NCBI RefSeq assembly: GCF_006974125.1
Contig: NZ_CP037858.1
Location: forward strand, 372,001-436,000
DNA from: Stenotrophomonas maltophilia
GTDB lineage: Bacteria; Pseudomonadota; Gammaproteobacteria; Xanthomonadales; Xanthomonadaceae
Direction: 5' to 3'
DNA length: 64,000 nucleotides
Below the pieces are notes generated by a model that had not been told where the DNA came from, ran no database searches, and worked only from the letters and a program-made list of their open reading frames with translations. Of the stretch, positions 1 through 64,000 are shown piece after piece (position 1 is the first letter of the stretch; each line of letters starts with the position of its first letter). The translations under genes and the position numbers were made by a program.

Positions 1-477
1 GTGCTGTTCCTGACCGCGCGCAGCAGCATCGCCGACCGCGTGCAGGGCCTTGAGCTGGGTGCCGACGACTACCTGGCCAAGCCGTTCGCCTTCGCCGAGC
101 TGCTGGCGCGCGTGCGCACCCTGCTGCGTCGCGGCCAGGCGCTGCCACAGACCGAGCGCATCGTCATCGCCGACCTGGTGGTGGACACTCTGCGCCGCCG
201 GGTCGAACGCGGCGGCCAGCGCATCCCCCTCAGCCAGAAGGAATACACCCTGCTGGAACTGCTGGCGCGCCGTCGCGGCGAAGTGCTGCCGCGCTCGTTG
301 ATCGCCTCGCAGGTGTGGGACATGAACTTCGACAGCGACACCAATGTGATCGACGTGGCGATCCGCCGCCTGCGCGCCAAGATCGACGACGACTTCGATG
401 CCAAGCTGATCGTCACCGTGCGCGGCATGGGCTATGTACTGGAGGCGCCGGACGACGGTGCAGCGCACAGCGGATGA
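1..477 (+). CDS. OmpR-family response regulator (5' truncated by window edge)
   Basis: This is the C-terminal part of a DNA-binding response regulator whose start lies left of the window. The visible reading frame opens in the receiver domain, just after the phosphoacceptor Asp, at the LFLTAR beta-4 motif. The conserved KPF lysine follows, then a linker and a complete winged-helix Trans_reg_C domain (about residues 55-150 of the visible part, ending RGMGYVLE). The type is that of CusR/CopR/ColR-like heavy-metal or envelope regulators. Its stop overlaps the start of the kinase gene by 4 bases (ATGA), so the two are translationally coupled. The signal sensed cannot be read from this sequence. 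Confidence 0.93.
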
Positions 478-1841
478 GCCTGCGTCGTTCCATCGCGGTA
501 CGGCTGACGCTGCTGTTCGCCATCGTGGCCACGCTGGTGCTGGCCGCGTTGGGCGTAGCGATCTATGTCAGTGCCCGCCACGACCTTGTCGCCCAGGACT
601 TCGTCGAACTGGAGAACAAGGTCGCGTTGATCCGTGACCTGGCCGATAACGGACCTGCGTCCGCACGCGGGCAGCGGTTGGCAGAGGCGCTGGGCCATCA
701 TCCGGATATCGCCTTCCACATTGTTGAAGGGCGTGGCGCGGTGCTGTTCTCGACCGCACCGGCACTGCTGCGCGAGCATGCACGCAGCCAGCCCATCGAC
801 GACGCGCCACGGCGACACGACTGGATCCTCGCCGATGGCCGCTGCATGCATGCCCTGCACCTGCGCCAGACCCTGGCCGACGGCAGCCACCTGGTCATCC
901 TGCTGGCCATCGATGACGACCGCCATGCCGATTTCCTGCAGCGCTTCCGCCACCTGCTGGCGATCGCCATCATCGGCGCCGCCGTGGCCAGCAGCCTGCT
1001 CGGCGGCTATGTGGTGCGGCGCACGCTGCGGCCGCTGCGCACGCTGGCCGATGAGGCCCGGCAGATCACCGCCGGTCGGTTGCAGCGACGTCTGAGCGCG
1101 CGTGCTGCACCGGCCGAACTGGAGCAGCTGGCGCAGACGCTCAACGGCATGCTGGCGCGCCTGCAGCAGGATTTCGCGCGACTGACCGAGTTCTCCGGTG
1201 ACCTTGCCCACGAGCTGCGCACCCCGATCACCAACATGCTGACCCAGGTGCAGGTGGTGCTGGCGCACCCGCGCAGCAACGAGGCCTACCGCGAGACGCT
1301 GGCGTCGTGTGCCGAGGAACTGCAGCAGCTGGCGCAGACCGTGGGCGACCTGCTGTACCTGGCGCAGGCCGAGTCGCCGGGCGCGCTGCCATCGCGCGAG
1401 CCGGTGGCGCTGGAGGGAGTGGTGGATTCGCTGCTCGAGTTCTACGACCTGCTGGCCGAGGACCGGCAGTTGACCCTGCGCCGCGAAGGCACCGCACGCG
1501 TCGAGGGCAACCGCTTGATGCTGCATCGGGCGATCGCCAACCTGCTGTCCAACGCGTTGAAGCACGCCACTGCCGGTAGCGAGGTGCGGGTGCGGCTGGC
1601 CGAGGCCGATGGCGTGTGCAGGGTCAGCGTGCACAACCTTGGCACGCCGATTGCCGCCGAAGCGCTGCCGCGCCTGTTCGATCGCTTCTACCGCGGCGAA
1701 CGTGGCCGCCTCGAAGGTGCCGGGCTGGGCCTGGCGATTGCCCGCGCGATTGCACAGGCGCATGGCGGCAGCGTGAGTGTTGTGTCGGATGACACCGGCA
1801 CCGTGTTCGAGCTGGTGCTGCCGGGCTCAGCCGCCCGGTAG
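474..1841 (+). CDS. HAMP-containing sensor histidine kinase
   Basis: This is a membrane sensor kinase of about 455 residues that phosphorylates the preceding response regulator. TM1 is near residues 9-31, a periplasmic sensor loop of about 130 residues follows, TM2 is near 160-183, and then a HAMP segment. The HisKA domain has the H-box LAHELRTP with phospho-His about 246. The HATPase_c domain has the N-box [11 protein letters not shown] (about 355-365) and the G-box GAGLGLAIA. The start was chosen at the ATG overlapping the regulator stop; the longer frame upstream only reads through the regulator. The TAG stop is formed by the GTAG head of a SMAG repeat, and the last 15 bases overlap the convergent LysR gene. 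Its general form fits the heavy-metal/copper kinase class; the ligand is unknown. Confidence 0.93.
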
Positions 1842-2753
1842 TGCCGGCCGCTGGCCGGCAACCCCGGTCTGGTCGAACACCCCGGCCACCCAGTCGATGA
1901 ACACCCGCAACCGCGGCGACGGCGTGCGGTTGCGAGGGTAGACCAGGCTCAACGGGCTCGGCGTCGGCGGCGCCTCAGGCAACAGCTCGACCAGCTGCCC
2001 GCGCGCGATATAGGGGTCCATCCGGTAGCGCGGCGCCTGGATGATGCCCAGGCCCGCCAGCGCGGCGCCAAGGAACGCATCCGCGCCTGAAACACGCACC
2101 CGCGCCGGCAGCGGCACATAGCGCACCTGTCCAGCCTGTTGGAACTCCAGGGGAATCAGCTGGCCGGTGGCGCCGGAGCGGTAGCCGACCATCTGGTGGC
2201 CTTCCTCCAGCGATTCGATGGTATCGGGCAGGCCATGCGCCTCCACATAACCCGGCGAGGCCACCGTGACCTCGCGCAGCATCGCCAACCGGCGCGCAGC
2301 CAGATCGCTGTCGGCCAGCGTCCCCACCCGCAACGCCGCATCCACGCCTTCGCGCAGCAGGTCGACATAGCGGTCGCCTTCGCTGACGTCCAGCTCGATC
2401 TCCGGGTAGCGCTGCAGGAACTCCGGCAGGTGCGGAAACAGCAGGTGCCGGCCCAGTGTGCCATGCACTTCAATGCGCAACGGACCGCGTGGCGGCACGT
2501 CACGGAACGCGGCCTCGGCATCGTCCATGTCGGCGATCAGGCGCAGGCAACGCCCATAGAACGCCTCGCCTTCCAGGGTGGGCACCACCAGCCGCGTGGT
2601 CCGGTGCAGCAGGCGCACGCCCAGCCGCTGTTCCAGCGCCTTGATCGCGTCGGTCACCGTGGCCCGCGGCAGGCCCAGGTCCTCGGAGGCACGGGTGAAG
2701 CTGCGGCGCTCGACGATACGGACGAAGGCGCGCATGGCCGTGAAGCGATCCAT
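1827..2753 (-). CDS. LysR-family transcriptional regulator
   Basis: This 308-residue LysR regulator has an N-terminal winged helix-turn-helix (about residues 1-60, with the RRSFTRASEDLGLPRATVTDAI stretch) and a LysR_substrate effector domain (about 90-295). It is closest in general style to the AaeR/DmlR-like group that controls a neighbouring oxidoreductase. It is divergent from the SDR gene with 106 bp between the starts. That gap holds repeated ATCCGGAT and GATTATnCGG elements that could be its operator, so it probably controls the SDR gene and itself. The C-terminal residues AGQRPAL are encoded by a SMAG repeat that also supplies the stop codon of the convergent kinase, so the tail is probably a late extension. 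Confidence 0.92.
   Translation of the reverse strand: MDRFTAMRAFVRIVERRSFTRASEDLGLPRATVTDAIKALEQRLGVRLLHRTTRLVVPTLEGEAFYGRCLRLIADMDDAEAAFRDVPPRGPLRIEVHGTLGRHLLFPHLPEFLQRYPEIELDVSEGDRYVDLLREGVDAALRVGTLADSDLAARRLAMLREVTVASPGYVEAHGLPDTIESLEEGHQMVGYRSGATGQLIPLEFQQAGQVRYVPLPARVRVSGADAFLGAALAGLGIIQAPRYRMDPYIARGQLVELLPEAPPTPSPLSLVYPRNRTPSPRLRVFIDWVAGVFDQTGVAGQRPALPGG
1838..1860 (+). repeat. SMAG-type GTAG hairpin repeat
   Basis: A GTAG head is followed by an 8-bp perfect stem (TGCCGGCC/GGCCGGCA) with a 3-base loop. The TAG of the head is the stop codon of the sensor kinase. On the other strand the element is inside the LysR coding sequence. It matches the GTAG-headed short repeats known from Stenotrophomonas. 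Confidence 0.8.
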
Positions 2754-2762
2754 TGTTCGGCT

Positions 2763-2801
2763 ATCCGGATGATGTTGGCGGATTATGCGGGATTATCCGG
2801 A
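2763..2801. promoter_or_regulatory. candidate LysR operator in divergent promoter
   Basis: The spacer between the LysR and SDR starts holds a perfect palindrome ATCCGGAT (2763-2770), a second near copy ATCCGGA (2795-2801), and two abutting 10-bp direct repeats GATTATGCGG/GATTATCCGG (2781-2800). Such dyads in a LysR divergent promoter usually bind the LysR protein. No experimental support can be seen from sequence. Confidence 0.45.
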
Positions 2802-2859
2802 CCATCGATGTGGCGAAGATGGCTCTGCGCCACTCCGGCGTGCCCTGCTGGAAGCCACC

Positions 2860-3603
2860 ATGACCCTCTCCCCCGCCCGCTCTGTCGCCCTGGTCACCGG
2901 AGGCTCCCGTGGCATCGGCGCCGCCATCTCCCGCCGGCTCGCCGCCGATGGCCACGCGATCGCCATCAACTATGCGGGGCGCCGCGACGACGCCGAAGCC
3001 TTGGCGGCCGAACTCAACGCGGCCGGTGCGCAGGCCATCGCGCTGCAGGCCGATGTCTCCGATCCGCAGGCGGTGCGGCAGTTGTTCGATGCCATCGAAG
3101 CCCGTTTCGGCGGCATCGACGTGGTGGTCAACAGCGCCGGCGTATTGCAGCTGGCGCCGCTGGCCGACACCGACGACGCATTGTTCGAGCGGGTGATCGG
3201 CATCAACCTCAAGGGGGCCTTCAACGTGCTGCGCGAAAGCGCGCGACGGGTGCGCGACGGCGGCCGGCTGATCACCCTGTCCACCAGCGTGGTCGGCATC
3301 AGGCTTGAGAACTACAGCGTTTACGCAGCCAGCAAGGCGGCGGTGGAGACGATGGGCGCGATCCTCAGCAAGGAGCTGCGCGGGCGCAACATCACCGTGA
3401 ACGCGGTGGCACCCGGCCCCACCGCCACCGACCTTTTCCTGGACGGCAAGTCACCGGAACTCATCGAGCGGCTGGCGAAGATGAACCCCCTGGAGCGGCT
3501 GGGTACGCCGGACGACATCGCCGGTGCGGTTGCGTTCCTGGCAGGCACCGATGGCGGGTGGATCAATGGCCAGGTGCTGCGCGCCAATGGCGGGATGGTG
3601 TAG
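2860..3603 (+). CDS. SDR-family NAD(P)-dependent oxidoreductase
   Basis: This is a classical short-chain dehydrogenase/reductase of 247 residues. It has the Rossmann TGGSRGIG cofactor motif near residues 13-20, NSAG (the usual NNAG position) near 90, a catalytic Ser in LSTSV near 140, and the YxxxK motif YAASK near 153-157. The C-terminal pattern FLAGTDGGWINGQVLRANGG is typical. An acidic/neutral residue mix after the glycine motif does not settle NADH versus NADPH. The start was chosen at the ATG giving the family-standard N-terminus, with a GGAAG-like ribosome site 9 bases before it. It is transcribed away from the LysR gene, its probable regulator. The substrate is unknown. The TAG stop lies in a GTAG tetramer. 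Confidence 0.93.
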   Translation: MTLSPARSVALVTGGSRGIGAAISRRLAADGHAIAINYAGRRDDAEALAAELNAAGAQAIALQADVSDPQAVRQLFDAIEARFGGIDVVVNSAGVLQLAPLADTDDALFERVIGINLKGAFNVLRESARRVRDGGRLITLSTSVVGIRLENYSVYAASKAAVETMGAILSKELRGRNITVNAVAPGPTATDLFLDGKSPELIERLAKMNPLERLGTPDDIAGAVAFLAGTDGGWINGQVLRANGGMV

Positions 3604-3727
3604 AACGCGCGAACGGCATCCACGCATGGCGTGGATCTACTGATCGCATCTCCGCGGAGCGCGGGAACTCGGTAGCGCCGGGTCATGCCCGGCGGCGGGG
3701 TCGCATCCACGCATGGCGTGGATCTAC
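3600..3727. repeat. cluster of SMAG-type repeats between convergent genes
   Basis: A GTAG at 3600-3603 (containing the SDR stop) faces an inverted unit at 3618-3640 (ATCCACGC/GCGTGGAT stem ending CTAC). A second pair consists of a forward unit at 3672-3694 (GTAG head, GCGCCGGG/CCCGGCG stem) and an inverted unit at 3705-3727. The cluster fills the whole spacer between the convergent SDR and RND genes and could act as a bidirectional terminator or RNA-stabilising element. Confidence 0.75.
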
Positions 3728-3735
3728 CGTGCGGA

Positions 3736-6700
3736 TCATCCGGCGCGCGCCTCGCGGCGGCGATGTACCCAGTAGTACAGCGTGGGCAGTACCAGCAGGG
3801 TCAGCAGCATCGCCGACAGTAGGCCACCGATCACCACCACCGCCAGCGGTTTCTGGGTCTCGGCACCAATCGCATGCGAGGTGGCCATCGGCAGCAGGCC
3901 GAACATCGCCAGCAGCGCGGTCATCAGGACCGTGCGCAGGCGCTGCAGCGAGCCCTGTACCACCGACTGCAGCAGGTCCATGCCCTGCTCTCGCAGCTGC
4001 GCGAAGCGACTGAGCATCACCACCCCGTTCAGCACCGCTTGCCCGAACAATGCAATGAAGCCGATCGCCGCAGACACCGACAGTGGAATGCCGGTCAGCC
4101 ACAGGGCGAGGATGCCGCCGATCATCGCCAGTGGCACGTTGGCCAGGATCAGCGCGGCGCTGCTGATGTCCTTGAAGGCATCGAACAGCAGCACGAAGAT
4201 GATCAGCACCGACAGTGGAATCACCCAGCCCAGACGCTTCATCGCACGCTGCTGGTTCTCGAACTCGCCGGACCACTCCAGGCGGTAGCCTTCCGGCAGC
4301 TGCACGCTGGCGTCCACGCGCTTGCGCATGTCGGCCACCACGCTGCCCATGTCGCGGCCGGCGATGAAGATGCTGACCGCCTTGACCCGCTGCGCGTTCT
4401 CGCGCGAGATGTTGATCGCACCGCTGGCCATGCGGAAATCGGCCACGTCGGACAGTGTCACCGTGTGGCCATCGCCGATGCCCACCGGCACCGTGCGCAG
4501 CCGTTGCAGGTCCCGGTCGGCGTCGTCCAGGCGCAGCGTGATCGGGAACTTGCGGTCGCCCTCCCACAGTTCGCCTACCTGGCGCCCGCCCAGCGCGGTC
4601 TCGATCACCTCGTCGATGTCGCGCACATTGAGCCCATAGCGCGCAGCACGGTCGCGGTCGATCTCGATCTGCAGCTGCGGCAATGAGCCGTCGCGGTCGA
4701 TGAAGGCGCTCTCTACGCCCTCCACGCCACGTACCTGCCCCAGGATCGCCTGTGCCTGCTGGTTGAGCACGTCCAGATCCGAGCCGCTGACCTTGATCAC
4801 CACCTGGCCCTTGATCTGCGAGATGCTCTCCAGGATATTGTCGCGCACCGGCTGCGAGATCGAGAACTCCGGCCCGGGAATGCGCTGCTCCAGCGTGCGC
4901 TGCAGATCGCTCACCAGCTGTCGCTTGTCCACACCCTTCGGCCACTCCTTCTCCGGCTTCAACGCCACCAGCGCCTCGATCTGGTTGGCGCCCTTGGCAT
5001 CGGAGCCGTCTTCCGGGCGCCCAAGCTTGGCCACGACCGTCGACACCTGCGGGAAGGTGCCGACCAGCTCACGGATGCGCCGCGACTGCTGCTGCGCCTC
5101 AGCCAGGCTGGTGCTGGGATCCAGCGTGGCGGTCAACCAGATCGAGCCTTCGTCCAGCTCGGGCAGGAACTCCGACCCCAGCCGGGTGCCCAGCGCCAGC
5201 GTGCCGACCAGCAGCGCAACCGCGGTCAGTACCACCGCACGCGGACGGGCCAATGCGCGCTCCAGGATCGGCCGGTACCAGCCGGTCAGGCGGTCCATCA
5301 ACGGATTGCCGTCGCGCATGCGGTCGCGCCGCAGCCACCAGTAGCAGAACAGCGGCACCACGGTCAGCGCCAGGATCAAGGCACCGATCAATGCCGAGGT
5401 CACCGAGTACGCCATGGGCGCGAACATGCGGCCTTCCTGGCGCTGCAGGGTGAAGATCGGGATATGTGCGGCGATGATGATCAGCATCGAGAAGAACGTC
5501 GGTCGCCCTACTTCCGACGCTGCCGAAAGAATGGTCGAGAACCGTGTCTTCCGGTCGGCCGCAGGGGGCAGCTTCGACAATCGCGAGACGATGTGCTCGG
5601 TGACGATCACCGCGCCATCGATGATGATGCCGAAGTCCATCGCACCCAACGACAGCAGGTTGGCCGGCACGCCCCACAGATGCAGGCCCAGGAAGGTCGA
5701 CAGCAGCGCCAGCGGCATCATCGCCGCCACGATCAGCGCGGCACGGGCGTTGTACAGGAACAGCCACAGCACCAGGAACACCAGCACCGCACCTTCCAGC
5801 AGGTTGCGGAAGACGGTTTTCAGCGTGGTCGAGACCAGCCACGAGCGGTCATAGAACGGCTCGATGCTGACCCCTGCCGGTAACTGATTGGCCTCGATCT
5901 CGGCGATGCGTGCATGCAGAGCGTCCAGCACGTCGGACGGATTTTCGCCCTTGCGCATCAGCACCATGCCGAACACTGCATCGTCGTTGTCGTCCTGGCC
6001 GACCAGGCCCTGACGCGGCAGGCCGGTGTCGGCGATGCCGGCCAGGTCGCGCACCAGGATCGGCGTGCCCCCGCGCTGCGCCACCACCACATTGCCGATG
6101 TCGGCCGGCGAACGCATCAGGCCCACACCGCGGATCAGGAACTGCTGCTGGCCACGCTCCACGTAGCCGCCGCCCGCATTCGAGCTGCCCTTTTCCAGCG
6201 CCTCGGCGAACTCACCCAGGCTGATGCCGCGGTCACGCAGCTTGTCCAGGTCCGGCTTGACCTGGAAGGTGCGCGCGAAGCCGCCGAAGCTGATCACATC
6301 AGCCACCCCGGGTACGGTGCGCAGACTGCGCTCCATCGTCCATTCCTGAACGGTGCGCAGCTGGGTTGGCGTCATGTGCGGGCCTTTCAGCACATAACGG
6401 TAGATCTCACCTACCGCCGAGCTCATCGCCTCCAGTTCCGGAGTCACCCCTTCCGGCAGCTCCACGCCCTGCAGGCGCTCCAGCACCTGCTGGCGCGCGA
6501 AGTAGTCATCGGCCTTGTCGTCGAAGGTCAGGATGATCATCGACAGCCCGAACTGCGTATGCGAGAACACCCGCACCGAATGCGGGATGCCGGACAACGC
6601 CACTTCCAGCGGCATCGTCACCTCGCGCTCCACCTCTTCGGCGGCCCGGCCCGGGTGCAGCGATACCACTGTCACCTGGGTGTCGGACACATCCGGGAAG

Positions 6701-6813
6701 GCTTCCACCGGCAGCACGCGGAACGCGGCAATGCCAGCGCCAACGAACAGCAGCAGTGCCAGCATCACCATCAATGGCTGGCGCAGGCAGTAGGCAATCA
6801 GGCGATCGATCAT
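3736..6813 (-). CDS. czcA: CzcA/CusA-family heavy-metal efflux RND permease
   Basis: This is an inner-membrane proton/metal antiporter of 1025 residues, full length for the HME-RND family. TM1 is at about residues 13-32 and the porter domain motif FPDVSDTQV follows. The TM4 signature DFGIIIDGAVIVTEH (about 391-405) is of the CzcA type (Co/Zn/Cd or Ni), not the CusA Cu/Ag type. A second porter loop and six C-terminal helices follow. With the adaptor and outer-membrane protein it would form a tripartite pump exporting divalent cations from periplasm or cytoplasm. It is the last gene of a minus-strand czcCBA operon and overlaps the adaptor gene by 4 bases. The family assignment is firm; the exact metal is inferred only from the TM4 motif. 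Confidence 0.95.
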   Translation of the reverse strand: MIDRLIAYCLRQPLMVMLALLLFVGAGIAAFRVLPVEAFPDVSDTQVTVVSLHPGRAAEEVEREVTMPLEVALSGIPHSVRVFSHTQFGLSMIILTFDDKADDYFARQQVLERLQGVELPEGVTPELEAMSSAVGEIYRYVLKGPHMTPTQLRTVQEWTMERSLRTVPGVADVISFGGFARTFQVKPDLDKLRDRGISLGEFAEALEKGSSNAGGGYVERGQQQFLIRGVGLMRSPADIGNVVVAQRGGTPILVRDLAGIADTGLPRQGLVGQDDNDDAVFGMVLMRKGENPSDVLDALHARIAEIEANQLPAGVSIEPFYDRSWLVSTTLKTVFRNLLEGAVLVFLVLWLFLYNARAALIVAAMMPLALLSTFLGLHLWGVPANLLSLGAMDFGIIIDGAVIVTEHIVSRLSKLPPAADRKTRFSTILSAASEVGRPTFFSMLIIIAAHIPIFTLQRQEGRMFAPMAYSVTSALIGALILALTVVPLFCYWWLRRDRMRDGNPLMDRLTGWYRPILERALARPRAVVLTAVALLVGTLALGTRLGSEFLPELDEGSIWLTATLDPSTSLAEAQQQSRRIRELVGTFPQVSTVVAKLGRPEDGSDAKGANQIEALVALKPEKEWPKGVDKRQLVSDLQRTLEQRIPGPEFSISQPVRDNILESISQIKGQVVIKVSGSDLDVLNQQAQAILGQVRGVEGVESAFIDRDGSLPQLQIEIDRDRAARYGLNVRDIDEVIETALGGRQVGELWEGDRKFPITLRLDDADRDLQRLRTVPVGIGDGHTVTLSDVADFRMASGAINISRENAQRVKAVSIFIAGRDMGSVVADMRKRVDASVQLPEGYRLEWSGEFENQQRAMKRLGWVIPLSVLIIFVLLFDAFKDISSAALILANVPLAMIGGILALWLTGIPLSVSAAIGFIALFGQAVLNGVVMLSRFAQLREQGMDLLQSVVQGSLQRLRTVLMTALLAMFGLLPMATSHAIGAETQKPLAVVVIGGLLSAMLLTLLVLPTLYYWVHRRREARAG

Positions 6814-7982
6814 GGGGCGGCGTGCCCCGTGCCGGTGCTGGCGGCGGCCGGCGCGTTGTCCGCCAGCTGCTGCAGCAGCAGGCCGCCCTCGACCACTACC
6901 CTGGCGCCTGCTGCCAGGCCCTCACGCACCCACAGCCGGCCATCGCCCAGTTCCTCGGCATGCACGGCGTGGCGAACGAAGCGGCCCTTGCCCTCCTCGA
7001 CGAACACCACCTGCTTGCCGTCGATCAACAGCACCGCGGCATCGGGCAGCGAGACACCGCCCTCGGCCGGCAATGCAACCCGCGCACGCACGTACTGGCC
7101 AGCCTTGAAACCCCGTGCACGGTTGTCCAGCTCGGCACGCGCCTGCACCACCCGGCGTTCGCTGTCGACGAAGTCATCCACGTGCTGCAGGGTCGCCTGA
7201 AGCGGCTGTCCATCGGTACCGGGCACGCTCACCTGCATCCCCGCCTTCAAGCGCCCGGCCAGGCTCTCAGGAACATCCAGCAGCAGCCACAAGCGGTCCG
7301 GATCGCCAATCACCGCCAACGGCTGTTCGCTGTCGGGGCTGACTGCCATGCCCGGGCTCATCCGCCGCTCCACCAGCACGCCGTCGATAGGCGCGCGCAG
7401 CGGCAGGCGCTGGTCGACGTGCTGGCCATTGCCATACGCCTTGGCGAAGGCGGTTGCACGCGCATGATCGGCCTGGCTGCCGGCGAAGTTGGCCTCGGCC
7501 TCGTCCAGTTCGCGGCCCGACGCCACACCCGCCGCATGCAACTCGCGGGTGCGCTCCAGCTCCTTGCGCGCCTGCTGCAGCTCGGCGCGGCCACGCACGC
7601 CGTCGGCCTGTGCCTGGCCGAACTCGGGCGAGGTGATCCAGGCGATCACCTGCCCAGCCTTCACCTTCTGCCCTGGCTGCGCCTCGATGCGCGCCACCTG
7701 CCCCGCCAACGGCGTGTGCAGTGCACTGGATCGGGTCTCGTCCCACACCACCCGGCCCGGCAGCTGCAGGCTGGCGCTGGCGCCGACGGTCACCGTCTCG
7801 CTGCGCAGCACGTCCAGCTGCCGGCTGCCGGCAGGAAACTGGATCTGGTCGACACGGACCTGCGGCGCATCCTCGGTGTAGGACGCCGGCTCACGGCCAC
7901 AGCCGCCCAGCAGGGCCAGCGCCAGCAAGGCCGGCAGCACGGCGTGTCGCGCCCGCGGGCGATGGGCGACGGTGGACTTCAT
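6810..7982 (-). CDS. czcB: RND periplasmic adaptor (CzcB-like lipoprotein)
   Basis: This is a membrane-fusion/adaptor subunit of 390 residues linking the RND permease to the outer-membrane channel. The N-terminus has a lipoprotein signal with lipobox LLGGC, Cys 28 being the lipidation site. After it come the barrel-sandwich half (about residues 60-110), an alpha-helical hairpin (about 120-190), the second lipoyl half with the LRAPIDGVLVERRMSPG motif, and a C-terminal beta-barrel/MPD region. It lacks the extra histidine-rich N-terminal domain found in some CzcB proteins. The gene overlaps both neighbours by 4 bases (ATGA), which indicates tight coupling within the czcCBA operon. Confidence 0.93.
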   Translation of the reverse strand: MKSTVAHRPRARHAVLPALLALALLGGCGREPASYTEDAPQVRVDQIQFPAGSRQLDVLRSETVTVGASASLQLPGRVVWDETRSSALHTPLAGQVARIEAQPGQKVKAGQVIAWITSPEFGQAQADGVRGRAELQQARKELERTRELHAAGVASGRELDEAEANFAGSQADHARATAFAKAYGNGQHVDQRLPLRAPIDGVLVERRMSPGMAVSPDSEQPLAVIGDPDRLWLLLDVPESLAGRLKAGMQVSVPGTDGQPLQATLQHVDDFVDSERRVVQARAELDNRARGFKAGQYVRARVALPAEGGVSLPDAAVLLIDGKQVVFVEEGKGRFVRHAVHAEELGDGRLWVREGLAAGARVVVEGGLLLQQLADNAPAAASTGTGHAAP

Positions 7983-9226
7983 CGGGACTCTCCTTCAGCA
8001 ACGGATGTGGCCGCTTCCCAGCGCGCCAGGGCAATGGCATGGTCGGCTCGCGCTTCAATCAACGCAGCCTCGAACTCGCGCCAGCTGCGGCGCGCATCCA
8101 GCAGATCGGTCAGGCTGGCGGCGCCGCGGCGGTAAGCCAGTTCGATGCCCTGCACTGCCTTGCGTGCAGCGTCGGACTGCAGTCCTTCGTATTCGCTGCG
8201 GCGCTGCGCGGCAGCCTGTGCGCTGGCCTGCAGCTGGTCCAGTTCGGCGCGTGCTTCGCGCTGCCGCGCCTGCAGCTCCAGCGCGGCGTTGTCGCGGTCG
8301 GCCTCGGCACGCTGGATCGCGCCGCGTGCACGCGACGGGCCGCCCAAGGGGATGGTCAATGACACACCCCAGGTGACGCCGCTGATGTCGGTCGGCTCGC
8401 GCTCGGCCTCCACGCCCAGCTGGATGTCGCGGTGGCGCTCACTGCGCGCCAGCGCCACACCGGCGTCGGCTGCGGCCAGGCGCGAACGTGCCGCGCGCAG
8501 ATCGGCACGCTGCTGCGGATCGAACGGGCGCGCATCGGCCCTGCCCGCGGGGTCTGGCCACGGATCATCGGCACTGAGGCCATGGCTGTCGTCGCGGCCG
8601 AGCAGCAGGCCCAGTGCATGCCGCGCATCGCGCAGATCCAGCGCCGCCTCGCGCGCCGCGTCGGCCACCGCCAGGTCGTCCACCGCCAGTCGGGCACGAT
8701 CAACCGGCGCCATCGCCCCTGTCGCAACCTGCTTCTCCGCCGCCGCCATCTGCTCGGTCGAACTCTGGCGGTTGGCATCGGCAATCTGCGCCCGCTCCTG
8801 GGCGCCCTTCAGGCCGAAATAGGCTTCATGCAGTGCCACCTGCTGTCGGCGTCTGGCATCGAGCATGTCCAGCCCGGCGACCTCCAGCAGCGCGTCGGCC
8901 TGGCGGATGCGCAGTGCGCGCTTGCCGCCGCGTTCCCAGGTCCAGCCCAGGCCAACGGTGCTGTCCACCCGCTTGTCCTGCCAGCGCCCAGGGCCGATAC
9001 CATGCTTGGGGCTGATCTTGCTGGTGCCGATCGACAGTTCGGTGGCCGGGCGCAATGCCGCCGTCTGCGCATCGCCCTGTACACCGCGCAGCTCCAGTGC
9101 CGCCACACGCAGGTCCGGGTTGTGCGCTTCCATTGCGCGCTGCGCTTCCTGCAGGGACAGCGCCGAAGCCGCAGGCGCGCACAGAAGGGTGGCCACTACG
9201 GCCGCAAGGCGAGAGGAGAAATTCAT
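7979..9226 (-). CDS. czcC: TolC-family outer-membrane efflux protein (CzcC-like)
   Basis: This is the outer-membrane channel of the metal pump, 415 residues with a signal peptide (MNFSSRLAAVVATLL, cleavage near ASA). The mature part shows two OEP repeats rich in long alpha-helices (about residues 35-210 and 225-405) with the usual Ala/Arg/Gln-rich coiled-coil pattern. The start was chosen at the ATG just before the signal peptide, with a GAGG-like ribosome site; the much longer open frame upstream is antisense to the response regulator. It is the first gene of the operon and diverges from the regulator gene across 62 bp. Confidence 0.92.
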   Translation of the reverse strand: MNFSSRLAAVVATLLCAPAASALSLQEAQRAMEAHNPDLRVAALELRGVQGDAQTAALRPATELSIGTSKISPKHGIGPGRWQDKRVDSTVGLGWTWERGGKRALRIRQADALLEVAGLDMLDARRRQQVALHEAYFGLKGAQERAQIADANRQSSTEQMAAAEKQVATGAMAPVDRARLAVDDLAVADAAREAALDLRDARHALGLLLGRDDSHGLSADDPWPDPAGRADARPFDPQQRADLRAARSRLAAADAGVALARSERHRDIQLGVEAEREPTDISGVTWGVSLTIPLGGPSRARGAIQRAEADRDNAALELQARQREARAELDQLQASAQAAAQRRSEYEGLQSDAARKAVQGIELAYRRGAASLTDLLDARRSWREFEAALIEARADHAIALARWEAATSVAEGESR

Positions 9227-9249
9227 GCACGTCACGGTAAGGTGATGCA

Positions 9250-9287
9250 CTTGCGCCAAACTTGCCCCAACCTTGCACGAAGCTTGC
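9250..9287. promoter_or_regulatory. four CTTGC direct repeats at 11-bp period, divergent czc promoter
   Basis: CTTGC occurs at 9250, 9261, 9272 and 9283, each exactly 11 bp apart, with a CTTGCnCnAA-like unit. OmpR/PhoB-type regulators bind head-to-tail half sites about 11 bp apart. The array fills the 62-bp gap between czcC and the adjacent response regulator gene, so it is the natural target of that regulator for both directions. The last box ends one base before the regulator ATG. Confidence 0.6.
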
Positions 9288-9288
9288 A

Positions 9289-9963
9289 ATGCGAATCCTG
9301 CTGATCGAAGACGATGCCGCTCTGGCTGATGGACTGATCCGCGCCCTGCAGGGTGCCGGTCATCTGTGCGACCACCTCTCGCGTGGACTGCACGCGCCGG
9401 CGGCACTGGCCAGCGCACCGTATGACGTGATGGTGCTGGACCTTTCATTGCCCGACGTCGATGGCCTCGATCTGCTCTCACGCCTGCGCAACGACGGCGC
9501 CACCCTGCCGGTGCTGATCCTGACCGCACGCGATGGTGTGGAGGACCGCATCCTCGGCCTCGACCGCGGTGGCGACGATTACCTGGCCAAGCCGTTCGCA
9601 CTCGGTGAGCTGGAAGCCCGCCTGCGTGCACTGTCGCGCCGCCGCAGCGATGCACCGGCGCAGAAGCGGCTGGGTCGGTTGTGCTTCGACAGCATCCGCA
9701 ATGAAGTGCAGGTTGAAGGCCTGCGCATCGAGCTGACCGCGCGCGAGCTGTCCCTGGTCGAGGCACTGATGCAGCATCCGGGCCGCACGGTTACCAAGCA
9801 GCGCCTGTTCGACGCGCTGTACAGCTGGGACCACGAGGCCAACCTGTCGGTGATCGAAGTGCATGTCAGCCGCCTGCGACGCAAGCTGGAACAGGCGCAT
9901 GCCGGCGTCGGCATCCGCATGCTGCGCGGGCTTGGATACCGCCTGGAGGCCGTGGGTGACTGA
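9289..9963 (+). CDS. OmpR-family response regulator next to czcCBA
   Basis: This is a full-length 224-residue response regulator. The receiver domain has the acidic pair D9-D10, phosphoacceptor Asp 51 in VLDLSLPD, Thr/Ala in LTARDG and Lys about 101 in AKPFA. A Trans_reg_C winged helix follows (about residues 130-220, ending RGLGYRLE). Sequence style is that of the TctD/QseB/PmrA group. The ATG was chosen because it gives the standard MRILLIEDD start. It is divergent from czcC and overlaps the downstream kinase start by 8 bases. It probably activates the efflux operon and its own gene through the 11-bp-spaced repeats just upstream. Confidence 0.95.
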   Translation: MRILLIEDDAALADGLIRALQGAGHLCDHLSRGLHAPAALASAPYDVMVLDLSLPDVDGLDLLSRLRNDGATLPVLILTARDGVEDRILGLDRGGDDYLAKPFALGELEARLRALSRRRSDAPAQKRLGRLCFDSIRNEVQVEGLRIELTARELSLVEALMQHPGRTVTKQRLFDALYSWDHEANLSVIEVHVSRLRRKLEQAHAGVGIRMLRGLGYRLEAVGD

Positions 9964-11338
9964 GCGCGTGCACAGCCTGCGCGGCCTGCTGCTTAGGCGC
10001 CTTTGGCTGCCGCTGCTGGTACTGTTGCTGTGCAGCGCAGTGGGTTCATTTGCGCTGGCCCGGTTCTATGCCGGCCAGGTCTACGACCGCTGGCTGCTGG
10101 ATTCGGCGATGTCGTTGTCCGAACTGGTGACGGTGCAGGATGGTCGCGCTTCGATCGAGATTACCCCAGCGGTCTCGCGCATGTTCACCTGGGACACCGC
10201 CGACGAAGTGCATGGCGAGGTGGTCGACGCTGCGGGTGGGCGTTTGTATGGTGACCTGCCTGAAGCCCTGCCACGCCCCACAATCGCTGCAGGAAATGAT
10301 GACGACGCCGTGTACTACGATGCACGGGTGCGTGGTCAACCGGTGCGCATGGTCGAGGTGGTGGTCAGCGCAGGGCCGGGCCATGACATCCGGTTGCGCG
10401 TGGCTGAGACGCTTCGCAAGCGCCACCGGCTGGAGCGCAAGCTGCTGCTGACCAGCGTTCCCTTCCAGGCCGCGATCCTGGCACTGGCGGCGTGGCTGGC
10501 CTGGTCCGGTACAGGCGCTGCCGCTCGCCATGCCAACCTGGTTGCGCGGAAGCTGGCCAGCCCGCGGCCGGATCCGTTGGCACCGCTGGATCCGGCGCAG
10601 GAGGCACCGCGCGAACTGTGGCCGGCGGTGGAGGCCTACAACGCGTTGCTGCAGCGCCTGGACGCGATGCAGGCAGCGCAACGGCGCTTTGTCAGCAATG
10701 CCGCGCACCAGCTGCGCACGCCCTTGGCGGCAATGCAGGTGGAGCTGGAGAGTTCATTGCGCCAGCACGACCCGCAGGCCCAGCAGCTGGCGCTGTCCGG
10801 CACGCTGGCCGGGCTGGCCCGCTTGCAGCACCTGGTCAACCAGCTGCTGATGCTCAGCCGCTCGGAGGATCCGAATGGCAGTGCACTGCCACTGCAACCG
10901 GTGGATCTGGCTGCGTTGGCACGCGGCGTGGTGGAGCGCTATGCCGACCGCGCACTGGTGGTGGGCGTGGACCTGGGTTACGACGGGCCCGACGACGGCG
11001 TGCAGGTACAGGGCGATCCGCAGCTGCTGCGCGAGGCGTTGGGCAACCTGCTGGACAACGCACTGCGCTACGGTGCCGTGCCCGGTGTGATCACCCTCGG
11101 CGTTCGGCAGGGGGCCGATGGCGTGCAGGCATGGGTGGACGATGACGGCGCCGGCATTGCCGAAGCCGAGCGCACGCGCGTCACCGAACGCTTCTACCGG
11201 GCCTGCAGCGAGGGCGATGGCTGCGGGCTGGGCCTGGCGATCGTGGCCGAGATCGCGCAGCGGCATGGCGCGACCCTGATGATTGATACCGCCCCGATCG
11301 GTGGCGCGCGGGTGGGGTTGCGGTTTCGTTCCCGCTGA
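9956..11338 (+). CDS. sensor histidine kinase, TctE-like N-terminal domain
   Basis: This is a membrane sensor kinase of about 460 residues, partner of the preceding regulator. TM1 is near residues 15-38, and a periplasmic loop resembling the two-component sensor kinase N-terminal (2CSK_N) domain of TctE follows. TM2 is near 163-185, then a HAMP-like linker, the H-box NAAHQLRTPLAAM with phospho-His 251, and a HATPase_c domain with N-box NLLDNALRYG and G-box GCGLGLAIV. The start is taken as the GTG that overlaps the regulator stop; another GTG 12 bases later is possible. TctE senses tricarboxylates, but the neighbouring efflux operon suggests a metal or metal-citrate cue; this is inference. Confidence 0.92.
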   Translation: MTERVHSLRGLLLRRLWLPLLVLLLCSAVGSFALARFYAGQVYDRWLLDSAMSLSELVTVQDGRASIEITPAVSRMFTWDTADEVHGEVVDAAGGRLYGDLPEALPRPTIAAGNDDDAVYYDARVRGQPVRMVEVVVSAGPGHDIRLRVAETLRKRHRLERKLLLTSVPFQAAILALAAWLAWSGTGAAARHANLVARKLASPRPDPLAPLDPAQEAPRELWPAVEAYNALLQRLDAMQAAQRRFVSNAAHQLRTPLAAMQVELESSLRQHDPQAQQLALSGTLAGLARLQHLVNQLLMLSRSEDPNGSALPLQPVDLAALARGVVERYADRALVVGVDLGYDGPDDGVQVQGDPQLLREALGNLLDNALRYGAVPGVITLGVRQGADGVQAWVDDDGAGIAEAERTRVTERFYRACSEGDGCGLGLAIVAEIAQRHGATLMIDTAPIGGARVGLRFRSR

Positions 11339-11346
11339 TCTGCCGC

Positions 11347-11548
11347 GTGCCAACCGAGGTTGGCACCTGCCAAAGGCGCCCCGGCCGGCAGATTCCGGTA
11401 GACGCCCACCCTGGTGGGCACCGTTGATGTCCCCCGTGCCAACCAAGGTTGGCACCTACCAAAGGCGTGCCGACCCACGGATTCCGGTAGTCGCCCACCT
11501 TGGTGGGCGCCCTTGACGTCCCCCGTGTCAACCAAGGTTGGCACCTAC
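11347..11548. repeat. tandem array, 89-bp period, built of two SMAG-like hairpin types
   Basis: Hairpins with the stem GCCAACC/GGTTGGC start at 11347, 11436 and 11525, exactly 89 bp apart. They alternate with GTAG-headed hairpins with the stem GCCCACC/GGTGGGC at 11398 and 11487, also 89 bp apart. The first unit ends in CTGC instead of CTAC, so it has decayed. The array occupies most of the 245-bp gap between the convergent kinase and GH92 genes and contains no gene. Confidence 0.85.
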
Positions 11549-11583
11549 CAGAAGCGGGACCCCGTACGCCAACCAACAACCCG

Positions 11584-13935
11584 TCACCGGCTCATCGAGT
11601 ACGGCGCCTGCGCGCCCTGCCCCGGCCAGTCCTTGTTCGGCTCGGCCTGCATGCTGAAGCGCAGCTCGCCGCCGGCCAGGATCTCGTCGTGGCGCAGGAA
11701 GGTGCGCTGCAGCGGCTTGCCGTTGAGGCTCACGCTGCCCACATAGGTGTGCTTGTCATCCAGCCCATCGGCCACGATGGTGAACGTCTTGCCGTTGGGC
11801 AGGCGCATCGCGGTCTTCGGCAGGAACGGGCGGCCGAGGATGTACTCGCCCGAGCCCGGTGCCACCGGGTAGAAGCCCAGCGCGGTGAACACGTACCACG
11901 CTGACATCTGGCCGACATCATCGTTGCCGGCCAGGCCATCCGGACGGTCGGCGTACTGGGTGTCCATGATCTGCTTCAGGCGCGCCTGGGTGCGCCACGG
12001 CTGGCCGGCATACGAATACAGGTAGGCCACGTGGTGGCTGGGCTCGTTGCCATGTGCATACCAGCCGATCAGCCCGGTGATGTCTTCCATGTGCTCGAAG
12101 ATGGACGGATCCACCTTGGCGTTGAACACCTCGTCCAGCCGCGCCAGCAGTCTGTCACTGCCACCATGCGCTGCCGCCAGGCCGGCCACGTCCTGCGGCA
12201 CGTACCACGAATACTGCCACGCGTTGCCCTCGGTGTAGTCGGTACCGTAGCCGCTGGCGCTGGGGTCGAACGGAGTGCGGAAGCTGCCGTCGCGCTTGCG
12301 TGCGCGCATGAAGCCGGTGTCCTTGTCGAACGCGTTGCGCCAGTTGCCCGCGCGCTTGTCGAAGGTCGCCGTGATATCGCCCTTGCCCATCGCCTGCGCC
12401 ATGCGTGCGATGGTCCAGTCGTCGAAGGCGTATTCCAGCGTCTTGCTGGCCGCTTCACCTTCCTCGTCAATCGGCACATAGCCCAGCTCGCGGTACTGCG
12501 CGATGCCGTCATAGGGGCCGTAGTTGGCGGTCTCGACCATTGCCTTCAGCGCCTTGTCGGCATCGAAGCCACGGATGCCCTTTACGTAGGCGTCGGCGAT
12601 CACCGGCACGGCGTGGTAGCCGATCATGCACCAGTCCTCCAGTCCATGGAACGACCACACCGGCAGCATGCCGTAGGGGCTGTGCTCATGGTGCGCCAGC
12701 ATCGAATTGACGAAGTCGCTGTTGCGCTTCTCCGGCTGCACCAGCGTCAGCAACGGATGCAGCGCACGGTAGGTGTCCCACAGCGAGAACGTGGAGTAGT
12801 TCGTGTACCCGTCTGCCTTGTGCACCGCGTTGTCCGAACCGCGGTACTGGCCATCGGCATCCATGAACAGCGTCGGCCCCAGCATCGTGTGGTACAGCGC
12901 GGTATAGGCACTGCGGCGAGCGTGCTCGGGTGCATCGATATCGAGCACCGACAGCGCCTGCGTCCATTCCTGCTTCGCCTGGGCACGTACCCGCTCGAAA
13001 TCGAAGTCCGGCACTTCGGCATCGAGGTTGGCGATGGCGCCAGCCTCGCTGACGGGTGAGATGGCGACCTTGACCACCAGCGGTGCGTCCAGCTTGCCGA
13101 ATGCGAAGGTACCGACCAGCTGACGGCCCTCGATCTGTGCACGCTGCGCCGGATCCTTCTCGCCCGGCGGCGGGAAGCCCTTGTAGACAATGTCCTTCTC
13201 GGTGCTGTGCAGCTCGTGGCTGGCCAGCGGCCGCGAGAAACGCATGGCGAAGAACACCTGGCGGCCCGGCGCCCAGCCACGGGTTTCACGGAAGCCGGTG
13301 ATCGTGCCGTCAGCACGCACCCGCACCCTCGACCACAGCACCTTGCCCGGGTAGTCGTACATGCTGGTGCGCATGTCCAGCAACACCTTGGCGTCGATGC
13401 CCTTCGGGAAGGCGTAGCGATGCACACCCACGCGGGCACTGGTGGTCAGCTCGGCGCGCACCTTGTAATCGTCCAGGGTGACGGCGTAGTAGCCCGGCTC
13501 GGCTTTCTCGTCGTCATGGCGGAACCGGGAGGCATAGCCGCTGCCCGGCTTCTCCGGATCTCCGCGCTCGAGCCCGGGATTGCCGGTGAACGGCATGACC
13601 AGGATGTCACCCAGGTCCGAATGGCCGGTGCCGGAGAAATGGGTGTGCGAGAAGCCGACAATGCTGCTGTCGTCGTAGCGGTAGCCGGCCGCCCAACCGT
13701 AGGCCTTTTCGCGCGGCTGGATGCGCGTATCCGGGCTGAGCTGGACCATGCCGAACGGCACCGTTGCACCCGGATAGGTGTGGCCTTCCCCACCGGTGCC
13801 GATGAACGGGTCGACCGAGGCGTAGGCCTTGTCGGCGGCGGTTTTCGGCGTGGCAGCCAGAGCGGCACCGGAAGCAAGCATGGCGGTGGCGGCGAAGGCG
13901 ATCAGGAGGCGACGGTCCAGCGTGGGCATCGGCAT
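11584..13935 (-). CDS. GH92-family alpha-1,2-mannosidase-type glycoside hydrolase
   Basis: This is an exported glycosidase of 783 residues with a signal peptide (cleavage near ALAAT, about residue 28). The N-terminal beta-sandwich carries the family signature DPFIGTGGEGHTYPGA. The C-terminal (alpha/alpha)6 domain carries GNDDVGQMSAWYVFTALGFY, holding the acidic residues that act as general base and bind calcium in GH92 enzymes. These are inverting, Ca-dependent alpha-mannosidases acting on N-glycan or yeast mannan chains, so a role in trimming host or fungal mannose is likely. The gene stands alone with a 349-bp upstream spacer. An imperfect palindrome with a central CG (13937-13948) just upstream of the ATG could be a LacI-type operator. 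No clear Shine-Dalgarno is seen. Confidence 0.93.
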   Translation of the reverse strand: MPMPTLDRRLLIAFAATAMLASGAALAATPKTAADKAYASVDPFIGTGGEGHTYPGATVPFGMVQLSPDTRIQPREKAYGWAAGYRYDDSSIVGFSHTHFSGTGHSDLGDILVMPFTGNPGLERGDPEKPGSGYASRFRHDDEKAEPGYYAVTLDDYKVRAELTTSARVGVHRYAFPKGIDAKVLLDMRTSMYDYPGKVLWSRVRVRADGTITGFRETRGWAPGRQVFFAMRFSRPLASHELHSTEKDIVYKGFPPPGEKDPAQRAQIEGRQLVGTFAFGKLDAPLVVKVAISPVSEAGAIANLDAEVPDFDFERVRAQAKQEWTQALSVLDIDAPEHARRSAYTALYHTMLGPTLFMDADGQYRGSDNAVHKADGYTNYSTFSLWDTYRALHPLLTLVQPEKRNSDFVNSMLAHHEHSPYGMLPVWSFHGLEDWCMIGYHAVPVIADAYVKGIRGFDADKALKAMVETANYGPYDGIAQYRELGYVPIDEEGEAASKTLEYAFDDWTIARMAQAMGKGDITATFDKRAGNWRNAFDKDTGFMRARKRDGSFRTPFDPSASGYGTDYTEGNAWQYSWYVPQDVAGLAAAHGGSDRLLARLDEVFNAKVDPSIFEHMEDITGLIGWYAHGNEPSHHVAYLYSYAGQPWRTQARLKQIMDTQYADRPDGLAGNDDVGQMSAWYVFTALGFYPVAPGSGEYILGRPFLPKTAMRLPNGKTFTIVADGLDDKHTYVGSVSLNGKPLQRTFLRHDEILAGGELRFSMQAEPNKDWPGQGAQAPYSMSR

Positions 13936-14284
13936 TTGGATCGATTCATATGATGGCCGGATGCTAGCACCCGGCTACCGGCACCGCATGTTGCGGCGCA
14001 GCTGAATGGATCCAAAGGCGACAAAAGTTGTCCTGTCTTATCTGCAACTAATTGCATGTTCCCGCGCCTTGGCGATCACCAGACTCTGCGCAAGCCCAAT
14101 GCGGCACAAAAGAGGCGTCTTGCAAGATGCCCGTTTGCGATGTGACGGCTATCGCAATACGCCTCGCGCGGGCCAGGAACAGCACCTTATTCACTTCACT
14201 TTCACACCATGTGAGCGTTTGATTCACGCCGACGAAGTGAATGCGGTTTCTGTCCTGAAGTTCGATACCCACAGGAGTCCGGTC
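13936..14284. other. 349-bp intergenic region, divergent GH92/autotransporter
   Basis: No gene is recognised here. The stretch is less GC-rich than its surroundings. It holds TTTGGATC (13935-13942) and its inverse GATCCAAA (about 14009-14016), the palindrome TCTTGCAAGA (14118-14127), and an inverted TTCACTTC/GAAGTGAA pair shortly upstream of the autotransporter. These are plausible promoter/operator or leader-RNA elements, none of them assigned. Confidence 0.4.
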
Positions 14285-16644
14285 ATGAAGATCGCCGTTC
14301 GTCGTTCCCTTGCGCTGGCTGTCGCCAGTTCCCTTGCCCTCGGACTTCCGGCTTACGCGGGTATCCTCACGCCGGGGCAGTCCGCCACCGTGCAACCCGG
14401 GGATACTGCCGAGACGTGGAGCCTGTCTGGTGCCCGCATTGATGTGCGCCCCGGCGGGCAGACGTTGTCGATCTTTGCACGCGACTCGTCCAGCGTGATC
14501 CTGGATGGGGCGCAGGTTTCTTTCTCAGGGTCCGACGCTGCTGTTCGGCTGACCAACAGCCATGCTGAAATCAGTGATACCTCGATCGCCAGCAGCGGGG
14601 AACGAGCACTGTTGCTGGCCACGGGGGTGACGGGCGACACCGGCCCAGCTTCCACAGCGATGGTTCGCCGCAGTACGCTGCAAGGACTTGGGGTGGGTGT
14701 CAGTGTCGCCACCAGCGGTCCGAGCCAGCGAGCGTCGCTGGTGCTGGACGCAACGCGTGTCGAGGCACTGGCTGATGTCGGCAACGTTGAGCCACTGGCC
14801 GGCAACGGGCTGCTTCTGATCGGAACCGCCGATGTGTCCATCGAGAACGGCAGCACCGTCATCGGTGCACAGAACGGCATCTACGCCATTGATACGGACG
14901 TGGGTGGCCCTTCGGAAGTGAATATTGACAGCTCCCGCGTGGAGGGCCGTACCGCAGCCGCCATCCGGGTCGCTCCCTCGCTTGATCCAGCGAGCCCCCG
15001 ATCCAACGTCGTCTTCAACGTGCGCAACAACAGCCAGATTGTCGGCGGTGACGGCAATCTCCTCTTCGTCGAGGCACCCGATGCGACGGTCGGCTTCAAT
15101 GTCGACAACAGCCAGCTGACTGGCAGCATTCTCAACACCGTCGGCAGCACGCTTGACGTTGCCTTGCGCAATGGTGCCAGCCTGAAAGGCACCACGCGCG
15201 ACATCACTTCAATGGCGCTCGACAATGCCCGTTGGCAGCTGAGCGGCGACAGCAGCACTGGCACGCTGGCGCTGGGCAGCAACAGTGAGATTTCCCTGGG
15301 CGACGGCTCCGCCTTCCACACCCTCAACGTGGCCGGCAACTTCACCGGCAATGGCGGCACCCTCGCCTTCAACACCGTACTGGCCGGCGACGATGCCGCC
15401 ACCGACAAGCTGATCATCGGCGGCGACACCAGTGGCAGTGCCAACGTGCGCGTCAACAACGTCGGCGGTGCCGGGGCGCAGACCAGCCAGGGCATCCAGT
15501 TGATCCAGGTTGGCGGCGCGTCCAATGGCCAGTTCAACCTGGCCGGCCGCGCGGTGGGCGGCCAGTACGAGTACTTCCTGCACAAAGGCACCGGCGCCGA
15601 CGGCAACTGGTACCTGCGTTCGCAGCTACCGACCGTGCCGGACCCGTGCGTGGTCAATCCTAGCCTGCCCGAGTGCAAGCCGGTTGATCCTGTTGATCCG
15701 GTCGATCCGGTCGATCCGGAGCCGGTGCTGCGCCCCGAACCCGGCGCCTACCTGGCCAACCTGCAGGCTGCGCAGAGCATGTTCCGCGTGGGCTACCACG
15801 ACCGCCATGCCGGCCAGAATTCCGGCCGCGCCTGGGCCCGCGTGGATGGTTCGCGCAACGGCTTTGATGCCATCAGCCGCCAGCTCGACATCCACGGCAA
15901 CAGCCAGGCACTGACCGTCGGCGCCGACGTGTGGCGTCACGAATCGGGCAGCGGCGTGGGCGTGACGCTGTCCAGCGGCAATGCCACCAGCACCTCCACC
16001 AATGAACTGACCGGCTACTACGCGCGCGGCAAGGTGAAGGGCGAGGCGCTCGGCGTCTACGGCACCTGGCGCGGCGGCAACGGCGCCGATCCGTATGCCG
16101 GCTTCTATGTGGATGGCTCGGTGCAGCGTGCGCAGTTCCGCAACCGGGTGGAAGGTATCGGCCTGGACACGGAACGCTACGACAGCCGCGCTTGGCAGGG
16201 CGCAGTGGAAACCGGCTATGCGTTCCGCGTGGGCGGTGCCAGCAACGGTGGCATCTACCTGGAGCCGCAGTTGCAGGTGGGCTACAGCCGCTGGGACAGC
16301 AACCGCCACACCGAGGCCAACGGCACGGTGGTCAGCGCCGAGAATGCCAATGGTGTGTTCGGGCGCGCGGGCCTGCGCCTGTCCGGTGTGACCCGCTGGG
16401 GAACGGTGCCGCCGAGGTGCAGCCGTACCTCGCCGCCAACTGGCTGCATACCCGCGCCGAGTCGCAGATCCGCGTGGATGACGAGATCGCCGATGCGCGC
16501 GTGCCGCGCAGCCGTGGCGAGTTCAGTGGCGGTGCGTCGGTGAAGTTCGGCAACGGCCTCGGCGCCTGGGGCGGCCTGTCGCTGCAGAGGGCCAGTGGCT
16601 ATCACCAGACCCGTGCGCAGGTAGGTGTCAGTTACAGCTGGTAG
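14285..16644 (+). pseudogene. autotransporter (type Va) with a frameshift in the beta-barrel
   Basis: This is an outer-membrane autotransporter. It has a signal peptide (MKIAVRRSLALAVASSLALGLPAYA), a beta-helical passenger of about 430 residues rich in N/T/S/G, a linker with PVDPVDPVDPVDPEP repeats, and a C-terminal autotransporter barrel. The frame is continuous to about 16399 and then leaves the barrel sequence, ending at 16543 in an Arg/Ser/Pro-rich nonsense tail. Moving back one base at the GGGG tract (16398-16401) restores the true barrel end (GAAEVQPYLAANWLH...VGVSYSW, stop at 16644), which has the terminal aromatic residue expected for BAM recognition. Either one G was lost (mutation, phase variation or sequencing error) or the ribosome slips -1. 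Ribosome site AGGAG precedes the ATG. Confidence 0.82.
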
Positions 16645-16679
16645 TCGGTCGCCTTTTCCTGGGCTTCCCTGGAGTGGAA

Positions 16680-16728
16680 CCGCGCAAGGTGAACGCCGAC
16701 AGGGCAGCGTCGGCTACGCCTTGCGCGG
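16680..16728. repeat. long nested hairpin between convergent genes
   Basis: A perfect 10-bp stem CCGCGCAAGG/CCTTGCGCGG encloses a second stem GCCGAC/GTCGGC. A further GCCGAG/CTCGGC hairpin follows at about 16754-16771. The element lies between the autotransporter and the host-attachment gene, which converge, so it may terminate both. It resembles a REP-type element more than a simple Rho-independent terminator because no T-run follows. Confidence 0.5.
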
Positions 16729-16804
16729 CGCAGAGATCCCACGCTTCCCACGATGGCCGAGCATGCGCTCGGCTCTGGCCTCTGGAGGAGATCGATCGGT
16801 CTTT

Positions 16805-17221
16805 CTACGCCGCCAGCACCTTCTGGATATCGGCCAACGGTGCGTTGGTCAGGTCCTTGGCGATGTCGCCCAGCAGGCGGGCCTGCGTTTCCTTGTGCAG
16901 CAGCGGGCGGATGCGCCCCAGCGTGGTCGGATCGGCCACCAGCACCAGGTGTGCGTAGCGGTTGTTCAGCGCATCCTCGTTCAACTGCTCGGCAACCTGC
17001 TTGGCGAAGGTCGCTTCGTTGAGCTGGGAAATGGACATGTCCTTCGGCACTGCCCCCGACGGCCCCTGTCCCGACACGCCCTGCTCGCTGATGTCCTGCA
17101 GGCGCAGTTCGCCTTCCTGCTTCAGCGTCAGCTGATGATCGCTGCCGACGTTGGTGAACACGCGGGCCGAACCACCATCGGCGACAATGATCAGCGTACC
17201 TTCGGGAATGCGACGGGTCAT
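16805..17221 (-). CDS. host attachment family protein
   Basis: This is a 138-residue cytoplasmic protein of the 'protein required for attachment to host cells' family (Host_attach). The pattern is typical: an N-terminal strand-rich block TLIIVADGGSARVF, a central low-complexity turn, and a C-terminal block LVLVADPTTLGRIRPLLHKETQ with the helix DLTNAPLADIQKVL. The family name comes from an Agrobacterium attachment gene, and the fold resembles eRF1/baeRF-like domains. The molecular function is not established. It is monocistronic, and a GGAGCAT-like ribosome site precedes the ATG. The stop TAG lies inside a GTAG tetramer. Confidence 0.85.
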   Translation of the reverse strand: MTRRIPEGTLIIVADGGSARVFTNVGSDHQLTLKQEGELRLQDISEQGVSGQGPSGAVPKDMSISQLNEATFAKQVAEQLNEDALNNRYAHLVLVADPTTLGRIRPLLHKETQARLLGDIAKDLTNAPLADIQKVLAA

Positions 17222-17799
17222 GCGATGCTCCTTCTCGATTGCGTTATTGCGTTCACCACCACCGTAGACAGGACCATGTGAGCGCTACGGCCAGAGTTCG
17301 TTCAATGCACGTCATCGCGTTCAGTGCAGATGAACAGGCGTGATGGAACACAGCGTGCAGATCAGTCCGCTTCGCTGCACGCTCACGCCGATGCCGTTAT
17401 GATGAATCGATGATCGACAAGACCCACTACGTGACGGGCGCACCTGTTACGTGGGAAGCACTGCCGACCGGCGCTTCGCTTGCCACGAATGCTCCCGCCC
17501 TGCATTTCCATCGCCTTGCGCTGGATCCCGGCGGATGACGCCCGCAGGCCCTCTTGCCTGCACCCCTACGCTGATGTGATACCCGGCCGCTGACTGCGCG
17601 GTCGTTGTGATCCCGTTGTCGCGTCTCCGCCCCTGCGGCGGTGCTTTGCCGTGCGCGTGGCGTTGCGCCTGCACACACTCCCCGGCCCCCACGCCACCCA
17701 TCGATGCCCCCGCGCCACTTGCGCCTGCATCGCCGTTTCCGATTTCCGGGACACACCACACCGCTCATTCCCCTATTCCATACCTACAAGGGAGACCCC
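17222..17799. other. 578-bp intergenic region upstream of proP
   Basis: This region contains a short open frame (listed separately) and a hairpin AGCGTGCAG/CTGCACGCT at 17352-17383. A possible -10 hexamer TATGAT is at 17398-17403, without a convincing -35. It also holds a GC-rich leader of about 260 bases before the transporter ATG with a GCAGG/CCTGC dyad. The long leader may carry osmotic regulation of the transporter, but no known riboswitch is recognised. Confidence 0.35.
17410..17538 (+). CDS. possible 42-residue peptide or gene remnant
   Basis: A short frame starts MIDKTHYVTGAPVTW and ends LALDPGG. It sits just after a possible TATGAT -10 box in an otherwise empty stretch. Codon use is compatible with the host. 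No family is recognised, no ribosome site is obvious (the upstream ATGAATCG offers another start), and it could be a remnant or chance frame. Confidence 0.2.
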   Translation: MIDKTHYVTGAPVTWEALPTGASLATNAPALHFHRLALDPGG

Positions 17800-19287
17800 A
17801 TGCAGGACACGCCCGAGGCACATGCCCATTTCGGCTGGTTCAAACGCCGCCGCCACCTGAAGGTCGATGAGATCACCGTCGTCGACAAGCCCATGCTCAA
17901 GCGCGCCGTGGGCGCCGCCGCACTGGGCAATGCCATGGAGTGGTTCGACTTTGGTGTCTATGGCTATCTCGCCGTCACCATCGGCCAGGTGTTCTTCCCG
18001 TCCAGCAACCCCACCGCGCAGGTGATCGCTGCCTTCGCCACCTTCACCGTGGCGTTCCTGGTGCGGCCGCTCGGCGGCCTGGTGTTCGGCCCGCTCGGCG
18101 ACCGTTATGGGCGCCAGAAAGTACTGGCGTTCACCATGATCCTGATGGCGCTGGGCACGTTTGCGATCGGCCTGATTCCTTCCTATGAGCGCATCGGCAT
18201 CTGGGCGCCGGTGCTGTTGCTGCTGGCGCGCGTGGTGCAGGGCTTCTCCACCGGTGGCGAGTATGGCGGTGCGGCCACCTTCATCGCCGAGTATTCCACC
18301 GACCGCAACCGTGGGTTGATGGGCAGCTGGCTGGAGTTCGGCACGCTGGGCGGCTACATCGCAGGCGCCGGTACCGTGACCGCGCTGCACATGCTGCTGA
18401 GCAGCGGGCAGATGCTGGACTGGGGCTGGCGCATTCCGTTCCTGGTGGCCGGCCCACTCGGCCTGCTTGGCCTGTACATGCGCATGAAACTGGAGGAAAC
18501 GCCGGCCTTCCGCGCCTTCGCCGAGGAAGCCGAGAAGCGCGAGCACGATCGTCCGGGGCTGGGCGCGCTGTTCCAGGTGCACGGCCGCCAGCTGCTGGTA
18601 TGCATGGGCCTGGTGCTGGTGTTCAACGTCACCGACTACATGCTGCTGACCTACATGCCCAGCTACCTCAGCGTCACCATGGGCTATGCCGAGAGCAAGG
18701 GGCTGTTGCTCATCATCATCGTGATGCTGGTGATGATGCCGCTGAACATCGTCGGTGGATTGTTCAGTGACAGGCTGGGCCGCCGCCCGATGATCATCGG
18801 CGCGTGCATCGCACTGCTGGTGCTTGCCATTCCGTGCCTGCTGCTGGTCGGCAGCGGCAACGACTGGATGATCTTCCTTGGCCTGATGCTGCTCGGCCTG
18901 GCACTGGTGTGCTTCACCAGCTCGATGCCATCCACGCTGCCGGCGCTGTTCTACACCCCGGTGCGCTACAGCGCGCTGTCGATCGCCTTCAATGTTTCGG
19001 TATCGCTGTTCGGCGGCACCACCCCGCTGGTGACCGCGTGGCTGGTGGAACGCACCGGTGACCCGCTGGTGCCGGCCTACTACCTGATGGGCGCGGCGGT
19101 GATCGGCCTGGTGACCATGCTGTTCGTGAAGGAGACCGCCGGCCTGCCGCTGCGTGGTTCACCGCCGGCCGTGGGCAGCGACAGGGAAGCGGCTGCGTTG
19201 TTGAAGAGCGATGTGCCGGTAACGGTGGACCCGAGTCTGCCGCCACTGCCGGACGCTGCGGAGCCCGAGCAGGTGAAGCCGGCCTGA
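17800..19287 (+). CDS. proP: MHS-family proton/osmolyte symporter, ProP-like
   Basis: This is a 12-TM major facilitator of the metabolite:H+ symporter group, 495 residues. The N-terminal motif AAALGNAMEWFDFGVYGY, the loop 2-3 signature GDRYGRQKVL and the GFSTGGEYGGAATFIAEY helix are those of ProP, which imports proline, glycine betaine and ectoine under osmotic stress. The C-terminal FVKETAGLPLRG also matches. The tail after it is short, acidic and proline-rich, and it lacks the heptad coiled coil of E. coli ProP that tunes osmotic activation, so the osmotic set point may differ. The start was chosen at the ATG after AAGGGAGA, which gives a normal-length protein. The gene is monocistronic. 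Confidence 0.9.
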   Translation: MQDTPEAHAHFGWFKRRRHLKVDEITVVDKPMLKRAVGAAALGNAMEWFDFGVYGYLAVTIGQVFFPSSNPTAQVIAAFATFTVAFLVRPLGGLVFGPLGDRYGRQKVLAFTMILMALGTFAIGLIPSYERIGIWAPVLLLLARVVQGFSTGGEYGGAATFIAEYSTDRNRGLMGSWLEFGTLGGYIAGAGTVTALHMLLSSGQMLDWGWRIPFLVAGPLGLLGLYMRMKLEETPAFRAFAEEAEKREHDRPGLGALFQVHGRQLLVCMGLVLVFNVTDYMLLTYMPSYLSVTMGYAESKGLLLIIIVMLVMMPLNIVGGLFSDRLGRRPMIIGACIALLVLAIPCLLLVGSGNDWMIFLGLMLLGLALVCFTSSMPSTLPALFYTPVRYSALSIAFNVSVSLFGGTTPLVTAWLVERTGDPLVPAYYLMGAAVIGLVTMLFVKETAGLPLRGSPPAVGSDREAAALLKSDVPVTVDPSLPPLPDAAEPEQVKPA

Positions 19288-19305
19288 GGCCGGGCGCAGA
19301 ACGCG

Positions 19306-19375
19306 ATCCACACATGGCGTGGATCTACGGGGCCAGAGGCGCCGGGTGGATACGCCCGGCGCTGCCTGGCGCTAC
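19306..19375. repeat. pair of SMAG-type repeats
   Basis: An inverted unit at 19306-19328 (ATCCAC/GTGGAT stem ending CTAC) is followed by a second hairpin (GCGCCGGG/CCCGGCGC) ending CTAC at 19372-19375. Read on the minus strand, the GTAG of the latter holds the TAG stop of the neighbouring gene. The pair fills the gap between two convergent genes. Confidence 0.7.
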
Positions 19376-19989
19376 GTCTTGATGCGGGCCAGCTTCCCCG
19401 GCGTCCAATGCAGCGTCCAGGTGTAGTTTCCGTCCGGCGGACAGACGTGGCGGTTCGGGCTCTTCCATTCGCAGACGGTCGCCCCGGCACTGACGGTGAA
19501 ATCGACAATGATGCGATCACCCTGGATGCGAATGGCACGGATGGCGCCTGGAATCTGTTCAGCCGCGTCGTCACCGTAGCCATACCGGCGGATGGCGGCA
19601 TAGTCTTCTGCTTCCACCGGCGACAGGCTGTTCGGGTTCTCCTGGCCGCGCGGATCGTTTGCCGTCAGCGCCGTCATCACCGCCACCACATTGCGTTGCG
19701 CGAAGCTGCCGCCGGTGTAGGTGGACGTGTAGAAGTACACGACCTCGGCACGGCCATCACCATCGAGGTCGGCAACAGCGGTCCACACCGGACGGAAATC
19801 GGATTCAATGTCGTCGCCGGGAATCAGCCGCAGGTTGGCTTCGGCGGCCCGGTAGGCCTGTACCAGGCTGGGCGGCAGCACCACCCGCTTGGACGCGGCA
19901 GGCGCGGCCGTCGCCGTCAGGCTGGGCAGCGCCAGCGCAACAAGCACCAGGCAGATCGAAGTGGAGCGAAACGTCGCAGGTCCGTGCAT
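19372..19989 (-). CDS. secreted protein with FG-GAP/VCBS-like motif, function unknown
   Basis: This is a predicted exported protein of 205 residues. The signal peptide covers about residues 1-32 (hydrophobic ICLVLVALALPSL, cleavage near TAA). The mature part contains VADLDGDGRAEVVYFYTSTY, the calcium-binding DxDGDG type loop found in FG-GAP/integrin-like repeats, but only one copy. The C-terminal half has two Cys that could pair. The start was set at the second ATG because GGAGG lies 7 bases before it; the upstream ATG four codons earlier overlaps that ribosome site. The gene is monocistronic and the role is unknown. Confidence 0.7.
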   Translation of the reverse strand: MHGPATFRSTSICLVLVALALPSLTATAAPAASKRVVLPPSLVQAYRAAEANLRLIPGDDIESDFRPVWTAVADLDGDGRAEVVYFYTSTYTGGSFAQRNVVAVMTALTANDPRGQENPNSLSPVEAEDYAAIRRYGYGDDAAEQIPGAIRAIRIQGDRIIVDFTVSAGATVCEWKSPNRHVCPPDGNYTWTLHWTPGKLARIKT

Positions 19990-20080
19990 GTCGTCCTCCA
20001 TGATTGTGCGGTCAGTCTAACCGCAGCTCCGGTGGCGCCCAGTCGTGCACGGCACGGGTTCGCGCAATGTGTGGAAGGCG

Positions 20081-20102
20081 TCCATGCATGGGATGGATCT
20101 AC
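20081..20102 (-). repeat. SMAG-type repeat overlapping toxin stop
   Basis: Read on the minus strand, a GTAG head is followed by a weak TCCAT/ATGGA stem. The TAG of the head is the stop codon of the zeta-type toxin gene. Confidence 0.6.
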
Positions 20103-20725
20103 TGCGGCCTGTCCAACTCCATCGCACGCATTACGATGGGTTTGGCCCAGTCCGGCGTATGCAGCAGTTCGGCCACCGAGACCGGGTACTGCAGCTGGCC
20201 ATGCGCCATCGCCAACACCGGCAGCGGCTCAACGCAGCCGTCGGCGTCGGCCGGCGCGCTGTTGTCGTAGACATGCAGCTCGGCCAGGTGTGGCAGCAGT
20301 TCCAGCAGGTTCTCGCGCGCCGAATCGAAGCGGGCGTGGATCTTCTCCACCGGAATATCATGACCGCCGGCGGCCACCCGCGCTGCAACGCGGGCAATGT
20401 GCAGGTCCACCGTGGCCAGCCCGCAGAACCAGATCGCAACATGATGGTGTTCGCAGGCCCCGCGCAGCAGGCGCGGAATAGTGTTGCCGCCCAGCGTGGT
20501 CTCGAAGGCGAAGTCCGTGCCATCGGCCATGGCCTGGCGCAGGCGGCGGGTGCCTTCCAGCCAGGCCTCGGCATTGGCGTCGGGCAGCGGCCAGCCGGCC
20601 TCCACCAGGCGGCGGGTGAACGAATCGGGATTGAACCAGCTCAGCCCTTCGGCTTCCAGCCAGGTGCCCAGCAGCGAACTTTTGCCGGCGCCATTGACGC
20701 CGGCCAGCACCAGGATCCGCCCCAT
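20099..20725 (-). CDS. zeta-toxin-family P-loop kinase (toxin of a type II pair)
   Basis: This is a 208-residue P-loop protein with Walker A GVNGAGKSS (residues 9-17, Lys 15), the zeta-type block FAFETTLGG near 74-82 and an Arg-rich helix LHIARVAARVAAGGH near 108-122. Zeta toxins phosphorylate UDP-N-acetylglucosamine and so block peptidoglycan synthesis; this chemistry is known for the family, not shown here. It is encoded 3 bases after a Phd/YefM-type antitoxin, an antitoxin-first order usual for such modules. This differs from the classic epsilon antitoxin of zeta, so the pairing is a hybrid type. The stop is provided by a SMAG repeat. Confidence 0.85.
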   Translation of the reverse strand: MGRILVLAGVNGAGKSSLLGTWLEAEGLSWFNPDSFTRRLVEAGWPLPDANAEAWLEGTRRLRQAMADGTDFAFETTLGGNTIPRLLRGACEHHHVAIWFCGLATVDLHIARVAARVAAGGHDIPVEKIHARFDSARENLLELLPHLAELHVYDNSAPADADGCVEPLPVLAMAHGQLQYPVSVAELLHTPDWAKPIVMRAMELDRPQ

Positions 20726-20728
20726 CGG

Positions 20729-21070
20729 TCAGAGCGGACGGCCGAGGGTGACCTTGCGGCCGCGGCGGATCGGCTGGCCCAGCACCTTGCCCAGCCCCTC
20801 ACCGCGCTGCAGGCTGGCCAGGGTCTGGTCGAACTCACCGCGCAGGCGCAGCAGTTCTTCGCTGCGCTCACCGGCATCGCTGCCAGCGGCCTTGGCCAGC
20901 AGTTCCTGATACGTGCGGATATCCACGATCACCGCTTCGGGGTGGTTGTGGTTGGTGATGACCAGCGCCTGCTTCTCGCGCACGGTGCGCATCAGGCTCG
21001 GCCAGCCACGGGTCTTCACCGACGACGCGGGGGCCTTTTCGAGGCCAGGCAGATCCAGCGGCAGGGTCAT
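20729..21070 (-). CDS. Phd/YefM-like type II antitoxin
   Basis: This is a 113-residue antitoxin. The N-terminal half has the Phd/YefM DNA-binding pattern (strand-helix, then LVITNHNHPEAVIVDIRTYQELLAKA). The C-terminal half (GEFDQTLASLQRGEGLGKVLGQPIRRGRK) is basic and probably wraps the toxin. The start was chosen at the ATG with GGAG 8 bases before it; an ATG 11 codons upstream is possible. It precedes the zeta-type kinase by 3 bases. Two palindromes 38-57 bp upstream are its likely autoregulatory operator. Confidence 0.83.
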   Translation of the reverse strand: MTLPLDLPGLEKAPASSVKTRGWPSLMRTVREKQALVITNHNHPEAVIVDIRTYQELLAKAAGSDAGERSEELLRLRGEFDQTLASLQRGEGLGKVLGQPIRRGRKVTLGRPL

Positions 21071-21107
21071 GGCACGGCTCCAGACGTGGACAGTTGAGGC
21101 CATTATG

Positions 21108-21127
21108 CCCAATTTGGCCCAATTGGG
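21108..21127. promoter_or_regulatory. candidate operator of the toxin-antitoxin operon
   Basis: Two adjacent 10-bp near-identical dyads lie just upstream of the antitoxin gene: CCCAATTTGG (21108-21117, one mismatch from a palindrome) and CCCAATTGGG (21118-21127, perfect palindrome). They form a direct repeat as well. This is the expected architecture for cooperative Phd-type autorepression. The AT-rich core may overlap the promoter. Confidence 0.55.
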
Positions 21128-21140
21128 GATAAATGGACCT

Positions 21141-22736
21141 TTACCTGCCGGAACCGTCCGCCGCCGCGCCCGGAGCATCGGTCTGCAGCAGGCTGTCCCG
21201 CTCGCGCAGCGGGAAGCGGATCCAGGCATCCAGGCCTTGCGGCGCGAAGCGCAGTTCGCCACTGCCGGCCAGTTCGTAGGGGACGCGCTGCTCGATCAGG
21301 GCCCGGCCCAGGCCGCGCTGGTGGGGTACCTCCCAATCCTGCACCTCGGCATGCCGCTCGCACCAATGCAGCCCCAGCCATGGCTGCCCCTGCTGGATCT
21401 GCAGGTTCCAGGACACCACGATCCGGCCGTCCTCATGGGTCAGCGCGCCATGCCGCAGCGCATTGCTGGCCAGCTCGTGGATCGCCAGTGACAGCACTTC
21501 GGCAGCCTTGGGTGGCAGCAGCACGTCCTCACCCTGCAGGTGATAGACCGCGGCAGCCGGTGTCTGCGCTGCAATCTCCTCATCCAGCATGCCGCGCAGG
21601 CAGACCCCTGCATTGGCGCCACGGGTCAGCAGGCTCTGCGTGCGTGCCAGCGACATCAGTCGCCCGCATAACCGTTCAGCGTATTCATCCACGCTGCTGA
21701 CCGACTCGCGGGTCCGCCAGGCAATGGCATGGATGGTCGACATGATGTTGCGCACCCGGTGCTGCAGTTCGGCCAGCAGGACCGCCTGGCGCTCGGCGGC
21801 ACGCTTGAGATCGTCGATGTCCACGGCGATGGCGAACACCCCGCTGACCCCTCCATCGGCGTCACGCAGCGGCGCTGCGGCAACCCGCGTCCAGCGCACC
21901 CGGCCATCGTCGTGCAGGTACTGGAACTCCAGCCCCGGCACCACGGTTTCGCCGCGCATCGCACGGGCAATGGCGAAGTCCTCGGGCCCGATGATGGAGC
22001 CATCCGGATGCCACCCCCGCCAACGATGCTGGTTCTCCGCATCGGTCGAAGGCACCTTGCCACTGGGCAGGTACGCACGCATCTGGTCATTGGACAACAC
22101 CATGCTGCCCTCCAGATCGACGATGCACAGACCCACCGGCAGCACCTTGAAGGCCAGCTCCAGACGCCGCTCGCTTTCACGCCGGCGTTGCTCCTCGCGT
22201 TCGCGCGCGGCCTGGGCCACGTGCGCAGGGGTGGTCTCGAACATCGTCACCAGCACGCCATTGATGCGCCCTTCCTCGCCCCGGATCGGGCTGTAGGTGA
22301 TGGTGAACCAGATGTCTTCCAGGCGACCCTGCCGCGCCAGCGGGTACAGCTTGTCCTCGAAGGTGAGGGTCTCTCCCTGCCAGACGCGGGCATAGAGCGG
22401 GCCGTTGATGTGCCAGACCTCGGGCCAGCACTCGCGGGTCGGCTGACCGAGCCCCCCGGGGTGCCTGTCGGCCAGGATCTCGGCGTAGCCATCGTTGTAG
22501 AGCTGCACCAGCTGCTCGCCCCACAGCACGATCATCGGGAAGCCATGGGCCAGCATCAGGTCGACGGTAGCGCGCAGGTGCGGCGGCCAGCGCTCGATCG
22601 CGCCCAATGGCGTGGACGACCACTCGTGGCGGGCGATGCGCGCGGCCATGCCATCGTGCCGGGCATGCATGCGCAGTGCAGGAGGCGCGGACCCACGCAT
22701 GTCGGCAGCGTGGAGACCTTCAGTCGGGCGGGCCAT
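21141..22736 (-). CDS. PAS-containing HWE/HisKA_2-type sensor histidine kinase
   Basis: This is a soluble sensor kinase of about 531 residues without clear membrane segments. An N-terminal PAS-like sensor (about residues 30-150, with PLGAIERWP and MIVLWGEQLVQLYNDGY) is followed by a second PAS (about 185-310). The dimerisation/phosphorylation helix LLAELQHRVRN has phospho-His about 326, and the ATPase domain is of the HWE type. Such kinases often control the general stress or light/redox response. The start was set at the ATG 10 bases after the stop of the upstream response regulator gene; a TTG three codons earlier is possible. It forms a two-gene unit with that regulator. The input signal is unknown. 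Confidence 0.87.
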   Translation of the reverse strand: MARPTEGLHAADMRGSAPPALRMHARHDGMAARIARHEWSSTPLGAIERWPPHLRATVDLMLAHGFPMIVLWGEQLVQLYNDGYAEILADRHPGGLGQPTRECWPEVWHINGPLYARVWQGETLTFEDKLYPLARQGRLEDIWFTITYSPIRGEEGRINGVLVTMFETTPAHVAQAAREREEQRRRESERRLELAFKVLPVGLCIVDLEGSMVLSNDQMRAYLPSGKVPSTDAENQHRWRGWHPDGSIIGPEDFAIARAMRGETVVPGLEFQYLHDDGRVRWTRVAAAPLRDADGGVSGVFAIAVDIDDLKRAAERQAVLLAELQHRVRNIMSTIHAIAWRTRESVSSVDEYAERLCGRLMSLARTQSLLTRGANAGVCLRGMLDEEIAAQTPAAAVYHLQGEDVLLPPKAAEVLSLAIHELASNALRHGALTHEDGRIVVSWNLQIQQGQPWLGLHWCERHAEVQDWEVPHQRGLGRALIEQRVPYELAGSGELRFAPQGLDAWIRFPLRERDSLLQTDAPGAAADGSGR

Positions 22737-22745
22737 GCCGCGCAA

Positions 22746-23150
22746 TCAGGCGGCGCCCGCAGAGGCCCGTGGGACCGCCACCAATCCGGCCAGTTGCTGG
22801 ACCAGGGCCTCGATGTGGTAAGGCTTGGTGCAGCGAGGAGCCGCAGCAAAGCGGCTGGGCAGGTTCTCATCGTAGCCGGAGGTGAGCAGGAAGGGCGTGC
22901 CCGCCTCGGCCAGACGATCGGCCAGCGGATAGACCTGCTCACCGCCCAGGTTGATGTCCAGCAGTGCCACATCGATGGGATGGGTATCGACCAGCTGCCC
23001 CAGCGCCTGCAGGTCACCGGCAGGCCCCACCACCTGTGCGCCTTTCAGTTCCAGATAGTCGACCAGGAACATCGCGATGGCGAATTCGTCTTCTGCCACC
23101 AGTACGCGCAGCCCATTCAGGCCATCCGGTTTGCTACCTGCCTCCAGCAC
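22746..23150 (-). CDS. single-domain response regulator
   Basis: This is a stand-alone CheY-like receiver of about 134 residues without an output domain. Acidic residues are in VLVAEDE, the phosphoacceptor Asp 65 is in VALLDINLGG, Thr/Ser is in LLTSGYD, and Lys is in CTKPY. The start is assigned to a GTG preceded by GAGGAG at 7 bases; the open frame extends further upstream but that part has no family features. It is followed by the HWE-type kinase gene. As in other HWE systems it may be a phosphorelay intermediate or sink. It lies 144 bp downstream of the Slam gene on the same strand, so some read-through is possible. Confidence 0.82.
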   Translation of the reverse strand: MLEAGSKPDGLNGLRVLVAEDEFAIAMFLVDYLELKGAQVVGPAGDLQALGQLVDTHPIDVALLDINLGGEQVYPLADRLAEAGTPFLLTSGYDENLPSRFAAAPRCTKPYHIEALVQQLAGLVAVPRASAGAA

Positions 23151-23294
23151 GCCCTGCACTCCTCGGTACACGCGGCCTGCTTGGCCGCAATGCTGGCAGG
23201 ATGCGCGATCCGGGCTACAAGGGCGCGTGACGACCGATGAAGAACGCTGCCACGTCGCATTCACTCCGATGATGCAGGCGTCGCGGGCGGCGAT

Positions 23295-24749
23295 TCAGAA
23301 GGCGCGCTCCCATTTGAGGCTGAGCAGGCTGCGGTCGTGGCTGTACAACCAGCCAACGTTGCTGTCGATGCGCGCGTAGCGCAGGCTCAGGCTGGGTACC
23401 AGCCCGGCCACCGCGAGGCGCTCGCTGCGGACGACGGCGATCAGGTTCTGTTCGCTGTCCTCACGCCGCGCCTCCAGCAGCGGGCTCCACGCGTCGTAGT
23501 CGCGCTCGCGCAACGACACGAATACGGTGGCGGTGGTGCCCGTCCACTGGCGTGCCGCCCCCAGGCGCAGGCCACGCTGGCGGTAACCGTTGGCCGGATT
23601 GGCAGCACTGCTGTCACTCAGGTCCAGCCCGGCAAAGAGGGTCCAGCGCGGGTTGAGCGCATGGAACCAGGTGGCATACACCGCGGCCAGCTCACCGTCG
23701 TAATTGCTGGCCAGGCCGCGCTGACGATAGCGCTGGCGCTTCCAGTCGGCCTCCAGCTTGAGCAGGCTGCGCGCGTCCAAGGCATATTGCCATTCGCCAT
23801 GCAGCCCGCTGCCGCCCTGCAGGGCCCGGTTGCCCAGGCCCTGGTAGTCATAGCTCGGCGCGATCTGCAGGGCATGCCGTGCGCTGCGCCAGCTATAGCC
23901 CGCCTGCACGCTCGCATTGAGCTCGTTGTAGGCGCTGTGCCCGCGCCATGCCTGGCCGAACGCAAGCCCGCGCACATAGACGCCGTGATGTCCGGCCAAT
24001 GCCCAGCGACGTTCGAGGTTGCCGTCGTAGTCCAGGCCCATGGCGCGCTGGGCATCGGGAAGATTGCGCTGGATGATGCAGGTGTCGCCCACTCCGAACA
24101 GGCAGGTGCGGCTGGCCGAGCTGCGGTTGATGTTGTCGCTCCATGCCGGGCCGGCTGCCAGCGCTCCTTTCCAGCGTTTGCGGGCCTGCAGCGCAGCCAG
24201 GTAGGCGTCCACCCGGCCGCGCACACCTGCGGTGGCGGGGTCGTCGGCATTGATGCCACCGGCGATGGCCGTGAACAACACCACGGCATCGCGGTCGCGC
24301 TGGTCCTCGGCATAGACACGTGCAAGCTCAAGGCGGGCCGGCAGGAAATCCGGCTGCGCCGCCAGCAGTGCTTCGTACTCGTTGGCCGCGCGGTGGTGAT
24401 TGCCGGCCACCCGCGCCAGGCCGCCCTGCGCGTAGTGGCGCAGCAACGGGTCGTGGCCGGGCAGTTCGATGTATTCGTCCAGGAAGCGCTGCGCTGCGCC
24501 CCATTGCTGATGCTGCAGCGACAGGTACAGCGCCTGGCCCAGATCGTCGACCGTGCGCTCCACGCGCAGGGTCTGGCCGTCGATGGTGATGGTCGGTCGC
24601 GCCGACTCGGCCTGCTGCAGGCGCTGCTGGTCCTGCTGCTGGTGGCGCAGCTCGCTGCCCTGCTCCAGCACACGACGAAGATCATCCTGCTGGGCGCGCA
24701 CATCGGCAGCCGCCAGCAACAGGATCACAAGGAAGATGGGATGGCGCAT
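23295..24749 (-). CDS. Slam-type surface (lipo)protein assembly modifier, outer-membrane translocator
   Basis: This is a type XI secretion translocator of about 484 residues. A signal peptide (residues 1-20) is followed by a periplasmic tetratricopeptide-like domain (about 55-190, ARVAGNHHRAANEYEALLAAQPDFLPARLELARVY) and a DUF560 beta-barrel (about 195-484) ending in WERAF, with the terminal Phe expected of outer-membrane barrels. Slam proteins move TbpB-like lipoproteins or soluble hemophilins across the outer membrane. It directly follows a hemophilin-like gene and a TonB receptor, the usual Slam/cargo/receptor trio. The start was chosen at the Met giving a clean signal peptide; an ATG 7 codons upstream exists. 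Only a weak ribosome site is seen. Confidence 0.88.
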   Translation of the reverse strand: MRHPIFLVILLLAAADVRAQQDDLRRVLEQGSELRHQQQDQQRLQQAESARPTITIDGQTLRVERTVDDLGQALYLSLQHQQWGAAQRFLDEYIELPGHDPLLRHYAQGGLARVAGNHHRAANEYEALLAAQPDFLPARLELARVYAEDQRDRDAVVLFTAIAGGINADDPATAGVRGRVDAYLAALQARKRWKGALAAGPAWSDNINRSSASRTCLFGVGDTCIIQRNLPDAQRAMGLDYDGNLERRWALAGHHGVYVRGLAFGQAWRGHSAYNELNASVQAGYSWRSARHALQIAPSYDYQGLGNRALQGGSGLHGEWQYALDARSLLKLEADWKRQRYRQRGLASNYDGELAAVYATWFHALNPRWTLFAGLDLSDSSAANPANGYRQRGLRLGAARQWTGTTATVFVSLRERDYDAWSPLLEARREDSEQNLIAVVRSERLAVAGLVPSLSLRYARIDSNVGWLYSHDRSLLSLKWERAF

Positions 24750-24784
24750 GGTCGATCCGTGGTGATGCATGCAGCGGGCCGAAG

Positions 24785-24832
24785 CAGGGACTGGCGGATC
24801 GCGGCTTGTCCCTGCCCTGCCCCGTCAGGGGC
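24785..24832. promoter_or_regulatory. hairpins between cargo and Slam genes
   Basis: After the cargo stop, on the minus strand, comes a stem GCCCC/GGGGC with loop TGAC (24819-24832). A second stem GTCCCTG/CAGGGAC follows (24785-24791 with 24808-24814). No T-run follows. Such hairpins could protect the cargo mRNA or attenuate read-through so that the cargo outnumbers its transporter. Confidence 0.45.
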
Positions 24833-24839
24833 GTGGCAA

Positions 24840-25604
24840 TCAGTTCTTGCTGCCGCCGAAGGCGGTGTCGTACTGGCTGTTGCCGGCGAAGGTGGCGATG
24901 CCGGCCAGGGTGGCGGCGTTGGCGCCGAAGAACTGGCCCTGGGTGGTGCCGTTGACGCTGCCATTGGCGTTGGCCGAACCGGCGAACGATGCATCGGCAC
25001 TGTTGATGTTGGCAACGATGGCCAGGGTCAGGCCATTGCCGGACAGCGCACCGTCCAGGGTGCCGGCGCCGAAGTCGGCGTCGAAGGTGCCGCTCAGCAG
25101 GTTGCTGCCGTTGAACTTGTTCAGGCCGGCCACGGTGTAGGACGCCACGCCGGCGGGCAGCGTGGTGCCGGCGCGGTCACCAACGAAGTAGACCTGGCGG
25201 TTGTTGAAGCCACCGGCGGCGCCATCCTTGGACCACTCACCGAACCAGACATCGCCACTGCCGACCTTGACGAAGTTGAAGTGGCCCATGCCGGCGTGGC
25301 TGCCCGGTGCGCCGGTGATCGGCATGGCCAGGGTGCGAACCGTCACGCCATTGACGGTGGTGGGTGCCGAGTAGGCGCTCAGGCCCTGGAAGTCCACCGG
25401 CTTGGCCTGGGACACGGTGCCGACACCGACACCGGCCTTGCCAGCGCGGTGCGGGCCGCCATTGACCTGCGATTCGCCAACCGCGACGTACAGCTCGGCA
25501 TCGGTCCTGGCACTGGCGGCACCAACGATATCGGCAGCATGCGCGGCACCGACCAGAGCCAGCGAGGCGGCAACGGCGAGCACCGAACGGGAGATCATTT
25601 TCAT
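24840..25604 (-). CDS. Slam-dependent hemophilin-like secreted protein
   Basis: This is an exported protein of 254 residues with a type I signal peptide (cleavage after AHA, residue 23) and no lipobox, so it is soluble once released. The mature part has an N-terminal handle domain (about 24-130, with HAGMGHFNFVKVG and FGEWSKDG) and a C-terminal small beta-barrel (about 150-254). The C-terminal repeats GTFDADFGAGTLDGALSG and QGQFFGANAATLAG are the pattern of TbpB-type barrels recognised by Slam. Proteins of this class (HphA/CrpC-like) carry heme to a TonB receptor. It lies between the receptor and the Slam gene. The heme ligand is inferred; His residues near 107-110 of the precursor are candidates, and another metal ligand is not excluded. 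Confidence 0.82.
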   Translation of the reverse strand: MKMISRSVLAVAASLALVGAAHAADIVGAASARTDAELYVAVGESQVNGGPHRAGKAGVGVGTVSQAKPVDFQGLSAYSAPTTVNGVTVRTLAMPITGAPGSHAGMGHFNFVKVGSGDVWFGEWSKDGAAGGFNNRQVYFVGDRAGTTLPAGVASYTVAGLNKFNGSNLLSGTFDADFGAGTLDGALSGNGLTLAIVANINSADASFAGSANANGSVNGTTQGQFFGANAATLAGIATFAGNSQYDTAFGGSKN

Positions 25605-25657
25605 GGTATTGCTCCTTGGTTGAGGGAACTACGGGTACAACGCTTGAAGGTGGGAGA

Positions 25658-28600
25658 TCAGAAGCGCGCGGTGACGCCGAGCTTCAGGGTGCGACCCGGG
25701 GCCGGCAGCGTGGACCGCGTGGCTGGATCGACGTAGTAGCGGTTGCCGAGGTTGCTGCCGACCAGCTCGACGCTGGCATGCTCGTTGAAGCGCCAGCGCG
25801 CATAGGCATCGACGGTGGTGATGTTTCCCCAGGTGAACGGCACGTTCTGCCAGAGCAGGCCGCTGCCACCGCTCAGCAGGCGGTCACGGTAGGCCTGCAG
25901 ATCAGGGTTCTCGTGCCGCTGGTAGTGCACGATGCGGCTGCCCAGTTCCAGGCGCTCATCGAACAGGCGCGTGCCCAGCGACCAGTTGATCGACAGCTTG
26001 GGAATGGCCTGGGTCAGCAGGTAACCACCGACGAAACCATCCTGCACGCAGTTCGGGACCAGGCCGCGGTTCGCGTCCAGGAGGACCGCCATGCTCTCGT
26101 CACACACCTCGTTTTCCAGCGTGCGGGTGATGCCCAGATCGGTGAAGAAGCGCCGGTTGTCGAAGCGCGCCTGCAGCTCGATGCCACGGATGGTCTGCTT
26201 GTCGATGTTGTCGAACAGGAAGTTGCCATCGCGCTCGATCACGTCACGGGTCTTGTGCACGTAGTACGCCAGCTTGACGTCGGCATCGGCGGTGTTGCCG
26301 AACAGGGCTGACAGGTTGTGCACGTAGCCCACCTCGTAGTTGTAGGCGTGCTCGGGCTTGAGCGCATGCAGCGGATTGAGGCTGCCGGAGAAGGCGATGG
26401 TGCTTTCGAACATGCTCGGGAAGCGCACCGCTTCGCTGTAACGCACGTAGGCACGGGCGGCCGGGGACAGGTGTGCAGTGGCCGAGAAGGTCGGCAGCCA
26501 GGCGTGGTCGCGGCGACGGCTGTTGCGACCATCGACCCGCTGCGACTGTACGCTGTTGCCGATGCTGCAGACCTGGTCGCTGCCGGCAAACACCGGCTGC
26601 ACGCCGGGAATGGCCGCCACTTCGCCATTGAGGCAGGGATTGCCGGCGCGGGTGTAGTTGCCATCGGCATCGGGCAGCCAGGGCCGCGTGTACCTGACCG
26701 GACGCGGCGTCTCGTACGGCGCCAGCAACGCACGGATGCTGTCATCGATGAACCAGCCCATGCCGCGCTTTTCCCATACGGCGCGACGTGCTTCCAGAGC
26801 GTCGATGCGGGCCTGCAGATTGGCCGGACGCGGCGGCAACTCGTTTACGGTGTACTGCGCTTCCTTGCCACCTACGCCCTTGGTCAGCAGCTCGGGGTGC
26901 GCCTCGAGGAAATCGTCGAAGGCCCAGTAGCGGCTGTAGCGCACGCCTGCATTGAGGGTGAGGAAGTCGACCGGCCGCCACTCCAGGGTGAGGTAGCCTT
27001 CGCCCTCCTGGCGGCGCCCGGCACGCGGGAACATGCGCCAGCCATCGGTGGTGCCGAAGTACGGATCGCCGGACCCCAGTTTCTCGTACTGCCAGTTGCC
27101 GCCCACGGTCAGGTCCAGGGTCGAATGCAGCGCGAAGCGGTTGCTCAGGATCAGGCCGGTGCGGTCGTTGCGTGCATTGGCCAGTGCGGTGTTGCGCAGG
27201 ATCGGGCTGGCGTCCGGATTCCATGCCGGATTACCCACCGCGAAGTTGGGAAAGCCGCCGGCGGTGTAGGTATCGCTTGCCGTTTCCGTGCGCCACAGGT
27301 TGGCGTACAGGTCCAGCCAACGACTGCCGGCGGGCTGGAAACGGTACTCCAGGTTCCACGCGTCCGAATCGACCCGGCTGAGCGGCCACTGGATGCGACC
27401 GTAGTCCGGGGCCGACAGGATGCGCGACGGCATGATCTCGCCGTAGTGCGACAGCGTGCGCCGCCAGGTCGCCTTCAACTGCTGGTCATCGTTGATCTGC
27501 CAGCTGCCCTTGACCAGCCAGGACTCCTGTTCGCTGGAGGTGTTGGGCACTTCATCGCCGGGCTTGAAGTAGCGCGCCAGCGTGGTGATGTAGTCGATGC
27601 CCTGGTACTCGAACTGCTCGCGCCGGTCCTGTTCGTAGTAGCCGCTGCCCTTGGTCCCGGAGAAGTAGTTGCCGCGCTTGCGCCACGCGTAGGCAGCCAT
27701 CAGGTCGACGTTGTCACCACGCACGCCCAGCGCCAGGCGCCAGGCCTGGTCCTCGCCATCGAAGGGATTGTTGCCACTGCGCGACTTCACGGGCACCACC
27801 AGGGTGCGGTCGTCGTAGGGTGAGTTCGGCGAGCCCTGCGGGAAGCCCGGCACGGTGCGGTAATCCTCGCCGGTGTGCAGCCGCGGCAGGCGCGGCGCCA
27901 CCGCGTTGCTGCTGCCTTCGATCTTCAGCTCCCCGCCGAAGCGCTCGCCGGCAGCGACGATGTCATCGACGTCGATGGTCTTGATCACCAGCGCGCCACC
28001 GATCCCGCTGTGCACATCGCGCACCAGCCCTGGCCCCTTGATGACCTGGATGCCACCAATCAGGTTGGGATCGATGTAATTGCGGTTGCTGACGCCGTTG
28101 TAGCCGCGCCAGACCGTGAGCGCCTGTTCGCCGCCGTCGATGCTGACCGGCACCCGCCCGGGCCCCTGGATACCACGGATGTTGACGTCCAGCGCGCCGC
28201 TGTTGCGCGCATCGCCACTGAACACACCGACCAGATCCTTGACCACGTCGGCCGGATTGGAGCCACGGTAGCGCTCCACCCGGTCGCGCCCCGAATACGC
28301 CGTGGTCAGGTCCAGCGCGAACACATCGTCGTAGCCACGCCGATCGCGGGCCTCACCCCCTTCCGACTGAAGGCGACCGGCCACGTCCAGTGTTTCGGTC
28401 ACCCGCACCCCTTCCCCCTCACCCGCCTCCGCTGCGGCCCGCAGGCTCCAGGTACCGTCCATGCCGCGCTGGGCACGCACGCCGCTGCCGCGCAACAGCT
28501 GCTGCAGCGCCTGCATCTGGCTGTACTCGCCTTTCACTGCACTGGAGCGGCGGCCTTCCACCAGGTCGCTGCGGAACACCACCTGCACATCGGCCTGGCG

Positions 28601-28780
28601 GCCAAAGGCGCGTACGGCATCAGCCAGTGGCTGCTCCGGAATGGTGTACTGGCGCACCGGCGCGACGATCGCCGGTTGCGCCTGTACGGCCGGCACCCAG
28701 GCCAGCGGCAGCAGAGCGGTGGAAACAGCCAGGGCCAGAACGGTGGCGCGACGATGACAGGCGGATGCCGTGGACGGCAT
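25658..28780 (-). CDS. TonB-dependent receptor with STN signalling domain
   Basis: This is an outer-membrane receptor of 1040 residues. The signal peptide covers about residues 1-34. A secretin/TonB N-terminal (STN) domain (about 42-115, YTIPEQPLADAVRAFGRQADVQVVF) talks to a FecR anti-sigma factor. Then come a plug (about 150-270, IRGIQGPGRVPVSIDGG) and a large 22-strand barrel ending KLGVTARF. The strong ribosome site GAGGAG precedes the ATG. Upstream on the same strand lie the FecR and sigma genes; downstream lie the hemophilin-like cargo and Slam. The receptor therefore probably imports the ligand delivered by the secreted protein and reports its binding to the sigma factor. The size is larger than FecA because of barrel loop insertions. 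Confidence 0.92.
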   Translation of the reverse strand: MPSTASACHRRATVLALAVSTALLPLAWVPAVQAQPAIVAPVRQYTIPEQPLADAVRAFGRQADVQVVFRSDLVEGRRSSAVKGEYSQMQALQQLLRGSGVRAQRGMDGTWSLRAAAEAGEGEGVRVTETLDVAGRLQSEGGEARDRRGYDDVFALDLTTAYSGRDRVERYRGSNPADVVKDLVGVFSGDARNSGALDVNIRGIQGPGRVPVSIDGGEQALTVWRGYNGVSNRNYIDPNLIGGIQVIKGPGLVRDVHSGIGGALVIKTIDVDDIVAAGERFGGELKIEGSSNAVAPRLPRLHTGEDYRTVPGFPQGSPNSPYDDRTLVVPVKSRSGNNPFDGEDQAWRLALGVRGDNVDLMAAYAWRKRGNYFSGTKGSGYYEQDRREQFEYQGIDYITTLARYFKPGDEVPNTSSEQESWLVKGSWQINDDQQLKATWRRTLSHYGEIMPSRILSAPDYGRIQWPLSRVDSDAWNLEYRFQPAGSRWLDLYANLWRTETASDTYTAGGFPNFAVGNPAWNPDASPILRNTALANARNDRTGLILSNRFALHSTLDLTVGGNWQYEKLGSGDPYFGTTDGWRMFPRAGRRQEGEGYLTLEWRPVDFLTLNAGVRYSRYWAFDDFLEAHPELLTKGVGGKEAQYTVNELPPRPANLQARIDALEARRAVWEKRGMGWFIDDSIRALLAPYETPRPVRYTRPWLPDADGNYTRAGNPCLNGEVAAIPGVQPVFAGSDQVCSIGNSVQSQRVDGRNSRRRDHAWLPTFSATAHLSPAARAYVRYSEAVRFPSMFESTIAFSGSLNPLHALKPEHAYNYEVGYVHNLSALFGNTADADVKLAYYVHKTRDVIERDGNFLFDNIDKQTIRGIELQARFDNRRFFTDLGITRTLENEVCDESMAVLLDANRGLVPNCVQDGFVGGYLLTQAIPKLSINWSLGTRLFDERLELGSRIVHYQRHENPDLQAYRDRLLSGGSGLLWQNVPFTWGNITTVDAYARWRFNEHASVELVGSNLGNRYYVDPATRSTLPAPGRTLKLGVTARF

Positions 28781-28870
28781 GGACAGGAACTCCTCAAGCG
28801 TGGCGGAACCACGGGCACATCCGGTGCCGGTGGCATGTCTGGCTTGAGGAGAAACGGTGTTTCGCTCTGG

Positions 28871-28884
28871 CTATACCTCTATAG
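28871..28884. promoter_or_regulatory. dyad in the promoter region of the STN receptor operon
   Basis: A perfect dyad CTATA-CCTC-TATAG lies 91 bp upstream of the receptor start, between the anti-sigma gene and the receptor. This is where a promoter for the ECF sigma factor or a repressor site is expected. Next to it, at about 28891-28907, is a GGGCAC/GTGCCC hairpin with flanking T-runs that could terminate plus-strand transcripts. Confidence 0.35.
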
Positions 28885-28962
28885 ACAGCGGGGCACTGCG
28901 GGTGCCCACGGTTTTTTCATGTTTTTTTCATCTGGCGGGCCGTGCGCTGCGCCGCAGGCACC

Positions 28963-29919
28963 TCACCACACCACCAGCACGCCACCGGGCAAGTGCTGCA
29001 CGCGCAGTCCCGCCTGTGCGGCCACCGCTTCAATAGCCGTCTCCGGCTGCTGCAGATGGAACAGGCCACTGACCCGTACGTCCGCGCCCTGCCCGCCCAG
29101 TACCCACACCGGTGCACGGCGGTAGCGCGCCAGATCGGCGATGGCCTGCGCGGCCGACCGGTCGTCGATCACTATCTCGCCACGCCGCCACGGCGCCAGG
29201 GTCTCGGGATCTTCCAGCTGCACCGGCTGCAGCCAGCGACCGTCACGGAACGTCCGTGCCTGCCCGGCATGCAGGCGCTGCACGCTGCCATCGCCGGGGC
29301 GCACGTCCACTGCGCCTTCGCTGACCCGGGTCATGACCGTGGTGTCCTGCATCGACACGCTGAAGGCGGTGCCGATGTCACGGACCAGGCCGCCCGCCAC
29401 CTCGACCTGGAACGGCCGCTGCTCATGCGCCACCTGGAACCAGGCCTGGCCGCGCAGCAGGCGCAGGTGCCGCTGCTGGCCATCGAACTCAACCGCCAAT
29501 GCGGTGCCCGCATCGAGTACGGCGGTGCTGCCGTCCTCCAGCTGCACCACGCGCGGTGCATCGCTGCTGCGCAGGTCACTGCGTGCCAGCAGCAGCGCGT
29601 GTGGCGCAGCGGCAACCATCAGCACCACTGCGGCGGCACTGGCCAGCAGCCACGGCAGGCGCCGACGCGGTGCGATCGGGCGCAACCCTTGGCAATCAGC
29701 CGTCAACCCGGGCAGCGCGGCCAGCACGTCGGGCCCGGCGGCATCCAACCCTTGCCAGAAGGCCTGCTGCTGGCGCCAGGCCAGCGCATGGCGGGGATCG
29801 GCCTGCAGCCAGCGCTGCAGGGTTCGTTGCTGGCGTTCCGGCAGCGGGCCTGCACTGCACTGGATCACCCAGCGCAACGCCTGCCTGGCCTGACGCGGCG
29901 AGGGTTCGGACGTGGTCAT
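28963..29919 (-). CDS. FecR-family anti-sigma factor
   Basis: This is a 318-residue inner-membrane regulator. The N-terminal cytoplasmic sigma-binding segment (DUF4880, about residues 8-55, ALRWVIQCSAGPLPERQQRTLQRWL) precedes one TM helix near 87-106. The periplasmic FecR beta domain follows (about 115-210, VQLEDGSTAVLDAGTALAVEF), then a C-terminal STN-like domain (about 240-318) that contacts the receptor STN domain. It lies between the ECF sigma gene (82 bp upstream) and the receptor. The ATG was chosen because the preceding frame has no family features. Known family members are cut on ligand binding to free the sigma factor. Confidence 0.9.
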   Translation of the reverse strand: MTTSEPSPRQARQALRWVIQCSAGPLPERQQRTLQRWLQADPRHALAWRQQQAFWQGLDAAGPDVLAALPGLTADCQGLRPIAPRRRLPWLLASAAAVVLMVAAAPHALLLARSDLRSSDAPRVVQLEDGSTAVLDAGTALAVEFDGQQRHLRLLRGQAWFQVAHEQRPFQVEVAGGLVRDIGTAFSVSMQDTTVMTRVSEGAVDVRPGDGSVQRLHAGQARTFRDGRWLQPVQLEDPETLAPWRRGEIVIDDRSAAQAIADLARYRRAPVWVLGGQGADVRVSGLFHLQQPETAIEAVAAQAGLRVQHLPGGVLVVW

Positions 29920-30001
29920 GGTTGTGGCCTGCCGCACCACGAACGGGTGCGCCTTCCTGTTGTGACAACGGCGGGCGTGATCTGCCCACGGCAATCGCCG
30001 C

Positions 30002-30505
30002 TCATCGATGCATTCCCTGCTGGTGCTGCTGGATCAACAGCGCCGCGCGCAGCACATGCTTGCCCACCAGGCTCTTGGAAATACCCAGCCGGGCGGCGAT
30101 TTCGCGCTCACTCAGGCCCAGGTAGCGGTTGAGCACGAAGCACTCGCGCACCTGGGCCGGCAGCGCGAGGATGGTCTGGGTGATCTCGCGCAGCTGCGCC
30201 TGGTCCAGCGCCTGCGCCTCGCCATCGCGACTGGCCTCGGCCATGTCGAGGGCGTACTCGGCCATCGCACGCCGCTCGCGGGCGTCGGACTGGCTGCGGT
30301 TGAGCGCGTGGTGGTAAGCCATCCGGTACAGATAGCCGCGCGGCTCCAGGATGGGCGGATCGCCGGGCACGCTGCTGGCCTTCAGGTACAGGTTCTGCAG
30401 GGTGTCCTCGGTACTGGCCGGGTCGAGATAGCGCGCGATGAAGCGAGACAACGCACGGCGCTCGCGGATCAGCAGCTCGACCAGCGCCAGGGCATTGGGA
30501 GACAT
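30002..30505 (-). CDS. FecI-type ECF RNA polymerase sigma factor
   Basis: This is a 167-residue ECF sigma factor. Region 2 spans about residues 10-80 (RFIARYLDPASTEDTLQNLYLKA, then PRGYLYRMAYHHALNRSQ). Region 4 is near 105-160 (LPAQVRECFVLNRYLGLSEREIAARLGISKSLVGKHVLRA). It groups with iron-starvation sigma factors. It is the first gene of the FecI-FecR-receptor-cargo-Slam run and would drive the receptor/cargo operon when the receptor is loaded. The start ATG (MSPNALALV) is taken; a TTG three codons earlier is an alternative. A TACAAT -10-like box lies about 60 bp upstream; no convincing Fur box is seen. Confidence 0.9.
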   Translation of the reverse strand: MSPNALALVELLIRERRALSRFIARYLDPASTEDTLQNLYLKASSVPGDPPILEPRGYLYRMAYHHALNRSQSDARERRAMAEYALDMAEASRDGEAQALDQAQLREITQTILALPAQVRECFVLNRYLGLSEREIAARLGISKSLVGKHVLRAALLIQQHQQGMHR

Positions 30506-30655
30506 AGGTGCCAAGGCCGGACCGGGGAATGATGGGCGTGATGGCGACGGTCCGAGCCGGAATTGTAGGCGTCCGGCCGCGATACCGCACCCCCGTTCAG
30601 CGACGTCGCCACAGGCAGGACCTTCGGCCTATGAAGATTTCGTGAAGGCGATGCT

Positions 30656-30673
30656 ATGTTATATCGTCACATT
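30656..30673 (+). promoter_or_regulatory. candidate Zur box upstream of the receptor/chelatase operon
   Basis: The 18-bp sequence ATGTTATATCGTCACATT has a left half ATGTTATA identical to the gammaproteobacterial Zur consensus, and a right half TCACATT that matches the E. coli znu-type half site. It lies 17 bp before the ATG of the TonB receptor, in an otherwise GC-rich spacer, so it would overlap the promoter or transcription start. Zinc repression of the downstream operon is inferred. No cobalamin riboswitch is recognised in this spacer. Confidence 0.55.
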
Positions 30674-30690
30674 CGTAGCGACCCCTTCCC

Positions 30691-32634
30691 ATGTCCCGTT
30701 CCCTCCCCGCCCGCTGCCTGTCCGGCGCGATCCTCCTTGCCCTGGCGCCCGCACTGGCAGCGGCGGCCGAAGCCCCTTCGCAGCTGGATCCGATCGTGGT
30801 GACCGCCACTGCCACCGATCGCCTGGCCAGCGACGCGCCCGCCTCCATCAGCGTGATCACCCGCGAGCAGATCCAGCTGCGGCCGGTGCTGGACCTGGCC
30901 GACGCACTACGCGGCAGCCCGGGCGTGACCGTGGCCGGGGTCGGCTTCGGTCGCCGCGGCATCCGCATCCGCGGCATGGATCCGGGCTATACGCTGGTGC
31001 TGCTGGACGGCCAGCGCGTCAGTGCGTCGGCCGATGCCATCGCCCACTCGGATTTCGATCTGGGCTGGCTGCCTGCCGCCGCGATCGAACGCATCGAAGT
31101 GGTACGCGGCCCGATGTCCTCGCTGTACGGATCGGAGGCACTGGGCGGCGTGATCAACGTGATCAGCCGCCGCGCCACCGACGATTGGCAGGGCAACCTG
31201 GTCTACAACGCCGGTGTGGTTGGCGGTGACCGCGGCGGCAATACCGCACAGGCCGGCTTCTATGCCGGCGGCGCGCTGCTGCCGGGCACGCTGGGCCTGA
31301 GCGTGTTTGCCGAACACCGGCAGAAAGACGCCACCCGCGATCCGACCGACGACCGGCTGGACGAACAGGAGGGCCGGCGGGTCAATACTGGCCGCGCGGT
31401 GCTTACCTGGACCCCGGACGCGCACCAGCGCATCGACCTGTCACACCTGCAGGGCAGCGAGGAGCGCCGCCGCCATGCGCTGCAGGCCGGCGCCGCACCC
31501 TACGTCTACGAGACCATCGACGACATCCGTCGCCGCCAGACCACGTTGAGCCACCAGGGCGAGTGGGACTGGGGGCAAACCCGGGCAAGTGCCTACCGTG
31601 CCACGCTGGACCGCGACAACCGTCGCGACCGCGGCGAGGCCTCGCGGCCGCAGCAGCTGACCGACCAGATCGTCGATGCACGCGCGACGGTTGCACTGGG
31701 TGCACGCCACCGCGTCAGCATCGGCGGCGAATGGCGGCGCCAGGAACTGGACGATGCTGCGGGTGCGCGCTCCGGCCATCTGCAGTCCGACCAGAGCGCG
31801 GTGTTCGTGCAGGACGAGATCCAGGTCAGCGACGCACTGTCACTGGTGTTCGGCAGCCGCGGCGACCGCCATCCCGAGTTCGGCTGGCACCACAGTCCGC
31901 GCGCCTATGCGGTGTGGCACGCCAGCGAAGCACTGACGATCAAGGGCGGCATCGGCAGCGGCTTCAAGGCGCCGAGCCTGAAGCAGCTGTCGCCGGAATA
32001 CTCCGCGGTAGGCGGCGGTGGGCGTTTCACCATTGTCGGCAACCCGCAGTTGAAGCCGGAGCAGAACACCAGCGCCGAGCTGTCGGTAGCCTGGCAGCAG
32101 CAACGCTGGTCGCTGCAGGCCACCGCCTTCCAGAACGACCTCAAGGACCTGATCCAGACCACCTGCGTGCGTGCCTGCGGCGTGCGCGGCCGTGAACTGC
32201 GCAACTACACCAATGTGGCCCGTGCCCGAATCCGTGGCCTCGAGCTGGCCGGTACCGCGCCGATCAGTGAGCACCTGTCTTTCGAGGCGAACTGGAGCTG
32301 GCTCGACCCACGCGACCGTCAGACCGACCAATGGCTGCCGGAGCGTCCGCGCCGTAGCGGTGCAACTGCGCTGAACTGGCAGCGCGGACCGCTGCAGGCT
32401 GCGGTACGTGGCGAGTACATCGGCCCACAGCAGCAGGTGGCCGGCAGCAGCCAGGTGACCCTGCCCGACTACTGGCTGTGGTCGCTGGACGCGCGCTGGC
32501 GCGTGACCGCGGCGGTGAGCGTGGTGGCCGGCATCGACAACCTTGCCGACAAGCGGCTGGACGAAACCGGCGCGCTGTACCCGTACCCGGAAACCGGCCG
32601 CTACGTGCATGCCGGCATCGAACTGGCCTTCTGA
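30691..32634 (+). CDS. TonB-dependent outer-membrane receptor (BtuB/HmuR-like)
   Basis: This is a 647-residue TonB-dependent receptor without an STN domain. The signal peptide covers about residues 1-25, the TonB box is DPIVVTATAT (about 32-41), and the plug has RRGIRIRGMDPGYTLVLLDGQRV and the IERIEVVRGPMSSLYGSEALGGVINVI signature. A 22-strand barrel ends VHAGIELAF. The best family relatives are BtuB/CirA/HmuR-type importers of metal complexes. It starts an operon with a CobN-like chelatase (2-bp gap), a proton-channel protein and DUF2149. A zinc-type operator lies just upstream. The cargo could be heme, another metallo-tetrapyrrole or a zinc complex; sequence alone does not decide. Confidence 0.92.
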   Translation: MSRSLPARCLSGAILLALAPALAAAAEAPSQLDPIVVTATATDRLASDAPASISVITREQIQLRPVLDLADALRGSPGVTVAGVGFGRRGIRIRGMDPGYTLVLLDGQRVSASADAIAHSDFDLGWLPAAAIERIEVVRGPMSSLYGSEALGGVINVISRRATDDWQGNLVYNAGVVGGDRGGNTAQAGFYAGGALLPGTLGLSVFAEHRQKDATRDPTDDRLDEQEGRRVNTGRAVLTWTPDAHQRIDLSHLQGSEERRRHALQAGAAPYVYETIDDIRRRQTTLSHQGEWDWGQTRASAYRATLDRDNRRDRGEASRPQQLTDQIVDARATVALGARHRVSIGGEWRRQELDDAAGARSGHLQSDQSAVFVQDEIQVSDALSLVFGSRGDRHPEFGWHHSPRAYAVWHASEALTIKGGIGSGFKAPSLKQLSPEYSAVGGGGRFTIVGNPQLKPEQNTSAELSVAWQQQRWSLQATAFQNDLKDLIQTTCVRACGVRGRELRNYTNVARARIRGLELAGTAPISEHLSFEANWSWLDPRDRQTDQWLPERPRRSGATALNWQRGPLQAAVRGEYIGPQQQVAGSSQVTLPDYWLWSLDARWRVTAAVSVVAGIDNLADKRLDETGALYPYPETGRYVHAGIELAF

Positions 32635-32636
32635 CC

Positions 32637-35600
32637 ATGCGCAGCGGGTGGACATGGCTGCTGCTCGGGTGGCTGATGCTTGCCGCATCGGCCCGTGCCG
32701 AGCCCGAACCCTTGCGGGTGGAGGTGGTCAGCAGCAGCTTCGTGTTGCCTGGCAGGATCGCCCGCCTGGATGCGCTGGGCGCGCCCGCAGGGGTGCGCTT
32801 CCAGCAGCGCGTGGTGGACCCGGCGGCCACGCTGCCCGCTGACTGGCCGGCAGGCGCCGACCTGGTACTGCTGGATACGCCGCGACCGACCGATGTCGAA
32901 CAGGTCATGGCGGTGGTCGACGGCCCCCTGCAGAAGGGCAAGGTGCCGTGGCTGCGCGTGGGCGGCGGTGCACCGGCCTCCGGCCACCTGCCCGCCGAGG
33001 TGGCGCGCAGGATCGCCGGTTACTACGGCAACGGTGGCGAGGCCAACATCCGCACGCTGGCGGCCTACCTGCAGGCGTGGCGCAGCGGTGCCGGGACCGA
33101 CGCACTGCCACTGCCCCAAGTGCTGCCGGTCACCGGCTACAGCACGGGCGGCAGCCAGTGGTTGGACACCCCGCAGGCGTTGCAGGCGCAGTGGCAGCAC
33201 CGCGATCAGGCGACATGGCCGAAGGTGGCCGTGCTGATCTCCGGCAGCATGCTCAGTGGCATGCAGACCCAGGTGCTGGACGCGCTGATCGAGGCAGGAC
33301 GCGCGCGCAGGATTGCGCTGTTCGGGGTCTGGTTCGACGCCGCCGCCGACAACGGCCTGCAGCAGGCGCTGCGCGGCATCGAGGTGGATGCGCTGGTCAA
33401 TCTGACCCATCTGCAGAACGGCAGCGCGCGTGCCACCGAGTTTTCCGCGCTGGACGTGCCGGTACTGCAGACACTGAACCATCGGCAAAGTGATGCCGAT
33501 GACTGGCGCGCGGCGAACACCGGCATCCCGATGGCCACGCTGGCGACCTTCGTCGCCGTGCCCGAAGCCTGGGGCGCCAGTGATCCAATCGTGGTCTCGG
33601 CCAATGCGCGCGGTGAACTGCAGCCGATTCCCGAACAGATCGATGCGCTGGCTGCCAAACTGCAGCGGCTGGCCGCGCTGCGCCACACCGCCGCGGCCGA
33701 CAAGCGCCTGGCACTGCTGTTCTGGAATGCGCCGGATGGCGAACGCAACCTGTCCGCCTCGCATCTCAACGTGCCGCGCAGCATCGAGGCGCTGCTGCCA
33801 CGGCTGGTACAGGCCGGGTATTCGACGCAGCCGGTGGATGAGACGACCCTGATCGAACAGCTGCAGGCGCTGCTCGGTGGTTACTACCATCCGGAGCGAT
33901 TGGACGCGCTGCTCGATGCCGGGTTGGCCGATACCCTGCCGGTGGCGGACTACCGCCGCTGGCTGGCCACCCTGCCCGCTTCGCGCCGCAACGAACTGCG
34001 CGCACAGTGGGGCGATCCTGCACACCACCCCGCGGTACGCCAGCGGCACGGACAGGCCGTGTTCGTGCTGCCGCGCCTGCGCCTGGGCAACCTGCTGCTG
34101 ATGCCGCAGCCGCCACGCGCGGGCCGCGTGGGCGAGGCCACCCACGATACGGCGTCGGTGCCGAGCCACTACTACCTGGCGGCGTACCTGTACCTGCGCC
34201 AGCAGTGGAAGGCCGACGCGCTGATCCACTTCGGCACCCACGGCACGCAGGAATGGACCCCGGGCAAGGATCGCGGCCTGTGGGCCGCCGATTATCCGTG
34301 GCTGGCGGTGGGCGAGCTGCCGGTGTTCTATCCGTACATCCAGGACAACGTCGGCGAGGCGATCCAGGCCAAGCGCCGTGGCCGTGCCGTGGTGGTCAGC
34401 CACCAGACTCCGCCGTTCGCACCGTCCGGGCTGTACGACGAACTGCGCGACCTGCACGCGGTGGTGCACGAACTGCAGCAGCTGGACCAGGGGCCAGTGC
34501 GTGATGCCACCGCCGCACGCCTGCGCACCCTGGCCACCGATAGTGGCATCGCCGCCGACCTGGGCTGGAGCGCGGTGGACATGCAGGCGCGCTTCGACAG
34601 CTTCCTGCCGGTGCTGCACGACCATCTGCATGAACTCGCCCGGCGCAACCTGCCACTGGGGCTGCATACCTTCGGCCAGCCGGCCTCGCCCGAGCACCGC
34701 CTGCTGATGGTGATGCAGCAGCTGGGTCCGGACTATCTGAAAGCGCTGGGCGAGGATCCGATGGAGGCCACTGCGGTGGACTACCGGCAGATCCAACAGG
34801 GCCTCGGCTATCGCACGCTGCTGCACCATCTGCGCGAAGGTGCGCCGATCAGCAGCGTCGCCAACCCCGATCTGCGCGCAGCGCTGCAGCATGCCGTGCA
34901 ATTGGATGCTGCTCTGGCCGATACGCAGGAGATCGAATCACTGCTGCACGGCCTCGCTGGCGGCTTCGTGCGGCCCGGCGCCGGCGGCGATCCGATCCGC
35001 ACGCCGGAACTGCGCAGCGGCCGCAACCTGTTTGCGTTCGAGCCGGACCGCATTCCCACCCGCGCAGCGTTCGACACTGGCGAGCTGGCCCTGCAGCAGC
35101 TGCTGCAGGCCTATCGTGATGATCACGATGGCCAGCTGCCACGCAAGCTCGCCATCAGCCTGTGGTCGAGCGAGGCGATCCGCCATCTCGGCGTGCTGGA
35201 GGCACAGGTGCTGCACGCGCTGGGCCTGCGCCCACGCTGGGACAGTGGTGGCAAGGTGATCGCGCTGGACATCGTGCCCGACGCGGAACTACAACGCCCG
35301 CGCATCGATGTGGTGATCCAGGCCACCAGCGTCTACCGCGACCAGTTCGATCCGTTCCTGCGACTGCTGGCTGGCGCCATCGAGCAGCTGGCGGCGATGC
35401 CGGCCTCGCCCGGCAACCCGATTGCCGGCAATGCACGGGACGTGCAGCAGCGCCTGCAGCGCGACGGCGTCCCTGCGGAGCAGGCGCAACGGCTGTCGCG
35501 CCTGCGCATCTTCAGCAATGCGCCGGGCGAATATGGCAGCGGCCTCAATCATGCCGTGCTGGCGCGCGGCGGCACGGCGGGCAAGGACGATGCGGCGCTG

Positions 35601-36545
35601 GCCAGCGGTTTCCTCGATCGCCTGCAGCACGGCTACGGCAGTGACGGTCAGGCCACCACCCTGCCCGGCGGCAACCTGTTCGCCGAACAGCTGCGCGGTG
35701 TGCAGGCGGCGGTGCTGTCGCGCTCCTCCAACACCCATGGTCTGCTCAGCACCGACCACCCCTTCGAGTATCTGGGCGGGCTGGCGCTGGCCGTGCGCCA
35801 CCTCGACGGCGCCAGCCCGGCACTCTACGTCTCCGACCTGCGCGAACCGGCACCGCGCACGCGTAGCACCGCACGCTTCCTTGCCGATGAGCTGCGCGCG
35901 CAGACGCTCAACCCGCAATGGATCGGTGCGATGCAGGCCGAAGGCTATGCCGGCACGCTGGAGGTACTGAAGAACGTCGACAACCTGTTCGGCTGGCAGG
36001 TGACCGCGCCAGACACCGTCCGTGCCGACAAGTGGCAGGCGGTGCATGACACCTTCGTGCGCGACAGCCGGCAGCTCGGGCTGGCGCAGTGGTTCGAGCA
36101 GCACAACGCCAGCGCGCAGGTGCAGATGATCGAGCGCCTGCAGGAAGCGATCACACGCGGCTACTGGCAACCCGATGATCGCACCCGTGCGGAGCTGCAG
36201 GCGCGGCTGCAACAGCTGCAGGCCTCGTCAGCGCCGGAACCGGCACCGCCGCAGGCACATGCCGGCTATGGGCTCGGCCGCGCGGCGGCCGCCACACCGG
36301 CATCCGCTGCTGCCGCCACCGCTGCCCAACAACCCGCCACCGTCGAACCGGCCGCCACCCCAGCGCCCAAAGTGCGAGGCCAGGTGATGCGGCGGGTACC
36401 GCCGCCGACGCCGCACTCGCCTGCCACGCACTGGGCACTCGCCGTGCTGCTGGGCCTGCTTGGCGCAGGCGCCGCGCTGCAGGCACGCCGCAACGCTCGG
36501 CGCGCCAGCCCTTCCCATTCCCCTTCCAACACGGCTTCCGCATGA
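32637..36545 (+). CDS. exported, membrane-anchored CobN/HmuS-like chelatase
   Basis: This is a 1302-residue CobN/magnesium-chelatase H-type protein. It differs from cytoplasmic cobaltochelatase CobN: it has an N-terminal signal peptide (WTWLLLGWLMLAASARA, about residues 4-20), a Pro/Ala-rich linker (about 1200-1255) and a C-terminal TM helix (WALAVLLGLLGAGAAL) with a short basic tail. The large domain should therefore lie in the periplasm. Family motifs are present: FGTHGTQEWTPGKDRGLW near residue 532, GELPVFYPYIQDNVGEA, and SNAPGEYGSGLNHAV near 959. CobS/CobT partners are absent here. Related HmuS proteins act on heme, and Pseudomonas relatives sit in zinc-controlled operons. It probably removes or inserts a metal in an imported ligand; direction and metal are unknown. 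Confidence 0.88.
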   Translation: MRSGWTWLLLGWLMLAASARAEPEPLRVEVVSSSFVLPGRIARLDALGAPAGVRFQQRVVDPAATLPADWPAGADLVLLDTPRPTDVEQVMAVVDGPLQKGKVPWLRVGGGAPASGHLPAEVARRIAGYYGNGGEANIRTLAAYLQAWRSGAGTDALPLPQVLPVTGYSTGGSQWLDTPQALQAQWQHRDQATWPKVAVLISGSMLSGMQTQVLDALIEAGRARRIALFGVWFDAAADNGLQQALRGIEVDALVNLTHLQNGSARATEFSALDVPVLQTLNHRQSDADDWRAANTGIPMATLATFVAVPEAWGASDPIVVSANARGELQPIPEQIDALAAKLQRLAALRHTAAADKRLALLFWNAPDGERNLSASHLNVPRSIEALLPRLVQAGYSTQPVDETTLIEQLQALLGGYYHPERLDALLDAGLADTLPVADYRRWLATLPASRRNELRAQWGDPAHHPAVRQRHGQAVFVLPRLRLGNLLLMPQPPRAGRVGEATHDTASVPSHYYLAAYLYLRQQWKADALIHFGTHGTQEWTPGKDRGLWAADYPWLAVGELPVFYPYIQDNVGEAIQAKRRGRAVVVSHQTPPFAPSGLYDELRDLHAVVHELQQLDQGPVRDATAARLRTLATDSGIAADLGWSAVDMQARFDSFLPVLHDHLHELARRNLPLGLHTFGQPASPEHRLLMVMQQLGPDYLKALGEDPMEATAVDYRQIQQGLGYRTLLHHLREGAPISSVANPDLRAALQHAVQLDAALADTQEIESLLHGLAGGFVRPGAGGDPIRTPELRSGRNLFAFEPDRIPTRAAFDTGELALQQLLQAYRDDHDGQLPRKLAISLWSSEAIRHLGVLEAQVLHALGLRPRWDSGGKVIALDIVPDAELQRPRIDVVIQATSVYRDQFDPFLRLLAGAIEQLAAMPASPGNPIAGNARDVQQRLQRDGVPAEQAQRLSRLRIFSNAPGEYGSGLNHAVLARGGTAGKDDAALASGFLDRLQHGYGSDGQATTLPGGNLFAEQLRGVQAAVLSRSSNTHGLLSTDHPFEYLGGLALAVRHLDGASPALYVSDLREPAPRTRSTARFLADELRAQTLNPQWIGAMQAEGYAGTLEVLKNVDNLFGWQVTAPDTVRADKWQAVHDTFVRDSRQLGLAQWFEQHNASAQVQMIERLQEAITRGYWQPDDRTRAELQARLQQLQASSAPEPAPPQAHAGYGLGRAAAATPASAAAATAAQQPATVEPAATPAPKVRGQVMRRVPPPTPHSPATHWALAVLLGLLGAGAALQARRNARRASPSHSPSNTASA

Positions 36546-37018
36546 ACGCGCTTGAATCCACGCTCTACGATCTCTCCCACCTGTTCCTCGCTCCGGTCCT
36601 GCTGCTCATCCTGCTGTCGCTGGCCTACGCCTTCCTCAGCTTCGGCGCCTTCCTTTGGGAAGGCCTGCAGCGCCGGCGCGGCCGCCACCGGCCCGAGCTG
36701 CTGGCCTGGCAGGCCCGCCACGGTGGCAGCAGTGACGACCTGGAACTGCATATCCTCAAGCGCCTGGAAGGCCTGCGCATCGTCTCGCGCACTGCGCCGA
36801 TGCTGGGCCTGGTGGCAACCATGATCCCGATGGGCCCGGCGCTGCTGGCGCTGACCCGCAGCGACGCGCAGGGCGTGGGTGAGAACATGGTGGTGGCCTT
36901 CTCGTCGGTGATCCTGGCCCTGGTGGCTGCCAGCCTGACCTATCTGGTGCTGACCGTGCGCCGGCGCTGGCTGCTGCAGGAACTGCGCATGTTCGAGCGC
37001 TTGCAGGAGGCGAACTGA
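36542..37018 (+). CDS. MotA/TolQ/ExbB proton channel family protein
   Basis: This is a 158-residue inner-membrane protein with three TM segments (about residues 15-40, 80-100 and 115-140) and the family pattern GLRIVSRTAPMLGLVATMIPMGPAL. It is shorter than ExbB/TolQ. The start overlaps the chelatase stop by 4 bases and the DUF2149 start overlaps its stop, so the three are co-translated. With the DUF2149 partner it would form an ExbB/ExbD-like proton-driven motor, either dedicated to the adjacent TonB receptor or energising the membrane-anchored chelatase. No local tonB gene is present in this operon. Confidence 0.87.
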   Translation: MNALESTLYDLSHLFLAPVLLLILLSLAYAFLSFGAFLWEGLQRRRGRHRPELLAWQARHGGSSDDLELHILKRLEGLRIVSRTAPMLGLVATMIPMGPALLALTRSDAQGVGENMVVAFSSVILALVAASLTYLVLTVRRRWLLQELRMFERLQEAN

Positions 37019-37341
37019 TGCGCTTCCTGGATGACGACGAAGCCGACGACCCGATCCTGTCGGTGGTGAACCTGATCGACCTGTTCCTGGTGGTCACCGG
37101 CATCCTGATGATCGTGATCGTGCGCAATCCGCTCAATCCATTCACCAGCCAGGACGTGACCGTGATCGAGAACCCCGGGCAGGCCAACATGCGCATCACC
37201 GTCAAGCAGGGTGAGGAACTGACCCGCTACCAGTCCACCGGCGAGATCGGCGAGGGTGGTGGGCTCAAGGCCGGCGTGACCTATCGGTTGCCGGACGGAC
37301 GCATGGTGTACGTGCCCGAGGGTGCTACCCCGGTCCAGTAG
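37018..37341 (+). CDS. DUF2149 protein (ExbD-like partner)
   Basis: This is a 107-residue protein with an acidic cytoplasmic N-terminus (RFLDDDEADDP), a single TM helix (about residues 17-37, VNLIDLFLVVTGILMIVIV) containing the Asp typical of ExbD/TolR proton pathways, and a periplasmic domain. DUF2149 genes regularly follow a MotA/TolQ/ExbB gene and a CobN-like gene, as here. It is the last gene of the operon. The TAG stop is the GTAG head of a SMAG hairpin, which may also end transcription. Confidence 0.85.
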   Translation: MRFLDDDEADDPILSVVNLIDLFLVVTGILMIVIVRNPLNPFTSQDVTVIENPGQANMRITVKQGEELTRYQSTGEIGEGGGLKAGVTYRLPDGRMVYVPEGATPVQ

Positions 37342-37360
37342 ATCCACGCCATGCGTGGAT
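37338..37360 (+). repeat. SMAG-type GTAG hairpin at operon end
   Basis: The GTAG head (37338-37341) includes the DUF2149 stop codon. The stem ATCCACGC/GCGTGGAT follows. It lies between convergent genes. Confidence 0.8.
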
Positions 37361-37367
37361 GGAAAAC

Positions 37368-38294
37368 CTAGGGTTCCTCCAGCGCCTCGAAGCGTTCGGC
37401 GAGGTAATCGATCAGTGCACGCACCGCCGGCAACAGGCCGCGTCGCGACGGGAACACCGCGTGCACGATCCCGTACTTCGGTTGCCACTCCGGCAGCACG
37501 GGCACCAGCGCGCCACTGGCCAATTCGTCGCTGATCATCATCCGCGGCAGCATCAGCAGGCCCACCCCGGCCACCGCGGCGGTGCGCAGCGCGATCATGT
37601 CATCGCTGACCAGTCGCGGGCGATGGTGCACGCTGGCCAGCACGTCGTCCGGTCCGGTGTATTCCCAGACATGCTGCTGGCTGGGCGATGCCAGATCTAC
37701 GGTGGGCATCATCGCCAGGTCGGCCGGCACCTGCGGCGTGCCCAGCCGCTGCAGCAGCGCCGGACTGGCACTGGTACACCAGACCCGGCGCGCCAGCACG
37801 CGCACCACCAGGTCGCTGTCCTCCAGTGGCGGCGGCCGCACCCGGATCGCCACGTCCACGCCCTCGCCCACCACGTCCACGCGTCGGTTGGTGGCGTCCA
37901 GCTGCACCGTCACCTGCGGGTGCAGGGCGAGGAAGTCGGCCAGCATCGTGCCGATGCGTGCATGCAGGATCGCGATCGGGCACGCCAGGCGGATCGTGCC
38001 GCGCGGCTCCGCACGTGACATCGCAATCGCTTCTTCGGCCGCCTCGGCCTCGACCAGCATTGCCTTGCAATGGCGGTAGTAGTCCTGGCCGACCTCGGTG
38101 ACCGAAAAACGCCGGGTCGAGCGCTGGATCAGGCGCACGCCCAGTCGTTCCTCCAGCAGCGCGATGCGCCGGCTCAGTTTCGACTTCGGCATGGCCAGCG
38201 CCCGGCCGGCCTGCGAGAAGCCGCCGTGCTCGACCACCATGGCGAAGTAGAACAGGTCGTTGAGGTCACAACGGCGGATATCTGCGATGAACAC
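37368..38294 (-). CDS. LysR-family transcriptional regulator
   Basis: This is a LysR regulator of about 308 residues. The N-terminal HTH (about 8-65) is followed by an effector domain (about 95-295) with the AVAGVGLLMLPRMM block. Its form is typical of the regulators found beside pirin genes in proteobacteria. The start is assigned to a GTG (reading VFIADIRRCDLNDL) because GGAG lies about 9 bases upstream; the open frame extends 14 codons further without family support. It is divergent from the pirin/hydrolase/OsmC operon across 150 bp and probably controls it. Confidence 0.9.
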   Translation of the reverse strand: MFIADIRRCDLNDLFYFAMVVEHGGFSQAGRALAMPKSKLSRRIALLEERLGVRLIQRSTRRFSVTEVGQDYYRHCKAMLVEAEAAEEAIAMSRAEPRGTIRLACPIAILHARIGTMLADFLALHPQVTVQLDATNRRVDVVGEGVDVAIRVRPPPLEDSDLVVRVLARRVWCTSASPALLQRLGTPQVPADLAMMPTVDLASPSQQHVWEYTGPDDVLASVHHRPRLVSDDMIALRTAAVAGVGLLMLPRMMISDELASGALVPVLPEWQPKYGIVHAVFPSRRGLLPAVRALIDYLAERFEALEEP

Positions 38295-38444
38295 GGGGCG
38301 ATCTCCTGCGGCCCATGGCCTGCGACCATTGTTCACCAGATAGGACTATGACGGCAAATACTGGCGTCTACCGGCCTTATTGTCGCGGCGATATCGTCTT
38401 CCCAACGAAGAACAGCGGTCGGCAGCCCCGGCCAGGAGATCGCC
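38295..38444. promoter_or_regulatory. divergent promoter region, LysR/pirin
   Basis: This 150-bp spacer is AT-richer than its neighbours and holds the control region of both operons. An ATAGGACTATGACGG stretch and GGCGATATCGTC are possible regulator contact or -10 sequences, but no clear LysR T-N11-A dyad can be singled out. AGGAGATC precedes the pirin start. Confidence 0.35.
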
Positions 38445-39311
38445 ATGAAGCGTGTCACCGGTACCTACAGCGCCCCCCGCCCGCACTGGGTGGGTGACGG
38501 ATTCCCCGCCCGCTCGATGTTTTCCTACAACACCCACGGCCAGCACCTGAGCCCGTTCCTGCTGCTGGACTATGCCGGCCCTTATAACTTCCCCCCCAGC
38601 GACACCCCGCGTGGCGTCGGCCAGCATCCGCATCGCGGATTCGAGACCGTCACCATCGTCTATGAGGGCGAGGTTGCCCACCGCGATTCAACCGGCGCCG
38701 GCGGCACCATCGGCCCGGGTGACGTGCAGTGGATGACCGCGGCCTCCGGCATCCTCCACGAGGAGTTCCACACACCGGAGTTCAGCAAGCGGGGCGGCAC
38801 GCTGGACATGGTCCAGCTGTGGGTGAACCTGCCGGCGCAGGACAAGATGGGTGCACCGGGCTACCAGACCCTGCTCGACGCACAGATCCCCTCGGTTGAA
38901 CTGCCTGATGGCGCCGGCCGCGTACGGGTCATCGCCGGCCGCTTCGACAGCCACGCCGGTCCGGCGCGTACCCACACGCCGATGGATGTCTGGGACATCC
39001 GCCTGCGGCAGGGCCACCATGCCGAACTGCCGGTGGCCGATGGCCGCACGCTGGCGCTGGTGGTGCTGAAGGGCACGGTGCGGATCAACGGCGGCCAGCC
39101 GGTCGGCGAAGCACAGCTGGTCACCTTCGACCGCAGCGGCGAGGACGTGTTCGTCGACGCCGACAGCGACGCCACCGTGCTGCTGCTCAGCGGTGAACCG
39201 ATCGACGAGCCGGTGGTGGGCTATGGACCGTTCGTGATGAACAGCCAGGCCGAGATCGCGCAGGCGGTCAACGACTTCAACAGCGGCCGTTTCGGCCAGA
39301 TCGCGCACTGA
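38445..39311 (+). CDS. pirin family protein
   Basis: This is a 288-residue bicupin of the pirin family. The N-terminal cupin carries the metal ligands in QHPHRGFETVTIVYEGEV (two His about residues 59 and 61) plus a later His/Glu in GILHEEFH (about 104-107). The C-terminal cupin and the ending FNSGRFGQI are typical. Bacterial pirins bind iron or other metals; some act as quercetinase, others as redox-linked regulators. It is the first gene of a plus-strand operon with two isochorismatase-fold hydrolases and an OsmC-family protein, suggesting detoxification of quinones or oxidants under the divergent LysR regulator. Confidence 0.93.
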   Translation: MKRVTGTYSAPRPHWVGDGFPARSMFSYNTHGQHLSPFLLLDYAGPYNFPPSDTPRGVGQHPHRGFETVTIVYEGEVAHRDSTGAGGTIGPGDVQWMTAASGILHEEFHTPEFSKRGGTLDMVQLWVNLPAQDKMGAPGYQTLLDAQIPSVELPDGAGRVRVIAGRFDSHAGPARTHTPMDVWDIRLRQGHHAELPVADGRTLALVVLKGTVRINGGQPVGEAQLVTFDRSGEDVFVDADSDATVLLLSGEPIDEPVVGYGPFVMNSQAEIAQAVNDFNSGRFGQIAH

Positions 39312-39383
39312 TCGTTTCAATGCGGCGGGCACCGGCCCGCCGCACCTTCCGGGCCATCGCCCACCTTCTCCAGGAGACTGACC

Positions 39384-40064
39384 ATGAGTACCCCCGCCAA
39401 CTTCAACGGTGCCCGCCCGGTGATCGATCCGGACAACGCCGCGATGCTGCTGATCGACCATCAGAGCGGCCTGTTCCAGACCATCGGTGACATGCCGTTC
39501 ACCAGCGTGCGCGCCCACGCCACCGCACTTGCCAGGATGGCCACGCTGGCAAAGATGCCGGTGATCACCACCGCCTCTGTTCCGCAGGGCCCGAACGGCC
39601 CGTTGATCCCGGAGATCCACGATGCGGCCCCGCATGCCCAGTATGTGGCGCGCAAGGGTGAGATCAACGCCTGGGACAACCCGGAATTCGTTGCCGCGGT
39701 GAAGGCCACCGGCCGCAAGCAGCTGATCATTGCCGGCACCATCACCAGCGTGTGCATGGCCTTCCCGTCGATCGCCGCCGTTGCCGATGGCTACCAGGTG
39801 TTCGCGGTCATCGACGCGTCGGGTACCTACTCGAAGATGGCCGAAGAGATCACCCTGGCCCGCGTGGTCCAGGCCGGCGTGGTGCCGATGGACACCGCCG
39901 CAGTGGCCTCGGAGATCCAGCGCACCTGGAACCGCGACGATGCCCAGCAGTGGGCCGAGGTCTACACGAAGATCTTCCCGAACTACCAGCTGCTGATCGA
40001 AAGCTACCTGAAGGCGCAGGACGTGCAGAAGAACCACGAACAGCTGGATTCGCAGCGCAGCTGA
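39384..40064 (+). CDS. isochorismatase-family hydrolase (YcaC-like)
   Basis: This is a 226-residue cysteine hydrolase of the isochorismatase superfamily. The expected triad is visible: Asp in LLIDHQSGL (about residue 25), Lys in ARKGEINAW (about 90) and Cys in ITSVCMAFP (about 118). The C-terminus is rich in charged residues (about 205-226). YcaC-like members form large ring assemblies and hydrolyse small amides or unknown substrates. An AGGAG ribosome site precedes the ATG. It lies 72 bp after pirin and 52 bp before a paralog, so it is part of the same operon. Confidence 0.9.
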   Translation: MSTPANFNGARPVIDPDNAAMLLIDHQSGLFQTIGDMPFTSVRAHATALARMATLAKMPVITTASVPQGPNGPLIPEIHDAAPHAQYVARKGEINAWDNPEFVAAVKATGRKQLIIAGTITSVCMAFPSIAAVADGYQVFAVIDASGTYSKMAEEITLARVVQAGVVPMDTAAVASEIQRTWNRDDAQQWAEVYTKIFPNYQLLIESYLKAQDVQKNHEQLDSQRS

Positions 40065-40116
40065 GCTGCCCCGGTTGCCAGCCGATCCTCGGCACTCCCC
40101 GAACAGGAGACCCACC

Positions 40117-40758
40117 ATGTCCAGTGAACCGATCCGCGACCCGGCCAGCGATCATCTGCTGACCCCGCAGAATTCCGCCTTCATCATCATCGACTACCAG
40201 CCGGTGCAGGTGAACTCCATCGCCTCGATGGACCGCCAGCTGCTGGTCAACAACATCGTCGGCACCGCCAAGGCCGCGGTGGCCTATGGTCTGCCAATCG
40301 TGCATTCGACGGTGAACGTCAAAACCGGCCTGAACAAGCCGCCGATTCCGCAGCTGCGCAAGGTGCTGGGTGACTACCCCACCTACGACCGCACCACCAT
40401 CAACGCCTGGGAGGACGTCGAGTTCCGCAGGGCGGTGGAAGCCACCGGGCGCCGCAAGCTGATCATGACCGCGCTGTGGACCGAGGCCTGCCTGACCTTC
40501 CCGGCCCTGGATGCGTTGAAGGAAGGCTATGAGGTGTATGTGGTGGTTGACGCCGTCGGCGGCACTTCGCTGGCGGCGCACGATGCAGCACTGCGCCGCA
40601 TCGAACAGGCTGGCGGCCAGCTGATCAGCGTGCCGCAGCTGTTCTGCGAACTGCAGCGCGACTGGGCCCGTTCGGAAACGGTGCCGGCCTTCATGAACCT
40701 CTTCATCGAAACCGGTGGTACGGCAGGTATCCAGTTCTCGTACGATCGTACCGAGTGA
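40117..40758 (+). CDS. isochorismatase-fold protein, second copy, altered triad
   Basis: This is a 213-residue paralog of the preceding hydrolase. The Asp (IIDYQPVQV) and Cys (WTEACLTFP) of the triad are present. In the region matching ARKGEINAW of its neighbour it reads YDRTTINAW, so the catalytic Lys is replaced by Arg. This suggests changed substrate or chemistry. The start was chosen at the ATG after AGGAG (8 bases); the longer frame has no support. It lies in the pirin operon and may pair with the first copy in mixed assemblies. Confidence 0.88.
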   Translation: MSSEPIRDPASDHLLTPQNSAFIIIDYQPVQVNSIASMDRQLLVNNIVGTAKAAVAYGLPIVHSTVNVKTGLNKPPIPQLRKVLGDYPTYDRTTINAWEDVEFRRAVEATGRRKLIMTALWTEACLTFPALDALKEGYEVYVVVDAVGGTSLAAHDAALRRIEQAGGQLISVPQLFCELQRDWARSETVPAFMNLFIETGGTAGIQFSYDRTE

Positions 40759-40842
40759 TTGCGTGGCGGCGTCGGCCCTGGCTGGCGCCGCCGTTGGGAT
40801 TGGTCGAGCATGGCTCGACACTACAGACAGATGGAGAACGCG

Positions 40843-41241
40843 ATGGCCTACGCACGCATTGTTTCGACCGCCGACAACTACCTGCACCACGTCAGCAATG
40901 GCACATTCGCTGTGGCTGCGGACGAGCCCGCCTCGCTGGGCGGCCAGGGCAAGGGTTTCGCACCGTTCGACCTGTACCTGGCCTCGCTGGCGGCGTGCAC
41001 CACCATTACCCTGCGCATGTATGCGCAGCGCAAGGGTTGGGAACTGGGCGAGTTCCATGCCGAGCTGCGCTCGGAACGTGACGCGGACGGTCGCTTCCAT
41101 GTGCACCGCGTACTGCATGCCAGCGCCGAGCTGAGCGATGCGCAGTGGCAGCGGTTGCTGGAGGTGGTGGAAAAGACCCCGGTGACCCTGGTGATGCGCG
41201 AAGGTGCGCGCATCACCAGTGAACGTGGGAGTGCAGCGTAA
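40843..41241 (+). CDS. OsmC/YhfA-family protein
   Basis: This is a 132-residue OsmC-superfamily protein. The pattern GKGFAPFDLYLASLAACTTITLRMYAQRKG holds the first conserved Cys (about residue 46). Where a second Cys is normally found in a CPV motif, the sequence reads KTPVTLVM, so the resolving Cys is missing and peroxidase activity by the usual disulfide route is doubtful. The ATG was chosen because GGAG precedes it by 7 bases inside an upstream in-frame ATG (40831), which is the alternative start. It is the last gene of the pirin operon. Confidence 0.86.
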   Translation: MAYARIVSTADNYLHHVSNGTFAVAADEPASLGGQGKGFAPFDLYLASLAACTTITLRMYAQRKGWELGEFHAELRSERDADGRFHVHRVLHASAELSDAQWQRLLEVVEKTPVTLVMREGARITSERGSAA

Positions 41242-41245
41242 CCCC

Positions 41246-41268
41246 ATCCACGCATGGCGTGGATCTAC
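41246..41268 (-). repeat. SMAG-type repeat
   Basis: An inverted unit with the ATCCACGC/GCGTGGAT stem ends in CTAC, between convergent genes (OsmC-family and Phd-like). Confidence 0.75.
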
Positions 41269-41275
41269 ATAAGGC

Positions 41276-41605
41276 TCAGCGCCGTGAATGCAGCACGGTG
41301 CGCTGGCGCATCGCGTTGAACTCCTGCTCCACCTGCTGGATATCCTCGGCCTGGAAACCGGCCGCATCCAGCAGCTGGTCGGCGGCGGCGGCCGCCAGCG
41401 GATCATCGTCACGCTGGCGCCAGCAGCGCGCCGGCAGGAAATAGCCCACTTCGCTGCGCCCGCGCATGATCACCACCGGCCGGCCTGCATACAGCAGGAA
41501 TTCGGCCAGGTGCTGGCGCAGGCCTTCCACGGAAACATAGGCCGGTCCAACGCCCAGCATCTGGCTGGACGGTTCGGGACTCTCGAACAGCTTGCGACGG
41601 CTCAT
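41276..41605 (-). CDS. orphan Phd/YefM-like protein (PhdA-like)
   Basis: This is a 109-residue protein whose residues 16-60 (PAYVSVEGLRQHLAEFL, then RPVVIMRGRSEVGYFLPA) follow the strand-helix-strand pattern of Phd/YefM antitoxins. The C-terminal half (LAAAAADQLLDAAGFQAEDIQQVEQEFNAMRQRT) is helical and differs from known toxin-binding tails. No toxin gene is next to it. A strong ribosome site AGGAGG precedes the ATG. It is the last gene of the minus-strand two-partner secretion operon. In P. aeruginosa a prevent-host-death homolog (phdA) lies in the equivalent pdtA-pdtB locus and affects biofilm lysis. The correspondence is by context and weak sequence pattern. Confidence 0.72.
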   Translation of the reverse strand: MSRRKLFESPEPSSQMLGVGPAYVSVEGLRQHLAEFLLYAGRPVVIMRGRSEVGYFLPARCWRQRDDDPLAAAAADQLLDAAGFQAEDIQQVEQEFNAMRQRTVLHSRR

Positions 41606-41648
41606 CCATTCCTCCTTTTGAACAACGCATGGTCTCCTTTCCTTAGAC

Positions 41649-41666
41649 GGGCGCATCGCTGCGCCC
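41649..41666. promoter_or_regulatory. hairpin between porin and Phd-like genes
   Basis: A perfect 7-bp stem GGGCGCA/TGCGCCC with a 4-base loop lies in the 98-bp gap between the porin and the Phd-like gene. There is no T-run, so a processing or attenuation role is more likely than full termination. Confidence 0.4.
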
Positions 41667-41703
41667 CCGCCACGCACTACGTGATCCGCATCACGCCCGC
41701 CAC

Positions 41704-43449
41704 TCAGAACCCGGTGTTGAACTCCAGCTGGAAGACATCGATCGACAGCGGCGCACCGGACACTTCCCTGGCCGCCATCCACTTGCCGCTGATCCAGCTG
41801 CGTGCGTCCAGCGCGTAGGCGCCGCCCACGTAGTAGCCGCGGGCGTTGGTGCCACCGAGGTGGAAGTTCGGATCGTTGTAGGCATCCGGCAGCGCATCGG
41901 CCTCGATGTGCTTGTAGCCCAGCAGCGCCTGCCACTGGCCCTTCTCCTTCAGGTCGGTGGCACCGAAGGTGGCCTGCACCATCCATGCGGTGTCGCCGCT
42001 GCGGAAGGTATCGATGCCGACGGAATCGCCGGCGCCGTAGTTGTTGACGATGCCGTTCTGGGCGCGACTGAACATGGCCTGCTTGTCGTAGGCCAGGTTG
42101 CGGATGTAATCGCCGTCCAGGCGCAGACCGATGCCCTGCGCCAACTGTGTATCCCAGCGCAGGTTGAGCGTGGCCAGGCGGAATGCCGAAGCCAGGCCAA
42201 CATACTGCGGCGTCGGCGTACCGGCCGGGTCCTCCGGATTGCGCGCGATGTTGCGGATCAGCATCAGCGTGTTGCCCTTCTGCATGAACGCCGGGCGCGA
42301 CCAGTCGGTGTCGCAGCCTACCGCGCCCGAATACAACGAGCACGTTGAGGACAGGCGGCCGCTGATGTTCTTGAAGTCGTAGTAGCCCAGCGCGGCACGC
42401 AGCGCGTTGTCGTCATTGAAGCGCCAGTTCACGCCCACCTGGGCACCGGACAGCCACTTGTTCTCGTTCGGGGTCTTGACCTTGCTCTGGCTGGGCGAGC
42501 TGTCGGAGGTGTACTCCAGCGGCACAACCGCGAGGTTGCCGAACAGGTCGAGGTTCCCCCCGTTGAAGTCGTACTTCAGGTTGGCGGCCAGGCCATCGAA
42601 GTTGAGGTCGTTGGAGAACAGCGTGTCGCTGGTCCAGAACGGATTGCCGAAGCGGCCACCACGCACCGTCACCCAGTCGGCCGGGCTGTAGGCCAGCCAG
42701 GCCTGGTCCAGCCACACGTCCTTCTTGCTCAGGCCGCCGCCCAACTGTTCGGTGGTCGACACCGGGCCATTGCTGCTGCCGCTGGCCAGGCGCACGCCGG
42801 CCGTGGTGTGCTGGCCAATGGTGGCCTCGATGCCCAGGCGCGCGCGGATGCGCCACAGGTTGCGGCGGTCCTGGCGGGTGTTCAGCAGCGGCGGCAACTG
42901 CAGGTTGGTGTTGGTGTTGGTGTCGAAGCCGTTGCCGGAATTGATCGACGCCCAGTTGCTGACGATGTCGCTGTTGCGTTCGGAGAAGAAGCGCGACTCG
43001 CTGCGCACGCGCATGTCACCGGTGACCTTGATGCGTTTGGTCCATTCGGCCACTTCGTTCGGTGCCGCCCAGCCCTCGGCCTTGGCCTGCGCCATCACGT
43101 CCTGGCGCACTTCGTCACGGATGCCGTCGCGCACGCTCTGCGGCACGTAGGGCACACGCACGTCTCCGGCTTCCAGGGCCACGCCACCACTGGCGGTCGA
43201 GGGCGCGGCGGCTGTACTGCGCTGGGCGGCCGCTGCTTCGGCCTCGGCCTGCACCAGCAATGCCTGGCCGTCTTCGGGTTTCAGTGCACCGCTGGCGATC
43301 AGGCCCTTGATCAGCTTGACCATGGTGGTTTCGGCGGCCATCGCACCGGCCGGGGCGGCCAGGCTGAGCAGCACGGCGCAGCACAGCAGCGCCCGTCGGG
43401 CCGGCCGCGGGCGGCGGGAGTCGGTTCGTGCGCGGACGTGGTCGTTCAT
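41704..43449 (-). CDS. putative outer-membrane porin
   Basis: This is a beta-barrel protein of about 581 residues. A long signal peptide ends near AMAAE (residue 39), then a helical periplasmic segment spans about 40-130 (ALKPEDGQALLVQAEAEAAAAQ, then DEVRQDVMAQAKAEGW). The barrel follows (RIKVTGDMRVRSESRF...), rich in alternating aromatic/Gly strands and ending FQLEFNTGF. It belongs to the putative-porin group with an N-terminal coiled segment. The start was placed at MNDHV, with GAGA 7 bases upstream. It follows tonB in the secretion operon and may be the outer-membrane client of the local TonB-ExbBD machine. The two Cys near the middle may form a disulfide. Confidence 0.85.
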   Translation of the reverse strand: MNDHVRARTDSRRPRPARRALLCCAVLLSLAAPAGAMAAETTMVKLIKGLIASGALKPEDGQALLVQAEAEAAAAQRSTAAAPSTASGGVALEAGDVRVPYVPQSVRDGIRDEVRQDVMAQAKAEGWAAPNEVAEWTKRIKVTGDMRVRSESRFFSERNSDIVSNWASINSGNGFDTNTNTNLQLPPLLNTRQDRRNLWRIRARLGIEATIGQHTTAGVRLASGSSNGPVSTTEQLGGGLSKKDVWLDQAWLAYSPADWVTVRGGRFGNPFWTSDTLFSNDLNFDGLAANLKYDFNGGNLDLFGNLAVVPLEYTSDSSPSQSKVKTPNENKWLSGAQVGVNWRFNDDNALRAALGYYDFKNISGRLSSTCSLYSGAVGCDTDWSRPAFMQKGNTLMLIRNIARNPEDPAGTPTPQYVGLASAFRLATLNLRWDTQLAQGIGLRLDGDYIRNLAYDKQAMFSRAQNGIVNNYGAGDSVGIDTFRSGDTAWMVQATFGATDLKEKGQWQALLGYKHIEADALPDAYNDPNFHLGGTNARGYYVGGAYALDARSWISGKWMAAREVSGAPLSIDVFQLEFNTGF

Positions 43450-43491
43450 CACGGTTCTCATCGAAAGAAGGGAAATCACGGAGGTCGGGAA

Positions 43492-44193
43492 TCAGGCCCC
43501 GGGCCGGCGGCCCTGGATCAGCAAGCGAGCGGGAAAATCGAGCGACGGCGGCGGTGCCTGGTCGACCTTGCCGATGCGACGCAATGCATCGAGCACGGCC
43601 GCGTCGGCCTCCTCGTTGCCACTGCCGCGCACCAGCTCGACCTTTTCCAGGCGGCCATCGTTGGACAGCCACACATTCACCTGCAGCTGGAACGCCAGGC
43701 GCTTGACCTTGTCGTCGCGCGAGATCGCCTGCTGCATCAGGTAGCCCAGGTAGCGGCCGTAGGTAGCGTTGCCGGCGCCACCACGGCCAACGCCGGACGA
43801 ACCGCCACCACTGCCGGACTGGATGCCGAAGTTGTCACCACCGGCCTGCGCATCGGCGTTCATCGTCACCGGATCGGCATTGTCCGGCGTCGGCGTCGGC
43901 TCTTCGGCCGGCGTCGGCTGATCCAGCGGCTCCGGTTCGGGCATCGTCTCTTCAGGCGGTGTTTCCGGTTCCGGCGGCTTCTCCGGCGGCGGCGGTGGCG
44001 GCGGAGGGGGCGGCGGCAGTGCCAGCATCGGCGGCTGCACCACCGGCCGACGGGTGCTGGCGGTGTCCTTGAACAGCATCCACCACACGGCGATGCCGAG
44101 CACCAGCAACGCGGCCAGCACCAGCGCGACGGTCACCAGCAACGGGCGACCGCGCATGCCGGGCTCCGGCCGAGGGGGTTGATGGGCCGTCAT
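43492..44193 (-). CDS. TonB-type energy transducer
   Basis: This is a 233-residue TonB-family protein. A short cytoplasmic N-terminus precedes one TM helix (about residues 19-43, VTVALVLAALLVLGIAVWWMLF). A Pro-rich rigid spacer begins with 11 consecutive prolines (about 60-70) and continues with PE repeats, followed by a Gly/Ser-rich segment. A C-terminal TonB domain spans about 150-225 (LQVNVWLSNDGRLEKVELVRGSGNEEADAAVLDALRRI). It lies 3 bp after exbD in the operon, forming a complete dedicated Ton system with the ExbB fusion and ExbD. Confidence 0.9.
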   Translation of the reverse strand: MTAHQPPRPEPGMRGRPLLVTVALVLAALLVLGIAVWWMLFKDTASTRRPVVQPPMLALPPPPPPPPPPPEKPPEPETPPEETMPEPEPLDQPTPAEEPTPTPDNADPVTMNADAQAGGDNFGIQSGSGGGSSGVGRGGAGNATYGRYLGYLMQQAISRDDKVKRLAFQLQVNVWLSNDGRLEKVELVRGSGNEEADAAVLDALRRIGKVDQAPPPSLDFPARLLIQGRRPGA

Positions 44194-44196
44194 GCC

Positions 44197-44610
44197 TCAG
44201 CCCTGCGCCTTGCCGGTGACCAGGCCGACCTGGGCCAGCTCCAGCCGCCGCAGCAGGTCCAGCACCTCGACCACGCGGGCGTACTGCACCTGCGCATCAC
44301 CGCGCACGATCACCGGGAAATCCGGCGTGGTCGCGCGTTCGGTGCGCAGGCGGTCTTCCAGTTCGGCCATCGTCACCGGGTAGGCATCCAGGAACACCTG
44401 TCCACTGGGGTCGATGGTGATCGCCTTGGTCTTCGGCTTCTCCAGCGCGACGCTGTTGCTGGCCTTCGGCAGGTTGACCTCGATGCCGGGGATGGAGGCG
44501 TTGCTGGTCAGGATGAAGATCACCAGCACCACCAGCAGCACGTCGACGAAGGGCGTCACGTTGATGCCCTTCTCGCGCTTCTTGATGCCGAACTTCGCCT
44601 TCTGGCCCAT
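44197..44610 (-). CDS. exbD: ExbD/TolR-family protein
   Basis: This is a 137-residue ExbD-type protein. A basic N-terminus is followed by one TM helix (about residues 18-39, INVTPFVDVLLVVLVIFIL) with the conserved Asp in FVDVLLV needed for proton flow, then a periplasmic domain with YARVVEVLDLLRRLELAQVGLVT. It lies 10 bp after the ExbB fusion gene and 3 bp before tonB, so the three form one translational unit. Confidence 0.92.
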   Translation of the reverse strand: MGQKAKFGIKKREKGINVTPFVDVLLVVLVIFILTSNASIPGIEVNLPKASNSVALEKPKTKAITIDPSGQVFLDAYPVTMAELEDRLRTERATTPDFPVIVRGDAQVQYARVVEVLDLLRRLELAQVGLVTGKAQG

Positions 44611-44620
44611 GGCGCGCCCC

Positions 44621-46405
44621 TCAGCCCTGGACCGCGGCCGGGCCGCGCCCGTCCTGTTCTTCGGCCAGGCGCGCGGCGAACTCGTCGATGAACACCGCCA
44701 TGTCCGCGCCGATCGCTTCGGCGCGTGCGCCCAGGTAGTTGTAGCCGAACAGCGCCGGGATCGCGACGCCGAGGCCGGCTGCGGTACACAGCAGCGCCGC
44801 GGCCATGCCCGGCGCCACCGAGTTGATGTCCACCGCGCCAGCCATCGCCGCCACCACGAACACCAGCATGATGCCGATCACGGTACCGAACAGGCCCACG
44901 TACGGCGCGCCTTCGATGGTGGTCGACAGCCAGTTCATCCGCCGCGCCATCGCTTCCTGCTCGCGCACCATCACCGCATCCATCGAAGCGCGGATCGCCG
45001 CAATGGTGGCGCCACTGAGATAACCACTATTGCCGTCGCGCTGGTGGCGCTGCTGCATTTCATCGATCGCCACCTGGTAGATGCGCCACAACGAGCCGTC
45101 ATGCATCGCGGTCGGTGCCTTGCCCTGGCGGTCCATGTCGGACAGGGTGCGCAGCGGCACACCAGACAGCTTGCCGAAACTCTCGGTGAACACTGCATTG
45201 GCCTTGCTGGTACGGCCGAAGTGCCGCCCCTTGGCAATCATGATCGCCCACGACAGCAGCATCATCAGGCCGAGGATGGCGACCACCACCCAGGCGTCGA
45301 ACGGCATCGCCTTGAGGATGAAGGCGAAGTGGCTCTGCCCGGCGGATTGCTCGTCCGCGCCGTAGCTGATCAGGCGCGAGTCGGCGCCCTGGGCGGTGGC
45401 ATCGGCCAGCAACAGTGCCGCCGGTCGTGCCACGCGCGAGATACGCAGCTCGTCCAGCGCGCCCTCGAAATTGGCGAGCGGCTGTACCGCGCCAGGAGCA
45501 TCGGCGCCCACCACCGGGGCGGTGCCCAGCGCCGGCAGCTCGCCGCTCAGCTGGGCGACCACGCGGCCATTGAGGTACAGCTGCAGCGCGCCCTTCTCCG
45601 CGGTCAGTGCCACGTGCGCCCACTGCCCTTCCGGAATCGGCTGCGCCGGCGTGCTGCGCTGGCCATTGAGCTGCACGAACGGCACCCGGTTCTCGATGCC
45701 CAGCACCAGTTCGGACGCACCGTCACGACGCGCATAGATGGCCTGTGCGGCGTTGTTGCTGCCCGGCTTGATCCAGGCCGAAACGGTGAGCGGCGCGCCC
45801 GCCTCCTGTGCAAGCGATGCACTGGCCGGCAGCGGCAGCGGGCCTGCACCCAACTGAACGCCGCGGCCGATCACCGAACCTTCAGACGGCGGCGCCACGG
45901 CACCGGCGTTGTTGCCATAGGCGGTGGTGTCGCGTGCCGGCGCATTGGCCTCGGCGAAGTGGTAGACCAGCGTGTAGTCCGGATCGAACACCTGCTGGCC
46001 GTTGCCGCTGGCCGGGGCCTTTTCGTTGCCGTAGTACATCCAGATCAACTGCGGTGCCGCAGCGCTGACCGCCGGCACGTCCACCCAGACCAGCGCGAGG
46101 CCAAGCTTGGGATCAAACTGTTCGATCTGGTGGGCCAGCACGGTGCGACCATCACCCGAGACAAAGCGCAGGTCGTTGCCCGCGTCCTGGGTACCGTCGA
46201 AACCGAAGTTGCCGGTATGCAGGCGCAGCAGCAGCGGCGTGCGGCCGGGGTCACCGGCCAGGCCCGCGCCCTGCGGGCCGGCATCGACGGTGATCGGCTT
46301 GCGGTACTTCCATTCGGCCTGCCACCAATTGGCATCGGCCGCAGCCGCCGGCAGCGCAACCAGCGCGGCCAGCAGCAACAACACTCGGGAAAGCAAACGG
46401 TCCAT
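44621..46405 (-). CDS. exbB: ExbB-type proton channel fused to DUF2341 and LamG-like domains
   Basis: This is a 594-residue composite protein. The signal peptide covers about residues 1-23. A DUF2341 domain spans about 30-150 (WWQAEWKYRKPITVD). A concanavalin/LamG-type lectin fold spans about 180-330 (APLTVSAWIKPGSNNAAQAIYARRDG, then GQWAHVALTAEKGALQLYLNGRVVAQL). A complete ExbB/TolQ core follows, with TMs near 385-405, 495-520 and 540-560. Ordinary ExbB is about 240 residues and has no periplasmic lectin domain. The start was set at the ATG after GGAG (9-base spacing); an ATG 8 codons upstream lacks a ribosome site. It lies in the TpsB-ExbB-ExbD-TonB operon. The periplasmic domains may bind a glycan or the secreted partner. 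Confidence 0.9.
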   Translation of the reverse strand: MDRLLSRVLLLLAALVALPAAAADANWWQAEWKYRKPITVDAGPQGAGLAGDPGRTPLLLRLHTGNFGFDGTQDAGNDLRFVSGDGRTVLAHQIEQFDPKLGLALVWVDVPAVSAAAPQLIWMYYGNEKAPASGNGQQVFDPDYTLVYHFAEANAPARDTTAYGNNAGAVAPPSEGSVIGRGVQLGAGPLPLPASASLAQEAGAPLTVSAWIKPGSNNAAQAIYARRDGASELVLGIENRVPFVQLNGQRSTPAQPIPEGQWAHVALTAEKGALQLYLNGRVVAQLSGELPALGTAPVVGADAPGAVQPLANFEGALDELRISRVARPAALLLADATAQGADSRLISYGADEQSAGQSHFAFILKAMPFDAWVVVAILGLMMLLSWAIMIAKGRHFGRTSKANAVFTESFGKLSGVPLRTLSDMDRQGKAPTAMHDGSLWRIYQVAIDEMQQRHQRDGNSGYLSGATIAAIRASMDAVMVREQEAMARRMNWLSTTIEGAPYVGLFGTVIGIMLVFVVAAMAGAVDINSVAPGMAAALLCTAAGLGVAIPALFGYNYLGARAEAIGADMAVFIDEFAARLAEEQDGRGPAAVQG

Positions 46406-46443
46406 GCGAAGGGTCTCCGGAGAACGCATGTTCAAGGGAAGGG

Positions 46444-48069
46444 TCAGTAACTGGTGCTGATGTTGAAGTGCAGGCGCGGGTCGTCCTTGCGCGTGACCGG
46501 GCCATCGGCATAGGGCCAGGCGTAGTCCAGGCGCAGTTGCAGGTGTTCGCCCAGGCGCAGCTGCGCGCCCAGGCCGACCGAGGCCAGGTTGTACTTGTCA
46601 CGCTGCTCGGGCAGCGGCTGACGCAGGCGCAGGTAGGCTGCGTCGGCAAAGCTGTAGACACGCAGGTCGGTGCCGCTCCACAGCGACCATGCCGGGGTGC
46701 GCCATTCCAGGCTGGCCAGGCCGCCGTAGTCGCCGATCGCTTCGGCCGACAGATAGCCGCGCACGGTATACATGCCACCGGCGGCGAACTGCTCGGCCGA
46801 CACCAGCGGCGCATCGGTCAGCTGCAGCGAGCCACGCGCATACCACTGCCAGTCATTGCCAAAGGTGTGGGTGTTGGCCACGTCGGCCTTGAACGCCACG
46901 AAGCTCGGATCGGCCCAGAAGCGCTTCTGGCCGAAGGCGGTCGCGTTGCTGCCGTAACCGAACAGGCGGCGGGTACCGGCCACCAGCTGGGTGTTGATGC
47001 TCAACTGATCCTGCTCACCCTGGCGCACACCGACGAAGGCAAGCGTGATCGGCGCGTACTTCAGCGGCGTCTTCAGGTTGTCCTTGCCCATCCAGGTGTC
47101 CTCCTCGGTGTCCTTGAAATCCACACCGAGGCTGAACTGGCGCCACCATTGGCTGCTGCCGGCCACGCGATAATTCAGCTTGACGCCGATCGAATGGCCG
47201 TTGCCGATCACGTTGGTGCCGCCGCCGGCGCCGCCCTGCCCGCCCGCGTTCAGCACTCGGCTGTCGGACTTGTAGCCGGAGGCTTCCAGGCTCCACGGCG
47301 TGCCTTCGAACGGCATCGTGTACGAGGCCGAGAACACCTTGGCCTGCTTTGTATCTTCGGGCGCCAGGTACACGCCGATGTTGGCGCTGTGCCCGCGCTT
47401 CCACAGGTTGTCGTAGGCCAGCGATGCACTCAGGCGCAGCTTCTCGGTGTCGGCGCTGTGGTCGTTGTTGAGTGACGCGCTGGCACGCCACGGCGACTTC
47501 TCTTCGACCTGCAGGTCCACATCCATGGTGCCCGGCACCTGACCCTCCCGCACCAGCGGCATGACCTGGCGTCGTCCGCCCTCATTCAGCGCGGTCAGTT
47601 CCTTCTGCGCCTGGTCGAAGTCCGGCACCTTGCCCTCGGCAAGTGCCGGTACGCGTTCGCGGATGCGTTCGGGCGATTCGTGCTTCGTGCCCACGACCCG
47701 CAGCTGTCCGATCGGCGTCTGCTGCACCTTCAGCAGCACCACGCCACCACTGACCTGCTGCTCGGGCAGCTCGACGTAGACCGACTGGTAGCCGGCCTGC
47801 TGGTACAGCGCATTGACAGCATCGCGTGCCTTCTCGACGTCGGCCAGGGTCTTGCCCGGGCCCAGGAAGGGCTCCACCGCGCGTTCGATCTGGCGCGGAT
47901 CGAGCACGGTGTTGCCGCGCACGATGTATTCATTGATGTTCACGCTGGGCGCAGGCGCCGCCTCCTGCGCGAACAGCGGCAGCGGCAGCGCCACCAGGGC
48001 CAGCACCAGCGGATGCAGGCGCAGCGGAAGGCAGACGGCTCGGCACGGAACAGGAGTCATCGAAGGCAT
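46444..48069 (-). CDS. TpsB-type two-partner secretion outer-membrane transporter
   Basis: This is a 541-residue FhaC/ShlB-family protein. The signal peptide covers about residues 1-35. Two POTRA domains (about 45-120 and 125-200) are followed by a 16-strand FhaC barrel with the conserved motif GYLSAEAIGDYGGLASLEWR and a C-terminal HFNISTSY ending in an aromatic residue. It would export the giant TpsA exoprotein encoded about 15 kb to the right on the same strand. It is the first gene of an operon with exbB, exbD, tonB, porin and a Phd-like gene. Pho-box-like sequence lies 77 bp upstream. The locus resembles pdtB of P. aeruginosa. An ATG three codons downstream is an alternative start. Confidence 0.9.
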   Translation of the reverse strand: MPSMTPVPCRAVCLPLRLHPLVLALVALPLPLFAQEAAPAPSVNINEYIVRGNTVLDPRQIERAVEPFLGPGKTLADVEKARDAVNALYQQAGYQSVYVELPEQQVSGGVVLLKVQQTPIGQLRVVGTKHESPERIRERVPALAEGKVPDFDQAQKELTALNEGGRRQVMPLVREGQVPGTMDVDLQVEEKSPWRASASLNNDHSADTEKLRLSASLAYDNLWKRGHSANIGVYLAPEDTKQAKVFSASYTMPFEGTPWSLEASGYKSDSRVLNAGGQGGAGGGTNVIGNGHSIGVKLNYRVAGSSQWWRQFSLGVDFKDTEEDTWMGKDNLKTPLKYAPITLAFVGVRQGEQDQLSINTQLVAGTRRLFGYGSNATAFGQKRFWADPSFVAFKADVANTHTFGNDWQWYARGSLQLTDAPLVSAEQFAAGGMYTVRGYLSAEAIGDYGGLASLEWRTPAWSLWSGTDLRVYSFADAAYLRLRQPLPEQRDKYNLASVGLGAQLRLGEHLQLRLDYAWPYADGPVTRKDDPRLHFNISTSY

Positions 48070-48145
48070 CGCGTCGTATCGAAGGGAATGGCCAGGGAGC
48101 GGCGCGTGGGTCTACCAACAGGACGTGTACGTCGCGTCAAAGCCG

Positions 48146-48172
48146 CCAACAGTTTTGTGACAGCACTGTCAT
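48146..48172. promoter_or_regulatory. overlapping divergent Pho-box-like sequences
   Basis: On the minus strand, CTGTCACAAAACTGTTGG (plus coordinates 48146-48163) has two PhoB-type heptamers 11 bp apart, matching 6-7/7 and 4/7. On the plus strand, TTGTGACAGCACTGTCAT (48155-48172) has the same spacing with 4/7 and 7/7. They share a perfect TGACAG/CTGTCA dyad. They lie between the divergent TpsB operon and a small secreted protein gene, so phosphate-starvation control of both is likely. Confidence 0.55.
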
Positions 48173-48261
48173 CTTTTGACAGCGCCGCAACGCCAGCAGG
48201 CGGACCCTGCCTTCGCCACACGTCTTCATTGCAGAACGTCGATTGCTGCGGGAGATTCAAG

Positions 48262-48597
48262 ATGCGTGAATCCTTGCGGGCGGGCCTGCGCGCCGCCCTC
48301 GCGCTTGCGCCACTACTGGCGTTGTTCCCGGTTCGTGCCGACGAGGCGAAGAAACAGGAGGACGCCGCGCCCTGCATCGAAGTACAGGTCAATGGCGAGC
48401 GCATTCCGGCCTGGGACTGCCTGCAGCGCAAGTTGGCGCCGGCATCGAAAGCGGCGAAGTCACCGGCATTGCCGGAGGCCGAACGGCTGATGCGGCAACC
48501 GGGCAACCAGCTGATGCAGTACAACCTGGAAGGCACGCGACAGCGCATGGGCGATGCCTTTGGTCGTTCGGTGGTACCGCAGCGACCGGCGCGATGA
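48262..48597 (+). CDS. small exported protein of unknown function
   Basis: This is a 111-residue protein with a signal peptide (about residues 1-27, cleavage near VRA). The mature part has two Cys about 15 residues apart (PCIEVQ and WDCLQR) that may pair, and a basic C-terminus. No domain is recognised. The GGGAG ribosome site is good. It is divergent from the TpsB operon, with Pho-box-like sequence between, and converges on a GspC-like gene. The position next to secretion genes suggests a periplasmic accessory protein. Confidence 0.7.
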   Translation: MRESLRAGLRAALALAPLLALFPVRADEAKKQEDAAPCIEVQVNGERIPAWDCLQRKLAPASKAAKSPALPEAERLMRQPGNQLMQYNLEGTRQRMGDAFGRSVVPQRPAR

Positions 48598-48609
48598 GCC
48601 TGCGCGACC

Positions 48610-48701
48610 GTAGAGCCGAGCCCGCGCTCGGCAGGATTCCATAGCGTCGAGTCATGCTCGACTGTTCTTCCAGATGCAGCCGAGCGTCGGCGCGGCTCTA
48701 C
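48610..48701. repeat. cluster of three SMAG-type repeats
   Basis: A unit at 48610-48632 has GTAG and a GCCGAG/CTCGGC stem. A degenerate unit at 48641-48664 has ATAG and a TCGAG/CTCGA stem. An inverted unit ends CTAC at 48698-48701, whose GTAG on the minus strand holds the stop of the GspC-like gene. The cluster lies between convergent genes. Confidence 0.75.
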
Positions 48702-49147
48702 GGGGCAGCCGGCACGATGCCATCGGTCGGCACCGGTGGCAGCTCGGGCACCGGCAGGCTGCGCGATTGCCCGGCCTGGTTCAGTTCCACCGCACTGGCA
48801 CTGATGCTGGCCAGCACAGTGCATGGTCCGAGGCGTTGGCCTGGCGCATACGCCTCCGCGGGCCGGCCGTCTACCGACAGCAACGCCAGCGGCGCGTGTT
48901 CACCGGCCATCACACCGAGCACCACCACCTCGGTCTGCACCGCCCCGGGGGACAGCAGCCGTACCAGCGGCAGGCTGGCCACTGCATCGAACATCGGCCG
49001 TACCGGCGCCTCGGCTTTCGCCTCGCTGGCCGCGGCCGCTGGCGCCACCGCAGACAGGGTGACACCCCAGTAGGTCACCACGGCCAGCAGCAGCGTCGCC
49101 GCCAGCAGGGTCAACATTCGATTGCGATCCCAGCGCCTGCCATCCAT
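48698..49147 (-). CDS. GspC-like type II secretion system protein
   Basis: This is a 149-residue inner-membrane protein. A short cytoplasmic N-terminus precedes one TM helix (about residues 11-31, LTLLAATLLLAVVTYWGVTL) and a periplasmic homology region (about 60-130, LVLGVMAGEHAPLALLSVDGRPAEAYAPGQRL and VLASISASAVELNQAGQSRSLPV). This is the HR domain by which GspC docks on the secretin. The PDZ domain of long GspC proteins is missing. It is divergent from gspHIJ across 115 bp. Other core genes (gspDEFGKLM) are not in the window, so they must lie elsewhere or to the right. The stop is supplied by a SMAG repeat. Confidence 0.78.
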   Translation of the reverse strand: MDGRRWDRNRMLTLLAATLLLAVVTYWGVTLSAVAPAAAASEAKAEAPVRPMFDAVASLPLVRLLSPGAVQTEVVVLGVMAGEHAPLALLSVDGRPAEAYAPGQRLGPCTVLASISASAVELNQAGQSRSLPVPELPPVPTDGIVPAAP

Positions 49148-49195
49148 GTTCCGCACCACCGCCACGTTCGTGTCCGCCTACGCTAGCAGCTGTGG

Positions 49196-49213
49196 CTGAC
49201 GCTTTTGTTTCAT
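49196..49213 (+). promoter_or_regulatory. weak Pho-box-like element upstream of gspHIJ
   Basis: The heptamers CTGACGC and GTTTCAT are separated by TTTT, giving the 11-bp PhoB spacing, with 9 of 14 matches to CTGTCAY repeats. The element lies 49 bp before the gspH start. It gains weight only from the stronger copies elsewhere in the locus. Confidence 0.3.
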
Positions 49214-49262
49214 CATGCCGGCCTACGCTGGCAGGTATCGACCCGGACAGGAGGCAACGTCG

Positions 49263-49709
49263 ATGCAGCGCGTACCGCGTGGTTTCACCCTGCTGGAACT
49301 GATGGTGGTGCTGGTGATCATCGGCATCTGCACGGCCGGGATCGGGCTGGGCCTGGGCAGCCTGCTCGACCCGAGCCGGCAGCTGCGACAGGAAGCCGAG
49401 CGGTTGGCGCAGCGCCTGCAGGTGGCGCGCGATGAGGCGCGCATCGATGGTCGCACCCTGCGTTGGCAGGCCGACGCCAACGGCTATCGTTTCAGCCGCC
49501 GCGAGGGCAACCGCTGGGTGGCCGTTGAACGCGATGATCTGCTACGTCCGCAGAAGTGGCAGGCAACGGGCATCGCGGTGCAGCCCGCCAACCCCATCGA
49601 GCTGAGCCCGGAGTGGATCGGTATCGCCTGGGAGCTTGGATTGTCGCTGGATGGCCGCAAACTGCGTCTTCGTGATGATGGCAGCGGACAGTTGCAGGTC
49701 GTGCAATGA
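49263..49709 (+). CDS. gspH: type II secretion minor pseudopilin GspH
   Basis: This is a 148-residue pseudopilin. The prepilin peptidase site RG/FTLLELMVVLVIIG has Gly -1, Phe +1 and Glu +5, followed by a hydrophobic helix. A soluble beta-rich GspH domain follows (about residues 40-148, WQADANGYRFSRREGNRWV). The strong AGGAGG ribosome site supports the chosen ATG; an upstream in-frame ATG would put 16 residues before the leader. The gene overlaps gspI by 4 bases. GspH sits in the pseudopilus of a type II secretion system. Confidence 0.9.
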   Translation: MQRVPRGFTLLELMVVLVIIGICTAGIGLGLGSLLDPSRQLRQEAERLAQRLQVARDEARIDGRTLRWQADANGYRFSRREGNRWVAVERDDLLRPQKWQATGIAVQPANPIELSPEWIGIAWELGLSLDGRKLRLRDDGSGQLQVVQ

Positions 49710-50068
49710 AGCAGGCGGCACGCGGGTTCACCCTGATCGAAGTGCTCATCGCGCTGGCGATCGTGTCGATTGCACTGGCGGCGGTGATGCGCTCGGTGGC
49801 GGTGGCGACCGACGATCAGTCGCGGCTGCGGGATCGCCGCCTGGCATTGATGTGTGCGCAGGACCGATGGCAGGAACTGCGCCTGAGCGGACAGGCACCG
49901 CAGGATGCGCGGCAGCGCTGCGTGCAGGGGCGCAGCAGCTTCCTGGTGCTTCAGCATCTGGGCACAGGCAACGACGGGCAGCCACAGCTGGAACTGAGCG
50001 TGGTTGCCGAGGACGCGCCGCGGCAGTCACTCGCGCGAATGCAGCTGCCGTGGACAGCGACGCGATGA
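49706..50068 (+). CDS. gspI: type II secretion minor pseudopilin GspI
   Basis: This is a 120-residue pseudopilin with leader MKQAARG and mature start FTLIEVLIALAIVSIALAAV (Glu +5). A short C-terminal domain has the CAQDRWQELRLSG pattern typical of GspI. The start overlaps gspH and the stop overlaps gspJ, each in an ATGA. With GspJ and GspK it normally forms the pseudopilus tip; no gspK follows here. Confidence 0.9.
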   Translation: MKQAARGFTLIEVLIALAIVSIALAAVMRSVAVATDDQSRLRDRRLALMCAQDRWQELRLSGQAPQDARQRCVQGRSSFLVLQHLGTGNDGQPQLELSVVAEDAPRQSLARMQLPWTATR

Positions 50069-50679
50069 GACGCGCAGCGAGAGGCTTCACCCTCATCGAG
50101 GTGATGATTGCGATCACCATCATGGGCGTACTGGCACTGATCTGCTGGCGGGCGCTCGACAGCGTGGCCAGCAGCGACCAGCGCCTGCGCCGGGCAGATG
50201 CCGAGACCACGACGGCGCTGCGCGTGCTGCAGCAGTTCCAGCGCGATATCGAAATGCGCGCAGACGATGCGCTGATGAATGGCGCAGTACGCCCCGCGGA
50301 CCAGCCTCAGCGCCTGCTCCCCCCTTCACTGGTGAGCGAACGGCATACGGATGGAAGCTTCGCGCTGGAGATCACCCGCAGCGTGGGCAGTGATGGCCTG
50401 CGCTGGCAACGGGTTCGCTGGTGGCGGCAAGGCAATACGCTGTGGCGGGCCAGTGGTGCGGCCACGGACCGGTATCCGCTGCCGGCGCCGGATCTGTCGA
50501 AGGGAATTGCGGTTGCGCGCGATGTGCAGCGGTTCGACGTGCGGGCGTGGCAGCCGGGTGCCGGGTGGGCGGTGTTGCCCAGCGACGACGACGTGCTGCC
50601 GGCCACCGGACTTGAGCTGCGGCTGGGGTTGCGCGATGGGCGCGGGCCCTTGAGTTACCGGCGGGTGCTGGAGCTTTAG
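50065..50679 (+). CDS. gspJ: type II secretion minor pseudopilin GspJ
   Basis: This is a 204-residue pseudopilin with leader MRRAARG and mature start FTLIEVMIAITIMGVLALICW (Glu +5). A C-terminal domain of about 170 residues holds the GspJ motifs WRALDSVASSDQRLRRAD and LRWQRVRWW. The ATG overlaps the gspI stop. It is the last gene of the hij unit and converges on the TpsA gene. These pseudopilins may belong to an Hxc-like system exporting the phosphate-binding protein at the right edge; this is inference from gene order. Confidence 0.9.
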   Translation: MRRAARGFTLIEVMIAITIMGVLALICWRALDSVASSDQRLRRADAETTTALRVLQQFQRDIEMRADDALMNGAVRPADQPQRLLPPSLVSERHTDGSFALEITRSVGSDGLRWQRVRWWRQGNTLWRASGAATDRYPLPAPDLSKGIAVARDVQRFDVRAWQPGAGWAVLPSDDDVLPATGLELRLGLRDGRGPLSYRRVLEL

Positions 50680-50989
50680 GCATCGTTCGTGGCACCACAT
50701 CCACGCATGGCGTGGATCTACTGCCGACCAGGGTCGGCACCTGCCGGGGCGCGTTGGCATGACCCGGCGCCCCCTCCTGCCGCCGGGCGCCCTCCTGCAC
50801 CCGGCGGCGCCGTGTCGGTGATCCTCACCGCTGATGGCCGCTCCCTGCCCTCCGTGCCGTCCTGGCTGGGGCCGCCACCGTTCCGTGGCGGCTGGCCCGA
50901 TGCTGTTCGTTCTTCCCGCCCGATCGCATCCACGCATGGCGTGGATCTACGGTGGGTGCCGACCGTTGCTCGGCACGGCTGCAAGAGGC
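50680..50989. repeat. 310-bp intergenic region filled with SMAG-type and other hairpins
   Basis: No gene is recognised. Inverted units with the ATCCACGC/GCGTGGAT stem lie at 50699-50721 and 50928-50950. A TGCCGACC/GGTCGGCA-type hairpin with a decayed end follows at 50722-50745. A GCCGCCAC/GTGGCGGC hairpin lies at 50871-50892, and a GTGCCGA/TCGGCAC hairpin at 50956-50976. The gap separates convergent genes. Its right end, CTAC at 50990-50993, contains the TpsA stop. Confidence 0.75.
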
Positions 50990-53900
50990 CTACCGGCGCT
51001 GCTTGCCCTCGTCGCGGCTCGCCTGCGGGAACTGGAAGGCACTGTTGGCGTCGTAGCCGCTGTTGGCGGTGTCGCCACGCGCCGGTGGCGCGATGCTGCT
51101 GGTGCCACTGCCGAAGCCGAGGATCTGCACGCTGATCACCGAGGGCTGGTTGCGCCGTGCGTCGTCCTGGCTCTTGCGCATCACGTCCTGGGCGGCCTGG
51201 CTGGCACTGTTGGCCGCCGCACTGGCCGATGCCAGTGCGTTGACATTGACGGTGGCCAGCACCGGCAGGCCCTTGCTTTCGCCCTGCACCTGGATGTTCG
51301 CGGCATTGAGCACCTGCAGCGCGGCCAGATTGATGTTGCCCGACACCCGGATGCCAGCCTCGCCGGCATCGATGGTACCCAGCGGAGCAACCAGATCGAC
51401 GTCGCCCGGCGGCACCTCGGCGATCGGGTTCAATGTCGCGATACCCGCACCGCTGGCCGGTGCCTGCGGCGAAAGGATCACATTGCCCCAGGTGTCGTAC
51501 AGGCGGCGCGGCGGCGTGTACAGCAGGCTGGTGCGCGAACCGCGGCCAGCATTGATGTCGCCCTGCTCCGACCACGCCAGGATGTCACCACCAAAGGTGG
51601 TCATCACCCGCGACAAGCCCAGCAGCACGCTGTCCTGGCTGAACAAGCGGACGTCGCCCTGCCCCTGGGTGACCAGGCCGGCGCTGGCCGGTGGCACCAC
51701 GCCCTGAACGCCTACAACGATCCGTCCACCCGGTGCCATCAGTTCGATGTTGCCGCCGGCCTCGGTGCGTACGCCGGAACCGCCGTACATCAGGATATCG
51801 CCGGTACGGTCAATGGTCGCCCCACTGGCGTCCTTGTCCGGCATCAGCGTGGCGATGGCTTCACGCCCGCGCAGGTACGAACCGAATCGCGGGCCCTGCG
51901 CATCGGTGTACTCGCGGCCACCTTCGCGCAGCTCGGCGTAGTAGACCTGGCGCAGGAAGATGCGTTGCTGTTCCTTCGGCAGCGCGTCGAACAGGGCCAA
52001 CGCCTCTGCACCGTCGGCAGTCCTGCCGAAGCGCTGCTGGAGCCACTGCTTGAGTTCCCTATCGTAGATCTTCACCGCCTTGCCCGGCTGCGAGGCCAGC
52101 GACTGCTCCGGGTCGGCCTGGTTGGCCGGATCCAGGTAGCGCGTCCGCACTGCATCGAAGTCGATGTGCTGGTTGCCGGCGGTCAACGCGATGCTCGCGC
52201 CCGGGCGGGTGTCACCCTGCACGATGCCGCCCAGGCTGACGATGCTGCCGGCCTCTTCCTGCCGCAACTGGCGGCCCGCACTGACCTCGGCGTTGCCCGG
52301 GCCGGCCACGGTCATGCTGCTGCGGACGATATCGCGGCCAGCGCTGATCATGCTGATGTCGGTGCCGGTGGTATTGAGCGATGTGACGTCCGATTCGAGC
52401 ACATCGCGACCGGCGCGCAGCTGCACCGGCGCGCCGGCTTCGTACCAGTTGACCACCGAGCGCCCAGCACCCGCCGAAGAAAGGTCCAACGTGCGCTGGC
52501 TGCCCACCGTCAGGGAGCTGATGTCCCCTGCAGCCGCATAGAAGCGGCTGATTGCCGTCGGCTGCCACACCAGGCTACCCGCCAGCGGCGTGTTGGGCCC
52601 GAAGGCGAACAGGGGCAGTGATGCCTGCACCGAAGCACCGGTCGCATCGACCGACACGTTGCTCCGCACCGTCGCACCCGACGCATCCATTGCGATGAAC
52701 GCCGGATCGAAGGGGCCCGGCAGGCGCACGTCGGCACCCGATCGGGTGACCTGCAGGCCATGCTTGGTGGAGAAGATCGACCCGCCAGCCAGAATGTCGA
52801 GGCGGCCACTGGCCGAGGGGGCCAGCAGCAGCACGTCCTGGGTGGTCCTGTCGGTCTCCTGAACGCCTTCCAGCCGCGGCAGCGAAATGTCACCACTGGC
52901 CGCGACGGCGCTGAAGCGGGACGGATACAGCCAGTAGTTCAGCCGGTCCATGGCACCGGTCACCCTGACCTGTTCCGCCCTCAGGTTGCTTCCGGTGAAG
53001 TGCATCGTCCCGGCCAGCGAAGGCGCCAGGCCTCCCCCTGCCGAGAACAGGTCCAGAGCAGTATTGGCCGTCCACAGCGAGAACCAGCTGGTACCGGACG
53101 CATGTCGCCCATTGTCCAGCAGCATATCGGTGTAATTGGCCACCGGTACACGACCCGGATCGGCCGCCCCGCCCAGCACCAGATCACCACGCGCCTGCAA
53201 CTGCGCGGTGGCATCGCCCAGCAGGACCACCGGCCCACCCATCGCAACCGCGGAGCTGACCTTGTACGGTTCCAGCGAGGAATAGCTGTTCAGGGTGGCA
53301 GTGAGTCCGCCGATGCGCGCCGCATCCACCCGGGCACTGCCACGCAGGTTGACCAGCGCACCGTTCAGATCCAGGTCCTGCTGGTAGTCGCTCGGCTGCA
53401 AGCTGCTGGCACGCAGGCCCGGATTCAATGCCCCTCCTGTGCGCACGCTCAGGTCGCCACCACCAGTGAGGTGCAACTCGCCGTCACTGACCCGCCCCGT
53501 AGAGCCGACCGCCGCCACCACCGCACTGGAATGTGGCGCCGCGAAGAAGCCCAGGGCATTGCCCATCGGATCACGCACACCGGCATCGCGCCCCGCCTCG
53601 ATCGCCAGGTTGCCACCACCCAGCGTGCCGAAGCCGGTGAAGCCAACCATGCGTGGCGACTTGTTCGGCCCCCCCTGCACCGCGCTGTAGGTGCCGAAAT
53701 TGATCCACCAGCTGGTTGCCGTCGGCTGTACGCCGGCCGCAGCGGACGTACCCTGCCGCCACAACCAGTTGCCGACTGCGGCACTGGCATGGTCGGCCGG
53801 GTCGCGGTCCGGCGTTCCCGATTCCGCGCGCGCACTCCACACGTCGCCGATGATGTCGCGGCCCGCTTCGATGCGAAGGTTGCCACCATGATCGGGATAC

Positions 53901-56900
53901 CAGGCCTGGTAGTTCGCCAGCGCGGCATCATAGGCGCCGGGGACCAGATTCGGGCCCAGCAACGAGGCACTGCCGGGCGCCGCCGAGCGGCCCGGGTTGA
54001 ACGCCGCGTCCTTGCCGTCGCCGAGCGCGGTGGGCGCACCGGCGGTGTAGACGCCGAACGCAGAGCGCATGTGTACGTCCCGCGCGGCCAGCAGTTCCAG
54101 ATCGCCCTTGCCGGTACGCAGAACACTCCAGGCCGGTGTGCCCAGGCGCTTGCCATAGGTGGTCACTTCGGTCAGCGTGCCGCCGCCATAACAGTAGCCG
54201 ACGGTGGCGCAGAACGCCTCCTCGGTCATGCCCATCATCTCGGCGAAATCCTTGGCCGACGTCCCCACATAGGTCTCGTCACCCCAGAAGTCCATCGACC
54301 CCTGCTTGTCGACCAGACGCGGCGCGGGACCACAGTAGGGACCAGCGGCGCAGAAATCGTCCTCGCTCATGCCGAAGAATTCGGCCACCTCCTTGGCCGG
54401 CTTGCCCACCAGGCTGTCATCGCCAGCCCAATCCATCGACCCGTCCACCGAGACTACGCGGTCGCCCTTCCATTCGGTCGTCGTGGTAGCCGTACCGATC
54501 GTGGCGTAGTGGCTGTCGGCCAGCACGATGCTGCCCTCACCACCCCAGCGCCGCGTGCGTGGATCGGCCGCGTCAGCGTCGGCACCTGCCACTGCGGTCA
54601 GGTCCCATGAGGTGGTGCCCTCCGGCAGCATCGATGCCAATGCCCAGTTGCGCCCCTGGTTGCCCGCGGCGTCCGCCGGCCGCAGTTTGACCGGCTCCCC
54701 CCCGGCCAGCACCACCTTGGTCATCGTGGGAATGAGCGACCCGGCGCGCAGGTTCAGGGCAGTGGCGAGGGTCAGTCTTGCCGGCAGCGGAACGTTGGCC
54801 GGCCAGAGCTGCGCCGCCATCGGCGCCTCGCTGCGCAGGCGGAAGCCCGCACCCAGCTGGTCTCCGGTCCCCAGGGTGATCGGTTGCGCCAGCACCGTAC
54901 CCGCCGCAATCACCTGGCCGCCGTGGATGACTGCCGCACCCAGCACGGTCCCTGCAGGCAGCAGCAGTTCGCCGGACAGCACCATCGCTGCCGGCAGCAC
55001 CGTGCCTGCCGGCAGGCTGATGGCGCGGAACGGCAGGTCATAGTTGAGACGGGCACCCTGCTGGAACTCGGTGCCCGGCTGCAGCTGCACACCTTCGCCC
55101 GGCACCACCAGGTCGCCGCCGAATGCCGTGTTCGCCGAGTTGAGGCTGCGGCCCTGCACCAGGACCCAGCCACTTTCGTCCGGATTCGCAGGCGGCGGCG
55201 CGAAACCGTCATTGATGCTGCCGTAGACGTTTATGTCGCCCTCGGCACGCAGCACCAGCGCCGCAGACTCGCCGAAGCCACGTCGTGCCGGATCATTCCG
55301 GTTGGACTGCGGCCCATAGCGATAGCCAGACAGGTCGATGTCACCGGCCACGACCAGGTCGCCGCGTGGATTGTCGGCGCCCTTGCGGGCGACGACCTGC
55401 ACGCCCGGGCGCAGGTGATGCTCGCCCAGCGCGGCGATGCGCTGCTGCAGGTCCGTGTTGGCGAATGCGGCGTTGAACCACGCGCTGCTGTCCGGATCGA
55501 CCACGGTATCCAGCCAGCGCTGGTTGATCATCTGCGGACGGTAGCCATGGACATCCGGTGCGCTGGTCTGCGGCGCGTTGTCGTAAGTGCGGAAGCCGTT
55601 GACCTGGATATCCCCCGCACCGGCAATGCGCACGCCGGCCGCCACATTGATGGCCGCATCGTCGCCTCCGACCCGCGGCACGTTGAGCTTGATCGTGCCG
55701 CGCGCACGCCCATCGTTCTGGCCGGCCGCCTTGCCCAGCGCTACGCCGCTGCCCGCACGCAGATCCATGCCTGCCGCGTTGCCCAGCACCAGTTCACCCT
55801 GCGTGGAGGTCAGTTCGATCATCGCCCGGTTCGGGCTGTCGATGATCTTGCCGTAGCTGTCCACGCGCAGGCCGCTGCCATGTGCGTCCAGCGTTCCGTC
55901 CACCCGCAGCCCATCCCGTGCGGACAGACGGATGCTGCCCACCTGTTCGCCACTGGCGTCTATACGGCCATCCACCCGCAGGCTGCCGCGATCGACACTG
56001 ATGTCGACATTGCGCGCCTTCACTTCATCGCCCACCCGCAGATCGCCTTCGGCAAGCTGGAAGGTACGGCCACCGGTGACGCCACCTGCAGTCAGGCGCA
56101 TGTTGAGGCCGGTGAAATCCTGCAGCTGGCGCGCGCGGATGACCGCCTCGCCAGCGTCGAACGGCACCATCGTGCCACCCGCATCGTATCGGCCACTGGC
56201 GCTGCCCAGCACGCTGCCGGCCAGGTCGACGCGGCCGCCCAGCTCGCCCAGCGCCGTCACTGTCAGGCGACCACCACGGTTGTCCCGTGCAGACAGGTCG
56301 ATGCGCGAGGCCGCGTCGGTGTGGATGTCACCGGCGGCCGAAGACAGCAGTACGTCGCCACCCCAGCTGTACTTGTCCACGTCGAACAGGCTGACCTTGC
56401 GCCCGGCCAGGTCCAGCAGCGCATTGGCGCCCACCGTCAGCCCGTTCTGCGCCGCCGCGTCCAGCCGTCCGGACGCCAGCGCAATGCGGCTGTCCAGTAC
56501 GATCCGGTCGGCCTTCAGGCTCAGCTCCGCGCCCAGCGCATCGCTGCCCGGGGTTGCACCCGCGCCCTGCACGCGCAGCGTTGCGCCACTGCGCACAGCC
56601 AACCGCGCCGCCGCATCGCCGGTCAACAACGGCGTGTTGATATCCAGCGCACCGCCGCTGTACTGCCAGCCCTGCCCGGTGACGTAGCCACCCTGCGACT
56701 GGTAGACATCCAGGCTGCCCTTGGCGGAAAACACCATGCGCTCGGAGGCGCTCAGGTTCACCCCGGCAAAGCCAAGTACCTGGCGGTCGGCAGCCACTTC
56801 GGAACTCGGGCGGGTGAACGGCGCGCGCCCCAGGGTCAGCGTGCGGGTGACCATGTCCAGCTGGCCGCTGCCGAGGCGGCCCACCATGGCCTCGCCCGGC

Positions 56901-59900
56901 CCCTGTGCCTGGCTGCTGCCCGGCACCTGGTCGACCGCCAGGGTACCGTCCCACACCAGCGTGTCGGCGAAGATGCGCGCACGGTCATCCGCGCTGCCAT
57001 AGCCATGAATGGCCGGTGCACCCAGCACCAGGCTGCGCAGGCTGCTGCGCCCGGTGACCGCATCGCGCGTATCCAGATCGACGCTGCCGAACACATTGAT
57101 GGAATCGCGGGCGGACAGGCTGAGCGTATCCATCGCCGGCGCGCCGATCGCCGTATTGCCGCGCAGCAGCTGCTGCAGCACCTGCTGGTTCATGGTCATG
57201 CCCTGCGGCAGGCCACCCGTCGCAGCTGCCGCAGCGATGGCCTCGGCCGTGCCCAGGTTCAGCGCAGACATGCCCAGGCCGAGTTGCCGCGTGCCATAGC
57301 TCACGCCGTCGCGGATGTTCAGCGCGCCATCGGTGGCGATGGTGATGCTGCCATCGGACACCAGACGAGCCTGACCGGTGCAGTCCTGCTGGCAACCTCC
57401 CAGGTCGATCGCAACCGGTCCTGCCGATGAAGAGTCTGACGTGGTAACAACGTTCAGGCGCCGATTGGAGACCGCCAGCAGACCACCTCGGGCGAAGTAA
57501 GGCTCGACCGTTTCGCCCGCCCGCGACACCGTCGCTGCGGACAGAGTGTCGATCGACGCGCCCTGTTCCAGCAGGATGCCGCTGCCCCCGAACGCAGCAG
57601 AAACCAGCACCTCCTGCGCGGCCAGCGTCACACCCGAGCGCAGCACCACACTCCTTGCATTGCCGGTAATCGAGCTGCTCGCCAGAGCGGCGCGGCTGAA
57701 ACTGCCACCGATCAGCAACGTGGCAGGACGGAACGCATTCAGTGCTGCATCGGTGATGGTCGCGCCAGGGCCGGTGGCTGCCGCGCCGTCCTTTCCGATG
57801 ACTTCCAGGTCCCTGCCTATCGCAGTGGTCAGGTTGACCGACAGGATGCCGTCGCGGCCCTGCGCGCTACCGGGATTGAACCGTGCAAGCCCGGCGAACG
57901 CGACGGCCGCCGTGCCGGTGCGTCCCGCGCCGTCACCCAGCACAAGATTGACATTGCCGGCGTCCAGCGGACGCCAACGCATCGGCTCGCCGCGCCGTTC
58001 CGCCGTTCCCTGTACGAAGGCGTTGTAGCTGGTTTCGTTGTAGCCCGAGTGGCGCCGTACCACCTCGGCCGGGGTCACCACCATGTCGGTCAGCAGTGGC
58101 GAGGTACTCCCCCCTAGGCCCTGGCCCTGATGCCCGGACAGCCGCCAGGAACCGGTTCCCGTCGACAGCGGCTGGCCCACGCCAGTCGCGCCGGTCGCGC
58201 CCACTTCCACCCGGAACGCGCCTGACTGCAGCGCATAGCTGGCCGGAAGCAGGGTGTAGGTCCCGGCCGGAAGGCCCGGCACGCCGGCCGGCACCGTGAT
58301 CTGTTGACCGATGCGGGGGTCGGCCGTGCCATCGGCCATGCCCGCTGGTGCCGGTACCTGTGCCCGGCCCGGCATGATCGCGTACACGGCGCTGCCCGAT
58401 TGGCTGAAGCCATAGCGTGGATTGGCATCGGCGAGCGCCGCACGCAGCACATCCACCGAACCACCACGGCCGGCAACGAAGGCGCCACCATTCAGTTCAC
58501 CGCCGCCGGAAACATCCAGCACACTGCCCGGTGCAGCATCGACCACGTTGGCGGTGATCGTGACGCCAATCGGATTGCTGATGCCGCCGGGCCCCGACAG
58601 GTCGAAATCGGCGCCACTGAAGCGCCAGGTGACACCGTCGACCGTGCCGCCAAACGGCAGGCTCAGGCCCGCACCGCTGATCGAGGTCACACTGCCCGGC
58701 AGCAACTCCACCCGGCCGGCACTGCTGCGGCCCGACTGGCTGCCGCCGATCAGGATCTGGCCCCAGGGCGCCTGCACGGTGCCTCCCTGTTGCACTGTTG
58801 CGCCCAGCAGGGCAAGGCTGCCGAAGGCCGAGTCCGGCGGTGGCAGTGCGGCGCCGCCACTGTTGCTGATGCGTAGCACCGCATCCGGGTTGACCCAGCC
58901 AGAGAGGCGCGTACCAAGGTCGGTGGCCGACGCGCCGGCCATCAGCCGTCCGTTGGCACGCAGCGTGGGATACAGGCGTGCCGCGTGCACATCCATCGAG
59001 CCCGGCACCAGCACCGACGATTCCTGCGCGCGCACGGCACCGGGCGCCAGGAAGCGGATATCGCCGCTGCTGTGCAGGCTGGCCTGATCGAAACCGGCCA
59101 ACCAGTTCACGTCACGGATATCGAGCAGGTCCGCCTGCACGGAGAGCGCGTGCCCTCGGCCGATGGCCATCGCCGCCACCCCGGGCAACGACAATCTGTC
59201 GGCACTCACCTGTGGGCCGGTGCCCTGCGCCAGGCGCAGATACGGTGCTGCCAGTGACACGCGGCTGCCCTGCGCCGCATCAGGCAGCAGGCCCAGCGCG
59301 TTGGCCTGGATGCCGTGCAGGCGCAGGCTCTGCCCCATGCGCAGGTCGACATCGCCGCTGGCACGGATATCACCCAGCAGCGACAGGTGTTCGAAACCAC
59401 CGGCCTGGATCTGCTGCACGGACAGCGGCGCATGCCCGTACTCGAGGCGCCCGCCCTGCCGGCTGGGATCTGCCGTCTGCTGACTGAGCAGGATCGCGCG
59501 GCTGGCCAGCACGTCCTTCTTGTCCTTGTCGACGTTCTCGCCGTAGACACCGCCGACGAAGGCGACGCCCAGAGTGCCGCCGCGTGCGCCTTGGCCTCCG
59601 GCCCTGGCATCCAGAACTCCCTCCAGGTACAGGCCGTTGGCCGAGCGCAGCGCGATGCTGCCACCGTCGCTGTCGACCTGCGTGCGACCTTGTCCATCCA
59701 CATCCAGCGTGGCCGACGTACCGGTGGCCAGTAGGCGTGCCCCCTGCTCCACGACCACGAACGCATCGGGCGCACGCACGACGGCATTGGCGGCCTCCCA
59801 GTCCAACGGGCCACCTATCTCGATGCGGCCGCCGCCCTGCACCTTGCCCTGCAGCCGCCCGCTGGCGTCCGCCAACGCAACGGAGGTGCCGCGCACGTCC

Positions 59901-62900
59901 AGCTCGGCGCCCTCGGAAATCCGCCAGGTGCGGCCATTCGGCTGGCCGGCGTACAACCCGATCGGGGTGAATGCCTCGTTCAAGGTGATGCGTCCACCCA
60001 GCGCACGAACGGTACCCCGCACGTCGATGCTGCTGTTGCCCAGCAACGCGACGGACTGGCCCGGATCGACCGCGACCAGCGCGCCTTTGCCGATCTGCAC
60101 ATCACCGCCCTCGGCATTGCGGCCCGAACGCAGGGTCACACTGGCACCTGCGCGCTGGCTGACCCGCCCGCTGATCGGGTCGGCTGTGTACAGCGGCGCA
60201 TCCCAGGCCTCCAGTGCCTCTGCGGCACTGCCGGCCCGGCGCGCCGCATCGGTCATGCGCAACCCGGGTGCCGCCACCACCAGCTGAGTGCCATCGGCGA
60301 CGGTCAGGCCCTGATGGCCATTGATGTCGTAGCTTCCGAAGCCACTGCTGAACAACGAGGCCTGCAGCTTCAGCGCCGCATCATCCGCCCCACCCTCGCC
60401 GATCTGCACGCGTCCGCCGCTGGCGAGACTGAAACTGCCACGACCACTGCCGCCACGGCCACTGAAGTGGCTACCCTCGCCAAGTACGACCCGGCCACTG
60501 CCATCAGCGCTGACCTTCGCGCTGCTGGCCGTCAGGCTTGCACTGCCGCCCTTGCCGATCTGCCCCTTGCCCTTGGCGTCGATCAAGCCGCCGGCGTCGG
60601 CCAGGATGGCGGCGCCGTCACCCAGCACCACGTCGTGGCTGTTCTGAAGCTCTACGCTGCCGCCGTCGATCCACGCCTGACGCGCACCTTCGCCGGGCTG
60701 GGTGAGGGCATTGCTCCAGCCCCCGCCCACGTCGATACGTGCGCCTTCGCCGATCCGCACCGCGCTGCGGCCTTGGACCAACAGTGCCGTCGTCGTTGCC
60801 AGCACATCCAGCAGGTTGCCTGCGCGCACCTGGCCACCGGCGATGCGCACGTCGCCAGCGAAGTTCACCTGGCTGCCGAGCAAGGCAAGCTGGCCGCCGT
60901 CCTGCAACTGCAGCATGCCCTGCAGATCCACGGTTGCCGACGTCGCCAGGTCGAGCCGGCCCCATTGCTGTGCGCTCAGGCGCGAACCATCCAGCCACAC
61001 CGTGTTGCGGCGTGCCTCGTCGATCGGCGCCTGCAGTGTCCAGTCGGTCGCGGTCGCCGCTGGCGTACCCACACGGATCTGCGAGTCGAACAGGCCGGTG
61101 CGGCCGGTGCGGCCGGTGCTGTCATAGCGTCCCACCCACAGCTGCGCGTTGCGCGCCACGGCAGTCTGCGCCTGCGCGTAGCCATCCAGCGCCTGATCGG
61201 GGCGACGCACCTGCTGCGCGCCCTGGAAGGTCTGGGTATCGACCTGGCCGTCCAGCACGGCCGTGGGTGCCGACACCAGCAGCCGGCCCGCATCACGGCC
61301 GACCGTGTAGCCATTGTCCACGCGCTGGTCGGGAGCAATGAGCGGGTTGCGGAATGACTCGGTGACACCCCAGCGTTCCTGCTTGACCTCGAAGCCCTTG
61401 TACAGACCGTCGTAGAGCATCTCCGCCGGCGCATCATCAAGGCGATACAGCTGCCCGTCGCGCCCGCGCAACCAGCTCTGCTGGATGGCGCCGGACTGCA
61501 CGTCCAGGCTGCCGCCGGCCAGGTTGATGCGCGAACCAGCGTGGCTGACCACGTCCTTGCCTGCCAGCTGCACGGTGCCACCCTGGGCCGCCCATTCGCC
61601 GATTGAATGGCCCTGGTTGTCGAGGTAGCCACCCACCTCCAGCAGCCCGCCACCGGCATACCAGCGCTCGCCTTCATGGCCTCCCGTTCCCGCGGCCACG
61701 TGGGTCAGCAGGCGACGATCGATCCAGACCTCGCTGCTGATCAGCTTGCCGCTGTCACGGTTGTCCGGCGAATCGCGCAGTTCGTTGCCCTGCACTTTCA
61801 CCTTGACGTTGTTGCTTTCCATCGCCACCTGCACGCCCACCGCGCCGGAGACATCGACGCGGGCGCCATCGCCGACATAGCTGCGCCGCGCCGCGTCCGC
61901 GATCACCTGGCCGCCGGTCGCCACCGCCAGCGAGCCGGCCTGGAAATCCACGTCGCCACCGGAGACAACCTCGATACGCGACTGGTCCCGACGGTCCTGC
62001 AGCCGCGACAGGTTGTCGAAGGTACCGCTGTTGCTCCTGCCGCGCAGCGCGTCCTGTTCAGCCGATTCCTTGATCACGGCGTCGCGCTGGCTGTCCAGCA
62101 CCGTGCTCTTGCCATCGTCCTCGATCAGCACCGCGGTCGTGGAGCCCGTCGCCAGGGTGACGCTGCCCTTCGTATCGGAGGCCGAGTTCAGCAGATGCAC
62201 GGTGCCGCGCTGATTCAAGGTGGTCGTGGCCACCGCCACGCCCGCCTGCTCGACCGCGCGCCCGGCCAGGGTGATATCGCCTTCGCGCGCCTGGATCAGG
62301 CCGCTGTTGCGCACGCTGCCGGCACTGCTGTCGGCAATGAAACGCGGCGCGACTTCGTTGCCTCGGGTAGTGGAGGCGGTGTTCTGCGCGGTGCCCACGC
62401 CGCGCCGGATCACGAAACTGTCACCGGCCGCCAGCTGGGCCTGGCCCTTGCGGGTCTCGATCTGGCCAGCGTTCTCCACGCTGTGGCCAGCCAGCAGCAC
62501 GTAGCCGCCGCCACGGGTGGCGGTGGTGGGCTCGTGGGTACTGATGCGCGCGCCCTGCTCGACCATCACCTTGCCGAAGGCATCGGTCAGTGAGGCCGTG
62601 CTGGCATCGGCGCTGTACAGGCCGTTGTCGCGGAACTGCGCATCACTGATGCGTGTTGCCGCCGCGACCAGATTGCGCACGTTGACCTGGCTGTTGTTGC
62701 CGAACACCACGCCGTTGCGGTTGGCCACGAACACCGTGCCACTGGCCTTGAGCTGGCCGAGGATCTGGCTGGGCCGGGCGTTGGGATCATTGACCCGGTT
62801 CAGCACCGCCCAGTCGGGGTTCTGCAGGAAGTTCAGCGTGGTATTGCCGCCCACGTTGAAAGTCTCCCAGTTGAGGATCGCCTTGTCCGCGGTCTGCTCG

Positions 62901-63382
62901 ATGCTGACCTGGACCCGGCCATCGGCCCCTTGCGACTGGATGGCTTCACGCGCGTTGATCCAGCCGCGCGTGAGTGGGTTCTCGTCCGCCTTCAGGCCGT
63001 CCTTGCCCAGGCCGTCGGCGATCACCAAGCCACCGTCGCGGCGCACCTGCCGGGCCTGCTCCTGCAGGCGCTGCTGCAGGGCGATCGCCTGCGCTGCGGT
63101 GCCGAGGTTGTCGATCGATTGCTGCAGCTTCTGCCGCGCCGCGTCCTGCTGCTGTGCCGGCAGCTGGAACTGGATCGGCACGCCATTGGGCATGCGCCCG
63201 CTCTGTGCCGCTGCCCCCTGGGCCGCACCGCGATCGGCGAACCATGCCGGGCTGAATGCCTGCTGCGCCTGGCTGGCCGGAGCAACGACAGAGCCCAACG
63301 CCACCGCAATGGCCCAAGCCATCGGGTGATTGCGGCGCAGCAGCGCGGCCGGACGAACAGCGGACGTGAGCGGGTGCGACAT
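50990..63382 (-). CDS. giant filamentous-hemagglutinin-type exoprotein (TpsA, DUF3739 class)
   Basis: This is a 4130-residue two-partner secretion exoprotein. It has a long signal region (about residues 1-40, hydrophobic AWAIAVALGSVVAPASQA), a TPS secretion domain (about 110-400, AILNWETFNVGGNTTLNFLQ and FVANRNGVVFGNNSQVNV), and a very long beta-helix of FHA-like repeats (GRxxLxAGxxL patterns). The DUF3739-type C-terminal region (about 3800-4130) has GDVDLVAPLGTIDAGEAGIRV and ends in a basic tail. Residues about 2980-3067 hold two tandem copies of a block (GSMDxxGD...GMxExxFCAxxxYC) with paired cysteines, rare in FHA stalks. Its transporter is encoded to the left. Size and neighbours match PdtA of P. 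aeruginosa, a phosphate-depletion adhesin. The stop lies in a GTAG tetramer. Confidence 0.92.
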   Translation of the reverse strand: MSHPLTSAVRPAALLRRNHPMAWAIAVALGSVVAPASQAQQAFSPAWFADRGAAQGAAAQSGRMPNGVPIQFQLPAQQQDAARQKLQQSIDNLGTAAQAIALQQRLQEQARQVRRDGGLVIADGLGKDGLKADENPLTRGWINAREAIQSQGADGRVQVSIEQTADKAILNWETFNVGGNTTLNFLQNPDWAVLNRVNDPNARPSQILGQLKASGTVFVANRNGVVFGNNSQVNVRNLVAAATRISDAQFRDNGLYSADASTASLTDAFGKVMVEQGARISTHEPTTATRGGGYVLLAGHSVENAGQIETRKGQAQLAAGDSFVIRRGVGTAQNTASTTRGNEVAPRFIADSSAGSVRNSGLIQAREGDITLAGRAVEQAGVAVATTTLNQRGTVHLLNSASDTKGSVTLATGSTTAVLIEDDGKSTVLDSQRDAVIKESAEQDALRGRSNSGTFDNLSRLQDRRDQSRIEVVSGGDVDFQAGSLAVATGGQVIADAARRSYVGDGARVDVSGAVGVQVAMESNNVKVKVQGNELRDSPDNRDSGKLISSEVWIDRRLLTHVAAGTGGHEGERWYAGGGLLEVGGYLDNQGHSIGEWAAQGGTVQLAGKDVVSHAGSRINLAGGSLDVQSGAIQQSWLRGRDGQLYRLDDAPAEMLYDGLYKGFEVKQERWGVTESFRNPLIAPDQRVDNGYTVGRDAGRLLVSAPTAVLDGQVDTQTFQGAQQVRRPDQALDGYAQAQTAVARNAQLWVGRYDSTGRTGRTGLFDSQIRVGTPAATATDWTLQAPIDEARRNTVWLDGSRLSAQQWGRLDLATSATVDLQGMLQLQDGGQLALLGSQVNFAGDVRIAGGQVRAGNLLDVLATTTALLVQGRSAVRIGEGARIDVGGGWSNALTQPGEGARQAWIDGGSVELQNSHDVVLGDGAAILADAGGLIDAKGKGQIGKGGSASLTASSAKVSADGSGRVVLGEGSHFSGRGGSGRGSFSLASGGRVQIGEGGADDAALKLQASLFSSGFGSYDINGHQGLTVADGTQLVVAAPGLRMTDAARRAGSAAEALEAWDAPLYTADPISGRVSQRAGASVTLRSGRNAEGGDVQIGKGALVAVDPGQSVALLGNSSIDVRGTVRALGGRITLNEAFTPIGLYAGQPNGRTWRISEGAELDVRGTSVALADASGRLQGKVQGGGRIEIGGPLDWEAANAVVRAPDAFVVVEQGARLLATGTSATLDVDGQGRTQVDSDGGSIALRSANGLYLEGVLDARAGGQGARGGTLGVAFVGGVYGENVDKDKKDVLASRAILLSQQTADPSRQGGRLEYGHAPLSVQQIQAGGFEHLSLLGDIRASGDVDLRMGQSLRLHGIQANALGLLPDAAQGSRVSLAAPYLRLAQGTGPQVSADRLSLPGVAAMAIGRGHALSVQADLLDIRDVNWLAGFDQASLHSSGDIRFLAPGAVRAQESSVLVPGSMDVHAARLYPTLRANGRLMAGASATDLGTRLSGWVNPDAVLRISNSGGAALPPPDSAFGSLALLGATVQQGGTVQAPWGQILIGGSQSGRSSAGRVELLPGSVTSISGAGLSLPFGGTVDGVTWRFSGADFDLSGPGGISNPIGVTITANVVDAAPGSVLDVSGGGELNGGAFVAGRGGSVDVLRAALADANPRYGFSQSGSAVYAIMPGRAQVPAPAGMADGTADPRIGQQITVPAGVPGLPAGTYTLLPASYALQSGAFRVEVGATGATGVGQPLSTGTGSWRLSGHQGQGLGGSTSPLLTDMVVTPAEVVRRHSGYNETSYNAFVQGTAERRGEPMRWRPLDAGNVNLVLGDGAGRTGTAAVAFAGLARFNPGSAQGRDGILSVNLTTAIGRDLEVIGKDGAAATGPGATITDAALNAFRPATLLIGGSFSRAALASSSITGNARSVVLRSGVTLAAQEVLVSAAFGGSGILLEQGASIDTLSAATVSRAGETVEPYFARGGLLAVSNRRLNVVTTSDSSSAGPVAIDLGGCQQDCTGQARLVSDGSITIATDGALNIRDGVSYGTRQLGLGMSALNLGTAEAIAAAAATGGLPQGMTMNQQVLQQLLRGNTAIGAPAMDTLSLSARDSINVFGSVDLDTRDAVTGRSSLRSLVLGAPAIHGYGSADDRARIFADTLVWDGTLAVDQVPGSSQAQGPGEAMVGRLGSGQLDMVTRTLTLGRAPFTRPSSEVAADRQVLGFAGVNLSASERMVFSAKGSLDVYQSQGGYVTGQGWQYSGGALDINTPLLTGDAAARLAVRSGATLRVQGAGATPGSDALGAELSLKADRIVLDSRIALASGRLDAAAQNGLTVGANALLDLAGRKVSLFDVDKYSWGGDVLLSSAAGDIHTDAASRIDLSARDNRGGRLTVTALGELGGRVDLAGSVLGSASGRYDAGGTMVPFDAGEAVIRARQLQDFTGLNMRLTAGGVTGGRTFQLAEGDLRVGDEVKARNVDISVDRGSLRVDGRIDASGEQVGSIRLSARDGLRVDGTLDAHGSGLRVDSYGKIIDSPNRAMIELTSTQGELVLGNAAGMDLRAGSGVALGKAAGQNDGRARGTIKLNVPRVGGDDAAINVAAGVRIAGAGDIQVNGFRTYDNAPQTSAPDVHGYRPQMINQRWLDTVVDPDSSAWFNAAFANTDLQQRIAALGEHHLRPGVQVVARKGADNPRGDLVVAGDIDLSGYRYGPQSNRNDPARRGFGESAALVLRAEGDINVYGSINDGFAPPPANPDESGWVLVQGRSLNSANTAFGGDLVVPGEGVQLQPGTEFQQGARLNYDLPFRAISLPAGTVLPAAMVLSGELLLPAGTVLGAAVIHGGQVIAAGTVLAQPITLGTGDQLGAGFRLRSEAPMAAQLWPANVPLPARLTLATALNLRAGSLIPTMTKVVLAGGEPVKLRPADAAGNQGRNWALASMLPEGTTSWDLTAVAGADADAADPRTRRWGGEGSIVLADSHYATIGTATTTTEWKGDRVVSVDGSMDWAGDDSLVGKPAKEVAEFFGMSEDDFCAAGPYCGPAPRLVDKQGSMDFWGDETYVGTSAKDFAEMMGMTEEAFCATVGYCYGGGTLTEVTTYGKRLGTPAWSVLRTGKGDLELLAARDVHMRSAFGVYTAGAPTALGDGKDAAFNPGRSAAPGSASLLGPNLVPGAYDAALANYQAWYPDHGGNLRIEAGRDIIGDVWSARAESGTPDRDPADHASAAVGNWLWRQGTSAAAGVQPTATSWWINFGTYSAVQGGPNKSPRMVGFTGFGTLGGGNLAIEAGRDAGVRDPMGNALGFFAAPHSSAVVAAVGSTGRVSDGELHLTGGGDLSVRTGGALNPGLRASSLQPSDYQQDLDLNGALVNLRGSARVDAARIGGLTATLNSYSSLEPYKVSSAVAMGGPVVLLGDATAQLQARGDLVLGGAADPGRVPVANYTDMLLDNGRHASGTSWFSLWTANTALDLFSAGGGLAPSLAGTMHFTGSNLRAEQVRVTGAMDRLNYWLYPSRFSAVAASGDISLPRLEGVQETDRTTQDVLLLAPSASGRLDILAGGSIFSTKHGLQVTRSGADVRLPGPFDPAFIAMDASGATVRSNVSVDATGASVQASLPLFAFGPNTPLAGSLVWQPTAISRFYAAAGDISSLTVGSQRTLDLSSAGAGRSVVNWYEAGAPVQLRAGRDVLESDVTSLNTTGTDISMISAGRDIVRSSMTVAGPGNAEVSAGRQLRQEEAGSIVSLGGIVQGDTRPGASIALTAGNQHIDFDAVRTRYLDPANQADPEQSLASQPGKAVKIYDRELKQWLQQRFGRTADGAEALALFDALPKEQQRIFLRQVYYAELREGGREYTDAQGPRFGSYLRGREAIATLMPDKDASGATIDRTGDILMYGGSGVRTEAGGNIELMAPGGRIVVGVQGVVPPASAGLVTQGQGDVRLFSQDSVLLGLSRVMTTFGGDILAWSEQGDINAGRGSRTSLLYTPPRRLYDTWGNVILSPQAPASGAGIATLNPIAEVPPGDVDLVAPLGTIDAGEAGIRVSGNINLAALQVLNAANIQVQGESKGLPVLATVNVNALASASAAANSASQAAQDVMRKSQDDARRNQPSVISVQILGFGSGTSSIAPPARGDTANSGYDANSAFQFPQASRDEGKQRR

Positions 63383-63470
63383 CGGGACCTCGGCAATCGG
63401 GTGGGCCGCGGCGGCGGCAGCAATCGGAAGGCACGTGCAACGCGTGCCCTGCCCTTGATAGACGGTCTAC

Positions 63471-63488
63471 GTGACGTGAAGCCGACAG
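63471..63488 (-). promoter_or_regulatory. Pho-box-like element upstream of the TpsA gene
   Basis: On the minus strand, CTGTCGGCTTCACGTCAC contains two heptamers 11 bp apart, 5/7 and 5/7 matches to CTGTCAY. It lies 89 bp upstream of the TpsA start, between it and the terminator of the preceding gene. PhoB control fits the locus; the match is moderate. Confidence 0.4.
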
Positions 63489-63528
63489 GAATCTGCGGTC
63501 CCCACAGGCGACTGACCAGGGAAACGAA

Positions 63529-63553
63529 GACGCCGGCCCAAAGGGCCGGCGTC
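63529..63553 (-). terminator. Rho-independent-type terminator after the phosphate-binding protein gene
   Basis: A perfect 11-bp stem GACGCCGGCCC/GGGCCGGCGTC with a TTT loop is followed on the minus strand by TTCGTTT. It begins about 32 bases after the stop codon of the gene at the right edge and separates it from the TpsA gene. Confidence 0.85.
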
Positions 63554-63584
63554 GGGTCAAACAGATATCAGCAAGCGGTCGCGA

Positions 63585-64000
63585 TTACAGCGGGCGACCG
63601 ATGTTGGCGCAGGTGCTCGGGTTGTTCAGCGCTGCAGCGTTGCCGGCCAGCACGAAGCGGGCACGGATGGCTTCACGCCAGGTCTTGGTCAGCGGGATGA
63701 AGCCGTGGGCACGGACGGCGGCATCGTTGGTGCCGTTGGTGCCGGCGTTGTAGTGGTTCATCAGGAAACCACGCAGGCTGTTGGCAACCGCGGTGGCCTT
63801 GTAGCACTGGCCGAACACCAGGTTGGTGTAACCGGCGATCGGGTAGCCATTGGCCGGATTGCCGAACACCGGCACCCACTTGGCCGGGTCGCTGGCGTCG
63901 GCACCGGACGGCGGAGCTGCGGATTCCAGGGTAGCCTGCACGTCCACTTCGTTCGGCGAATAGCCCTTCACCTTGGCGACCTTGGTCGCATCGCTCAGGG
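63585..64000 (-). CDS. PstS/DING-type substrate-binding protein (5' part outside window)
   Basis: This is the C-terminal 138 residues of a phosphate-binding-like protein; the frame stays open to the right edge, so the N-terminus is not seen. Features are the hinge/ligand block WVPVFGNPANGYPIAGYTNLVFGQCYKA, then LRGFLMNHYNAGTNGTNDAAVRAHGFIPLTKTWREAIRARF, and a C-terminal STCANIGRPL. The two Cys could form a disulfide, as in secreted DING proteins. In P. aeruginosa such proteins are made in phosphate starvation and exported by the Hxc type II system beside the pdt genes. A strong terminator follows. The context with Pho boxes and pseudopilins supports the same role. Confidence 0.82.
   Translation of the reverse strand, partial: LSDATKVAKVKGYSPNEVDVQATLESAAPPSGADASDPAKWVPVFGNPANGYPIAGYTNLVFGQCYKATAVANSLRGFLMNHYNAGTNGTNDAAVRAHGFIPLTKTWREAIRARFVLAGNAAALNNPSTCANIGRPL

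Follow-up and report, generated by a model that had tools for sequence, protein, structure and literature searches.

A Zur-box-preceded operon of Stenotrophomonas maltophilia with a predicted periplasmic chelatase and an ExbB-like/DUF2149 pair

Introduction

Why should a gene for a CobN-family chelatase stand behind what looks like a zinc switch, and how could such an enzyme be powered in the periplasm without ATP? Both questions are raised by four genes of Stenotrophomonas maltophilia, located in a 64,000-nucleotide stretch of contig NZ_CP037858.1 (termed the window; positions below refer to it). The original prediction, made from the DNA alone, called the combination of a zinc switch and a chelatase unexplained. 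The combination itself is not new, since it is that of PA1922-PA1925 of Pseudomonas aeruginosa, one of the operons that zinc starvation strongly induces there (available text of PMC4542158) and one whose control by Zur is, on such sources, already known.

Results

A Zur-like box precedes a tight operon. The genes and the elements upstream of them are as follows.

30651..30667, + strand: second, overlapping Zur-like dyad, offset by 5 bp, 12/16 positions
30656..30673, + strand: Zur-box-like palindrome ATGTTATATCGTCACATT, 18 bp (17-bp core, 30656-30672), 13/16 consensus positions
30691..32634, + strand: TonB-dependent outer-membrane receptor, 647 aa (Pfam Plug and barrel)
32637..36545, + strand: class I chelatase, 1302 aa, predicted to be exported and anchored at its C-terminus, from the BtuS/HmuS branch of the CobN/ChlH family (PF02514, 942 bits)
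36542..37018, + strand: ExbB/TolQ/MotA-like membrane protein, 158 aa, HmuU equivalent (PF01618, 28.7 bits; cut-off, 22.9)
37018..37341, + strand: DUF2149 protein, 107 aa, HmuV equivalent (PF09919, 92 bits)

Pfam profiles (receptor, CobN/Mg-chelatase, MotA/TolQ/ExbB, and DUF2149) bore out the predicted gene calls and their order, and the intergenic junctions of this four-gene operon are +2, -4, and -1 nt. An iron-type ECF/FecR/receptor cluster adjoins it. The element had been predicted to lie 17 bp before the receptor gene, and this position proved exact, the ATG at 30691 being 17 bp downstream of ATGTTATATCGTCACATT, which agrees at 13 of 16 informative positions with the Zur consensus (ATGTTATAnTATAACAT). 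In both S. tumulicola and S. rhizophila, the best box at the locus is ATGCTATGTTATAGCAT, with the same ATGCTATGTTATA start, which bears on the second dyad. A simple scan of positions 30480-30760 found no sigma-70-like promoter.

We then scanned the whole 4.55-Mb genome with the consensus and found the operon box to be among only five palindromic places with three mismatches or fewer to the Zur pattern; the reversed control pattern matched one place. Of the other places, one separates a ZnuD-like receptor gene from a MerC gene and another separates MerC from a COG0523/CobW GTPase gene; all three protein types are usual Zur targets. The genome also encodes a Fur-family protein that is nearest to Zur.

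Of 76 loci from relatives, 62 have a box of at least 12/16 ahead of the operon, compared with 43 of 5,667 control windows that contain one, and any one of 279 permuted palindromes reached 25 loci at most. Together with the rarity in the whole genome, these controls rule out a chance origin of the box. The other 14 loci score below 12/16, and three of the low-scoring ones (L053, L060, and L065) also have Met, not His, at the position of HmuS residue 254. We also sampled 398 genomes from the host's phylum without regard to operon type; the two operons nearest the window's type in this set have boxes of 14/16 and 13/16. Four Stutzerimonas operons have an L31-like gene first after the box, and the one of the four that was scanned is of L31 type B. 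Outside the branch, a 12/16 site likewise occurs close to the receptor of locus L191 (30% identity), and one branch member, on an Azospirillum plasmid (L161), has neither a box nor a window-like receptor and adjoins an iron-type ABC transporter. The box, its genomic rarity, and its conservation in relatives thus support the predicted Zur control of the Stenotrophomonas operon, on grounds of sequence and conservation. Zur control by itself leaves room for a handled metal other than zinc.

The chelatase is predicted to work outside the cytoplasm. Four features of the protein were read.

32637..32699, + strand: signal peptide (MRSGWTWLLLGWLMLAASARA), residues 1-21, read from the sequence
34239..34241, + strand: His-535, equivalent to HmuS His-538 (HFGTHG motif)
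35754..35768, + strand: Asp-1040, His-1041, and Glu-1044, equivalent to HmuS Asp-1208, His-1209, and Glu-1212 (DHPFE motif)
36429..36482, + strand: C-terminal membrane anchor, about residues 1265-1282, from hydropathy and reading of the sequence

The signal peptide is clear by eye with a hydropathy of 1.79, just under a crude cut-off of 1.9 that 57 of 81 branch sequences pass, and the C-terminal helix, at 1.95, exceeds its cut-off of 1.6; both agree with the original prediction of an exported, C-terminally anchored protein. Its independence of CobT, likewise predicted, is in line with our finding no CobT in the genome by a search that was positive in one control genome. The chelatase gene is the only PF02514 gene of the genome.

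In a tree, the exported proteins cluster together, apart from cytoplasmic CobN/ChlH; by its sequence, the window's enzyme is not a cytoplasmic CobN and falls with the exported HmuS/BtuS proteins, and the CobN-like protein P0111 of P. aeruginosa (presumably PA1923) sits within the same branch. The AF2 model of residues 22-1200 (pLDDT, 91.8) has MtCobN (7c6o; TM, 0.84) and HmuS (9d26; TM, 0.80) as its closest solved folds and matches ChlH with a TM of 0.72. The protein also passes the NCBIfam CobN model NF004644 (1645 bits; cut-off, 1248), which evidently covers the exported branch as well.

The HmuS variant H538A is reported to give no heme turnover (available text of PMC12583661). The site-2 residues of HmuS, His-538, Asp-1208, His-1209, and Glu-1212, are kept in all 80 readable branch sequences, Glu-577 and Ser-1199 are also shared with HmuS, and none of 15 cytoplasmic proteins of the CobN/ChlH type has Glu at position 1212. 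At site 1, the heme ligand His-254 is His in 77/80, and its fellow ligand Met-79 is Pro in 80/80. The Met-rich insertion of HmuS (241 aa with 24 Met) is absent, the branch having a median of 75 aa with 1 Met. Over the mature chain, the window's enzyme is 26% identical to HmuS. Among exported proteins of type B, 4 of 6 have D/Q in place of H/E at site 2, which weakens the D-H..E signature as a metal marker, and one of these D/Q proteins adjoins a HmuY-family gene. In the sister exported branch, type C, some members lie inside B12 gene clusters (L138 and L145).

The ExbB-like/DUF2149 pair follows the chelatase. The core of the ExbB-like protein (P86, L88, G89, L90, T93, and P96) is invariant in 87/87 sequences. 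DUF2149 proteins have one transmembrane helix with an invariant N-x-x-D (N18 and D21 in 87/87), followed by a small beta domain; the structure model (helix 12-36) has low confidence (pLDDT, 67). The Pfam scan gives only PF09919 for the DUF2149 protein, with no match to the ExbD profile, and given this and the poor model we dropped the idea that it is a proven ExbD homologue. Both genes are present at 78 of 80 relative loci, the remaining two contigs ending too early. Across the 398 genomes, DUF2149 lies beside an ExbB-like gene in 18/18 cases, with a CobN-like gene near in 18/18 (the window's own included). The energised metal-extraction module of the original prediction is supported.

The receptor looks nearer to Cir/FepA than to ZnuD or heme receptors, judging from its best solved relatives (Cir, 347 bits; PirA, 185; FepA types, at most 160; BtuB, 111; PhuR, 95; ZnuD, 28). 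The chelatase, ExbB-like, and DUF2149 genes stay together even in the five loci that have a different type of receptor.

Discussion

The box, the operon, the export, the conservation, the branch, the active-site residues, and the linkage of the pair to CobN-like genes are well supported by sequence. We give about an even chance to the following reading of them: a Zur-repressed zinc-starvation operon, counterpart of PA1922-PA1925, for import of a zinc-tetrapyrrole and periplasmic removal of its zinc, with the pair as a dedicated motor. When zinc falls, Zur would leave the box and the four genes would be made together. Through the receptor a metal complex, probably porphyrin-like and with a zinc-tetrapyrrole as the likeliest form, would reach the periplasm, where the anchored chelatase would hold it in a cavity of the HmuS type, flanked by His-535 and His-1041, and would catalyse the reverse of the class I chelatase reaction, setting Zn(II) free. 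The loss of the Met-79 ligand and of the Met-rich insertion would be in keeping with Zn(II) not having to be reduced first. The ExbB-like/DUF2149 pair would be the proton-driven motor, replacing the ATP-driven CobST/ChlID of cytoplasmic relatives. Zinc as the metal, the direction of dechelation, the tetrapyrrole substrate, and the motor partner are what we infer. Since the genome gave no ZnuA match, the zinc set free would have to enter by a different importer; delivery to ZnuABC was dropped on this ground, and the other candidate importers are one ZIP and two MerC proteins. We count against this explanation the Cir-like receptor, the missing ZnuA match, the L191 site, L161, the D/Q of type B, the 14 loci with scores below 12/16, and the DUF2149 protein's poor model and lack of an ExbD match.

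The original prediction left open whether zinc or heme iron is released. A proteobacterial HmuS stripping iron from heme, with indirect Zur control that spares or feeds iron metabolism in zinc stress, would account for the residues shared with HmuS (H538, E577, S1199, D1208, H1209, and E1212, with His-254 in 77/80), a gene order resembling hmuYRSTUV (PMC10434189, as far as its available text goes), and the iron-type cluster next door. We consider it unlikely, given the Pro at position 79, the absent Met-rich insertion, the lack of HmuY and HmuT among the four genes, and the conserved Zur boxes with their links to L31B, MerC, and COG0523. Zinc-stripping from a tetrapyrrole would fit better than heme-iron release, given a box of the zinc type and an enzyme without the Met-79 ligand or that insertion. 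Cobalt handling, either by a cobaltochelatase or by taking cobalt out of imported corrinoids to let Co(II) replace Zn(II), agrees with the NF004644 match, the B12-cluster members of type C, and the annotation of the P. aeruginosa gene as cobN, discussed as a cobalt link in the available parts of PMC13083405, PMC8531726, and PMC4542158. A canonical cobaltochelatase is ruled out by CobT absence, the sole PF02514 gene, export, site-2 residues, and the tree, and with site 2 differing from type C as well, we regard cobalt handling as a whole as improbable. P. aeruginosa reviews hold that unchelated zinc is imported (available text of PMC10393844 and PMC8456098); the receptor and ExbB-like protein would then take it in, with the chelatase as a zinc chaperone or inserting zinc into a tetrapyrrole. 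Against this stand the ZnuD-like receptor already present with its own box and the constancy of the chelatase and the pair while the receptor differs in five loci and was not found in L161, and we think this explanation very doubtful.

It is quite possible, at a little under even chances, that the pair energises TonB for the receptor only and is unrelated to the chelatase, the role given to HmuU/HmuV in the available text of PMC10100974 and PMC12583661. All 18 DUF2149 genes in the 398 genomes lie near a CobN-like gene, however, and the Stenotrophomonas genome has seven ExbD-family genes. Since some loci carry, beside the pair, a separate TonB-ExbB-ExbD set (L159 and L198) or TonB with another ExbB (L132 and L133), it may be the chelatase itself that the pair powers. 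Matches to both DUF2149 and PF02514 occur in Methanosarcina acetivorans, an archaeon that lacks an outer membrane, at the level of presence in the genome. Two haloarchaeal plasmid copies that we examined belong to canonical cob clusters. Methanomicrobia are also listed for HmuS and HmuV in a published table (PMC10100974, seen in its available part).

We propose, tentatively and with some doubt, that these systems form a family of proton-driven extracytoplasmic dechelatases, in which an exported CobN-like protein uses an ExbB-like/DUF2149 motor instead of the ATP-driven CobST/ChlID and which has metal-specific branches: iron (hmu), zinc (Zur branch), cobalt (type C), and perhaps nickel, suggested by the copy that Runella carries within a hyp hydrogenase operon. 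If so, zinc-branch bacteria would feed on zinc-tetrapyrroles under zinc starvation, and a periplasmic chelatase would be powered without ATP. The findings speak against DUF2149 as diagnostic of heme operons, as the available text of PMC10100974 calls HmuV/DUF2149.

Comparison with known systems

With ExbB-ExbD and TolQ-TolR, the pair shares the ExbB core motif and a DUF2149 transmembrane helix with an invariant Asp; it differs in that DUF2149 fails the ExbD profile and its soluble part is, in the low-confidence model, a small beta domain. CobN and ChlH, cytoplasmic enzymes with the ATP-driven partners CobST and ChlID, share fold and superfamily with the chelatase but lack the Glu at HmuS position 1212 in 15/15 relatives. 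A relative from Azospirillum (P0088) bears the BtuS name in NCBI. BtuS is a predicted metalloporphyrin salvage family (Rodionov 2003, as cited in PMC6460266), a prediction with no stated zinc link in the available text of that source. Our literature search found no paper tying BtuS to a Zur regulon and nothing on point for zinc, coproporphyrin, and zincophores; among the matches listed for CobN, Zur, zinc, and TonB, most concerned P. aeruginosa, others P. plecoglossicida infection and a cobalt/B12 review.

Closer is HmuS of Bacteroides thetaiotaomicron, with its class I chelatase fold, export, membrane anchor, site-2 residues, and ExbB-like and DUF2149 partners. A defining activity of HmuS is NADH-dependent turnover of heme to PPIX; hmuYRSTUV is under iron control whereas the Stenotrophomonas operon has a Zur box and neither HmuY nor HmuT, and the Met-79 ligand and Met-rich insertion are absent from the window's branch.

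Closest is PA1922-PA1925, where a Zur site governs receptor, CobN-like, and motor-type genes and mutation of znuA raises expression 147-, 122-, 45-, and 56-fold (PMC4542158); the window's operon likewise has a Zur-like box before the receptor and the same gene order. PA1924 is described as ExbD, in the source as available, whereas the Stenotrophomonas gene at that position is ExbB-like. The only binding shown is a Zur gel shift on the PA1922 promoter (available text of PMC8531726). Among its Pseudomonas groups, PMC10393844 (available part) describes Zur control of PA1922 as a peculiarity of P. aeruginosa; our finding of the box in 62/76 loci speaks against such uniqueness. The accounts of PA1922-PA1925 describe, in their available parts, regulation alone. 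Membership of a Zur-controlled and widespread branch within the HmuS dechelatase family, which was demonstrated recently, would give the operon a concrete, testable biochemistry, in which zinc is drawn from an organic complex in the periplasm.

Zur-box-like element and four-gene operon

The window lies in a complete genome of 4,554,224 bp (G000:C1:372001-436000). In agreement with the original prediction, a Zur-box-like element lies 17 bp upstream of a TonB receptor start codon, and genes of the CobN, ExbB, and DUF2149 families follow in tight order.

Features of the operon (window coordinates)
30656-30673: Zur-box-like element ATGTTATATCGTCACATT, 17 bp upstream of the receptor ATG
30691-32634: TonB receptor gene, first of four tightly packed genes
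32637-36545: CobN/Mg-chelatase family gene, second gene of the operon
36542-37018: MotA/TolQ/ExbB family gene, third gene
37018-37341: DUF2149 gene, fourth gene

A LysR gene faces the operon from downstream. Upstream and divergent from it, on the minus strand (25658-30514), lies an iron-type surface-signalling set composed of an ECF sigma factor, FecR, and an STN-domain receptor.

We then looked for similar boxes in the whole genome, using the Zur consensus. Five palindromic sites had at most three mismatches, the window's own included, and a reversed control pattern matched once. One further box separates a MerC gene from the gene of a ZnuD-like receptor that scores 144 bits against solved ZnuD, another lies between genes for MerC and a CobW/COG0523 GTPase, and the remaining two flank a lasso-peptide-like cluster. 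The genome contains two Fur-family genes. For one of them, ∼6 kb away from the ZnuD-like receptor's box, the top NCBIfam match is Zur, at 125 bits and so short of the 167-bit cut-off.

The lasso-peptide-like cluster is outside the window, between the sites at G000:C1:232921 and 241839 (positions 3922 and 12840 of locus L163). It contains asparagine-synthase and transglutaminase-like proteins, an ABC transporter, an ORF resembling a TonB receptor by appearance, and a candidate 55-aa precursor with two His in its possible core. It may make a lasso peptide that is under zinc control and binds zinc (a zincophore); among the titles listed by a literature search, none bore on such a cluster.

Conservation of the operon and box

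Scanning genome contigs with the window chelatase yielded 141 relatives, from which the best 80 loci were retained. ExbB-like and DUF2149 genes were found downstream of the chelatase in 78 of these 80 (the contigs of the other two end too early), and an upstream receptor gene in 77, similar to the window's in 72 and of another type (Pfam) in five. Four loci with unreadable upstream regions (L056, L059, L072, and L079) were left out of the box count. In the stretch of at most 450 bp upstream of the receptor gene, 62 of the remaining 76 loci had a box scoring at least 12/16 and 71 scored at least 11/16, compared to 43 and 110, respectively, of 5,667 control windows from the same loci; 279 permuted palindromes gave a mean of 2.2 loci and a maximum of 25. 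Three (L053, L060, and L065) of the 14 loci scoring below 12 have Met for His at the position of residue 254 of HmuS, the heme dechelatase of Bacteroides thetaiotaomicron.

In four Stutzerimonas loci (L026, L031, L052, and L057), the box is ahead of a small gene heading the operon. These head genes form one family, and the only one scanned, that of L026, encodes a type B L31 ribosomal protein (124.8 bits versus a cut-off of 86). Type B L31 is zinc-free.

A second sample of 398 genomes, chosen independently of the operon, contained two near-type operons besides the window's, L189 and L190, with chelatases 47 to 48% identical and boxes of 14/16 and 13/16; MerC and CobW genes are also near L190. 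In other branches, where the scan covered the 450 bp upstream of the cobN-like gene (not necessarily the operon start), 1 of 31 loci reached at least 11, namely, AT-rich L126 (12/16). Outside the branch, a 12/16 site is close to the receptor of L191 (30% identical). Branch member L161 (Azospirillum brasilense Sp7 plasmid, with an incomplete gene table) had no site of at least 12 and no window-like receptor; genes for an iron-type ABC transporter and for a protein with a 2Fe-2S ferredoxin domain are close to its chelatase module.

Exported chelatase and its active site

The window chelatase, 98% identical to that of S. maltophilia MDMC339 (best tblastn segment), carries the signal peptide and C-terminal anchor originally predicted, as read from its sequence. 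Crude cut-offs for these features were passed by 57/81 (signal peptide, which the window's own narrowly fails) and 75/81 (anchor) branch sequences, and by 1 and 0 of 15 cytoplasmic relatives; some scored sequences are cut or have uncertain starts (L033 stops at 188 aa). In a tree of 109 sequences rooted on 15 cytoplasmic CobN/ChlH-type proteins, with four cut branch sequences omitted, the window branch (78 sequences, including P. aeruginosa P0111) formed one clade (support 0.97). Six further exported proteins joined it first (1.0), followed by one HmuS (1.0) and finally by the exported type C group (0.98). The exported groups were separate from the cytoplasmic proteins. An AlphaFold model of residues 22 to 1200 (pLDDT 91.8) resembled MtCobN (TM 0.84), HmuS (0.80), and ChlH (0.72).

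HmuS is reported to remove iron from heme (PMC12583661). Its site-2 (dechelation) residues His-538, Glu-577, Ser-1199, Asp-1208, His-1209, and Glu-1212 are each conserved in 80/80 readable branch sequences; cytoplasmic relatives keep His-538 and Glu-577 in 15/15, His-1209 in 2/15, and Glu-1212 in 0/15. His-254 is retained in 77/80 branch sequences, whereas Met-79 is replaced by Pro in 80/80 and the Met-rich insertion is absent (median of 75 aa versus 241 aa). With site-2 residues kept and Met-79 and the insertion lost, the branch resembles HmuS at the predicted dechelation site and differs from it at the heme-specific one. Counting against a simple site-2 rule, D/Q occupies site 2 in four of the six type B exported proteins, and one of the four, L132, adjoins an HmuY-family gene.

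Role of the ExbB-like/DUF2149 pair

In the hmu literature, the two proteins are interpreted as an ExbB-ExbD pair assisting the TonB receptor (PMC10100974, PMC12583661). DUF2149 occurred 18 times in 17 of the 398 genomes, the window's own counted. All 17 contain a PF02514 gene, versus 134/398 overall; an ExbB-like gene adjoins DUF2149 in 18/18 cases, and a CobN-like gene lies within the same 3.2 kb in 17/18 (∼2.4 kb off in the last). A TonB-ExbB-ExbD set shares the gene cluster with the pair in L159 (Trichlorobacter plasmid) and L198, L132 and L133 each carry TonB and another ExbB within the locus, and seven ExbD-family genes occur in the window's genome. Given this linkage to CobN-like genes and these separate sets, the pair appears to partner the chelatase. 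The DUF2149 protein did not match the ExbD profile; an Asn-x-x-Asp motif is invariant in its TM helix (87/87), and its structure model was poor. DUF2162, a predicted transporter, adjoins the pair in L159 and L198; it perhaps stands in for HmuT and may serve as a metal permease of the inner membrane.

Other contexts and comparison with known systems

The exported module also occurs with HmuY (L162) and, as type C, among B12 (cobalamin) genes of gammaproteobacteria (L138 and L145). The exported CobN-like proteins of the latter have 1478 and 1495 aa; their ExbB-like and DUF2149 partners are Pfam-confirmed in L138 and recognized by similarity or eye in L145. In L160 (Runella slithyformis plasmid), the CobN-like/ExbB-like/DUF2149 module and a receptor lie between hypF and hypC-hypD-hypE, in a hyp hydrogenase operon that also holds a urease-type accessory gene, possibly a nickel version. 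Together with the Zur context, these contexts, from which the metals are deduced, suggest that one extraction device serves several metals.

The ZnuA family had no match in this complete genome (present in 11/14 control genomes), which still encodes a ZnuD-like receptor, a Zur-like regulator, two MerC proteins, and one ZIP transporter. Besides the ZIP transporter, the MerC proteins, both encoded next to Zur boxes, are candidates for the onward zinc route.

P. aeruginosa PA1922-PA1925 is strongly induced under zinc lack and has a Zur site (PMC4542158), and Zur shifts the PA1922 promoter (PMC8531726); conjectures on its role are import of free zinc (PMC10393844, PMC8456098) or a cobalt link (PMC13083405). 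Contrary to the view in PMC10393844 that Zur control of the PA1922 operon seems unique to P. aeruginosa, the putative boxes show wide conservation, Stutzerimonas included. The original reading, that a periplasmic chelatase behind a Zur box may strip zinc from a porphyrin or cobamide-like complex or free heme iron, is half supported: the observation was right, and the biochemistry of a zinc-branch dechelatase is what we infer. For BtuS, an earlier prediction was salvage of metalloporphyrins (Rodionov 2003, cited in PMC6460266). The most likely interpretation of the operon is that it represents the zinc branch of the HmuS/BtuS dechelatase module.
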